Source: a bacterium
Lineage (GTDB): Bacteria > Caldisericota > Caldisericia > Cryosericales > Cryosericaceae
Reading direction: 5' to 3'
NCBI GenBank assembly: GCA_021373025.1
Contig: JAJFTL010000045.1
Coordinates: 1 to 39,167, forward strand
DNA: 39,167 nt
Below the pieces are notes generated by a model. That model saw nothing but the letters and a program-made list of their open reading frames with translations. It did no database searches and had not been told where the DNA came from. Made by a program: the position numbers and the translations under genes. This document shows, one piece after another, positions 1 through 39,167 of the stretch; position 1 is the first letter of the stretch, and every line of letters begins with the position of its first letter.

Positions 1-1302
1 TCATTCTCGCCGGTCGCGCCTCAGCCGGGTCGTCTCTCGCGGTTCAGCGGCCCAGACTGTCTTTCGCTGAATATCTGGCGGAACACGAAAGCCGATGGAA
101 GTGCTCCGGTACTGTTCTACATCCATGGCGGTATGTTCATGCGAGGCAGCGGCCGGGAAGCAGTCCTCGACGGGACGCTCCTGGCCAGGGACTGGAACAT
201 CGTGGTCGTCACGATTAACTACCGCCTGGGCATGCTGGGTTTTGTTGATCTGTCCTCTCTGGACAGCAGGTATGTAGCCAACCCCGGACTTCATGATGCC
301 GTGCTGGCGCTGCAGTGGACACATGACAACATAGCGGCATTTGGCGGAGATCCAGCCAACATCACGGTAGTTGGTGAATCGGCTGGTGGGTCATTGGTCT
401 CCCTCCTGCCGATGCTGGATGACGCAGCTCCATTGCTCAATCGCTTGGTCATGATGAGCGGCATCCCAGCCTCGTTGCTGCCGGCAAAAACAGAGGAATG
501 GCTGGTCCAGTGCTTTCTGGAGCACTTTCACATAAGGAACGCGCATGATTTGTCTCGGCTGTCTGATGGCGAGATAGTGGCCAAGACCTCTGCGCTTATC
601 CGCAAAAGCGGGCTGGGGTCGGGCACGTTCCAGCCCACCGTCGACGGTCAGTACCTAAAGGCTTTTCCTACCAACCTTATACGACATAACCAGTACAGAC
701 CTGTGCCCATGCTCATCGGCAACACTCGTGATGAGCTGTCCGTGATGGGACATCCTCTCTTGCGTGAGCACTGGGACCTGCAGGGCATCATTGACGACGG
801 AGTATCTCATGAGGATCCCTCTGCGACCAAGAGTATCCTGTCACTGTATGCACAAGAATATGGCAAGAAGGAGGCCCGGATTCAGCTGGTCTCTGACATG
901 ATCATCCGTACGGCCAGCCTCTTCTATGCAGAAGCGGCGTCTAGAACCAGCCAGGTCTGGCTGTATCGTTTTGACCTGCGACCTGCAGCCATGAGATTAA
1001 GCGGTCTGGGGGCAGTCCATTCCAGCGACCTGCCGCTCTTTTTTGGTAACCTCCTACAGGGTATTGGCAAAGTGATGTTTTTGAGCCTGCACGACCTGCC
1101 CGCCGCCCGTCAGCTCTCACATGAGATGCAAGCCGATGTCGTCAGGTTCATGAAAGATGGGACACTGCCGTGGGCACGGGCGTTCACGGATGGCTTCATC
1201 GCCAAGTGCTACGACGTCCCCGTTCGCTTCGACGAGCCCATCCCCCTCGAGATATACCGCTCCTATCAGCAGACAACCTACTACGCTATCAGCATGCAGT
1301 AA
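1..1302 (+). CDS. Type B carboxylesterase (para-nitrobenzyl esterase family), 5' end outside window
   Basis: The frame is open from base 1, so the gene begins left of the window; 433 residues are visible against roughly 500 for the family. Near the left edge it reads DCLSLNIW, then IHGGMF (oxyanion-hole region), both hallmarks of type B carboxylesterases. The catalytic triad is recognisable: Ser in GESAGG at fragment residue 127, the acid in TRDELS at about residue 245, and His in GAVHSSDLP at about residue 340. Family members hydrolyse carboxylic esters; the natural substrate cannot be told. An ATG at 133 exists but would cut off the oxyanion-hole segment, so it is not the start. The next operon begins more than 270 bases downstream with its own promoter. 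Confidence 0.9.
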   Translation, partial: SFSPVAPQPGRLSRFSGPDCLSLNIWRNTKADGSAPVLFYIHGGMFMRGSGREAVLDGTLLARDWNIVVVTINYRLGMLGFVDLSSLDSRYVANPGLHDAVLALQWTHDNIAAFGGDPANITVVGESAGGSLVSLLPMLDDAAPLLNRLVMMSGIPASLLPAKTEEWLVQCFLEHFHIRNAHDLSRLSDGEIVAKTSALIRKSGLGSGTFQPTVDGQYLKAFPTNLIRHNQYRPVPMLIGNTRDELSVMGHPLLREHWDLQGIIDDGVSHEDPSATKSILSLYAQEYGKKEARIQLVSDMIIRTASLFYAEAASRTSQVWLYRFDLRPAAMRLSGLGAVHSSDLPLFFGNLLQGIGKVMFLSLHDLPAARQLSHEMQADVVRFMKDGTLPWARAFTDGFIAKCYDVPVRFDEPIPLEIYRSYQQTTYYAISMQ

Positions 1303-1573
1303 TCATCCTGGTGGCGTCCTCGGTCTTCTTGCCGGTTGCAGGCTGACGGCCACCGTAGCGCACATGAGCCGGACTGTCTGCCTCCAGTCGCGCCGCCATC
1401 ATGGACCGGAAAGACGATAGACATGAATTGCATGGTGAACACGATGGGCATTCGGTATGGATCAGGTCGGGCAATTCGTCAGCGTGGTTCAGTTGTTCGT
1501 CTTGCCCATAACTCACTTCTCATACACTATATGGACAGTACCCTCCCTCTCGCTATGAAGCCCGACTGGTTTT
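1303..1573. other. Intergenic stretch without a recognisable gene
   Basis: Short open frames exist here but have no convincing ribosome binding site or familiar motif. There is a GGTGGC/GCCACC pairing near 1309-1367 with a long loop and no T-tract, so I do not call a terminator. Nothing else seen. Confidence 0.5.
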
Positions 1574-1601
1574 TTGACTTGTTGATTTCGGATGATATAC
1601 T
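1574..1601 (+). promoter_or_regulatory. Sigma-70-type promoter of the sugar ABC operon
   Basis: TTGACT at 1574-1579 and TATACT at 1596-1601 are separated by 16 bases, with TGA directly before the -10 box (extended -10). The first gene starts at 1669 with GAGGTG at 1655-1660 as ribosome binding site, leaving a leader of about 60 bases. Confidence 0.7.
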
Positions 1602-1668
1602 AAGGCCCTGAGTCCAGCGGGCCGAGCCGTCAATGGACTTGAAACTGTGGCTTTGAGGTGTTTGTATC

Positions 1669-2571
1669 ATGGATACCAGGACTGCACCGGCACGACGAAA
1701 ACAAGCCGCACGCAACAACCTGTCTGGATGGCTGTTTTCACTTCCTTCAACGGCAGTGCTGGTGGTCTTTACGTTCCTGCCTGCTTTTATCGTCGTTGGT
1801 TTGAGTTTCTTTGATACCAACCTAGTTGGCCAGATGGACTTCGTGGGCCTCGACAACTTTCGGCAGCTGCTAACTTCTGGCGATTTCTGGGGTTCGGTCA
1901 TCAAGACGCTCTACTTCACGTTAGGCAGTGTACCGGTGGCAGTAGCGATCTCGCTGTTAATCGCTGTACTCCTCAATGCCAAGGTACGCGGGCGGACGTT
2001 CTGGCGCATGGGGTTCTTCATCCCCTACATCACGCCGCTAGTGGCCACGTCGATCATCTGGCTCTACATCTTCAATCCTGACTATGGCATGCTCAATGTA
2101 GCCCTCCACGTTTTTGGATTGCCACCAAGCAGATGGTTGACAGACACGGCGTCGGCGATGCCAGCCCTGATCCTGTATTCAACCTGGCATGACATCGGGT
2201 TCGCTGTCATCATCTTCATGGCTGCTCTTTCGAAGGTGCCGACGGAACTGCTTGAGGCAGCACAGATCGATGGCGCCAGTGGGTGGAGGACATTCTGGCA
2301 CGTTACGTGGCCCATGATCTCTCCCTCCACCTATTTTGTCGTGATCATCTACACCATCAATGCGTTCAAAATGTTCACGCAAGTGGCCGTCTTAACGCAG
2401 GGCGGTCCGGTCGATGCCACCATGACGACCGGCTATTACCTGTACCAGCAAGCCTTTGGGCAGATGCACTTTGGCTATGCCAGCGCTGTCTCCATCGGGT
2501 TGTTTGTCATTATCTTCCTCCTGACTCTGCTTCAGCGCAAGGCCACTGGAAGCAAAGTCTTCTATGGATGA
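1669..2571 (+). CDS. Sugar ABC transporter permease (MalF/UgpA type)
   Basis: Inner-membrane permease of a carbohydrate-type importer, 300 residues. After a short basic N-terminus come several hydrophobic membrane spans. The cytoplasmic EAA loop that docks on the ATPase is seen as EAAQIDGAS followed by FWHVTWP, at about residues 197-215. The ATG at 1669 is preceded by GAGGTG eight bases upstream. The second permease follows after 9 bases. Length and domain match the MalF/UgpA subgroup without the large periplasmic insertion of enteric MalF. The transported sugar is unknown. Confidence 0.92.
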   Translation: MDTRTAPARRKQAARNNLSGWLFSLPSTAVLVVFTFLPAFIVVGLSFFDTNLVGQMDFVGLDNFRQLLTSGDFWGSVIKTLYFTLGSVPVAVAISLLIAVLLNAKVRGRTFWRMGFFIPYITPLVATSIIWLYIFNPDYGMLNVALHVFGLPPSRWLTDTASAMPALILYSTWHDIGFAVIIFMAALSKVPTELLEAAQIDGASGWRTFWHVTWPMISPSTYFVVIIYTINAFKMFTQVAVLTQGGPVDATMTTGYYLYQQAFGQMHFGYASAVSIGLFVIIFLLTLLQRKATGSKVFYG

Positions 2572-2580
2572 GGCAATCAG

Positions 2581-3426
2581 ATGACGACGATGCGACAGTC
2601 CGTTTTCTGGCACAGGGTCAACCGGGTCGTTCTCTATATTGCGATTGCGGCACTCTTTGTTGTGGTCGTGTTTCCCTTCTACTGGATGATTGTCACGTCA
2701 CTGCAGCCACAGGACGCCGTGTTTAGCACGCCGCCTCAGCTATGGCCGAAGCATCCGACGTTTCAGAATTACATCGACGCGTGGAACTCCGCCCCCTGGC
2801 TGCGCTACTTCGGCAACACGCTATTCGTGTCCATTGCCTCGACGCTGCTCTCCCTGGTGACTTCCTCGCTCGCTGCATTTGCGTTTGCCTTGATCGAGTT
2901 CAGGGGCAGAGAGGGGCTGTTCAACCTGGTTCTCAGCATGATGATGATTCCGACGGCGACAACTCTGATCCCCAATTTCCTGATTATCCGGGCGTTAGGC
3001 TGGTATGATACATTCTACGCACTCATCATTCCGTTTGCGACAAGTGTATTCGGCGTCTTCCTGCTGCGGCAGTACTTCATGTCGATGCCCAGGGAACTGT
3101 GGGAGGCGGCGCAGATCGATGGCGCGTCACGTCTACGCTTCTTCCGGAGCATCGCCCTGCCACTAGCGAGGCCTGCCATTGTTACCGTCGCGATCAACTC
3201 CTTTCTTGGTGCCTGGACATCGTTTTTGTGGCCTACGGTCATGACCCAGTCACAGGACAAACAGTTGATTGAGGTCGCTCTGAACGCATTCCTCGGTGAG
3301 AAGAACCAGCAGTGGGCGCAACTGGCTGCGGCGTCGGTTTTTACGACGATCCCCATTGTCGTTCTGTTCTTCTTTGTCCAAAGACAGTTCATTGAAGGTA
3401 TTGGCGGAGGCGGCATCAAGGGGTAG
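2581..3426 (+). CDS. Sugar ABC transporter permease (MalG/UgpE type)
   Basis: Second membrane subunit, 281 residues, pairing with the permease just upstream. It carries the EAA loop as EAAQIDGASRLRFF with ALPLARPA after it, at about residues 177-200, and the Gly-rich C-terminus typical of MalG-like subunits (GIGGGGIKG). The N-terminal hydrophobic span is followed by the conserved YWMIVTSLQP region. It begins 9 bases after the first permease and is followed 50 bases later by the binding protein. No ATP-binding subunit is encoded in the operon, so a shared ATPase of the MsmX/UgpC type encoded elsewhere is likely (inference). Confidence 0.92.
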   Translation: MTTMRQSVFWHRVNRVVLYIAIAALFVVVVFPFYWMIVTSLQPQDAVFSTPPQLWPKHPTFQNYIDAWNSAPWLRYFGNTLFVSIASTLLSLVTSSLAAFAFALIEFRGREGLFNLVLSMMMIPTATTLIPNFLIIRALGWYDTFYALIIPFATSVFGVFLLRQYFMSMPRELWEAAQIDGASRLRFFRSIALPLARPAIVTVAINSFLGAWTSFLWPTVMTQSQDKQLIEVALNAFLGEKNQQWAQLAAASVFTTIPIVVLFFFVQRQFIEGIGGGGIKG

Positions 3427-3476
3427 CCGCTCTGATGCAGGTGCAGGGAATCATACAATTTTTCAGGGGAGGAAGT

Positions 3477-5168
3477 ATGTTGAACGTACGTAAACTCATG
3501 TCTGTTGTGCTGGCGCTGCTCATGGCGTTCACCTCAGTACTCGCTGCTGTTCCGAGTGCTAGGGCCGAAACTCTGACGACGATTGATGTCTACATTGGCA
3601 AGACAACTGGGACGGTCAACGGAAAGGCTACAACGCTTGAGCAGGGCGCCGTCATCAAGAACGGGAGGACACTGGTTCCGCTACGCTTCATCACTGAGGC
3701 GATGGGAGCTAGAGTCGGCTGGGACGCCACTGCAAGGACTGCCAGCATTACACTGGCGGACAACAAGATTTCATTGACAGTTGATAAGGCTGTCGCCAAG
3801 GTGAATGGCTACGATGTACAACTGGACGCGCCCGCGACGATCCTGAACGGCAGAACAGTCGTGCCAGTGCGGTTTGTGGCGGAATCCATGGGAGCCGTAA
3901 CCCTGTGGAATCCAACTCAGCAAAAGGTAACCGTTCAGTTCTCCGTGGATTGGCTGACACACAAGGCGGTCGTTCCATTCTGGGAAGCCATGGCGGCCGC
4001 GCTGGGCCAGTCTTTGACGGATCTGACCAAGGAATTCAATGCCACGCACCCCAGCATGGACATCCAACTGGTACCGATGGCCAACTACAATACGCTCCAG
4101 ACCAAGACGATCGGCGCTATCGCGGCGAAAGACCCACCCCTTATTGCGCAGGCGTATGAGAACTGGGCGGCGCAGTATGCCACTGGGTTCTATCTCAGCA
4201 CGTTTGACAGCTATATCAATGGAGCCAATGGCCTGTCCAAGGCTGAAATCGCGGACTTCTTCCCGGCGATGTGGAACTCTTCGAAGCTGGCTGACGGCAA
4301 GCGCTACATGATGCCATTCAACAAGTCGAACGTTGTTCTCTACTACAACAAGGACATGCTCAAGGCAGCTGGCATCAGCCATCCACCGACGACGTGGCAG
4401 GAATTTGCCGACGATTGCGTCAAGCTCACCAAGACCGACGACAAGGGCAACCAGACCCAGTGGGGCGCCTCGCATACGCCATCCGTCGATCTCTGGTACA
4501 GCCTCGTGTACGCGTATGGTGGCCGCGTGCTGAACGATACGTACGACAGGGTACTGTTTGGCAACAGCAATGCAGCAAAGCAGGCAACACAGTTGTTTGC
4601 CGACCTCTATGCCAAGAAGTATATGCACTACACGACGGCCTATGGTGACCAGACAGACCTGGGCGTTGGCAAGGCCGGGATGACCTTCGGCTCTGTAGCT
4701 GGCCGCACCTATTACGAACAGGCAGCGGGTGGCAAGTTCGAACTGGGCGAGGCGCCTCTGCCTGCGGGACCTGCAGGACGTGCAACCGCTCTGTATGGCA
4801 CCAACATCGTCATGTTCGGCAATGCCCCCAAGTACACACAACGCCAGAAGGATGCTGCGTGGGCATACATCAAGTGGTTCACCTCTCCTCATACGCAGGC
4901 CGTCTGGGCTGTTCAAACGGGGTACATGCCAGCTCGTCAGAGCTCACTCAAGGATCCAGTGCTGGTCGCCGCCTATGCAGCCAATCCAGAAAAGAAGGCT
5001 GGGCTTGATCAGCTAAGCGATTCAGTGCTCCAGCCGCCGACTGGTGGCTGGAATGATGCCCGGAACAAGATTTCTGCAGACTTGCAGAATATCTATCTTG
5101 GCAAGGTCACCGTTGCCGATGGGCTGAAGAAGATGGCCAGTGACGTTCAGGCGGTCATTCACAAGTAG
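3477..5168 (+). CDS. Extracellular solute-binding protein with N-terminal copper-amine-oxidase-N (stalk) domain
   Basis: Predicted exported sugar-binding protein, 563 residues. The ATG at 3477 follows a strong GGGGAGGAAG; an ATG 42 bases upstream lacks such a site. Residues 1-30 form a signal peptide ending in ARA. Residues about 32-140 hold the two halves of a copper-amine-oxidase N-terminal-like domain, shown by NGRTLVPLRF...GW and NGRTVVPVRF...LW. From about residue 150 it is a family 1 solute-binding protein, with MPFNKSNVVLYYNKDM and a Trp-rich ligand-binding lobe near the C-terminus (YIKWFTSP). There is no lipobox, so the stalk domain may replace a lipid anchor by binding the cell wall or envelope (inference). 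Binding proteins usually lack this N-terminal domain. The two upstream permeases are its evident partners. Confidence 0.9.
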   Translation: MLNVRKLMSVVLALLMAFTSVLAAVPSARAETLTTIDVYIGKTTGTVNGKATTLEQGAVIKNGRTLVPLRFITEAMGARVGWDATARTASITLADNKISLTVDKAVAKVNGYDVQLDAPATILNGRTVVPVRFVAESMGAVTLWNPTQQKVTVQFSVDWLTHKAVVPFWEAMAAALGQSLTDLTKEFNATHPSMDIQLVPMANYNTLQTKTIGAIAAKDPPLIAQAYENWAAQYATGFYLSTFDSYINGANGLSKAEIADFFPAMWNSSKLADGKRYMMPFNKSNVVLYYNKDMLKAAGISHPPTTWQEFADDCVKLTKTDDKGNQTQWGASHTPSVDLWYSLVYAYGGRVLNDTYDRVLFGNSNAAKQATQLFADLYAKKYMHYTTAYGDQTDLGVGKAGMTFGSVAGRTYYEQAAGGKFELGEAPLPAGPAGRATALYGTNIVMFGNAPKYTQRQKDAAWAYIKWFTSPHTQAVWAVQTGYMPARQSSLKDPVLVAAYAANPEKKAGLDQLSDSVLQPPTGGWNDARNKISADLQNIYLGKVTVADGLKKMASDVQAVIHK

Positions 5169-5249
5169 CACTCGGAGGCACTTCGAACAAGAATCTGAGA
5201 CGGTGCGCGTTTTCAGGAACCATAGCGGATTGTCAAGAGTTCACAGAGA

Positions 5250-5288
5250 AGCCAACCCCCGGTCGGTGATCCTGACCGGGGGTTGGCT
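5250..5288. terminator. Hairpin between convergent genes
   Basis: A perfect stem of about 15 bp (AGCCAACCCCCGGTC at 5250-5264 with its complement at 5274-5288) and a 9-base loop lies between the end of the binding-protein gene and the end of the propeller gene on the other strand. There is no long T-run on either side, but position and stability suit a bidirectional terminator. Confidence 0.75.
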
Positions 5289-5299
5289 CATGTTCTCTC

Positions 5300-7954
5300 C
5301 TATGACTTGCGCGTTATCGTGATCGTGCGCGCGGTCTCATCCCATTGAACGTCCAGCCCAAACGACTCTGCAACAAAACGGAGAGGCAGGAGCGTCCTTC
5401 CGTACGAGATGACCGGCACAACTGCGGGATTGGTGTCGATACTGACCGGCTTGCCGTCAATCTGGGCAAGGTTCTTTCCGATCCACAGGTCCACTGTCGT
5501 ACCATTCCTCGCGACAGTCACCTTCTGCTCTCCCGCGTCCCAGGCGATACTTCCTCCAAAGACTTCGGTGAGTATCCGTATGGGGATGAAGGTACGCGAG
5601 TTGAGGATGACAGGAGCTGCGTCGATGGGGACGTGGTTGCCATCTACCACAATCATGGTGCTCCCAAGCGTCAGCTTCATGACGTTCCCTGTGTTCATGA
5701 CAAAGGAGGCACTGACGGTCTTGTCGCTGTCCATCGTGATGGTTGCGGGATTTGTAGTGCCAGACAGGTCACCTGACCATCCGGTGAAGATATAGCCCGT
5801 GGCAGGAGTTGCAGTAAGAGTAATTGCCGTGCCCACAATGTAGGAGACTGCATCGGGGGATTTGACGACCGACCCTCCCGCTGAAGGCGATGTCACGGCC
5901 GTCAAGGTATGGGATGAGGACATGCTGTAGCTGAACACTCCGTGCCAGGTGCAGGCATACAGAGTGGCAGTGGCCGGGTTGACGACAAGGGACGTAACCC
6001 ATTGATGCAGACCCGTATCTGTCCAGTGGTCCCCGCCATCGGTTGAGCGAATGACTCCGGTATCGCCAGCAGCATAGATGGTCGTGGGCGTTGCGGGGTC
6101 AAGGACAATGGCATAGAGGTCTCTGCCAAGGAGTGCATCGCCGGCGTCAAGCGCTACAGTCCACGTGGTGCCACCGTCGGTGGAACGCAGGATTCGGCAC
6201 AATGTCTGCAGGTAATAGGTATAGGTGCAGGCTGCGTACATGATCGAAGGATTTGCCGGGTTGATCGCCAGTGCGACAACGCCGTCCCCGCCTTCCGGTC
6301 CCATCTTGATCGGCATCAGGGTCCAGTGGTCGCCGCTGTCGGTTGAGCGATAGAAGTTGCCATCACTGAGATACAGCGTCGTATGGATGACAGGATTGAT
6401 GGTCAACGACTGAAATCGGTATTTGTGGTCGAAGCCGTTGTTGATGGCAGTCCAGTGGTCGCCGCTGTCCTTGGAACGGTAGACACCGCCGGCGGCATCT
6501 GCTCCGTCGACATAGACATACAAGGTTGCCGGAGTGACCGGGTCGACGATGATGCGGAGAATCTCATAGGCGGTCTTGAATGTTGTTTTCTTCGTCCACG
6601 TTGACCCACTGTTGTTGGATCGGAAGACTTCTCTTGCAGTGCACGCGTAGAGAATACTGGGAGTCTTGGGGTCGATGGCGATATGGTTGACGGAACCAAT
6701 GGTGGACGTTGTGCTCGCCGTGTGCCACGTCAGGCCGCTGTCGTGAGAATAGAGAACGCCGTTGACGCAGTTCTGATACAAGGTTGTGGGGGTCTTCGGA
6801 TCGACGATCATCTCCCCGACGACCTTCCCGCCAGTCAAGGCAACTGGGAAATTCACCTTTGTCCAGGTGGCGCCACTAGTGGTGGAACGGAAGAGTCCGG
6901 CACTCGTGCCGGCATACACCGTTGTGGAAAGCTTTGGATCAACGGCAAGGGAATTGACTGTCTTGTTTGCAAGGCTGGCGCTTACCATCTTCCAGGTGTC
7001 GCCGTGGTCCGTTGACACAAAGATGCCATTGTTGACTCTGGCATACAGAGGAGAAGACGTTTTGGAACCGATAACGAGCTGGACGTTGGCAGTACGGTCA
7101 ATGCCGAGGCTCAAGGCCTTCCAGGTGGCGCCGTTGTCCATGCTTCTCAGAATGACATGCCTGGTGAATCTGTTGACATAGCCATCCGCGTACAGGGTCG
7201 TCGGACGCAGGGGGTCGATGGCTACATAGGAAACGCCTTCCAGGGTAGAACCCTTGCCCAGTGTTGTCCAGGTCGCACCCCTATCCATGGAGCGGCAGAC
7301 GTAGGATTGGGTGACGGCGTACACCGTGGTCGGCGTCTTTGGGTCGACAGCAATCTCCGAGCACGCTTGGTTTCTTGTCAGCTCAGAGTTGATGTCCTTC
7401 CATGCTCCACCGTTGTTGTCAGAGCGGAAGACCCCATAACCGGTAGCAACGTACAGGGTAGTTGGAGTGATGGGATCTATGGCAATAGACCCAACACCTG
7501 GTTGAGTTGTGTGAGCAGGAATGGTGCCACATGCCGTCCAGGTTGTGCCACCGTCAACGGTTCGGAGGAGGCCTTCATTGGTGCTGGCAAACATCGTAGA
7601 AGGGGATTTCGGGTTGATGGCAAAACAGTACACATTGCTGAAGTCAAAAGTGTTGCCCAGAGCGCTGGGCGTGGTGGAGAACTCGCCGTTTATCGGCGCC
7701 CAGGTGGCGCCACTGTCTTTGGAGCGGAATATGCCGTCCGCTGTTTGGGTGTAGATGGTGGAGGAAACAACCGGGTCGACGGCAAGAATGGAAACGCCGC
7801 CATCATACATTGGAAGCTGTTTCCAGGCGTTGGCATCTGCCGCTTTCACGACAGGAATGTGAACCAGGACTCCCGAGAGACTCAGGGAGAGGGACAACGC
7901 CACAACCATCACGGTCGCAGCAAGTGAGTGATTTCTTGCGCTGGCTGTCGACAT
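5300..7954 (-). CDS. Secreted BNR/Asp-box beta-propeller protein with C-terminal stalk domain
   Basis: Exported 884-residue protein. The start at 7954 has GGAGGT seven bases upstream; a longer frame has no such site. A signal peptide ends around VVKAAD (residue about 38). Then come 14 repeat units, each with a (D/N)P..PTT(L/V)Y strand. Thirteen carry an Asp-box-like S.D.G.TW motif, as in sortilin/YCF48/BNR-type propellers. Next is a bacterial repeat domain (TATPATGYIFTGWSGD, about residues 700-765), and last a copper-amine-oxidase-N-like domain with NSRTFIPIRI and YGRTLLPLRF. Function is unknown; an extracellular binding or surface role is an inference. The same stalk domain type sits on the convergent neighbour, at the opposite end of that protein. 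Confidence 0.85.
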   Translation of the reverse strand: MSTASARNHSLAATVMVVALSLSLSLSGVLVHIPVVKAADANAWKQLPMYDGGVSILAVDPVVSSTIYTQTADGIFRSKDSGATWAPINGEFSTTPSALGNTFDFSNVYCFAINPKSPSTMFASTNEGLLRTVDGGTTWTACGTIPAHTTQPGVGSIAIDPITPTTLYVATGYGVFRSDNNGGAWKDINSELTRNQACSEIAVDPKTPTTVYAVTQSYVCRSMDRGATWTTLGKGSTLEGVSYVAIDPLRPTTLYADGYVNRFTRHVILRSMDNGATWKALSLGIDRTANVQLVIGSKTSSPLYARVNNGIFVSTDHGDTWKMVSASLANKTVNSLAVDPKLSTTVYAGTSAGLFRSTTSGATWTKVNFPVALTGGKVVGEMIVDPKTPTTLYQNCVNGVLYSHDSGLTWHTASTTSTIGSVNHIAIDPKTPSILYACTAREVFRSNNSGSTWTKKTTFKTAYEILRIIVDPVTPATLYVYVDGADAAGGVYRSKDSGDHWTAINNGFDHKYRFQSLTINPVIHTTLYLSDGNFYRSTDSGDHWTLMPIKMGPEGGDGVVALAINPANPSIMYAACTYTYYLQTLCRILRSTDGGTTWTVALDAGDALLGRDLYAIVLDPATPTTIYAAGDTGVIRSTDGGDHWTDTGLHQWVTSLVVNPATATLYACTWHGVFSYSMSSSHTLTAVTSPSAGGSVVKSPDAVSYIVGTAITLTATPATGYIFTGWSGDLSGTTNPATITMDSDKTVSASFVMNTGNVMKLTLGSTMIVVDGNHVPIDAAPVILNSRTFIPIRILTEVFGGSIAWDAGEQKVTVARNGTTVDLWIGKNLAQIDGKPVSIDTNPAVVPVISYGRTLLPLRFVAESFGLDVQWDETARTITITRKS

Positions 7955-8073
7955 TTTACATACCTCCAACATACGCGTTCGAAGAGAGCGGTGGACTGAA
8001 AACCGGTCACCGTAGCCGCCACTAGGTGATACTGACAGAGTGCCCATACACAAAACCTGCTTCCCCTACGTAA

Positions 8074-8082
8074 AGTATACCA
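8074..8082 (-). promoter_or_regulatory. Possible extended -10 promoter for the propeller gene
   Basis: On the minus strand TGGTATACT gives an extended -10 element about 120 bases before the start codon; no good -35 box is visible. The rest of 7955-8204 holds no gene and no clear terminator for mnmE. Confidence 0.4.
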
Positions 8083-8204
8083 CCGTACTCATGGGGTGTG
8101 ATGTCGAACTGTAGCGAGAGCAGTGAACAGACGTTTCCCGAAGCAACGTGCAGGGACACCGGGACAGACCTTCCAATCGTCTGCCAATTCACGCAGTGAT
8201 CCGA

Positions 8205-9575
8205 CTACTTCCCGATGCAGAACGTGCTGAAGACCGTTGTCAGGATCTCGTCGGGGGAAATGCGTTCTCCCAGAATTCGCAGGATGGCCTCGCGTGCCTC
8301 GCCCAAGAGTTCGGCAAGCACATCTGCGGGCGCTGTGGAAGACAGGTGTTCGAAGTCGCCAAGCGCACGATCCGCGGTCCCCAGCTCGGCAGCCTGTCGT
8401 CGTGTCACCAGCTGTCGGGCACTGACCGTGCCGGCAACCGTAGCGACAAGGTCCGTGAGACGTGCAGTGAGTTCGTCCAATTCTGTGCCCTCAGTGGCCG
8501 AGATACCGAGCAGCGGTTCACCGACCTCTGCTGCGAGGTCGGCTGGAACGGGCTCTACGTCAACCTTGTTGACAGCGACAAGATGTGGAAGCGGCTTTGA
8601 GCTGTCCAGCAGGAGCCGTTCGTGCGGCTGAAGTCCCGTAACGGCGTCCAGGACGATGAGGACGATGTCTGCTTTGGCTAGAGCCTGCTGAGTGCGGTCC
8701 CGGGCGAGGGCGTCCAGCTGGTCGGCGGGAGTCGCCCCGATGCCGGCGGTGTCAATGAGCGTGACCCGGTATCCTCCGAGAAGGATCTCATCACTCACCG
8801 AGTCCCGCGTGGTGCCGGGAACCTCGGAGACGATGACCCGCGGATACTTCAGCAGAGCGTTCATCAGGGACGACTTGCCCACGTTGGGCGATCCTGCGAT
8901 GACGACCGTAACCCCGCGTTGCAGACGGGCGGTTGCCTGAGCGTCCGCCAGGAGCCCGCCGACAATGGATCGTGCCTGCGCTGCACACTGCCGTGACTGT
9001 GCCAGGGAGTCTGCTTCGTCTTCCTCCGTGAACTGCTCAGGGAAGTCGAGCGATCCTTCAAGGGCAGCGAGAGCGGTGGTAAGGAGGTCGACAGCGGAAC
9101 GGAACGGCCCCGTCGTATCACCGAAGAATGATCGCCTGGCCAGCGCAAGTTCTTCGTCTGAGCCGGCATCAACGAGGTCGCGCACGGCCTCGGCCTGCAA
9201 GAGGGACAGCTTTCCCGCCATCAGGGCGCGGAAGGTGTACTCACCCGGGAGGGCAAGGCGAGCTCCAAGGGCGAGACATGCTTCGAGAACGCGGTCGAGC
9301 AGCAAAGGGCTTCCATGAAGCTGAAACTCAATGGTGTCCTCGCCGGTATACGAGTGTGGGGCATGCATGGGCACGACGATCCCTTCGTCGATCGGTTCGT
9401 GTTCGCCGGAAAGGGAGATCCGCCGAAGATTTGCCATCCTCGGCACGAGCGGAGGCTGACCTGCCGTCAGCTGATCGGCGATCGCCCAGGCGTCAGGGCC
9501 GCTAAGTCGGACAATACCGATGCCGCTACGGCCACGTGCAGTAGCAATAGCGGCAATAGTGGAAACTTGCGGCAT
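8205..9575 (-). CDS. mnmE: tRNA uridine-5-carboxymethylaminomethyl modification GTPase MnmE
   Basis: GTPase that works with MnmG to modify the wobble uridine of certain tRNAs; 456 residues, normal length. The N-terminal folate-binding domain starts with DTIAAIATARGRSGIG-like sequence (here STIAAIATARGRSGIG). The inserted G domain shows GSPNVGKSS (G1), DTAGIG (G3) and NKVD (G4), and the protein ends in the invariant CIGK. The ATG at 9575 has AGGAG seven bases upstream. It is the last gene of the rpmH-rnpA-yidD-yidC-khpB-mnmE run, 13 bases after khpB, an order conserved in many bacteria. mnmG, often next to it, is not in the window. Confidence 0.97.
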   Translation of the reverse strand: MPQVSTIAAIATARGRSGIGIVRLSGPDAWAIADQLTAGQPPLVPRMANLRRISLSGEHEPIDEGIVVPMHAPHSYTGEDTIEFQLHGSPLLLDRVLEACLALGARLALPGEYTFRALMAGKLSLLQAEAVRDLVDAGSDEELALARRSFFGDTTGPFRSAVDLLTTALAALEGSLDFPEQFTEEDEADSLAQSRQCAAQARSIVGGLLADAQATARLQRGVTVVIAGSPNVGKSSLMNALLKYPRVIVSEVPGTTRDSVSDEILLGGYRVTLIDTAGIGATPADQLDALARDRTQQALAKADIVLIVLDAVTGLQPHERLLLDSSKPLPHLVAVNKVDVEPVPADLAAEVGEPLLGISATEGTELDELTARLTDLVATVAGTVSARQLVTRRQAAELGTADRALGDFEHLSSTAPADVLAELLGEAREAILRILGERISPDEILTTVFSTFCIGK

Positions 9576-9588
9576 TGCGCCGCTCCTG

Positions 9589-10056
9589 TTACCTGGTGAG
9601 CTCGACGATGACCCGGCGCTGTGGGTCGCGGCCTTCGCTGTGCGTCGTGATACCGGGGTAATCCTTGAGGGTCACATGGATAATGCGCCGTGCCTTCGCA
9701 CTCATGGGCTGTAGGACAACTGCCTGTTTCTCGCGTTTCACGCGCAGCGCAGCATCAATAGCTATGCGCTTCAGCATCTCCCGCTGGCGCATGACGTATC
9801 CGTCGACGTCGACCGTAATGATGCCCGGGGCGTTTTCGCGGTCCTTATGTACCACAACATTAACGAGATGCTGCAGGGCGGACAGACACGTCTGGTCCTT
9901 TGCCAGGAACAAGCCGTTCCCCGTCAGTCCGGTAATGTTGATGTACGGATCTCCGTCCGTATATGCGACCTGGATCTGGGGGTTCTCGTCCAGCGCCGTG
10001 AAGAAGCCGACAAGAAAATCAGTGACCAGTTGCTCTGCATGTTTGGAGAGCCTCAT
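9589..10056 (-). CDS. khpB: KhpB/Jag-like RNA-binding protein (KH-R3H), short form
   Basis: Probable RNA-binding protein of the KhpB (Jag, EloR) family, 155 residues. ATG at 10056 has AGGAGGT six bases upstream; a longer frame to 10485 runs through yidC and is not used. The KH-like part covers about residues 25-85. The C-terminal R3H domain is clear from ARRIIHVTL (Arg-x3-His) and TTHSEGRDPQRRVIV. Two oddities: the N-terminal Jag_N domain of classic Jag proteins is absent, and the KH GxxG loop is degenerate (FLAKDQ where the family has LIGKRG). RNA binding may therefore rest mainly on R3H. It sits 11 bases after yidC, the standard location. Confidence 0.9.
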   Translation of the reverse strand: MRLSKHAEQLVTDFLVGFFTALDENPQIQVAYTDGDPYINITGLTGNGLFLAKDQTCLSALQHLVNVVVHKDRENAPGIITVDVDGYVMRQREMLKRIAIDAALRVKREKQAVVLQPMSAKARRIIHVTLKDYPGITTHSEGRDPQRRVIVELTR

Positions 10057-10067
10057 GAATGTACCTC

Positions 10068-11234
10068 CTACTTCTTCTTCGTCGTCCGTTTGGCAACGAC
10101 CGGCTCCGGGAGGGCCATGCCCTTGGTCAGACGCTTGATGACGTAGTATTGCTGTATCGCTGAAAACAGGGAGAAGAGCGACCAATACAATCCAAGGGCA
10201 ATACTGAAACCGTAGGCCCAGTAGCCCATGAGAATCGGCATGAAGTACGTCAGCATGGCGGTCTGCGACCTGTCCTGCCCGGGAATGAACGATGTCACCG
10301 ATTGTATATAGGTCGTCACGCCGACCAAGACCGGCATGATGAACCGTGTGGCAAGAGGCAGCGCGCTCGATGTCATCGAAAGCGCAGGAGCCCAGAGAAA
10401 TGCTGCGTTGTTGAAGGGCGAGTAGTTGTTGATTGCGGTGAACAGCGCGAGGAAGACCGGCCACTGGACGAGCAGCGGAAGGCACCCACTGAACACATTG
10501 ACGTTGTTGTCCTTGTACAACTGCATCGTTTCCTGATTCAGCTTTGTGGCATCTTCCTTGTTTGGATACTTTGCCTTGAGCTTGGCTAGCTGAGGCTGGA
10601 GCTTCTGCATGTCGACAGTTGACTTGAACTGCATGCGCGTCAGTGGCTCTGAAATCAGCTTCAGCGCAAGCGTCAGCAGAATGATTGCCACTGCATAGTT
10701 GTGGATCAGCTTATAAAGCATCTCGATGATCCAGCGGATCCCGCTCGAGAGGAAGTTGGTGCTGCCAACTCTGATGATACCGGCATTCGGAATGACCTTG
10801 GTGACAGCGTTTCCATCACCATCCCTGTAGGAGACGCTGACATCAACGGCGTACGACTTGATGGGAGCCGCTGATTTCTGCTGCAGAAGCAGCCTGGCCT
10901 GGGCGGTCTTGCCGGGTAGCAGAGGCTCGGTCAAAGCAACGGAAGCATCGGGTGTCTGCCAGAGGGCAAAGGGTGCGATCCCGGGATTGCCGTCGATGGA
11001 CACGATCTGAACCTTGACGTCGCTCACGAACTTCGTCATGTTGTTCTTGATCGCAATGGCGATTCCCACGTTCTCGAGCGGACGCGCTACGGCTGAGAGG
11101 CCAATGCCCACAGGATCGGACGATGTAGCCGGCACAGCGGCGGTAGTGCAACCGGACAGCGTCAGGACACCAAGAAGCAGGGTAATGACAAGCAGCAGTC
11201 TGTATGTGCTCTTACGAGACTTTTTTGGAATCAA
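10068..11234 (-). CDS. yidC: Membrane protein insertase YidC/OxaA, lipoprotein type
   Basis: Insertase for membrane proteins, 388 residues. I place the start at a TTG (11234) because GGAGG lies six bases upstream (11241-11245) and the signal sequence follows at once. The upstream ATG at 11303 would overlap yidD by 92 bases. A lipobox (LTLSGC, Cys near residue 29) suggests lipid anchoring. About 110 residues of extracytoplasmic sequence follow before the conserved core, larger than in most Gram-positive YidC and far smaller than the E. coli P1 domain. The core begins near [12 protein letters not shown] and includes the cytoplasmic [15 protein letters not shown] loop and [16 protein letters not shown]. 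The C-terminus is basic (RTTKKK). Confidence 0.95.
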
Positions 11235-11490
11235 CGGAAACCTCCAGGATATGAGTTGCGTGCGTGTGGTCACGATGCAGTTCCGGGACAGGATCATACC
11301 CACCCCTGTGATATGGATGACACCGAAGGATGCGCTTGAAGCCCAGCCACAGCCCTGTCAGGGCACCATACCTCTCGACAGCCTCTAGCGTATACTCTGA
11401 ACATGTCGGATAGTAGATGCACGTTGGTCTTTTCAGGGGGCTGATGAACCGACGGTAGAAGCGAAGGAGGAAAACGACGACCTTCTTCAT
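11212..11490 (-). CDS. yidD: Membrane protein insertion efficiency factor YidD
   Basis: Small membrane-associated protein thought to assist YidC, 92 residues. It has the family signatures [27 protein letters not shown] and [17 protein letters not shown]. Its ATG overlaps the rnpA stop (ATGA), and its 3' end overlaps the yidC start by 23 bases, so translation of all three is probably coupled. Confidence 0.96.
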
Positions 11491-11813
11491 TGTTGACGGT
11501 ACTGCGCAGTCAGACGAACCAGCTCACGCCGCACTTCGGCAAGAGACGATGTGACAATAGGCTTGCGGGCTACCAGGATGTAGGCGACATCAGGCATCAG
11601 TTCCGGCGAAACGGAGCGAAAAGCCTCTTTCATGAGGCGCCTGGCACGGTTGCGTTCAACGGACCCTCCTACCTTGCGAGAAGCAGTAAACCCCGCAACG
11701 TGGGTAAGAGCGGGTGACACAAAAACGACCATCAACGTGCCGTGATAGGCCTTTGAGTTCTCGAAGGCTGTCTTGTATACGCTGCCTGGAATTCGTTTCC
11801 AGAGTCTTGCCAA
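11487..11813 (-). CDS. rnpA: Ribonuclease P protein component
   Basis: Protein subunit of RNase P, which matures the 5' ends of tRNAs; 108 residues. The RNR signature is clear in [18 protein letters not shown], and the N-terminal half shows the hydrophobic strand LMVVFVSP followed by GFTASRKVG. It lies 46 bases after rpmH and overlaps yidD by four bases, the usual order. Confidence 0.96.
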
Positions 11814-11859
11814 TAGTCACTGCACCAACAGGTCAACCAAGCGTGGCATGGACGGGCAC

Positions 11860-11997
11860 CTACGCGACGATGAGCTTCTTGCGCCCCTTCAGTCTCCTGC
11901 GAGCGAGAACATTGCGTCCACCATGGCTTCTCATGCGGTTCAGGAAACCAAGGGTACGGTTGCGCTTGCGGTTCTTCGGTGAGTACGTAGTTCTCAT
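11860..11997 (-). CDS. rpmH: 50S ribosomal protein L34
   Basis: A 45-residue basic protein starting [12 protein letters not shown], with [11 protein letters not shown] and [16 protein letters not shown], the full L34 pattern (Met to Lys-Leu-Ile-Val-Ala end). GGAGGT lies seven bases before ATG 11997 and a promoter is just upstream. It opens the operon. Confidence 0.97.
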
Positions 11998-12029
11998 TAT
12001 CAATACCTCCACTCATGAAACTCTTTAAT

Positions 12030-12057
12030 AGCATACCCAGAAGATTGCGATTGTCAA
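12030..12057 (-). promoter_or_regulatory. Promoter of the rpmH operon
   Basis: On the minus strand TTGACA (12052-12057) and TATGCT (12030-12035) are spaced by 16 bases, about 33 bases before the rpmH start. No DnaA-box cluster or dnaA gene is seen beside it. Confidence 0.65.
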
Positions 12058-12088
12058 AGCAGATGTGCTTCAAGAGCGGCATCGGACT

Positions 12089-12285
12089 TCATGCCTCTGT
12101 AAGCAGGTTTGCTATGACAAGTCCGGCCAGAATACCGCCTGCTCCCAGCATCATCAGCGGTGTAAGCGATTCGTGAAGAAACAGCACGTCCGGCGCTGTG
12201 CCAATGGCTGTGTTGAGCGAGACAAACGTCTTGATCCCGACACTTTCGCTGTCTCAAGCGCCCTGACCAGACCGGATATGCCAGA
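12089..12285 (-). pseudogene. Decayed C-terminal fragment of a DMT/EamA-family permease
   Basis: No intact gene lies here, but two minus-strand frames join into a recognisable EamA-type C-terminus. One frame reads GISGLVRALETAKVSG (about 12285-12237). Then, after a frameshift, the other reads IKTFVSLNTAIGTAP, VLFLHESLTPLM and LGAGGILAGLVIANLL up to a TGA at 12089-12091. The ESLTP and GA.GILAGL pattern is typical of the last two membrane helices of drug/metabolite transporters. There is no start codon or upstream part, and 12286-12405 shows nothing further. It lies between thiT and rpmH and is probably a deletion remnant (inference). Confidence 0.55.
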
Positions 12286-12405
12286 AGGATCGACAGGTGG
12301 GCAAGATAGACAGCACCCACTCAATCAACGATCGGCATCATCACAACTTGATGCGAAACAACCCAACAAGGCACGGGTTGACCACTGTGGCCTTTCGGTG
12401 GCGCA

Positions 12406-12957
12406 TCAGGCTCGTTCCACCACCCAGAGAGCCTTGACCTTGCGGAGTGGCACGAGGACCAGAATGGCCACGCCGATACTTGGTACAACGTAGGCCGCAT
12501 TGTAGGCAAGTGAGTAAATGAGTGGCGACATGTGCCAGCTGGGAGCGGCTGAAGCGAAGAACACCAGCCCAGAAATGACATGAAAGATATAGCGTACCAG
12601 CCCCCCAGCCAAAACCCCTTTCCACCAGTTCTGCCCTTTCTGGAAGACAGGGAGTCCTGCCAACCCGAGAGCCAGTCCAGGCAGGGGATAGTCGAGAAGG
12701 ATCTGTACCGGGTTGACGAACCATGGATCCGTAATGAGGGTTACCAGTCCAAGCGCCAGACCAACAATCAACCCATCACGCACCCCCCATTTGAGGGCAA
12801 CATACAGGACAGGGATTATTCCTAGTTCAAGCGTGCCACCCATAGGCATGGACCAGATGGCTTTTGAGAGATAGTTGAGCGCGATGCCCAGGGCTACCGC
12901 CAGTCCCATCTCGGCGAGTTCCTTGATCGTAATAGACGTCGTTGACGTGCGTCGCAT
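12406..12957 (-). CDS. thiT: ECF transporter S component ThiT (thiamine)
   Basis: Membrane-embedded thiamine-binding subunit of an energy-coupling-factor importer, 183 residues. ATG 12957 has GGAGG five bases upstream; a longer frame would enter the leader. Six hydrophobic segments are visible. Family features include MPMGGTLELG, LKWGVRDGLIVG, the loop with QILLDYPLPGLALGLAGL, and the end segment AYNAAYVVPSIGVAILV. The TPP riboswitch directly upstream independently supports a thiamine role. The general ECF ATPases and T component are not in the window, so it must share them (group II ECF arrangement, inference). Confidence 0.93.
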   Translation of the reverse strand: MRRTSTTSITIKELAEMGLAVALGIALNYLSKAIWSMPMGGTLELGIIPVLYVALKWGVRDGLIVGLALGLVTLITDPWFVNPVQILLDYPLPGLALGLAGLPVFQKGQNWWKGVLAGGLVRYIFHVISGLVFFASAAPSWHMSPLIYSLAYNAAYVVPSIGVAILVLVPLRKVKALWVVERA

Positions 12958-12962
12958 GAGTT

Positions 12963-12990
12963 CCTCCCCAATCTGCGGACAGATTTGGGG
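12963..12990 (-). promoter_or_regulatory. Hairpin covering part of the thiT ribosome binding site
   Basis: On the minus strand CCCCAAATCTG (12980-12990) can pair with CAGATTGGGG (12966-12975), with one bulged base. The 3' arm shares bases 12966-12967 with the GGAGG site (12963-12967). There is no T-run, so it is a candidate translational expression platform of the riboswitch rather than a terminator. Confidence 0.55.
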
Positions 12991-13010
12991 TGTCATGACA
13001 GTGCTCTGTC

Positions 13011-13086
13011 TCCCTACGCTGGCATTATCCAGATCAGGTTCATAGAGTTGAGTCTCATGACTCTCTCAGCCCTCTCGGGCACCCCA
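13011..13086 (-). promoter_or_regulatory. TPP riboswitch (THI element)
   Basis: The minus strand carries the conserved aptamer parts in order: GGGGTGCCC, then GGCTGAGAG, a variable P3 hairpin (AGTCATGAGACT), then ACCTGATCTGGATAATGCC and AGCGTAGGGA. This is the near-invariant TPP-binding core. It starts a few bases after the promoter at 13091-13118 and leads into thiT. Confidence 0.96.
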
Positions 13087-13090
13087 TACA

Positions 13091-13118
13091 AGTATATCGT
13101 ATGATCCCTTCCAGTCAA
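13091..13118 (-). promoter_or_regulatory. Promoter of the riboswitch-thiT unit
   Basis: Minus strand TTGACT (13113-13118) and TATACT (13091-13096), 16-base spacer. Transcription would begin right at the 5' edge of the aptamer. A short inverted repeat CCAGT-CA-ACTGG (13111-13122) overlaps the -35 box. Confidence 0.75.
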
Positions 13119-13175
13119 CTGGAATGGGGGGCCGAACGCGCCAGTAAGGTTTCGCGGATCCAGTGGCCAAAGGTC

Positions 13176-13203
13176 TTTACTTGTTGGTCGATGCTACTAC
13201 AAT
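13176..13203 (+). promoter_or_regulatory. Probable promoter of the BMP transporter operon
   Basis: TTTACT (13176-13181) and TACAAT (13198-13203) with a 16-base spacer. A leader of about 130 bases follows before the first gene; I recognise no known riboswitch in it. Between 13119 and 13175 nothing else is seen. Confidence 0.5.
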
Positions 13204-13338
13204 GGCAAAGGAAGCAAGGAATGGGGCACTGCAGGGGCTGAAGATGGTGCTGCACAAAAAAACGGAAGGTGCCCGGTCAAGTGAACTGCTCTGGAAATCG
13301 CGCTCAAACATCAGTCTTGTAATGGGAGGCTAGAGAGT

Positions 13339-14460
13339 ATGAAATTCCTGAAAGCTTCACTGGTTGTACTGCTTGCCGTCATGTTCGTTGTCGGCTCCAC
13401 CGGCTGCAAGACGGCGACAACACCGCCACCGGCCACCAAGAAGCTGAAAGTCGCCTTTGTCTACGTTGGGCCACACAATGATGGCGGATACTCGCAGGCT
13501 CATGAGGAGGGGCGCCTGTATCTGCAGCAGAATGATCCCAATGTCGAGACCACGTATTCCGAGAGTGTCCCCGAAGGATCTCAGGCTGAGAAGACCTTCC
13601 GTGACTATGCCAGTGCTGGATATGACCTCATTTTCGGCACCAGTTTTGGGTTCATGGATGCCATGGTCAACGCGGCCAAGGACAATCCAAAAACCATCTT
13701 CATGCATGCGTCCGGGTACAAGCGTGCCGATAATCTGGGAACGTATTTTGGCCGTATGGAGCAGCCTGACTACCTGTCCGGCCTGATCGCTGGCAAAATG
13801 ACCAAGACGAACAAGATCGGATTTGTGCTTCCCTATTCCATTCCCGAATGCATCCGCGAGGTTGATTCCTTCACGGTCGGCGTGCGTGAAGTCAACCCGA
13901 ATGCAACGGTTACTGTCGTCTATACCAACTCGTGGTTTGATCCTGCTACGGAAGGCAATGCAGCTAAGTCGCTGCTGAACCAGAACTGCGACATTATCGC
14001 ATCAGGTGTGGATTCGCCCGCGCCACTCGATGCAGCATTTGCAGCTGGCAAGTACGGCATCGGCTACGACATGGACATGGCTGCTGGTATGAAGACCGAC
14101 GCGGAGAAGAAGTCCGTGCTCACATCCCGCATCTGGCACTGGGGACCCTACTACCTCAAGGTCGCCAAGTCCGTTGAAGACGGTACGTGGACGTCCGGCG
14201 ACTACTGGGGAGGCATGGCAGACGGGATCGTCGACCTTGCCCCCATCAGTTCGGCGGTTCCGCAAGAGGTCATCGACTATGTGAACACCCGCAAGCAGCT
14301 TATCCTCGACGGCAAGTACACGCCGTTTGATGGTCCAATGGTCAATCAGAAGGGTGAGACAATCGTTCCGGCTGGTACCACGATGTCCGATGCTGATCAG
14401 CTGAACCTGCAGTGGTTCGTGCAAGGCGTCATCGGCGACATCCCAAAAAGCGGTTCATAG
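13339..14460 (+). CDS. BMP-family ABC transporter substrate-binding lipoprotein
   Basis: Membrane-anchored binding protein of the Bmp/PnrA/Med family, which usually bind purine nucleosides; 373 residues. It has a signal peptide with lipobox (GSTGC, Cys at residue 23) and a Thr/Pro linker. The fold follows, with VAFVYVGPHNDGGYSQAHEEG and then DLIFGTSFGFMDA, NLGTYFGRMEQPDYLSGLIAG and GIGYDMDM. GGGAGG lies nine bases before ATG 13339. It opens the four-gene importer operon and is followed by a hairpin that may raise its expression above that of the membrane genes. Confidence 0.93.
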   Translation: MKFLKASLVVLLAVMFVVGSTGCKTATTPPPATKKLKVAFVYVGPHNDGGYSQAHEEGRLYLQQNDPNVETTYSESVPEGSQAEKTFRDYASAGYDLIFGTSFGFMDAMVNAAKDNPKTIFMHASGYKRADNLGTYFGRMEQPDYLSGLIAGKMTKTNKIGFVLPYSIPECIREVDSFTVGVREVNPNATVTVVYTNSWFDPATEGNAAKSLLNQNCDIIASGVDSPAPLDAAFAAGKYGIGYDMDMAAGMKTDAEKKSVLTSRIWHWGPYYLKVAKSVEDGTWTSGDYWGGMADGIVDLAPISSAVPQEVIDYVNTRKQLILDGKYTPFDGPMVNQKGETIVPAGTTMSDADQLNLQWFVQGVIGDIPKSGS

Positions 14461-14472
14461 AGAAGAGTCACT

Positions 14473-14507
14473 GCTCCCCGGCGTTGTGCCGGGGAGCGTT
14501 TCTTTTT
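14473..14507 (+). terminator. Intercistronic terminator/attenuator after the binding-protein gene
   Basis: GCTCCCCGGC (14473-14482) pairs perfectly with GCCGGGGAGC (14488-14497) around a 5-base loop, followed by GTTTCTTTTT. It lies between the lipoprotein and ATPase genes, where partial termination would favour the binding protein. Confidence 0.75.
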
Positions 14508-14521
14508 GTCTGGAGGAAAAG

Positions 14522-16051
14522 ATGGACGGCCAGGAACAGCTGATGCTCGTCATGAATGACATCACCAAGCGCTTTCCAGGCATTGTAGCCAATGATCACG
14601 TGAGCTTTGCCCTTCGCAAAGGGGAGATCCACACGCTGCTTGGAGAGAATGGCGCAGGGAAGTCAACGCTGATGAATGTCCTTGATGGCATCTATTACCC
14701 CGACGAGGGCGAGATCTTCATCGAGGGAAAGCGCGTCAACCTGCGGTCTCCGCTGGATTCGATGAAGCATGGCATTGGTATGATCCATCAGCATTTCATG
14801 CTCGTCGATTCGCTCTCCGTCATCGAGAATGTCATTCTTGGACTGGAGTCTCAGGGATTCTTCGTGGACAAGAGAGCCATTGCGCATCAGATCGAGGCGA
14901 TAGCAACCAGGTACAACTTCCGCGTTGACCCATATGCCAGGATCTGGCAGCTCTCGGTGGGTGAGCAGCAGCGTGTTGAGATCATCAAGACCCTGTTTAG
15001 GGGTGCACGCATCCTGATTCTGGATGAGCCAACGGCTGTCCTCACGCCTCAAGAGTCCGAAGAGTTGTTTGGCATTCTTCGGGAGATGAAGTCAGAGGGC
15101 AAGTCCATCATCTTTATCAGCCACAAGCTGAACGAGGTCATGTCCGTATCTGACCGTGTTACCGTTCTGAGAAAGGGGCGACTCATTGGTACCGTCGATA
15201 CGGCTGCCGTTACAGAGGGTGAACTTGCGAAGATGATGATCGGGCGTGACGTGCTGTTCCGCCTGGAACGCAAGAAGGCCGAGTTGGGCCCAGAGGTTCT
15301 CAAGGTTGAAGATGCCCTCGCCTACAATGATAGAGGCCTTATCGCCGTCAACAAACTGAATATCACCGTTCATGCCGGTGAAATCGTAGGTATCGCAGGT
15401 GTAGCAGGCAATGGCCAGGTTGAGTTGGCAGAATGTATCACGGGCTTGCGTCGGCTCGCTGGCGGACACGTTGCACTCAAGGGAGTTGACGTGACGAATG
15501 CATCCCCATGCACACTGGCATCCGCCGGGGTGAACTATATACCGGCCGATCGACTGGGCGTTGGTCTGGTGCCGAACCTCTCCACCATTGAGAACGCCAT
15601 GCTCCGGAACTATCGTAAGGAGCCTATCAGCAAGGGAGCATTCATCAGCTATGCTGCCGCCTGTACCTATACCGATGGACTCATTAAGAAGTACGACATT
15701 GCCGTTCCTCTCCAGAACGCACCCGTCAAGGTTCTGTCCGGCGGCAACATGCAGAAGTTGCTGCTTGCCCGTGAGATTGGAGAGCGCCCAAAGCTCCTGA
15801 TTGCGGAACACCCTACCCGTGGCCTGGACGTCGGCGCAACGGAGTTTGTGCGCAGCATGCTGTTGGAACAGCGAAACAATGGTGTAGCCATACTGCTGAT
15901 CAGTGAGGACCTTGATGAAATCCTCATGGTCGCTGACCGGGTCGCTGTCATGTACGAAGGACGGATTGTGGGCATTGTCGACGTGGATAGCGTTGATGTT
16001 GCCCAGATCGGCCTCATGATGGCGGGGAGCACCGCTGCTGTCCAGTCTTGA
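14522..16051 (+). CDS. Nucleoside-type ABC transporter ATPase with two ABC domains
   Basis: Cytoplasmic ATPase of the BMP (RbsA/NupO-like) importer, 509 residues with two nucleotide-binding domains. ATG 14522 has GGAGG five bases upstream; a frame starting 36 bases earlier runs through the terminator hairpin and is rejected. Domain 1: Walker A GENGAGKST, signature LSVGEQQ, Walker B LILDEPTAVL. Domain 2: degenerate Walker A (GVAGNGQVE), signature LSGGNMQK and an altered Walker B (LLIAEHPTRGLDV), as usual in this subfamily, where one site is weakly active. The two permease genes follow. Confidence 0.95.
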   Translation: MDGQEQLMLVMNDITKRFPGIVANDHVSFALRKGEIHTLLGENGAGKSTLMNVLDGIYYPDEGEIFIEGKRVNLRSPLDSMKHGIGMIHQHFMLVDSLSVIENVILGLESQGFFVDKRAIAHQIEAIATRYNFRVDPYARIWQLSVGEQQRVEIIKTLFRGARILILDEPTAVLTPQESEELFGILREMKSEGKSIIFISHKLNEVMSVSDRVTVLRKGRLIGTVDTAAVTEGELAKMMIGRDVLFRLERKKAELGPEVLKVEDALAYNDRGLIAVNKLNITVHAGEIVGIAGVAGNGQVELAECITGLRRLAGGHVALKGVDVTNASPCTLASAGVNYIPADRLGVGLVPNLSTIENAMLRNYRKEPISKGAFISYAAACTYTDGLIKKYDIAVPLQNAPVKVLSGGNMQKLLLAREIGERPKLLIAEHPTRGLDVGATEFVRSMLLEQRNNGVAILLISEDLDEILMVADRVAVMYEGRIVGIVDVDSVDVAQIGLMMAGSTAAVQS

Positions 16052-16069
16052 CCCGAAAAGGAGACTGAA

Positions 16070-17134
16070 ATGCTGCGATTTGAGAAACGCGACAAGACCC
16101 CAATACAACTGCGTCTCCTGGTACCTGCCGTCTCCGTTCTCCTGGGACTGCTCGTGGGCTCGGTCGTCATGCTGTTTGCCCGCGTTAACCCGCTCAAGGC
16201 CTATGGAGCCATTGTCAAGGGAGCGTTTGGTTCAGGCTACACGTTCTCGGAGACCCTGGTCATCGCAGTGCCCCTTATCCTCATTTCTGCAGGACTGTGT
16301 CTGGTGTACCGCATGAAGTTCCTCAACATCGGCGCCAAGGGTCAGTACATCATCGGAGCCATCTGCGGATCCTATCTGGCACTGTTTGGTCCTGCAACAC
16401 TGTCCCGGCCGTTGCTGCTAACGCTGATGATGGTGCTCGGCATGATTGGAGGAGCATTGTGGGCAATCATCCCTGCACTGCTCAAGGTATACTGGAACGT
16501 CAACGAGGTAATTGCTACCCTGCTGCTCAACTATATCGCCTCGTACATCCTGTGGTACTTCATGTATGGCACCTGGGGCACTCGCGGGTTTCCACTGTCC
16601 AAGAATTTTGCCGTCAATGCCCAACTTCCGCGCATCCTTCCTGCTCCATCCCGGCTTCACATAGGACTGTTCTTTGCGCTGGCCGCTGCGGTAGTCATTT
16701 GGGTCATTATCCGCAAGACGCGCTTCGGCTATGAAGCCATGGTCATCGGTGAAAATGAGCGGGCAGCGCGGTATGCTGGCATCAACGTGGTCAAAACGGT
16801 CATTATTGCTGCAGCCATATCCGGGGGACTGGACGGTCTGGCAGGGATTGCGCATACGTCCGCCGTCCTGCGCCTCCTGCAACTTGAGATCAACTCGGAC
16901 TATGGGTACACGGCTATCATTGTTGCATGGCTGGCAGGGCTTGACCCATTGGTTGCCGTCGGTGTCTCAGTGCTCTTGGCCGCCCTCGAGGCTGGCGGTT
17001 ATCAGATCCAGATCGTCATGCGTGTGCCTTTTGGCATCGTCGGTGTCATCGAGAGTGCAATCCTGTTCTGTCTGTTGGCCGGAGAAATCGTCACGCACTA
17101 TCACATCAGGCTGACAAGGAGAGTTGCTGCATGA
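16070..17134 (+). CDS. Nucleoside-type ABC transporter permease (YufP/NupP-like)
   Basis: Membrane subunit of the BMP importer, 354 residues, with many hydrophobic spans of the BPD_transp_2 type. Recognisable parts are the RMKFLNIGAKGQYIIGA segment and the NVNEVIATLLLNYIA region. AGGAG stands six bases before ATG 16070. Its stop overlaps the start of the next permease (ATGA), so the two are likely made in equal amounts. Confidence 0.93.
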   Translation: MLRFEKRDKTPIQLRLLVPAVSVLLGLLVGSVVMLFARVNPLKAYGAIVKGAFGSGYTFSETLVIAVPLILISAGLCLVYRMKFLNIGAKGQYIIGAICGSYLALFGPATLSRPLLLTLMMVLGMIGGALWAIIPALLKVYWNVNEVIATLLLNYIASYILWYFMYGTWGTRGFPLSKNFAVNAQLPRILPAPSRLHIGLFFALAAAVVIWVIIRKTRFGYEAMVIGENERAARYAGINVVKTVIIAAAISGGLDGLAGIAHTSAVLRLLQLEINSDYGYTAIIVAWLAGLDPLVAVGVSVLLAALEAGGYQIQIVMRVPFGIVGVIESAILFCLLAGEIVTHYHIRLTRRVAA

Positions 17135-18072
17135 ACCCTACATTCGGCAGTATTCTGATCAAAGTCCTTGCAGGAGCTCTTCAATCCAGCACCATTCTCT
17201 TGTTCCCGACGCTCGGTGAAGTCCTGACAGAGCGCAGCGGCGTGCTCAATCTGGGGCTGGAAGGACTGATGCTGATTGGTGCCTTCTTTGGTTTTCTTGG
17301 AGCAATGAAGACTGGAAATCCCTATGTGGGCTTACTGATCGGCATGGCAGCAGCAGCTGCAGCAGCAGCTATCCTTGCGTTCATCTGCGTAACGCTTCGT
17401 GGCAACCAGACAGTAACGGGCCTCGCGCTCACCATTTTTGGAACGGGGCTGACCGGTTTCTATGGCGACAGGTGGGTTTCACAGCGCCTCGCAACTGCCA
17501 TCAAGCCCATGGCCATCCCAGGGTTGTCCAGGATTCCGGTGCTCGGTCCGATTCTCTTTAGTCAGGACTTGATCGTCTATGCTGGCTACATCCTTGTGGC
17601 GCTCTTTTGGTTTCTGTTGTTCAAGACGAAAGCTGGTGTCCATCTGAGAGCGGTCGGCGACAACGCCAAGGCTGCAGACGCAATGGGGATCAACGTCGTT
17701 GGCACACGCTATTTCTGGACAATTCTGGGAGGAGCGCTTGCAGGAGCGGGAGGAGCGTACATCACGTGCGGCATTCATCCCTATTGGCTGAATGGCATCA
17801 CATCGGGCAGGGGATGGATCGCCGTCGCACTCGTTGTCTTTGCTATGTGGAATCCCCTGAATGCTTTCCTTGGATCATTCCTCTTTGGAAGCATCGAGGC
17901 ACTGCAGCTTCAACTCCAGGCGGGCGGCACCTACATCAATAGCGCGTTGCTGTCCATGCTCCCTTATCTGACGACGTTCGCAGTAATCATTGTCGCGACG
18001 GTGATTGTCCGTGTGCGTCATGTGGGGACACCCAAAGAGCTTGGAATCCCATACGCGCGCGAAGAAAGGTGA
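17131..18072 (+). CDS. Nucleoside-type ABC transporter permease (YufQ/NupQ-like)
   Basis: Second membrane subunit of the importer, 313 residues. Features are TLGEVLTERSGVLNLGLEG near the N-terminus, LRGNQTVTGLALTIFG, and HLRAVGDNAKAADAMGINV in the cytoplasmic loop. It starts within the stop of the previous gene and ends the operon; a strong hairpin follows. Confidence 0.93.
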   Translation: MNPTFGSILIKVLAGALQSSTILLFPTLGEVLTERSGVLNLGLEGLMLIGAFFGFLGAMKTGNPYVGLLIGMAAAAAAAAILAFICVTLRGNQTVTGLALTIFGTGLTGFYGDRWVSQRLATAIKPMAIPGLSRIPVLGPILFSQDLIVYAGYILVALFWFLLFKTKAGVHLRAVGDNAKAADAMGINVVGTRYFWTILGGALAGAGGAYITCGIHPYWLNGITSGRGWIAVALVVFAMWNPLNAFLGSFLFGSIEALQLQLQAGGTYINSALLSMLPYLTTFAVIIVATVIVRVRHVGTPKELGIPYAREER

Positions 18073-18108
18073 CCGGACGCGCGCGTTGTTGAGGAGTCGG
18101 GGATACTC

Positions 18109-18138
18109 AAACCGGCAGCCACGAGTGGCTGCCGGTTT
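18109..18138. terminator. Terminator hairpin between convergent operons
   Basis: AAACCGGCAGCCA (18109-18121) pairs with its complement (18126-18138) around CGAG. The A and T ends give short T-tracts on both strands. It separates the nucleoside importer from the M42 peptidase end. Confidence 0.8.
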
Positions 18139-18160
18139 CCTTCATGCCTGTGGGCTGATG

Positions 18161-19153
18161 TTACTTCAGCAGGACACTGGTCACAAGGCTGATACAACCT
18201 TCGACGTCCCCCAGGTCTACCATTTCACTGGAACTGTGGACATACCGGTCAGGAATGCTGATGGCGCCGGTGGGGACACCACTGCCATTGATCTGGATGG
18301 CTGCAGCGTCTGTCGTCCCTGCCTGCAGGACCTCGAGCTGGAAGGGGATCCCGCGATGTCTCGCTGTCTCAATGAGCAGGTCACGGACAACCGGCGTTGC
18401 GACCATGCCGGCATCCTTCACCTTGATGGCGGGTCCCTTGCCCAGGCTGATATCCAGGACATAGCTTTCCGGCGTATCGCCCCAGGCCGTGACGTCGAGA
18501 GCAATAGCAAGGTCCGGCTGCACGCCCCAGGCGCCGACCTTGGCGCCCTTGATGCCGATTTCTTCCTGCACGCTGAACATGCCATAGAGCTCGTAGTTGA
18601 GTTCTTTGCCCGTTACCGCTTTCACTGTCTCGATGAGGACGTAGCAGCCGATGCGATCGTCAAGTGCGGCGGAGGTAACCCTGTTGCCAATTTGCGTGCA
18701 TTCGCCTGAATAGACAGCAAAATCGCCGATGGCGACACGCTGTAGCGCCTCGTCTCTGGATGCTGCGCCGATGTCCAGGAACAGCTTGTCGAGCGTGAGA
18801 TGCTCAAGCGTTGCATGCTCCTTGCTCTCCACGGCCGCAACGCCAATGGTTCCATTGGCGAACACAAAGCGCTGGCCCAGGACCTTGTATGGATCCAGTC
18901 CGCCGACGGCGCCGAAGCGCAGGAATCCGTCCTTGTCGATGTGGGTGATGATAATGCCGATCTGGTCCATGTGTGCAGACAGCAGCAGCTTCGGCTTCCC
19001 CGGAGCAGGGAGGCAGTAGATCAGGTTTCCCAGTGCATCGACCCTGTATTCCAGCTGCAGCCCGTCGAGCTCGCGCGTGATGACGTCCTTGATGCCCTGT
19101 TCGTAGCTGGTCGGTCCCCATGTCTGGGTCAATGTGCGTATGAGTTCATTCAT
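18161..19153 (-). CDS. M42 family metallopeptidase (third of three)
   Basis: Di-metal aminopeptidase of family M42 (PepA-like/glucanase-type TET peptidases), 330 residues. Metal and catalytic residues are all seen: SAHMDQIG (His, Asp), LDDRIG (bridging Asp), QEEIG (catalytic Glu plus ligand), ALDVTAWGDTP (Asp) and RYVHSSSE (His). It begins directly after the stop of the second paralogue with GGAGG inside that gene's end, so it is translationally coupled. Likely role is trimming peptides to amino acids in the cytoplasm. Confidence 0.93.
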   Translation of the reverse strand: MNELIRTLTQTWGPTSYEQGIKDVITRELDGLQLEYRVDALGNLIYCLPAPGKPKLLLSAHMDQIGIIITHIDKDGFLRFGAVGGLDPYKVLGQRFVFANGTIGVAAVESKEHATLEHLTLDKLFLDIGAASRDEALQRVAIGDFAVYSGECTQIGNRVTSAALDDRIGCYVLIETVKAVTGKELNYELYGMFSVQEEIGIKGAKVGAWGVQPDLAIALDVTAWGDTPESYVLDISLGKGPAIKVKDAGMVATPVVRDLLIETARHRGIPFQLEVLQAGTTDAAAIQINGSGVPTGAISIPDRYVHSSSEMVDLGDVEGCISLVTSVLLK

Positions 19154-20194
19154 CTAGGCCTCCATGCTGGCAAGCTGTGCCAGAAATGTCGAAAGAAGCA
19201 ATACCGTGTTTTCGTAGTCCTTAATGTTGATGAGGGACACGGGAGAGTGAATGTAGCGTGCAGGAACAGCAACTGCCAGCGTCCGTACCCCAGCCTTCGT
19301 GAGCTGGATACTGCGGGCATCGGTGCCACCCGATGGCAGGCGCTTGAACTGCCACGGGATTCCGCTTGCCCGGGCCACCTTGATCATCTGGTTACGAAGA
19401 CCATGATCTGTGATCATGCCACCATCCTCGATGGTGAGGACGGGACCAGAACCCAGGCTGGTAACTTCCTGGTAATCCTTCACCTCGCCGATGTCGGCTG
19501 CAATGGTGCCTTCGACCGTGATACTGAGGTCTGGGGTGTAGCGCCATGCTCCCACTGTGGCTCCCTTGCTTCCTACTTCTTCCTGTGCCGAGAACATGCC
19601 GATGATCGGAAAAGACCAGTCTTTCGTAAGCAGCTCGGCGACAATTGCACATCCGACGCGGTCATCAAAAGCCTTACCAACGAGGTAACCGTCTCCGAAT
19701 GTTCCAAACGCCGTGTCGAACGTGATCTGATCACCGATTGTTACCTTGCCTGCGAGCTCCTTGTCCGATTTGGCTCCAACATCGACGACAATATTGTCAA
19801 CCTTGATAACGGTGTTTTCTATTTCTTCCCGGGTCGACAAGTGCACCGCCTTGATGGCAGTTACGCCTGGAAGCCGATCCTTGCCAACCAATACCTTCTT
19901 GCCCAGCAGGAGGCGGTCATCGATACTACCAGCCTTGCCAACGTGCAGGTACCCTTCCTTCGTGATGCGGGTCACAAAGAGGCCAACCTCATCCATGTGC
20001 GCGTTCAGCATAACGGTGGGTCCGGGCTTGTTCATGCCCTTGAGTGCAAACAGATTCTTGATAGCATCCCGCTGGAACCGGTCAACGCGACCCTCGAGTT
20101 CCCCTCTGAGAAGGGTGGCAACGTCGTCTTCCTGTCCAGAGATGCCGCGGGCTTCAGTGAGCCGTTTTAACAAATCAATGCGTCTCTGTTCCAT
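19154..20194 (-). CDS. M42 family metallopeptidase (second of three)
   Basis: 346-residue M42 aminopeptidase. Residues: NAHMDEVG, FDDRVG, AQEEVGSKGA, a Glu (VEGTIAAD) where its neighbours have Asp as the metal ligand, and RYIHSP. The Glu in place of Asp is a known alternative in the family. AGGAG lies six bases before ATG 20194. The start overlaps the end of the first paralogue by 20 bases. Confidence 0.93.
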   Translation of the reverse strand: MEQRRIDLLKRLTEARGISGQEDDVATLLRGELEGRVDRFQRDAIKNLFALKGMNKPGPTVMLNAHMDEVGLFVTRITKEGYLHVGKAGSIDDRLLLGKKVLVGKDRLPGVTAIKAVHLSTREEIENTVIKVDNIVVDVGAKSDKELAGKVTIGDQITFDTAFGTFGDGYLVGKAFDDRVGCAIVAELLTKDWSFPIIGMFSAQEEVGSKGATVGAWRYTPDLSITVEGTIAADIGEVKDYQEVTSLGSGPVLTIEDGGMITDHGLRNQMIKVARASGIPWQFKRLPSGGTDARSIQLTKAGVRTLAVAVPARYIHSPVSLINIKDYENTVLLLSTFLAQLASMEA

Positions 20195-21224
20195 ACAGCT
20201 CTCCTATGAACGCCGCGTCAAAGTCTTTCGCAACCTGGGCAACCAGCCGTGCCGTCCTGTTGACGTCCGTCTGATCGGCAGTCTCGACAGCCGAATGCAT
20301 GTAGCGCAGTGGAATGCTCAGGACACCAGCAGCGATGCCCGGGCCGACAAGCTGAAGTTCGTCCGCGTCCGTGCCCGAGTATGCCATGCACGGTTCTTCA
20401 CTGAAAGGAATCTCGAGGGTCTTGGCACTGCGGCGAAGTAGCTCCAGCACGTGGTCGTTGACGACGGGGCCCACAGTAACACCTGGACCACCCCCCAAAG
20501 GGATGGTCTTGTCCTCTGCCACGCCTTCGGTGTCGCCGTGTGTGACGTCAACCGCAATGCCCACATCGGGATGAGCAACGTACCCACTGGTCCAGGCCCC
20601 ATTTCCAGTAATCTCCTCTTGAACGGTAAAGGCCATGATGACATCATACTGCAAGGCCGAGTCCTTCAACAGTTCCAGCGCCTGGACGAGAGCCACTGCG
20701 CAGAGCCGGTCGTCCTGTGTCTTTCCAGCCCAGCGCTCATTCATGAGGGGAGTGATCCCGGCTGTAAACGTGACCGTCGAACCGATGGGAACCTCCGCGG
20801 CCACTTGTTCGCGCGAGAGGCCGACATCGATCCAAAGCTCATCGACAGCAACCGGCTTCTCCATTTCAGTGTGGGTCATGACATGGACCGGTTTGAGTCC
20901 AATGATGCCGGGCAACAGCCGCGTTCCATGCACGACGACCTGCAGCCCCGGCCAGACGCGCTGGTCGATTGACTTGCAGTAGATACCCAGAAACCCCCTG
21001 TCATTGATCCGTGTCACCCAGGCACCCACCTCGTCGAGATGTGCGGCGAAGAGGATGGCATGTTCACTTGAGTGCCCCCTGCGCACTGCGATAAGATTGC
21101 CCAGGGGCGTGTCATGAATATCGTCGGCGATATCGGTCAGTGCACCTCTCAGGATCTCATGGAGCCGGCGTTCGTCCCCAGAGACCGCATACGCGCTTGT
21201 CAGTTGTTCTACAAGTTTGTGCAT
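20175..21224 (-). CDS. M42 family metallopeptidase (first of three)
   Basis: 349-residue M42 aminopeptidase. Ligand and catalytic motifs: AAHLDEVG, QDDRLC, VQEEITGNGA, VDVTHGD and RYMHSAVE. GGGAG is six bases before ATG 21224. It follows the ECF S-component gene by 46 bases. The three paralogues differ widely in sequence, so they are old duplicates or separate acquisitions rather than a recent tandem copy, and they may differ in peptide preference or form mixed TET particles (inference). Confidence 0.93.
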   Translation of the reverse strand: MHKLVEQLTSAYAVSGDERRLHEILRGALTDIADDIHDTPLGNLIAVRRGHSSEHAILFAAHLDEVGAWVTRINDRGFLGIYCKSIDQRVWPGLQVVVHGTRLLPGIIGLKPVHVMTHTEMEKPVAVDELWIDVGLSREQVAAEVPIGSTVTFTAGITPLMNERWAGKTQDDRLCAVALVQALELLKDSALQYDVIMAFTVQEEITGNGAWTSGYVAHPDVGIAVDVTHGDTEGVAEDKTIPLGGGPGVTVGPVVNDHVLELLRRSAKTLEIPFSEEPCMAYSGTDADELQLVGPGIAAGVLSIPLRYMHSAVETADQTDVNRTARLVAQVAKDFDAAFIGELYGTETH

Positions 21225-21270
21225 AGTTTTCTCCCTTTTTGGTACCAGACGTTCCAGAAACTTTCGAAGT

Positions 21271-21825
21271 TCACGAAATTGGCTTGATACGGCGTGCGAT
21301 CATAAAGGACAGTACCCCTCCGATGATGGCTGTGACGAACTGTGGCCAGCTGAACGAGAATCTGATGAAGGCTGCCGCGGCTGGTGGCAGGGCAGACAGC
21401 GTGCCAACGATCATGCCAATCGTGTAGTAGAGAAACGCCATTTTCACGATGGCTCCGGCTATCAGGCCGAGCCAGCGCATCCAACCCTCCTGCGAGCTCT
21501 TCCGTGTGGCAAGCCAGTATAGGACGACAAGGATGACATTGCCTGCCATCACCGCCGGAATCATAGTCGGAGACGGAAGGTGGGCCTGCATCCATGCAGT
21601 AATGGGGGTGGCGAGGGCGATGATGATTCCAGCCCAAAGTCCTGCCGTTTCAGTCGCAAGAAGCAATCCAAGGTTGACGATACTGCCGACGAGGAAGAGG
21701 CTGACGATGTTAAAGGGAGGTGCCGATGGGATAAACTCCCTTAGTGCGAACTGAAGAGCAATAGTCAGCGCAAGGATAATCGCCGCTCTCGTGACATCTC
21801 TCGTGACGTGCCTGGTCGTGTTCAT
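21271..21825 (-). CDS. Membrane protein, probable ECF transporter S component
   Basis: A 184-residue hydrophobic protein with about six predicted spans. The N-terminus TRAAIILALTIALQFALREF and the Ala/Gly-rich helices resemble substrate-capture subunits of energy-coupling-factor importers, but I cannot name the substrate. ATG 21825 has GGAGG five bases upstream (21831-21835), so I use it rather than the upstream in-frame ATG at 21864. No ECF ATPase or T subunit is nearby. It lies between rex and the M42 peptidases on the same strand. Confidence 0.65.
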   Translation of the reverse strand: MNTTRHVTRDVTRAAIILALTIALQFALREFIPSAPPFNIVSLFLVGSIVNLGLLLATETAGLWAGIIIALATPITAWMQAHLPSPTMIPAVMAGNVILVVLYWLATRKSSQEGWMRWLGLIAGAIVKMAFLYYTIGMIVGTLSALPPAAAAFIRFSFSWPQFVTAIIGGVLSFMIARRIKPIS

Positions 21826-21911
21826 GGTAGCCTCCGATTCATCATGTGCTTCCGATGCAACCAATTATCTTGTCATGAATATGCCAAGCAGATCACTGCC
21901 TGACGAGGAAG

Positions 21912-22607
21912 TCATTCGCCATGCGAAGTGGCCTCGATCTGAGCCTGCTGTTCCCGCGCGCGCTGCTCGGCGCTCTGGATATAGAAGGCCAGCTTGAGGA
22001 ACTCCTGAGACAGGTCCACCGAGAGCACCGGGATACTCGCGGGAACCTTGATGACTCGAGGAGCGAAGTTGAGGATGCCACGGATGCCGGCCTCGCACAG
22101 CAGATCGGCAACCTTGCGGGCACTGGATGCGGGAACGGTCATAACGCCAATGGCAATGTGCTCACGTCGGATGACATCTTTCAGGTCCTCCACGGCATAC
22201 ACTGGGATGCGTCCGATATGCGTCCCGATCTTGCGTGGATCCGTATCGAAGGCAGCAGCATACTTGAACCCCCATTTTTGTACCATGTGGCTGCTGACCA
22301 AGGCTGTTCCCAGTGAGCCTGCGCCTACGATGCAGCACTTCCACCGGTCGACGCCTCGACCAAAGATCAGTTCAATCTCTGTTTTCAGCCTGACAACATC
22401 ATACCCAGAACCACGCTTGCCAACAAGGCCGAATGTGGAAAAGTCCTGTCGCACCTGCTCGGGGGTTACCCCGAGCAGGGCGGCCAGCTCGTGTGATGAG
22501 ACCGTCGACGTATGCTGGTGTTCGAGGTATGTCAGGCATTGCAGGTAGGTTGCCATTCGTGAAACGGTTGCCATGGATATGTACTTTTTCCCGTAAGTTG
22601 TCTTCAT
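21912..22607 (-). CDS. rex: Redox-sensing transcriptional repressor Rex
   Basis: NADH/NAD+-sensing repressor, about 231 residues. The N-terminal winged helix (VSRMATYLQCL, then LAALLGVTPEQVRQDFSTFG and GKRGSGYDV) has the diagnostic R.D.S.FG recognition region. The Rossmann domain shows GAGSLGTAL and FDTDPRKIG, and the C-terminal swapped helix includes LSQEFLKLAFY. I use ATG 22607; a GTG two codons upstream is equally possible. It ends the signalling cassette of the hydrogenase operon. A Rex-type operator lies on the promoter of that operon, 9.8 kb upstream, so Rex probably represses its own transcription when NADH is low. Confidence 0.95.
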   Translation of the reverse strand: MKTTYGKKYISMATVSRMATYLQCLTYLEHQHTSTVSSHELAALLGVTPEQVRQDFSTFGLVGKRGSGYDVVRLKTEIELIFGRGVDRWKCCIVGAGSLGTALVSSHMVQKWGFKYAAAFDTDPRKIGTHIGRIPVYAVEDLKDVIRREHIAIGVMTVPASSARKVADLLCEAGIRGILNFAPRVIKVPASIPVLSVDLSQEFLKLAFYIQSAEQRAREQQAQIEATSHGE

Positions 22608-22627
22608 TGTCACCCGCTCTGATCGCT

Positions 22628-23194
22628 TTATGCGCCACCGCTCTTGTTGCGATGGAGTTCACGTTCCTGTTCACGCAGGAAGTCCAGCAACAGCAGCTGC
22701 GCCTGAGGATCCGAAAGCTCTTCAGACGGGAAGATGGCTTGAAGTTCCTCAGTACAAACAGTATAGGACAGATTTCCTTCAGCGCGGCGGATATGCCAAC
22801 AAACTCTGGGAGCTGAAGTAAGTAGGGTGAGGAAGGTTGAGGGAAGGTCACCCACAGGCAGGCAATCGATGTTCTCCGTATGAAAGGTCGCTGTGAGCAT
22901 CGTTCCTTTGCCTGGAGCGCTGGTCAGCTCAACACCACCACCCGAGAGTTCGGCGTTTTCCCTGAGGAACGGAAGCCCAAGGCCAAATCGCCGGATATTG
23001 TGGGGCCTTGTCGTGAAGAATGGATCGAACACCCTCTCCTGCATGTCGTTATCCATTCCTTTCCCGTTGTCTTGCACTGAGAAGACAAACTGGTGTGTGG
23101 CAGGGTTGTGGTCGACATCGAGCCATATTTCAGTGGCGCCCGCCGTAACGCTGTTGGAAGCAATATCCAGGATATGGTCGGCAATCGTTCTCAC
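22628..23194 (-). CDS. Stand-alone HATPase_c (GHKL) protein
   Basis: 188-residue protein with a histidine-kinase-type ATP-binding domain but no visible phosphoacceptor His region, sensor or membrane span. N box: DIASNSVTAGA; G1: DNGKGMD; F box: FFTTRP; G2: GLGLPFL and the final APGKGT. The C-terminal 70 residues are unassigned and contain two Cys. It begins at a GTG overlapping the PHP gene stop by four bases (GTGA). Such ATPases recur in hydrogenase operons of anaerobes; the target is unknown. No response regulator is nearby. Confidence 0.85.
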   Translation of the reverse strand: MRTIADHILDIASNSVTAGATEIWLDVDHNPATHQFVFSVQDNGKGMDNDMQERVFDPFFTTRPHNIRRFGLGLPFLRENAELSGGGVELTSAPGKGTMLTATFHTENIDCLPVGDLPSTFLTLLTSAPRVCWHIRRAEGNLSYTVCTEELQAIFPSEELSDPQAQLLLLDFLREQERELHRNKSGGA

Positions 23195-23922
23195 AAGAGC
23201 CGTACCTTTCTGCCTCGCTCATGCCGGAGTGCCGTCAAAACCTCATGTACTGACAGTTCCTCGATTTCAAGAACGAAGCGAGGAGGACTCATGGAATCGA
23301 GATTGTGAGCGTCGCTGTTCGAGATGATCTGAGGATGACCCGGCAGGTTTGGTAGAATCTTTTCGATATTGATTCGGTGTGTGATCTCATACGTGATGAA
23401 CTGCATCTCAGGTGTTACCATGCCCAGCTGATAGAGAAGCCCATAGTGGCGATCCAGGTGGCTTGGCACCACAACGCCGCCAAGCCGCTCAGCCAAGCCT
23501 CTCAGCTCATCCAGGCTCAGCGAGCTGGCCATGGAAAGAAGAAAGGGGAACTGGCCGACATACTCATCTCGTTCGTTGCAGATCAGCTGGTACCCAAAGC
23601 GTTCCGGATCGTTGGCAATGCGCGGATACGAGGCGAACAGCGTGCGACTGAAAGCCCAGAGAGCATGGAGTGTCTCGAAATAGCACAGCAGGTGCACTTC
23701 CTCTGCGGTCGTTGCCTCTATTCCGGGGACCAGCAGGACACCATTCTGTTGAAACACCCGCTGAAAGACACCCACATTGCATGCCGTGTTATGGTCGGTC
23801 AACGAAGCAACCTGGATACCCCGGCTCGCAAGCCTGCGAGTCATCTCACGCGGCAGCATCGTGATGTCAGCGCACGGTGACAGACACGAATGCAGGTGCA
23901 GGTCGGCTGGTACCTCCAGCAC
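23191..23922 (-). CDS. PHP-domain phosphoesterase
   Basis: 243-residue PHP (polymerase and histidinol phosphatase) domain protein. Metal-binding motifs are complete: DLHLHS, LTDHN, GIEATTAEEVH, VPSHLD and SDAH. This supports a trinuclear-metal phosphoesterase; the substrate is unknown. It starts at GTG 23922 with TGAGGT upstream, and overlaps the ATPase gene downstream. Tight packing with the DRTGG and ATPase genes suggests it acts in the same signalling circuit, perhaps removing phosphate from a protein or nucleotide (inference). Confidence 0.85.
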   Translation of the reverse strand: MLEVPADLHLHSCLSPCADITMLPREMTRRLASRGIQVASLTDHNTACNVGVFQRVFQQNGVLLVPGIEATTAEEVHLLCYFETLHALWAFSRTLFASYPRIANDPERFGYQLICNERDEYVGQFPFLLSMASSLSLDELRGLAERLGGVVVPSHLDRHYGLLYQLGMVTPEMQFITYEITHRINIEKILPNLPGHPQIISNSDAHNLDSMSPPRFVLEIEELSVHEVLTALRHERGRKVRLL

Positions 23923-23925
23923 GGG

Positions 23926-24258
23926 CTACCTCAGTCCCAGTGCATAGAGTTTGCCGGACACGAGGAACGCAGAGTCCCTCGAGTAGAGGATTGAGATCTG
24001 TTCCTTGACAGCACGCTCAATCACGTCTGGCTCGCAGGTACGTCCCTCGCAGACGATGATCACGCTGATACCGACCATCGACGCAACAGCGACGACATTG
24101 AGATGTGTCTGGATAGTTGCCCAGGCAGAGCCCGGGAGGGCTTTTGCAATGACTTCTGAGAGCAGATCGCATGTGTACCCGTGCGTGACGCTCTTCGTAA
24201 GGTCCGCCTGAACTGCGATCTCGGCATCAAGCGTTCCAATCACTTCCTGTACGGTCAT
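23926..24258 (-). CDS. DRTGG-domain protein (second copy)
   Basis: 110-residue protein resembling a stand-alone DRTGG domain, a fold also found in phosphotransacetylases and CBS-linked pyrophosphatases. Visible parts: HGYTCDLLSEVIAKALPGSAW, IIVCEGRTCEP and the end SGKLYALGLR, which matches the end of the other copy. GGAGG precedes ATG 24258, which overlaps the CBS-ATPase stop (ATGA). Likely a small ligand-binding or regulatory subunit; the ligand is not known. Confidence 0.75.
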   Translation of the reverse strand: MTVQEVIGTLDAEIAVQADLTKSVTHGYTCDLLSEVIAKALPGSAWATIQTHLNVVAVASMVGISVIIVCEGRTCEPDVIERAVKEQISILYSRDSAFLVSGKLYALGLR

Positions 24259-25196
24259 GTTCCCTCCAGCTTGGTGTTTGCAAGAAAGATCATCTCAACT
24301 TTGGTTGGCTTTCCCTTGCCCGAGATGATGACAAGGTGGTCGGAGAACCGGCGAATGTTGGGGAGGCCCATACCAGCCCCAAAACCTTTTTCACGGACGG
24401 CATCGGGGGCAGTAGACCAGCCTTCCTTCATGGCAAGATCAACGTTCTCGATCCCCGGCCCCTCGTCTTCTACGCGCACGATGACCTCGCCATCGCGGAC
24501 AATGGCTCGCAGCGAACCCTTTCCTCCTGCATGAATGCAGACATTGACCTCCGCTTCATAGGCGGAGACACTTGCCCTGCGGATGATTGACTCATCCAGG
24601 CCCTTGCTCTGCAGGAATGCCTTAAGGCGGGCAGAGCCTTCACCGGCATGATCCAGTCCCTGGGAGCTGATGTCATAGGAGAAGTCGGCACTGTTGTCGA
24701 ACTCCTGTGACAGAGCTGAGAAGCTCCCGATCGTGGCCATGCGCTGCCGATCATGAACGTACACTGAGTAGAAGCTCTGGACGATCGCCGACAGAACATC
24801 GATGTCGGTGATCATGCCGACCAGCTTGCCATCCTCGTCGACAACTGGGAATCGGCCGAACTTGTACCGCTGGAAGTACGACAAGACGGTCTCAAGGCTG
24901 TCATGAACATGCAAGGTGACGACATCTCTTGTCATGGCTGACTCCAGTGGCTCGGCAAGGCGGCCGTCGGCAAGGGCTTCGATAATCTTCGAGACAGAAA
25001 TAATCCCCACCAGGCGAAAATCGGCATCGACGATGGGCACCCCAGAAATTGACTTTTCCCGCATGAGGCTGCGGGCAGCAGCGACGCGGTCTTCAGGATG
25101 AAGAGCATACACTGCGGGAGACATAATACTCGCAGCATCGAGGCTGCTGAACAGGCCCAGGTACCGCAGGGCCTCTACGCTCTGTTGAAGCGACAC
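24255..25196 (-). CDS. CBS-pair protein fused to RsbW-like ATPase
   Basis: 313 residues. Two CBS motifs (about residues 20-75: MSPAVYALHPED to GIISVSK; about 85-140: MTRDVVTLHVHDS to GMITDIDVL) form an adenine-nucleotide-sensing module. From about residue 195 there is a GHKL ATPase of the anti-sigma/serine-kinase kind: AYEAEVNVCIHAGG (N box), DEGPGIE (G1) and GAGMGLPNIRR (G2). GTG start at 25196, two bases after the first DRTGG gene. It suggests energy-state input controlling a kinase-like output in the hydrogenase operon (inference). Confidence 0.85.
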   Translation of the reverse strand: MSLQQSVEALRYLGLFSSLDAASIMSPAVYALHPEDRVAAARSLMREKSISGVPIVDADFRLVGIISVSKIIEALADGRLAEPLESAMTRDVVTLHVHDSLETVLSYFQRYKFGRFPVVDEDGKLVGMITDIDVLSAIVQSFYSVYVHDRQRMATIGSFSALSQEFDNSADFSYDISSQGLDHAGEGSARLKAFLQSKGLDESIIRRASVSAYEAEVNVCIHAGGKGSLRAIVRDGEVIVRVEDEGPGIENVDLAMKEGWSTAPDAVREKGFGAGMGLPNIRRFSDHLVIISGKGKPTKVEMIFLANTKLEGT

Positions 25197-25198
25197 GG

Positions 25199-25537
25199 TT
25201 ACCCTGTCAGGCCATGGGCATAGAGCTTACCCGAGGCAACGTACATGATGTCACGGGTTGCCAGGACAATGACGCCTGTCGCGCGTGCCAACTCAATGAC
25301 TTCCGAAGGGACCTGTTTGCCCCGTACGACCAGGATGGCCGGAAGGTCGAGCATCTGCGCGGTCCGGATGATCTGGGGGGTGGTGAGTCCTGTGATGAGC
25401 AGGGTCCCTGGCCCACTCATGGCCAGCACATCACTCATGAGGTCCGAAGCAAAGGCATGAGTCACCTCCACGTCCTCCAGGTGATGTCCTGCAACACAGG
25501 TCGCCTGGGTAATCTCCATAACCTCGCTCATCTTCAT
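25199..25537 (-). CDS. DRTGG-domain protein (first copy)
   Basis: 112-residue DRTGG-like protein. Parts: HAFASDLMSDVLAMSGPGTLL, ITGLTTPQIIRTA, ILVVRGKQVPSEVIELA and SGKLYAHGL. Start at ATG 25537 with GGAGG about ten bases upstream. It lies 36 bases after the second NuoF gene and opens the signalling cassette. The second copy, encoded two genes later, is a clear but diverged paralogue. Confidence 0.78.
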   Translation of the reverse strand: MKMSEVMEITQATCVAGHHLEDVEVTHAFASDLMSDVLAMSGPGTLLITGLTTPQIIRTAQMLDLPAILVVRGKQVPSEVIELARATGVIVLATRDIMYVASGKLYAHGLTG

Positions 25538-25573
25538 GTCACGTGTCCCTCCTGGAGTGAGACTGTATGAGGT

Positions 25574-27184
25574 TCAGACGCTCTCAGCCGAGGCCTCCGG
25601 CACATGTGATGCGGCAAGAGCCTGCTCGAAGACTTGCGGGAAGTTACGCAAGGCGGACTCGAAGGCCAACGGCACTGCCTGCCCCAGCCCGCAGAACGAG
25701 GTGTTGGTGAACGTGTTCATGAGGCGGCTGAGCCGCTGCAGGGCAGCAGGGTCGGCTGTCCTGCTGACGAGCGCATCCAGGATGGTCTTGACCTGGAGGG
25801 TTCCTTCCCGGCAAGGCGTACACCTGCCACAGGACTCATGCCAGAAGAAGTGAGCTACCTCGGCCAGGAACGGCAGGAGCGGCACGTCCTCCGACGCCAC
25901 CAGAATGACGCCCGACCCAAGGGACACATTGCTGGTCTTCATAGAGGAGAAGTCGAGAGGGACATCCAGCTCTCGCTCCGAGACGACCGTCCCGGCACTG
26001 CCTCCCGTCTGGAGGAAGCCGATGTGTCTGCCCCCGGTGATCCCTCCGCCAAAGTCATAGACGAGCTCTCGCAGGGTGGTCCCCATCGGGGCCTCGACGA
26101 TGCCGCGGTTTACGATGTCACCCGAGAGCGAAAATACCTTGGTGCCGGCGCTCGAAGGGGTCCCGAAGGAGCGAAACCATTCGCTGCCGTTGAGCAGGAT
26201 CGGAGGCACATTGGCAAAAGTCTCTACGTTGTTGACCACGGTGGGCTTGCCAAACAGTCCCCGCTGGGGCGGGAACGGCGGCTTGTTCCGTGGTTCGCCG
26301 CGCTGGTTCTCGATGGACTCGAGCAGGGCAAACTCCTCGCCGCAGACGTAGGCACCGCCGCCGCGGTAGACCTCAAGGTTGAAGGAGAATCCGGTCCCCA
26401 GAATGCCGTCCCCCAGCAGACCATATGCTGTGGCATCCGCGATGGCCTTCTTGAGGCGGGCAATGGACATGACGTACTCGCCCCGGACATAAACGATCCC
26501 GATATGGGCCCCCGTGGCATAGCCCGCAATGGCCATGGCCTCCACGATGCTATGTGGATCCCCTTCGAGAATGAGGCGGTCCTTGAACGTGCCGGGCTCC
26601 CCCTCGTCAGCATTGCACACGATGTACTTCTCGTCGCTCTGCTCCTTTGCGACCATGCCCCACTTCAGGCCGGTAGGGAACCCTGCTCCTCCCCGTCCCT
26701 GGAGTTTACTATCGGTCAGAACCTGGATGACCTCGCCTGGCTGCATCGCCAGAGCCTTAGCCAGTGCGGCATACCCGTCGCGAGCGATGTATTCGTCTAT
26801 GCTCTGGGGATCGATGAGTCCGGCGTTGCGCAGAACGATCTTCTGCTGACTCTTCCCCGTCTCCTTCTCCACCATGCGCCGGGAGGACAGGGAGCGGTCA
26901 ATGGCAAGACGTTTCACGACGCGTCCCTTGAGGAGGTGCTCCGTCACAATCTCCTGAATATCGGAAGGTGTGACGTTGCCGTAGTAGACATCATCTGGGA
27001 AAACAGCCAGTACGACCCCTTGGTCATAGATGCCAAGGGCGCCGGTCTCCACCACGGAGACCTGGCTGGCCAGGTTGTACGTGCGAATCGTCTCCTCCAA
27101 GAGATGCTTGACCTCGAGGGCTCCCTGAAGAACGGAGTTGGAATCGACGGGAATGACGATCTGGGTCGAGAACAGTTTCTTCAC
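25574..27184 (-). CDS. NuoF-type flavin/Fe-S subunit, second copy in the operon
   Basis: 536-residue NADH-binding diaphorase subunit. FMN/NAD region: GRGGAGFPTGLKW, CNADEGEPGTFKDR and GAYVCGEEFALL. The 4Fe-4S site is SCGRCTPCREG with the fourth Cys in SFCGLGQ. Unlike the HndC paralogue it lacks the two C-terminal ferredoxin clusters. The N-terminal thioredoxin-like domain has lost its cluster cysteines (ETGALGIYDQG against ETGCMGACDLG in HndC). It starts within the stop of the second NuoE gene. It may serve as an alternative NADH module of the hydrogenase or of another enzyme (inference). Confidence 0.92.
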   Translation of the reverse strand: MKKLFSTQIVIPVDSNSVLQGALEVKHLLEETIRTYNLASQVSVVETGALGIYDQGVVLAVFPDDVYYGNVTPSDIQEIVTEHLLKGRVVKRLAIDRSLSSRRMVEKETGKSQQKIVLRNAGLIDPQSIDEYIARDGYAALAKALAMQPGEVIQVLTDSKLQGRGGAGFPTGLKWGMVAKEQSDEKYIVCNADEGEPGTFKDRLILEGDPHSIVEAMAIAGYATGAHIGIVYVRGEYVMSIARLKKAIADATAYGLLGDGILGTGFSFNLEVYRGGGAYVCGEEFALLESIENQRGEPRNKPPFPPQRGLFGKPTVVNNVETFANVPPILLNGSEWFRSFGTPSSAGTKVFSLSGDIVNRGIVEAPMGTTLRELVYDFGGGITGGRHIGFLQTGGSAGTVVSERELDVPLDFSSMKTSNVSLGSGVILVASEDVPLLPFLAEVAHFFWHESCGRCTPCREGTLQVKTILDALVSRTADPAALQRLSRLMNTFTNTSFCGLGQAVPLAFESALRNFPQVFEQALAASHVPEASAESV

Positions 27185-27714
27185 TGTGCACCTCCTGCGC
27201 GCACTGCCGCAAGGATCCCTGGCAAATCCTTCGGGGTGAGGTTGCCATATGCATCGTCATCGATCATAAGCGCAGGAGAGACTCCGCAGATACCCAGGCA
27301 GCTGGAACCTTCCAGAGTGAAGGCCCCGTCCGGCGTCGTTTCGCCTTCGCCCACACCTAGTAGGCGCTCAAGCTCTGCCATGACAGCTGGGGCGCCCGTC
27401 ACATGACAGGGCCCGCTCGTGCAGACACGGATCACATGCCGGCCTCTCGGTTTCGTGGAGAGCATCGTATAGAAGGTGACGAAGCCATTGAGTTGCGCGA
27501 CTGACGTCCCCACCAGGCGTGCCACCTCCCGCAGCACCTCCCCGGGAAGGAAATTGCCATACCGATGCTCCACCTCGAAGAGAATGTCCATGTAGGAGAC
27601 CCTGCCATGGTGCTCGACCCGGTCCCGCTCGACAACTTCCTGTAAAAAAGCTCTGTCCTCCACAGACAGTGCTGTTGCTTTTTCTGGTGACTGCACCTTC
27701 TTATCCGGCTCCAT
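27181..27714 (-). CDS. NuoE-type [2Fe-2S] subunit, second copy
   Basis: 177-residue NuoE/24-kDa-like thioredoxin-fold ferredoxin. The four cluster cysteines lie in CTSGPC and CLGICG. The FVTFYTMLSTKPRGRH region is typical. ATG 27714 has GGGGAGG six bases upstream; an in-frame ATG at 27732 lacks spacing. It overlaps the second NuoF by four bases, forming an E-F pair distinct from HndA-HndC. Confidence 0.92.
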   Translation of the reverse strand: MEPDKKVQSPEKATALSVEDRAFLQEVVERDRVEHHGRVSYMDILFEVEHRYGNFLPGEVLREVARLVGTSVAQLNGFVTFYTMLSTKPRGRHVIRVCTSGPCHVTGAPAVMAELERLLGVGEGETTPDGAFTLEGSSCLGICGVSPALMIDDDAYGNLTPKDLPGILAAVRAGGAQ

Positions 27715-27779
27715 GCGTTCCTCCCCGATCATATCGTGTCGAACCTCTCACATCAACGGGCGAAGCTGGTCCACGTCCA

Positions 27780-27807
27780 GCTCTACTGCCCCCGCTATTC
27801 GTGTCAA
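27780..27807 (-). promoter_or_regulatory. Possible internal promoter before the second NuoE/NuoF pair
   Basis: Minus strand TTGACA (27802-27807) with a weak -10 TAGAGC (27780-27785) at 16 bases. It lies in the 121-base gap after hndD, the largest gap among the hydrogenase genes. Confidence 0.3.
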
Positions 27808-27835
27808 TAAGGAATCAATTCTGGGAACGAGCGTC

Positions 27836-29614
27836 CTATTCACCGCTGCGATCGTGGTACGTGGTATGCAGCAGATGATGAGCCTTCTCACTGTTCGGCT
27901 CGCCCAGAAAATCCTTGTAGATCTCCTGGATCTCAGGATTCTCATGCGACTTCCGGATCGGCTTACCGGCATCTTCACGGTAGATGGCCTCTGCACGCCT
28001 CTTCTTGATATCCGGATTGTTCGAAAGGGGTTGTCCGCCGCCGCCGAGGCAGCCACCAGGGCAGGTCATAATCTCGATGAACTGATAGGGCGACTCGCCC
28101 TTCTGTACTTCTTCAATAAGAATGCGTGCGTTTCCAAGTCCGTTTGCAATCGCAACCCGTAGCGGCGTTCCATCGATGTCGATGGTAGCACTCTTCATCC
28201 CCTCAAGTCCACGCACATCTTCAAAGTCGAGTCTTGGCAATGACTTCCTGGTAAGGACTTCATAAGCCGTTCGCAGTGCAGCTTCCATGACGCCACCGGT
28301 AGCACCAAAAATTACGCCTGCACCACTCGATTCGCCCAGTGGTTTGTCGAAGTCTTCATCGGGCAGGTTTGCAAAATCGATACCTGCTTCGCGGATCATC
28401 CTTGCCGCTTCGCGGGTTGTCAGGACGAAGTCGACGTCGTTGAAGGCTTCTTCGTCCTTGAGGCTCATTTTCTCCTGCCAGTAGTGAAAAGCCGTTTTCA
28501 TTTCGGGGCGTTCCTTTTCAAATTTCTTGGCAGTGCACGGCATGACCGACACAACAACGATCTTCCTTGGGTCAAATCCCATCTTCTCGGCCCAGTATGT
28601 CTTTGTCACTGTACCAAACATCTGTTGCGGAGACTTGCAGGAGGAGACATAGTCGAGCACTCCCGGGAAGAACGTTTCTGCGAACTTGATCCAGCCGGGC
28701 GAACAAGACGTTATCAGCGGCAATGTGCCCCCGTTCTTGATGCGCCCAATAAGCTCGAATCCCTCCTCCATTATTGTCAGATCGGCAGAGAAGTCCGTGT
28801 CAAAGACCTTGTTAAAGCCGAGACTGCGGAGCGCAGCGGCCATCTTGCCGGTAGCCTGTGTCCCGTCAGGCATGCCAAATTCCTCGCCGATGGCCACACG
28901 CACTGCAGGAGCAGTCTCGACGACCACAATCTTGTCAGGATCTCCCAGTACCTTCCAGACGTCCGGGATCTCACTTCGCTCAGTAAGGGCGCCGGTGGGG
29001 CAGACAAGCAAGCATTGCCCACAGTTCACGCACTCGACATTGCCCAGGCCTTCATTCAGGAATGTCGACACCGTGCTGTTCGAGCCACGGCCTGCGATAT
29101 CAATGGCATAGACGGACTGAACCTTGGCGCACACGTTCACACAGCGCCTGCAGAGAATACACTTGTTGGGGTCACGCACCAGTGACAGCGAGGTATTGTC
29201 GATCGGCAGCCACTCCGTGCGGGTACGTGGAAATTCTACTTCCCGCACACCCAGCTCTGATGCCAGGTCGCGAAGATCGCAGTTCTCCGTCCTCTCGCAC
29301 GTGAAGCAATCTGTTGGATGATTTGCCAGCAACAGTTCGACGTTGATTTTGCGTGCCTCACGGACACGCGCTGTGTTGGTCCAGATCTCCATGCCCTCGC
29401 TGACCTTGGTCAGGCAAGCACGTGGAAGGTTGCGAGTACCTTTGACGTCGACAACACAGACGCCACAGGCGCCTTCCTCGCTGATTCCTTCGAGGTAGCA
29501 GAGTGTCGGTATTTCGATATTTGCATACGCGCTTGCTGCCTCGAGGATGGTGCTCCCATCCGGCACCTGGTAGTCCCGTCCGTTGATCTTTACATGCAGT
29601 GTTCTCATCTCCAT
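27836..29614 (-). CDS. hndD: [FeFe]-hydrogenase catalytic subunit (HndD/HydA type)
   Basis: Catalytic subunit of a bifurcating [FeFe]-hydrogenase, 592 residues. Order of parts: N-terminal [2Fe-2S] domain (CYLEG...GACGVC), His-ligated 4Fe-4S (HPTDCFTCERTENC), two 4Fe-4S motifs (CILCRRCVNVC, CVNCGQCLLVC), then the H-cluster domain with P1 TSCSPGW, P2 MPCTAKKFE and P3 EIMTCPGGCLGGGGQP, all intact. A small-subunit tail (IREDAGKP-like, here YREDAGKPIRKSHENP) closes it. ATG 29614 has GGGAGG six bases upstream. It starts 19 bases after hndC. The maturases HydE, HydF and HydG are not in the window. Confidence 0.97.
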   Translation of the reverse strand: MEMRTLHVKINGRDYQVPDGSTILEAASAYANIEIPTLCYLEGISEEGACGVCVVDVKGTRNLPRACLTKVSEGMEIWTNTARVREARKINVELLLANHPTDCFTCERTENCDLRDLASELGVREVEFPRTRTEWLPIDNTSLSLVRDPNKCILCRRCVNVCAKVQSVYAIDIAGRGSNSTVSTFLNEGLGNVECVNCGQCLLVCPTGALTERSEIPDVWKVLGDPDKIVVVETAPAVRVAIGEEFGMPDGTQATGKMAAALRSLGFNKVFDTDFSADLTIMEEGFELIGRIKNGGTLPLITSCSPGWIKFAETFFPGVLDYVSSCKSPQQMFGTVTKTYWAEKMGFDPRKIVVVSVMPCTAKKFEKERPEMKTAFHYWQEKMSLKDEEAFNDVDFVLTTREAARMIREAGIDFANLPDEDFDKPLGESSGAGVIFGATGGVMEAALRTAYEVLTRKSLPRLDFEDVRGLEGMKSATIDIDGTPLRVAIANGLGNARILIEEVQKGESPYQFIEIMTCPGGCLGGGGQPLSNNPDIKKRRAEAIYREDAGKPIRKSHENPEIQEIYKDFLGEPNSEKAHHLLHTTYHDRSGE

Positions 29615-29633
29615 GAGGTTCCTCCCGCCTGGT

Positions 29634-31418
29634 TTACTCTTTGAGAATGGCATCAAACCGACAGACCTCGTAACAGGATCCACACTTGATACAGGTGGCC
29701 TGATCAATGACGTGAGCTTTCTTAACCTGGCCCGTGATCGCCTGGACCGGGCACTGGCGTGCGCATGCCGTGCAGCCAACACACTTTTCCGACACAACAC
29801 TGTAGGTGAGCAGATGGAGGCAGGCATGAGCCGGGCACTTCCTGTCCTCGATGTGCGCGCGGTACTCGTCTGGGAAGAAACGAATGGTGGACAGCACCGG
29901 GTTGGGAGCCGACTGTCCCAGTCCGCACAGCGATGTCTGCTGGATGACCCGTCCCAAGGTCTTCAGTTTGCCGATGTCATTGGGTGTGCCCTTGCCATCC
30001 GTGATGCGTTCCATAATCTGGTACATCTGCTTCGTCCCCTCCCGGCAGGGCGTACACTTGCCACAGGACTCATCTACCGTGAAGGCAAGATAGAACTTGG
30101 CAACATCGACCATGCAATTATCCTCGTCCAGGATGATAAGACCACCAGACCCCATGATGGTTCCCAGTTCCTTGACCGAATCGAAGTCGATGGGCATGTC
30201 CAGGTAGTCGGCCGTTATGATGCCACCCGACGGCCCTCCCGTCTGGGCGCCCTTGAACGCCTTGCCCCCCGGGATGCCACCGCCGATGTCAAAGACCAGT
30301 TCCCGCAGCGTCGTTCCCATGGGGACTTCCACAAGGCCGGTGTTCTGGACCTTGCCCGCCAGGGCAAAGACCTTGGTGCCAGGACTCTTGGCGGTTCCCA
30401 CGCTGCGGAACCACTCTGCCCCGTTGATAAGGATCGGGGGCACGTTGGCATACGTCTCGACATTGTTGATGAGCGTCGGCTTGCCCCACAGCCCTGCCTG
30501 GGCCGGGAACGGAGGCTTAGCACTTGGCATGCCTCGCTTTCCCTCAATGGAGCGCAGGAGCGCCGTCTCCTCTCCACACACGAAGGCACCGGCGCCGATC
30601 CGGATCTCAATATCGAAGTCGAAGCCGCTCCCCAGGATGTTCCGGCCCAGGAAGCCATATTCACGAGCTCGGGTGAGGGCAACTTCAAGGCGCTCGATGG
30701 CAAGGGGATACTCGGCACGCACATAGACGTAGCCGGTGGCTGCCCCGATGGCAAATCCGGCGATCACCATGGCCTCGATCACCGAATGCGGGTCTCCCTC
30801 GAGCACACTGCGGTCCATGAAGGCCCCCGGATCTCCCTCGTCCCCGTTGCAAACAACGTACTTGGGCGAGCCTGATGCGTCTCTCGCTGCCTTCCACTTG
30901 ATGCCGGTGGGAAATCCTGCACCTCCCCGCCCGCGCAGACCTGACTCCTGAATGGTCTGAATGATAGCATCCGGACCAATCTCCAGCGCCTTGCCAAGGC
31001 CAAAGTAGCCATCGCGAGCAATATACTCCTCGATGGACAGCGGATCGATAACACCGCAGTTGCGCAGTACCCGCTTGACCTGCAGGGTGTAGAAGGAGAT
31101 CTCCTCCCTCGTCTGCGCCCGGGTTTCGCTTGTGGGTTGACGATACAGGAGGCCGGAAACTACGCGCCCCTTCACAAGATGCTCGCTCACTATGGGGCCT
31201 GCATTCTGCGGCGTTACTTTCTGGTAGAACGTCCCCTCCGGATAGACAACCACGATGGGACCCAAGTCGCATGCCCCCATGCAGCCCGTCTCGATGATCT
31301 GGACCTCGTCCTGGATGCCGTTCTTAGCCAGCTCCTCGACCAAGACATCCTTCACGCTCTTTTCCCCGCTTGTGATACAAGCGCCACCTGCGCAGATCAA
31401 CAGCTGATTTCGTATCAT
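29634..31418 (-). CDS. hndC: NADH/NADP-binding flavin subunit HndC (NuoF/HydB type)
   Basis: 594-residue diaphorase subunit that links NAD(P)H, flavin and ferredoxin chemistry. It has an N-terminal [2Fe-2S] thioredoxin-like domain (CAGGACITSG, then ETGCMGACD), an FMN/NAD core (GRGGAGFPTGIKW, CNGDEGDPGAFMDR, GAFVCGEETALL), the 4Fe-4S site SCGKCTPCREG with SLCGLGQ, and two C-terminal ferredoxin clusters (CVGCTACARQCPV, CIKCGSCYEVC). All cofactor sites of the bifurcating HydB type are present. Gene order hndA-B-C-D matches the Desulfovibrio Hnd enzyme. Confidence 0.97.
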   Translation of the reverse strand: MIRNQLLICAGGACITSGEKSVKDVLVEELAKNGIQDEVQIIETGCMGACDLGPIVVVYPEGTFYQKVTPQNAGPIVSEHLVKGRVVSGLLYRQPTSETRAQTREEISFYTLQVKRVLRNCGVIDPLSIEEYIARDGYFGLGKALEIGPDAIIQTIQESGLRGRGGAGFPTGIKWKAARDASGSPKYVVCNGDEGDPGAFMDRSVLEGDPHSVIEAMVIAGFAIGAATGYVYVRAEYPLAIERLEVALTRAREYGFLGRNILGSGFDFDIEIRIGAGAFVCGEETALLRSIEGKRGMPSAKPPFPAQAGLWGKPTLINNVETYANVPPILINGAEWFRSVGTAKSPGTKVFALAGKVQNTGLVEVPMGTTLRELVFDIGGGIPGGKAFKGAQTGGPSGGIITADYLDMPIDFDSVKELGTIMGSGGLIILDEDNCMVDVAKFYLAFTVDESCGKCTPCREGTKQMYQIMERITDGKGTPNDIGKLKTLGRVIQQTSLCGLGQSAPNPVLSTIRFFPDEYRAHIEDRKCPAHACLHLLTYSVVSEKCVGCTACARQCPVQAITGQVKKAHVIDQATCIKCGSCYEVCRFDAILKE

Positions 31419-31440
31419 TGTGTGTTCCCGTTCCTTCCGG

Positions 31441-31809
31441 CTACAAGTTCCCCCGCTTGATCACCAGCTCAGCCACCACCTGGCCTCCCTGGACATGCTC
31501 GCGCACGATTCGACGGGCATTCGCATCGTCGACATCACCGTAAATGACAGAGGGCTGGTCCTTCATGGACACCTCGATGGTCGGTTCCCGATCACACAGG
31601 CCCATGCAGCCGGATTGCACCACCTGCACATCATGGACGCCTGCCTTGTCCAGCTCATCGATGACGGCCATGAGCGTGTCCTTGGCTCCCGCGGCAATAC
31701 CGCATGTTCCCATGGCGACGACGATCTTGCCCCGATCCTTGGCCTGACGCAGATCCATAGCCTTAAGGGTCTCCTCCTTGATGCGCTTCAGTTCTTCCAG
31801 TGATTTCAT
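31441..31809 (-). CDS. hndB: [2Fe-2S] thioredoxin-like subunit HndB
   Basis: 122-residue ferredoxin-like subunit. It begins with a helical LEELKRIKEETLKAM segment, then a thioredoxin-like fold with cluster cysteines in MGTCGIAAGA and QSGCMGLCDREP. Its order between the NuoE- and NuoF-type genes, 22 bases from each, is that of hndB in the tetrameric NAD(P)-dependent hydrogenase. GAGGAGG lies upstream of ATG 31809. Confidence 0.93.
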   Translation of the reverse strand: MKSLEELKRIKEETLKAMDLRQAKDRGKIVVAMGTCGIAAGAKDTLMAVIDELDKAGVHDVQVVQSGCMGLCDREPTIEVSMKDQPSVIYGDVDDANARRIVREHVQGGQVVAELVIKRGNL

Positions 31810-31831
31810 CGGTTCCTCCTCTGTCTGCAGA

Positions 31832-32332
31832 TTAGACGTACTTGTTCAGCAGTGTGACGACTTTGTCTGGCGTCATCCGGCCATAGGTATCCTTGTCGAT
31901 AACGACCACCGGGGCAAGGCCGCAGGCTCCCACACAGCGCACCAGGTCGAGCGTGTACCGCCCGTCGGGGGAGGTCTCGCCTGCCTTGATGCCCAGAGAC
32001 TTCGTCACCTTGTCATACACGCTGTTGCTGCCGCGGACGTAACAGGCAGTCCCGAGACACACACTGATCGTGTGGCGCCCCTTAGGAGTACGGCTGAAGA
32101 AATGGTAGAAGGTTACGACGCCGTATACTGTCGAGCGAGGCACCTGCAGCCGGGTAGACACATATGCCAGCACCTCGTCCGGCAGGTAGCCGAAGATCTC
32201 TTGGGCGCGGTGCATCACATTGATGAGACTGCCCTGCTGCCCTGCCTTCTCGTCAATGTATGCGTCCAGCTCGTCAAACTGCTTCCTCAGTACAGGGTTT
32301 TCCTTCAATCGTTCTTCCAGGTTTATCTGCAT
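31832..32332 (-). CDS. hndA: NuoE-type [2Fe-2S] subunit HndA
   Basis: 166-residue first subunit of the hydrogenase. ATG 32332 follows GAGGAGG at seven bases; the upstream frame crosses the leader and is not used. It has the helical N-terminus, VVTFYHFFSRTPKGRH, and cluster ligands in CLGTAC and CVGACG. It is the first gene after the Rex-operated promoter. A leader of about 110 bases precedes it. Confidence 0.96.
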   Translation of the reverse strand: MQINLEERLKENPVLRKQFDELDAYIDEKAGQQGSLINVMHRAQEIFGYLPDEVLAYVSTRLQVPRSTVYGVVTFYHFFSRTPKGRHTISVCLGTACYVRGSNSVYDKVTKSLGIKAGETSPDGRYTLDLVRCVGACGLAPVVVIDKDTYGRMTPDKVVTLLNKYV

Positions 32333-32434
32333 ACGCGTTCCTCCTCTTATGCACCAATGCCCCATACATTGAAAGGCATTTCGACCGGTCCAGACACAAC
32401 CTGCAATCATGCTCTGGAACCTTCGACTGATCCT

Positions 32435-32452
32435 TTGTGATTTTTCTAACAT
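32435..32452 (-). promoter_or_regulatory. Rex operator
   Basis: Plus-strand TTGTGA-N6-TAACAT is an 18-base near-perfect inverted repeat fitting the Rex pattern TTGTKA-N6-TMACAA with one outer mismatch. It lies directly downstream of the -10 box and covers the likely start point, where bound Rex would block transcription. rex itself is encoded in the same run. Confidence 0.75.
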
Positions 32453-32453
32453 A

Positions 32454-32481
32454 ACTATATCAGATCACATTTCTGTGTCAA
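32454..32481 (-). promoter_or_regulatory. Promoter of the hydrogenase operon
   Basis: Minus strand TTGACA (32476-32481) and TATAGT (32454-32459), 16-base spacer: the best-matching promoter in the window. Rex operator follows immediately. Confidence 0.82.
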
Positions 32482-32607
32482 GTATTGGGTATTAGAATCA
32501 AGAGCATACCGACCAGGACAGGGACATTCTGGCTGAACAATCAGCACGGAAGCTCCGCAACTGTGAGCAAGGCGGCAGAAGCCTGGACCGCTGGACCTGT
32601 AGAGGAT

Positions 32608-32646
32608 AACCGGACCAAAGAAGTCTCCGCTTCCCACGACATCCAT
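32608..32646 (-). pseudogene. Possible RNase HIII remnant
   Basis: In the otherwise gene-free stretch 32482-32719 a minus-strand frame reads MDVVGSGDFFGPV. This resembles the active-site start of RNase HIII (TDEVGxGDFFGPV in the family) with the catalytic Glu replaced by Val. The rest of the frame is not recognisable, so this is at most a decayed fragment, and chance similarity is possible. Confidence 0.28.
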
Positions 32647-32719
32647 CTTACCCGCAGTAAGACTGTGTCGGTCTGCTTGAAGCTGGCAACCTTGCGCGAC
32701 GTAATTCCTTGCCGGCCAA

Positions 32720-32745
32720 CAAAAAAGCGGCGCTTACGCGCCGCT
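32720..32745 (-). terminator. Rho-independent terminator of the HU gene
   Basis: Minus strand AGCGGCGC-GTAA-GCGCCGCT (32726-32745) followed by TTTTTT. Lies 36 bases after the HU stop codon. Confidence 0.93.
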
Positions 32746-32757
32746 CATGTTTTCTAT

Positions 32758-32783
32758 GCCAGTAACTACTGCCAGTAACTACT
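32758..32783. repeat. 13-bp tandem duplication at the HU gene end
   Basis: GCCAGTAACTACT occurs twice head to tail (32758-32770, 32771-32783); the second copy runs two bases into the HU stop codon. Looks like a slippage duplication. Confidence 0.85.
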
Positions 32784-33060
32784 ACTTCTTGGCAATAGCG
32801 TCCTTGAGTGCCTTGCCCGGTTTGAAGAAAGGAGCTTTCTTTTTCGGAATGGTGATGGCCTTGAGGGTCTTGGGGTTGACACCCTTGCGAGCCTTGCGTT
32901 CCTTGACGCCGAACGTGCCAAATCCGACGAGTGCGACCTTGTCGTTCTTCTTCATAGCTTCCTTGACAGCGTCCATGAACGCGTTGACCATGACTTCAGA
33001 TTCCTTCTTCGTCATCTTGGTCATCTCTGCGATCCTGGCTACAAGTTCTCCTTTGTTCAT
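32782..33060 (-). CDS. hup: HU family DNA-binding protein
   Basis: 92-residue nucleoid protein that binds and bends DNA as a dimer. It has the MNKGELVARIAEMT start, VALVGFGTFGVKERKARKG (turn and beta arm base) and the IPKKKAPFFKPGKALKDAI end. ATG 33060 has AGGAG upstream; the longer frame would include the promoter. The usual arm sequence is GRNPxTG; here KGVNPKTL is a mild variant. Single-gene unit with its own promoter and terminator. Confidence 0.96.
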   Translation of the reverse strand: MNKGELVARIAEMTKMTKKESEVMVNAFMDAVKEAMKKNDKVALVGFGTFGVKERKARKGVNPKTLKAITIPKKKAPFFKPGKALKDAIAKK

Positions 33061-33118
33061 GTAGTCTCCTTTCCTGTTTTTGCCGCGCTTTTCCCCGTGG
33101 CTGGGAAGGTACGAGTGT

Positions 33119-33127
33119 ATTATAGCA
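33119..33127 (-). promoter_or_regulatory. Extended -10 promoter of the HU gene
   Basis: Minus strand TGCTATAAT: perfect TATAAT with TGN before it; the -35 region is poor. About 60 bases before the HU start. Confidence 0.65.
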
Positions 33128-33244
33128 CTTTTTTGCAAAATCGGGTAGTGTTATAGTCGCTCCTGATGGGAGATGACAGCGACGGCCGCCCGTGATGGGA
33201 CGTCACCGCACGGTGATACACAGTTCTGAAGCGATCTTCAGCGA

Positions 33245-33541
33245 TTAGACGGGAAACCTGCACACCATGCCAAATAGGGTGGATTCCCTCTGAAAAATGT
33301 CAACAATGACCGACGAAATTCGAAACGCATCCTGTTCAGACATCCTGAATGTGGCAATATCGGATTGGAAGAGATATGTTTTATCTTTGCCTGTGCCTGA
33401 TGACGGAACAGTGACAGAGACACGATGTTTGCCCATGGGAAGGAGAGGCACTCCTGGTGACTGGACAGTGCTTCCTTGAATGCTGACAGCCCAAGCTGGG
33501 AGTCGAACATGGCAAGAGCCGCATTTGATGTATACTATCAC
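33245..33541 (-). pseudogene. Possible fragment of an Ig-like surface-protein domain
   Basis: The stretch 33128-33508 has no convincing gene. One minus-strand frame (98 codons, GTG start, no ribosome binding site) contains VSIQGS and LLPMGKHRVSVTV. This looks like the G-strand pattern of Ig-like repeats in secreted proteins (LP.GKHTVTVTV). It has no signal peptide and may be a remnant or chance. Two small inverted repeats (TCACCG/CGGTGA at 33203-33216; CTGAAG/CTTCAG at 33226-33241) lie just beyond its 3' end. Confidence 0.25.
33509..33536 (+). promoter_or_regulatory. Possible promoter of the RidA gene
   Basis: ATGGCA (33509-33514) and TATACT (33531-33536), 16-base spacer, 40 bases before the start codon. 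Confidence 0.45.
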
Positions 33542-33576
33542 TGAACTTTTTCTTTTGGCAGGTTCCGGAGGTAAGC

Positions 33577-34038
33577 ATGGCTATGGATGAGAAGCTTGCA
33601 GAGTTGGGCATAACGCTGCCGCCGGTGGCGTCGCCAGTCGGCAGCTACGTGCCCGTGAAGGTGACGGGGCCTCTCGCCTTCGTGTCGGGGATGCTGCCCC
33701 TCGTGGACGGTCACCTGAAGCAGGCTGGCCGCGTTGGGGAGACAGTCACCACCGAGGAAGCATACGGGCTCGCACGTATCTGCGCTGTTAACGGGCTTGC
33801 TGCCCTCAAGAACGTCATTGGTACGCTGGACCGGGTCAAGGGCATCGCGATGGTGCACGGATTTGTTCAGGCAGCGCCGGAGTATGTGGACGTGCCCAAG
33901 GTGATCAACGGGGCTTCGGACCTGCTCGTTGCCATTTTTGGCGAGGCCGGCCGTCATGCACGCTTTGCTGTTGGCGTTGCATCGCTCCCCATGAACGCCC
34001 CCGTCGAGGTTGCCTTCATCGTTGAGCTCATAGCCTGA
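33577..34038 (+). CDS. RidA/YjgF-family protein
   Basis: 153-residue protein of the RidA (YjgF/YER057c/UK114) superfamily. The typical N-terminal strand VPVKVTGPLAFVSGMLPL and AARICAVNGLAALKNVIGTLDRVKGI-like helix (here ICAVNGLAALKNVIG) are present. The subgroup with a chorismate-mutase-like label has this length; canonical RidA is about 130 residues. The catalytic Arg of true RidA is not certain here: the C-terminal part reads HARFAVGVASLPMNAPVEVAF. It may remove reactive enamines/imines or act on a hydroxylase product. GGAGG precedes ATG 33577. It lies 72 bases before the molybdenum hydroxylase genes, possibly in one transcript. Confidence 0.88.
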   Translation: MAMDEKLAELGITLPPVASPVGSYVPVKVTGPLAFVSGMLPLVDGHLKQAGRVGETVTTEEAYGLARICAVNGLAALKNVIGTLDRVKGIAMVHGFVQAAPEYVDVPKVINGASDLLVAIFGEAGRHARFAVGVASLPMNAPVEVAFIVELIA

Positions 34039-34110
34039 TGCTGTTGGGTTCAGATTGTGCTCAAGCTCGGTCCGGATTGAACAAGAGAGGCTAATCAGGG
34101 GGTATCTCGA

Positions 34111-34584
34111 ATGGCGAGCGAAATACGCATTGTTCTCAACATCAATGGCACAGAATATCATGTCACGACACAGACCAACAGCACACTTGCCGAAGTCCTC
34201 CGCGAGGACCTCGGGCTCCTTGGCACCAAGATTGGTTGTAACAAGGGCGAGTGTGGGGCGTGCACCGTCATCATGAACAGCCGGTCTGTTACCAGCTGCC
34301 TGGTGCTGGCAGTACAAGCTGATGGCGCGACCATTACGACGATTGAGGGTCTTGCGAAGGATGGCAAGCCATCCCCAGTCGAACAAGCCTTCATTGACGA
34401 AGGCGCCATCCAATGTGGTTTCTGCACGCCGGGCATGCTGATGTCCACAGAGGCACTGCTTGCCTCAAACCCACATCCAACCGAAGCAGAGATCAAGACA
34501 GCCCTTGAAGGCAATCTCTGCCGGTGCACGGGATATGCGAAAATCGTTCGCGCCGTGCAGAAGGCGAGCCAGCACCACGGATGA
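34111..34584 (+). CDS. Molybdenum hydroxylase Fe-S subunit (xanthine dehydrogenase family, CoxS-like)
   Basis: 157-residue subunit with two [2Fe-2S] clusters that passes electrons from the molybdenum centre to FAD. Plant-type cluster: GCNKGECGACTV and a later Cys (TSCLVL). C-terminal cluster: CGFCTPGM and CRCTGY. Both are complete. Overlaps the next gene by ATGA. Operon order is Fe-S, MocA-like, XdhC-like, FAD, MoaD-like, molybdopterin subunit. Confidence 0.95.
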   Translation: MASEIRIVLNINGTEYHVTTQTNSTLAEVLREDLGLLGTKIGCNKGECGACTVIMNSRSVTSCLVLAVQADGATITTIEGLAKDGKPSPVEQAFIDEGAIQCGFCTPGMLMSTEALLASNPHPTEAEIKTALEGNLCRCTGYAKIVRAVQKASQHHG

Positions 34585-35213
34585 TTGCAGGAATCGTTCT
34601 GGCCGCCGGACATGCCGACAGGATGGGTTCCAACAAGCTGGTGCTGCCACTTGGCCGCGGAACGGTCGTCGGGAAAGTCCTCGCAACTGCTCTCGCCAGC
34701 TGTGACAGCGTATTTGTCGTGACCGGCCTGCACGATCAGGGGACAAAAACCGCCGTGGAGCAGGCCGCCATATCCCTGGGAGCATCGGACCGAGTGGAGG
34801 TGGTTGCCGGCGTCCCCTACGACCCAGGTATGTTCATCTCGGTCCAGGCGGGACTCCGCCGGGTGGGGACTGTTGATGCCGTTTTGATTTTTCCGGGCGA
34901 CATCCCGCTCATGTCACCGGCAACTGCGATGCTGGTGAGGGATGCAGTACTGCGGGGCGGGCCTACCGTAGCTGTGCCTGTCCACGACGGTCACAGAGGA
35001 CATCCGGTAGCATTTGCGGCTTGCTGTATACGCGAGCTGTTGGCCATGTCGGAGCACTCTACTTTGCGTCACTATATTGAAGCTCACCCTGCTGAGGTCA
35101 TCCTCGTTCCTGTGGATGACCGGGAAATGCTGCTGGACATGGACACGCCCGATGATTATGACCGCGTCGTCGAGCACCTGGAGTCGGGCAGTGCACAAAG
35201 CAAGGAGGTCTGA
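34581..35213 (+). CDS. MocA-like molybdenum cofactor nucleotidyltransferase
   Basis: 210-residue NTP-transferase (MobA-like domain). It has the nucleotide-binding loop LAAGHADRMGSNKLVLPLG, metal motif FPGDIPLM, and GHPVAF. Such proteins add CMP (MocA) or GMP to molybdopterin; linkage to a xanthine-dehydrogenase-type enzyme favours the cytidylyl form (inference). ATG 34581 overlaps the previous stop. An upstream in-frame ATG at 34524 lies inside the Fe-S gene and is not used. Confidence 0.88.
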   Translation: MIAGIVLAAGHADRMGSNKLVLPLGRGTVVGKVLATALASCDSVFVVTGLHDQGTKTAVEQAAISLGASDRVEVVAGVPYDPGMFISVQAGLRRVGTVDAVLIFPGDIPLMSPATAMLVRDAVLRGGPTVAVPVHDGHRGHPVAFAACCIRELLAMSEHSTLRHYIEAHPAEVILVPVDDREMLLDMDTPDDYDRVVEHLESGSAQSKEV

Positions 35214-36055
35214 TGACGGATTCGATTTTCCAGTACATTGCACGGTTGGAGCAGGAAGGGCGCGAGTTTGCCATTTGTACCGTCATCAATGTCGAGGGGT
35301 CCTCGCCCGGACGCACCAACTTCAAAATGGTTGTCTTGCCGGATGGCTCACAGACTGGAACGGTCGGCGGCGGCAACCTGGAGATGACGGTCGTGGCTGC
35401 CGCCCGTGACGTGATCGCCCGACAGCAATCACAGGTTGTCTCCTATGATCTGAATCAGAACAGCAAGGACAGTCTGGGCATGCTGTGTGGAGGACGGGCC
35501 ACGCTGTACATCGAATATGTGGGCAGCCGTCCAACGCTTTATGTTTATGGAGCTGGGCATGTCGGGCAATCTCTGGCCTCCTTCGCATCAGTTGTTGGGT
35601 TTGACGTGACGGTGCTGGACGACCGTCCAGATTATGTTACAGCGGCTCGAATCCCTGACGCACGACATTTCCTGTGCGGTGACTTTGTCGAACTGGTTCA
35701 AACGACCAACTACGTGTCCCAGGGATACCACGTCATTCTCACCGACAAGCACGTCAGCGATGAGCGCGTTCTGAAGGCGCTCCTGGAACGCAAGTTGGAC
35801 AGCCGCTATATTGGCATGATCGGCTCCCGCGCCAAAATACTGGAGGTCTTCCGGCACTTAGAGCAGTCAGGCATCGCGCGGGAAGAGCTGGCACGCGTCT
35901 TTGCTCCTGTTGGTATCGACCACGGCGGCCAGACTGCCGAGGAAATTGCCCTGGCAATCTGTGCCGAACTAATCGCGGTGCGCCACGACCGCCTGCTGGC
36001 CGATTCGATGAAGAACAAGGCCAACGTTATTGGAGAACTGGAGAGAAAACCATGA
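35213..36055 (+). CDS. XdhC/CoxI-family molybdenum-enzyme maturation protein
   Basis: 280-residue XdhC-type chaperone that binds molybdenum cofactor, helps its sulfuration and delivers it. N-terminal domain: VEGSSPGRTNFKMVV, GTVGGGNLE, and MLCGGRATLYIE with the conserved Cys. Rossmann domain: VYGAGHVGQSLASFA, LDDRPDY and GHVGQS. C-terminal HGGQTAEEIALAI is a family motif. Start overlaps the previous stop by one base (TGATG), end overlaps the FAD gene. Confidence 0.93.
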   Translation: MTDSIFQYIARLEQEGREFAICTVINVEGSSPGRTNFKMVVLPDGSQTGTVGGGNLEMTVVAAARDVIARQQSQVVSYDLNQNSKDSLGMLCGGRATLYIEYVGSRPTLYVYGAGHVGQSLASFASVVGFDVTVLDDRPDYVTAARIPDARHFLCGDFVELVQTTNYVSQGYHVILTDKHVSDERVLKALLERKLDSRYIGMIGSRAKILEVFRHLEQSGIAREELARVFAPVGIDHGGQTAEEIALAICAELIAVRHDRLLADSMKNKANVIGELERKP

Positions 36056-36933
36056 TCAAGGACTTCGAATACCACGCAGCACATGATCTGACAGAAGCAT
36101 TGCAGTTGGCCGAGCGGTTTGGGTCACGAAAGCGGTTTGTATGTGGTGGCACAGACCTGATGGTGCGTCTCAAGGAGGGACTGGTCAATGAAGACGTGAT
36201 CGTTGACCTTTCCCACATGGCAGCGTTCAGTTATGTGCGTGAGGAATCGGGTATCATCCATGTTGGAGCCGGCACAAGGCATGCAGACCTTGCGGCGTCG
36301 CCCGTCCTGCTCCAGCATGGCTCCGCACTGGCGGCGGCCGCCGCAAAAGTTGGTGGACCCCAGATCCGCAACATGGGGACCGTCGGAGGCAACGTGGCCA
36401 ATGCGTCGCCCGCGGGTGACACCATCCCTGCGCTCGTCGTTCTGGAGGCAACGGTTTCGATCGCCAGTATCAGAGGAGTCCGGGAAGTCCCGATCATTGA
36501 TTTCTTCACGGGACCGGGGCGTTCCGTCCTGAAGCCGGATGAACTTGTGACCGAGATCTCATTCCGTGGGACTGGACCGCAGGAGGTCACTGCATTCGGC
36601 AAGTTGGGATCAAGACAGGCGATGACCATTTCGACGGCCAACGTCGCTCTCTTTTTCCGATTTGGTGCCGATCGGCACATTGTCGAGGCGCGCATTGCAT
36701 TCGGGTCGGTTGCACCGACCGTCATCCGTGCGCCCAAGACCGAGGAGATGTTCCGGCAGTTGCCTCCAGCGCCCTCGTGGGATGCCGTCCGTGGCGCAGC
36801 CCAGATGGCGTGGAAAGAGGTCGCCCCGATCGACGACCTGCGAGCGAGCGCCGTGTATCGCAGGGAAGCCGTTGTCGGCCTCCTTGCCGAGGCCGCGTAT
36901 GAGACGCTGGCCAGGGGTGCCCATGAAGGTTAG
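36052..36933 (+). CDS. Molybdenum hydroxylase FAD-binding subunit (CoxM-like)
   Basis: 293-residue FAD subunit. FAD contacts: VCGGTDLMVRLKEG, and RNMGTVGGNVANASPAGDTIP with the conserved G-[GN]-N-[IVL]-A-AS pattern. The C-terminal CO-dehydrogenase flavoprotein domain is present (AFGSVAPTVIRAPKTE). ATGA overlap with the upstream gene; its end overlaps the MoaD-like gene by 11 bases. Confidence 0.95.
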   Translation: MIKDFEYHAAHDLTEALQLAERFGSRKRFVCGGTDLMVRLKEGLVNEDVIVDLSHMAAFSYVREESGIIHVGAGTRHADLAASPVLLQHGSALAAAAAKVGGPQIRNMGTVGGNVANASPAGDTIPALVVLEATVSIASIRGVREVPIIDFFTGPGRSVLKPDELVTEISFRGTGPQEVTAFGKLGSRQAMTISTANVALFFRFGADRHIVEARIAFGSVAPTVIRAPKTEEMFRQLPPAPSWDAVRGAAQMAWKEVAPIDDLRASAVYRREAVVGLLAEAAYETLARGAHEG

Positions 36934-37156
36934 AGTCAAGCTCTTTCAGGACTACAAGCAATACCACGATCCGCCGGACTACGAGCTCGAACTGCCCGCA
37001 GGGACGACAGCCGGCGAGATTGTGAAGCAGCTGGGGATCAAGGGACCTGAACTCGCGTATCTGATCCTGATCATCAAGGGAAAACGCGTCTACGAGGACT
37101 ACGTCCTGCAGGATGGCGACGAGTTGGTGTTTGCAGCGCCCATCGGGGGCGGTTGA
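36923..37156 (+). CDS. MoaD/ThiS-family sulfur-carrier protein
   Basis: 77-residue ubiquitin-like protein with MKVRVKLFQDYK start, PAGTTAGEIVKQLGIKGPE, LQDGDELVFAAPIGGG end. The C-terminal Gly-Gly needed for thiocarboxylation is present. Start at ATG 36923 is inside the previous gene's end. A MoaD-like gene within a hydroxylase operon suggests it supplies sulfur for this enzyme's cofactor (inference). Confidence 0.88.
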   Translation: MKVRVKLFQDYKQYHDPPDYELELPAGTTAGEIVKQLGIKGPELAYLILIIKGKRVYEDYVLQDGDELVFAAPIGGG

Positions 37157-37175
37157 GGGTGAAAGGAGTGGTATG

Positions 37176-39167
37176 ATGGAGGATATCCATTTTGAGCAGA
37201 TCAACAGGATCGACGCCGAGGGCAAGGCATGCGGCACGACGAAGTACATGTCCGACCTGTCGTTTCCGGGTATGCTGTATGCGTGGTTTGTCCGCAGCAA
37301 ATACCCACACGCCCTCATCAGGAATATAGACGTCAGCCGCGCCAAAGCACTGGACGGCGTGGTCGCAGTCCTAACCGCCGCAGACGTGCCTGGATTTAAC
37401 GGATTTGGCATCGTGGATCCCGACATGCCTGTCATCTGCGACGACAAGGTCCGGTACATGGGCGATACGGTCGCGCTTGTTGCTGCAACGACTGAACGGA
37501 TCGCCGAGCAGGCAGCGGGTCTGGTCGAGGTGGAGTACGAAGTCCTGCCGGTGGTCGACGATCCGATTGAAGCACTGAAGCCGGATGCGCCGAAGGTCCA
37601 TGACAAGGGGAACGTATGTCTGCACACGCTGATCACCAAAGGCGATGTGGAACAGGGGCTGCGGGAAGCGGACCTTGTCATCGAGCACGAATACCGGACA
37701 CCACGGCAGGCACACGTGCCTCTCGAGACAGAGTCGGGCGTCGCTGTGCCGGAGGCTGACGGGTCTCTGTCTATGTATGCAGGTTCGCAATATGCCTTCC
37801 GAGACCAGCTCCAGTTGGCCCGCATCCTGGGGATGAACCCCCGTATGATTCATGTTTACAGCAACCCCGTCGGTGGCGGTTTCGGCGGCAAGGACGAGCT
37901 GACGATCCAGGGTGGCCTTGCGCTGCTGGCCATGAAGACTGGCAAGCCCGTCAAGGCGTTCCTCTCACGGGAGGAGTCACTCGTCTCCGGCTGGAAACGA
38001 CATCCGTTCATCGTGCGGATACGCACGGGATTTGCCAGGGATGGTACCCTGGTTGCCAACGACGTCACGTGCTACGAGGACAAGGGGGCATACAGCTCGC
38101 TTGGCGGCCCCGTTCTCAACCTCGCCCTTGAACATGCCTCCTCGCTGTACCGTGTTCCCAACACCCGTCATGAAGGATGGGCCGTATTTACCAACAACGG
38201 GGTCAGCGGTGCCTTCCGTGGTTTCGGTGTTCCCCAGGTCCTCTTTGCCATCGAATCCACCATGGACGAGGCGGCGGAAAAGCTCGGCCTGGATCCCGTG
38301 ACCATCCGGCGAAAGAACGTCCTGCGTCAGGGGGAGGTTTCGCCTATCGGTCACACGCTGCGCACCGGGGTTTCCATGGAGCTGGTCCTGGATGCCATTG
38401 AGAGGTCAGACCTGTGGCAGCATCGGGATGCCCTCAAGAAGACGGACAAACCGTGGCTCAAGCGCGGGGTTGCGCTGGCGCTGGCGCCACAAGGGGCTGG
38501 GCTCGGGCTGGGCATTCCTGACTACGGCGGGGCGCACATCGATCTTGAACGCGATGGAACGTTCACGCTGCGGATCGGCCTGGTCGAATACGGACAGGGG
38601 ACGCACACCGGGTTCGTCCAGATGCTGGCAGGCCTCCTTCACGTTCATCCGTCGCGCATTCGTCTGGTTGCAGGTCAGACCGAAGGCTCTGTTGATTCAG
38701 GGCCTGCGACTGCTTCGCGCTCCTCCTACACGGCATCCAACGCCATCGCCGCGGCATTCAACGACTTTTGCCTCAAAGTTGCCCAGGAACTGGATACGAA
38801 GTACCATACGGGACCGGCAGAATCGTGTGAGGTGAGGGATGGAGGAATGGCTACCCCCGTTGGCTTCCGGACCTATGAGGAACTCGCCCAGGAATTTGTG
38901 CACGATGCCCCGCTGCGCGGAGAAGGCTACTTTGTGTGGCCAACCGCTGACCATGAGATCCCCGGTGCTGCCGGCCTGCCTCACTGGATCTACAGTTTCG
39001 CGGCGCAGGCGGCGCTGGTCGAAGTGAACACGCTGACCGGTGAGACGCATTTGCTCAAGGTTGCAACCGCTGTGGATACCGGCCGCACGATCAACCCGCA
39101 GCAGGTGGAGGCCCAGATCGATGGCGGCGTCGCGCAGGGAGAGGGATTTGCCCTGTTCGAGGATACG
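37176..39167 (+). CDS. Molybdenum hydroxylase molybdopterin-binding subunit, 3' end outside window
   Basis: Reads open from ATG 37176 (or ATG 37173) to the last base: 664 codons of an expected roughly 750-780. AAAGGAG lies seven bases before ATG 37176. N-terminal a/b-hammerhead domain (residues about 20-125), then molybdopterin motifs: VGGGFGGKDE, GAFRGFGVPQ, VEYGQGTHTG and DTGRTINPQQ. The active-site loop is the GAFRGFG type of xanthine/aldehyde-oxidising enzymes, not the AYXCSFR of CO dehydrogenase. The catalytic Glu region lies beyond the window edge. Substrate is unknown: purine or another N-heterocycle or aldehyde. Confidence 0.93.
   Translation, partial: MEDIHFEQINRIDAEGKACGTTKYMSDLSFPGMLYAWFVRSKYPHALIRNIDVSRAKALDGVVAVLTAADVPGFNGFGIVDPDMPVICDDKVRYMGDTVALVAATTERIAEQAAGLVEVEYEVLPVVDDPIEALKPDAPKVHDKGNVCLHTLITKGDVEQGLREADLVIEHEYRTPRQAHVPLETESGVAVPEADGSLSMYAGSQYAFRDQLQLARILGMNPRMIHVYSNPVGGGFGGKDELTIQGGLALLAMKTGKPVKAFLSREESLVSGWKRHPFIVRIRTGFARDGTLVANDVTCYEDKGAYSSLGGPVLNLALEHASSLYRVPNTRHEGWAVFTNNGVSGAFRGFGVPQVLFAIESTMDEAAEKLGLDPVTIRRKNVLRQGEVSPIGHTLRTGVSMELVLDAIERSDLWQHRDALKKTDKPWLKRGVALALAPQGAGLGLGIPDYGGAHIDLERDGTFTLRIGLVEYGQGTHTGFVQMLAGLLHVHPSRIRLVAGQTEGSVDSGPATASRSSYTASNAIAAAFNDFCLKVAQELDTKYHTGPAESCEVRDGGMATPVGFRTYEELAQEFVHDAPLRGEGYFVWPTADHEIPGAAGLPHWIYSFAAQAALVEVNTLTGETHLLKVATAVDTGRTINPQQVEAQIDGGVAQGEGFALFEDT

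Follow-up and report, generated by a model that had tools for sequence, protein, structure and literature searches.

A conserved putative signalling gene cassette adjoining redox enzymes, with a CBS-carrying form beside a Caldisericota [FeFe] hydrogenase

Putative sensory [FeFe] hydrogenases of group D (M2e), here termed HydS, are encoded upstream of trimeric electron-bifurcating hydrogenases, e.g. TamHydS and Cthe_0335, and a histidine kinase-like ATPase or a kinase has been noted beside them (PMC8163306, PMC13104023, PMC3561251), but their interaction partners are stated to be unknown (PMC13104023). A related idea, an H2 sensor feeding a serine kinase/phosphatase pair near hydrogenase genes, comes from the group C, PAS-linked HydS of R. 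albus and the hfsABCD genes (PMC5707799, PMC11837493). Two other described systems share components with the locus examined here: the partner-switching kinases SpoIIAB and RsbW, which are GHKL ATPases, and the CBS-type manganese pyrophosphatases, in which a CBS pair and a DRTGG domain form the regulatory region (PDB 3L2B, 3L31). In this study, we analyzed a window of 39,167 nucleotides (contig JAJFTL010000045.1, assembly GCA_021373025.1) from a 1.6-Mb, 98%-complete genome of a Caldisericota lineage. An earlier note, made from this sequence alone, had described in it a five-gene signalling cassette of unknown function inside a hydrogenase operon.

The five genes are present as the note had described them, packed on the minus strand with gaps or overlaps of -4 to +3 bases. 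They form the distal part of a 12-gene operon that begins with the subunits of an NAD-linked [FeFe] hydrogenase of group A6, but the note stopped too early, as the operon ends with rex, located 14 bases after HATP. Two of the Pfam assignments (DRTGG2 and PHP) fell below the curated cut-offs; both are supported by the invariance of key residues among their orthologues.

Table 1 Features of the operon, listed from the cassette outwards; L numbers designate loci of our collection.
Feature	Position	Strand	Description	Evidence
DRTGG1	25199..25537	-	Stand-alone DRTGG protein (112 aa); invariant Ser35 in motif D-L-M-S-D, predicted at a helix start after a strand	Pfam DRTGG 1.3e-6; S35 in 109 of 109 sequences; AF2 model pLDDT 96, nearest folds CBS-PPase DRTGG domain, AF1212, HPr kinase N-domain
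CBS-RsbW	24255..25196	-	CBS pair fused to an RsbW/SpoIIAB-like ATPase (313 aa); N-box E214-x3-N218, G1 DEGPGI and G2 GAGMGLPN intact; [ST]-x-x-D ribose motif present in CBS2 (T130-D-I-D133), aspartate lost in CBS1 (S-V-S-K)	Pfam CBS 3.9e-31, HATPase_c_2 9.6e-10; best PDB hit of the ATPase profile SpoIIAB, 3e-12; alignment
DRTGG2	23926..24258	-	Second DRTGG protein (110 aa); invariant D31 and Ser34	Pfam DRTGG 0.0013, below cut-off; D31 and S34 in 99 of 99 orthologues
PHP	23191..23922	-	PHP-family metallophosphoesterase (243 aa); metal ligands H9 H11 D43 H44 E69 H155 D204 H206 intact	Pfam PHP 1.3e-5, 26.1 bits, just under the 26.4 cut-off; ligands in 103 of 103
HATP	22628..23194	-	Stand-alone GHKL ATPase (188 aa); conserved C-terminal beta-beta-alpha-alpha part, no phosphoacceptor (HisKA) domain	Pfam HATPase_c 8.6e-17; AF2 model pLDDT 95, top fold match MutL N-terminal region, then histidine-kinase catalytic domains
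Rex	21912..22613	-	NADH/NAD+-sensing repressor, last gene of the operon	NCBIfam Rex 4.8e-68; also adjacent in L030, L060, L137, L138, L140
NuoF (second)	25574..27184	-	Second NuoF-type subunit (536 aa)	NuoF family 3.8e-143
NuoE (second)	27181..27732	-	Second NuoE-type [2Fe-2S] subunit	Pfam 2Fe-2S_thioredx 1.4e-40
HydA	27836..29632	-	[FeFe] hydrogenase catalytic subunit, group A6; start inferred from 598-aa congeners	NF040763, 874 bits (cut-off 765); congener length; only Fe_hyd_lg_C protein in the genome
HydB	29634..31418	-	NuoF-type diaphorase/bifurcation subunit with C-terminal 4Fe-4S domains	NuoF family 3.6e-151
TrxFd	31441..31809	-	Thioredoxin-like [2Fe-2S] ferredoxin subunit, usually next to HATP in relatives	Pfam 2Fe-2S_thioredx 0.002; synteny
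HydC	31832..32332	-	NuoE-type subunit; start inferred from 166-aa congeners	Pfam 2Fe-2S_thioredx 1.3e-51; congeners
Promoter	32454..32481	-	Operon promoter, TTGACA-16-TATAGT with TG before the -10	11 of 12 matches
Palindrome	32435..32452	.	Weak Rex-operator-like palindrome TTGTGATTTTTCTAACAT directly after the -10	3 mismatches to a degenerate consensus

In order to determine whether the cassette is conserved, we collected loci using only the RsbW ATPase domain or the CBS-RsbW protein as query, taking the 80 best from GTDB genomes and 60 regions from a spread of 386 genomes. This gave 139 loci after removal of near-duplicates of the window and counting the window itself, and their neighbours were identified with family HMMs. 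A DRTGG gene was found in the same operon in 136 of the 139 loci, with a median DRTGG1-RsbW gap of -4, indicating that the co-location is not due to chance; two DRTGG genes were found in 116, PHP in 107, HATP in 85, and a HydA-like Fe-S protein in 96. HydB- or HydC-type genes lie within 8 kb in 90 loci, so the absence of co-occurrence with hydrogenases, which the note had named as grounds for rejecting its proposal, was not observed. Nevertheless, among the 97 loci with full flanks, 26 have no recognized redox complex within 8 kb. In the broad sample outside the window genus, 40 of 40 families have DRTGG, 34 PHP, 30 HATP, and 29 a recognized redox complex nearby. As genomes in one panel carry two to eight NuoF-type genes, we estimate that a chance hit within 16 kb would be expected in only a few per cent of loci. 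The order DRTGG–RsbW–[group D HydS]–DRTGG–PHP–(HydC)–HATP–TrxFd–HydB–HydA recurs in 18 named phyla, counting that of the window, and the cassette genes of the window follow it (DRTGG-RsbW-DRTGG-PHP-HATP) beside a HydABC operon.

The frequent protein of ~435 amino acids encoded between RsbW and DRTGG2 in the relatives is group D HydS. The H-cluster cysteines are conserved, the C-terminal Cx2Cx4Cx16C motif is present in 93 of 93 sequences, and Ser/Thr replaces Met353 in 78 of 93, as published for this group (PMC8163306). This usual sensor was missed by the note and is absent from the window genome, where profile searches returned only ferredoxin-like and HydA matches. Instead, RsbW carries a CBS pair. 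CBS-fused kinases occur in about a dozen other lineages, mostly without HydS, although two lineages have both. We considered a repeated sensor swap, with CBS gained whenever HydS is lost. The raw counts look strong, with HydS in 4 of 21 CBS loci against 93 of 118 others (by family, 2 of 11 against 23 of 29; Fisher p=0.0007), but the CBS label is clustered on the tree and only one pair was marked as independent. As a result, we claim an association only.

Natural fusions tie the kinase, DRTGG, and sensor into one system. RsbW is fused to DRTGG1 in L030, L060, L075, L168, and L172, to a DRTGG domain at its other end in the Caldisericota loci L147 and L186-L189 (and in L022 by Pfam), to HydS in L175 (525 aa, verified with Pfam), and, as in the window, to a CBS pair.

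The cassette is not restricted to hydrogenases. It adjoins Rnf in L054, L077, L083, L147, and L186-L189; in the first three, from Anaerosolibacter and Marinisporobacter, it directly precedes rnfCDGEAB. In L150 and L155, an Nfn-type enzyme precedes it; a wider Nfn count from a profile of our own was discarded because this profile also picks up long fused HydB proteins. Moreover, the one-contig Caldisericota genome G028 (1,558,103 bp) and four other genomes with the cassette (G154, G054, G073, and G313, of which G054 is only 59% complete) have no Fe_hyd_lg_C domain but do have NuoF-type genes, resembling the Bfu enzymes that lack an H-cluster (PMC9304861). In genomes without an [FeFe]-hydrogenase domain, the cassette also adjoins HydABC-like complexes. 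The common factor is therefore NAD/ferredoxin enzymes rather than H2 chemistry, and a role limited to hydrogenase was rejected.

The ATPase domain of RsbW has SpoIIAB as its nearest solved relative and retains all the ATP-binding boxes of a GHKL serine kinase. In contrast, profile searches of the window genome returned no STAS-domain antagonist (PF01740, 0 matches; the control gave matches in 10 of 14 genomes) and no SpoIIE-type phosphatase (PF07228, 0 matches; the control gave matches in 5 of 14). The genome contains eight Sigma70_r2 genes, none of them next to the cassette, where DRTGG proteins take the neighbour position. No HisKA phosphoacceptor or response regulator domain was found with Pfam in the five proteins or Rex, which does not fit a two-component system. 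Compared with the CBS-type pyrophosphatases, the CBS pair and the DRTGG fold are on separate proteins, without a pyrophosphatase domain and linked to a kinase. Compared with the R. albus system, the sensor group differs, as do the PAS domain and the serine phosphatase, and no DRTGG/PHP/RsbW cassette has been reported there.

Based on these observations, we tentatively favour a model, somewhat less than evenly likely in our view, in which the cassette is an accessory signalling module of NAD(H)/ferredoxin electron-bifurcating complexes. The sensor (H2/redox through HydS in most lineages, adenine nucleotides through CBS in this one) would gate a SpoIIAB-like serine kinase, the kinase would phosphorylate the invariant serine of one or both DRTGG proteins, and the PHP enzyme would reverse this modification or remove a nucleotide ligand. 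The DRTGG state, probably through the MutL/HK-like ATPase HATP, would then set the activity or assembly of the HydABC-type complex, whereas Rex would add NADH-dependent transcriptional control. The synteny, the fusions, the intact motifs, and the absence of STAS, SpoIIE, and HydS were established by our analysis; however, the ligand and its binding, the phosphorylation, the substrate of PHP, and the target are inferences from sequence and predicted structure. The invariant serine may be structural or ligand-binding, since a serine aligns at this position in the unrelated DRTGG protein AF1212. SpoIIAB-like domains can act as pure binders, and PHP may act on a nucleotide. The absence of HydS where CBS is present is neither exceptionless nor phylogenetically independent.

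The interpretation given in the earlier note is thus supported in part. A signalling cassette linked to hydrogenase operons, a nucleotide-type (CBS) input fused to a serine-kinase-like ATPase, and the lack of a response regulator are supported, whereas a specific link to hydrogenase is not, and classical partner switching is unlikely.

Two other explanations remain possible, although we consider both unlikely. In the first, DRTGG and CBS would bind an adenine (di)nucleotide, PHP would make or destroy it, and the ATPases would read it without any protein phosphorylation. This is consistent with the nearest fold of DRTGG1, from the CBS-plus-DRTGG regulatory region of CBS-type pyrophosphatases, and with the weak similarity of PHP to nucleoside 3',5'-bisphosphate phosphatase, but 118 of 139 cassettes lack CBS and the SpoIIAB-like catalytic boxes are intact. 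In the second, the GHKL ATPases and DRTGG proteins would be chaperones or scaffolds that insert Fe-S clusters or assemble the bifurcating complex, with no signalling. HATP sits between HydC and TrxFd/HydB in many operons and its model best matches the MutL ATPase, a protein-remodelling type of ATPase; however, the fusion of RsbW to the sensor domains CBS and HydS argues for a signal input, and many HydABC loci are known without such genes. Classical partner switching, with RsbW as an anti-sigma factor/kinase controlling transcription of the operon through a phosphorylated antagonist, is the least likely despite the proximity of its domain to the anti-sigma F factor SpoIIAB and the sigma factor genes of the genome, given the missing STAS and SpoIIE proteins, the few sigma-like genes among all 139 loci (none inside a cassette), and the standard sigma-70-type promoter of the operon.

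Group D HydS was already known as a putative sensor with a kinase-like neighbour, but literature searches, limited to open-access papers, returned no description of the DRTGG/PHP/HATP set as a unit or of its linkage to Rnf and non-hydrogenase enzymes. The locus of the window differs from the described clusters by its CBS pair and lack of HydS. A bolder possibility, which we regard as doubtful though not excluded, is an undescribed class of bacterial serine-kinase switch, with DRTGG proteins in place of STAS antagonists and exchangeable H2-sensing (HydS) or adenylate-sensing (CBS) inputs, that post-translationally gates electron-bifurcating NAD/ferredoxin complexes across many anaerobic phyla. 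How anaerobes set the direction and rate of electron-bifurcating hydrogenases and Rnf is an open question that bears on biohydrogen, acetogenesis, and syntrophy, and in most lineages the cassette supplies specific candidate partners for group D HydS (RsbW, two DRTGG proteins, PHP, and HATP), including a natural RsbW-HydS fusion in which H2-dependent kinase activity could be sought in a single polypeptide.

With regard to transcription, one strong promoter precedes HydC. The Rex-like palindrome behind it is weak, as about 2 such sites are expected per window by chance, and it was not seen upstream of HydC in two congeners, so a conserved Rex operator was rejected. Finally, BamA, OmpA, and helicase genes were found next to some cassettes and were treated as unrelated.

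The cassette was also found in other settings. In one locus collected with the RsbW-like ATPase domain (L175), the kinase is naturally fused to a group D HydS, and the resulting protein may be a single-chain H2-sensing kinase. In three other cassette loci (L054, L077, and L083), the genes RsbW-DRTGG-PHP-HATP sit directly upstream of rnfCDGEAB with no hydrogenase genes. In two further loci (L150 and L155) the position directly upstream of the cassette is occupied by an Nfn-type enzyme. A one-contig Caldisericota genome (G028, locus L147) has an RsbW-DRTGG fusion between Rnf and a HydABC-like cluster but no [FeFe]-hydrogenase domain anywhere, perhaps indicating a Bfu-type bifurcating enzyme of unknown third substrate.

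Coordinates of additional features in the window and in related cassette loci.
Locus	Position	Strand	Feature
L175	6741-8318		RsbW-like kinase fused to group D HydS in one 525-aa protein
L150	5327-7624		Nfn-type fused NADH/ferredoxin:NADP oxidoreductase (765-785 aa with L155)
L155	5097-7454		Nfn-type fused NADH/ferredoxin:NADP oxidoreductase (765-785 aa with L150)
Window	25574-27732		Second NuoE-NuoF pair, following HydA
Window	18161-21224	minus	Three tandem M42-family aminopeptidase genes, downstream of rex

Because of the additional NuoE-NuoF pair, the complex encoded in the window may have two diaphorase modules; similar double HydB arrangements occur in the cassette loci L147-L149, L156, L167, and L183-L188. 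In L131, L138, L144, L149, and L175, the HydB homologs are about 1,000 aa, longer than usual (about 600 aa), and are apparently fused to another oxidoreductase domain. A MAG contig labelled Euryarchaeota (L026) carries the CBS-RsbW cassette and HydABC-like genes, which could reflect either transfer or mis-binning. Finally, tandem aminopeptidase genes of the M42 family lie beyond rex in the window.
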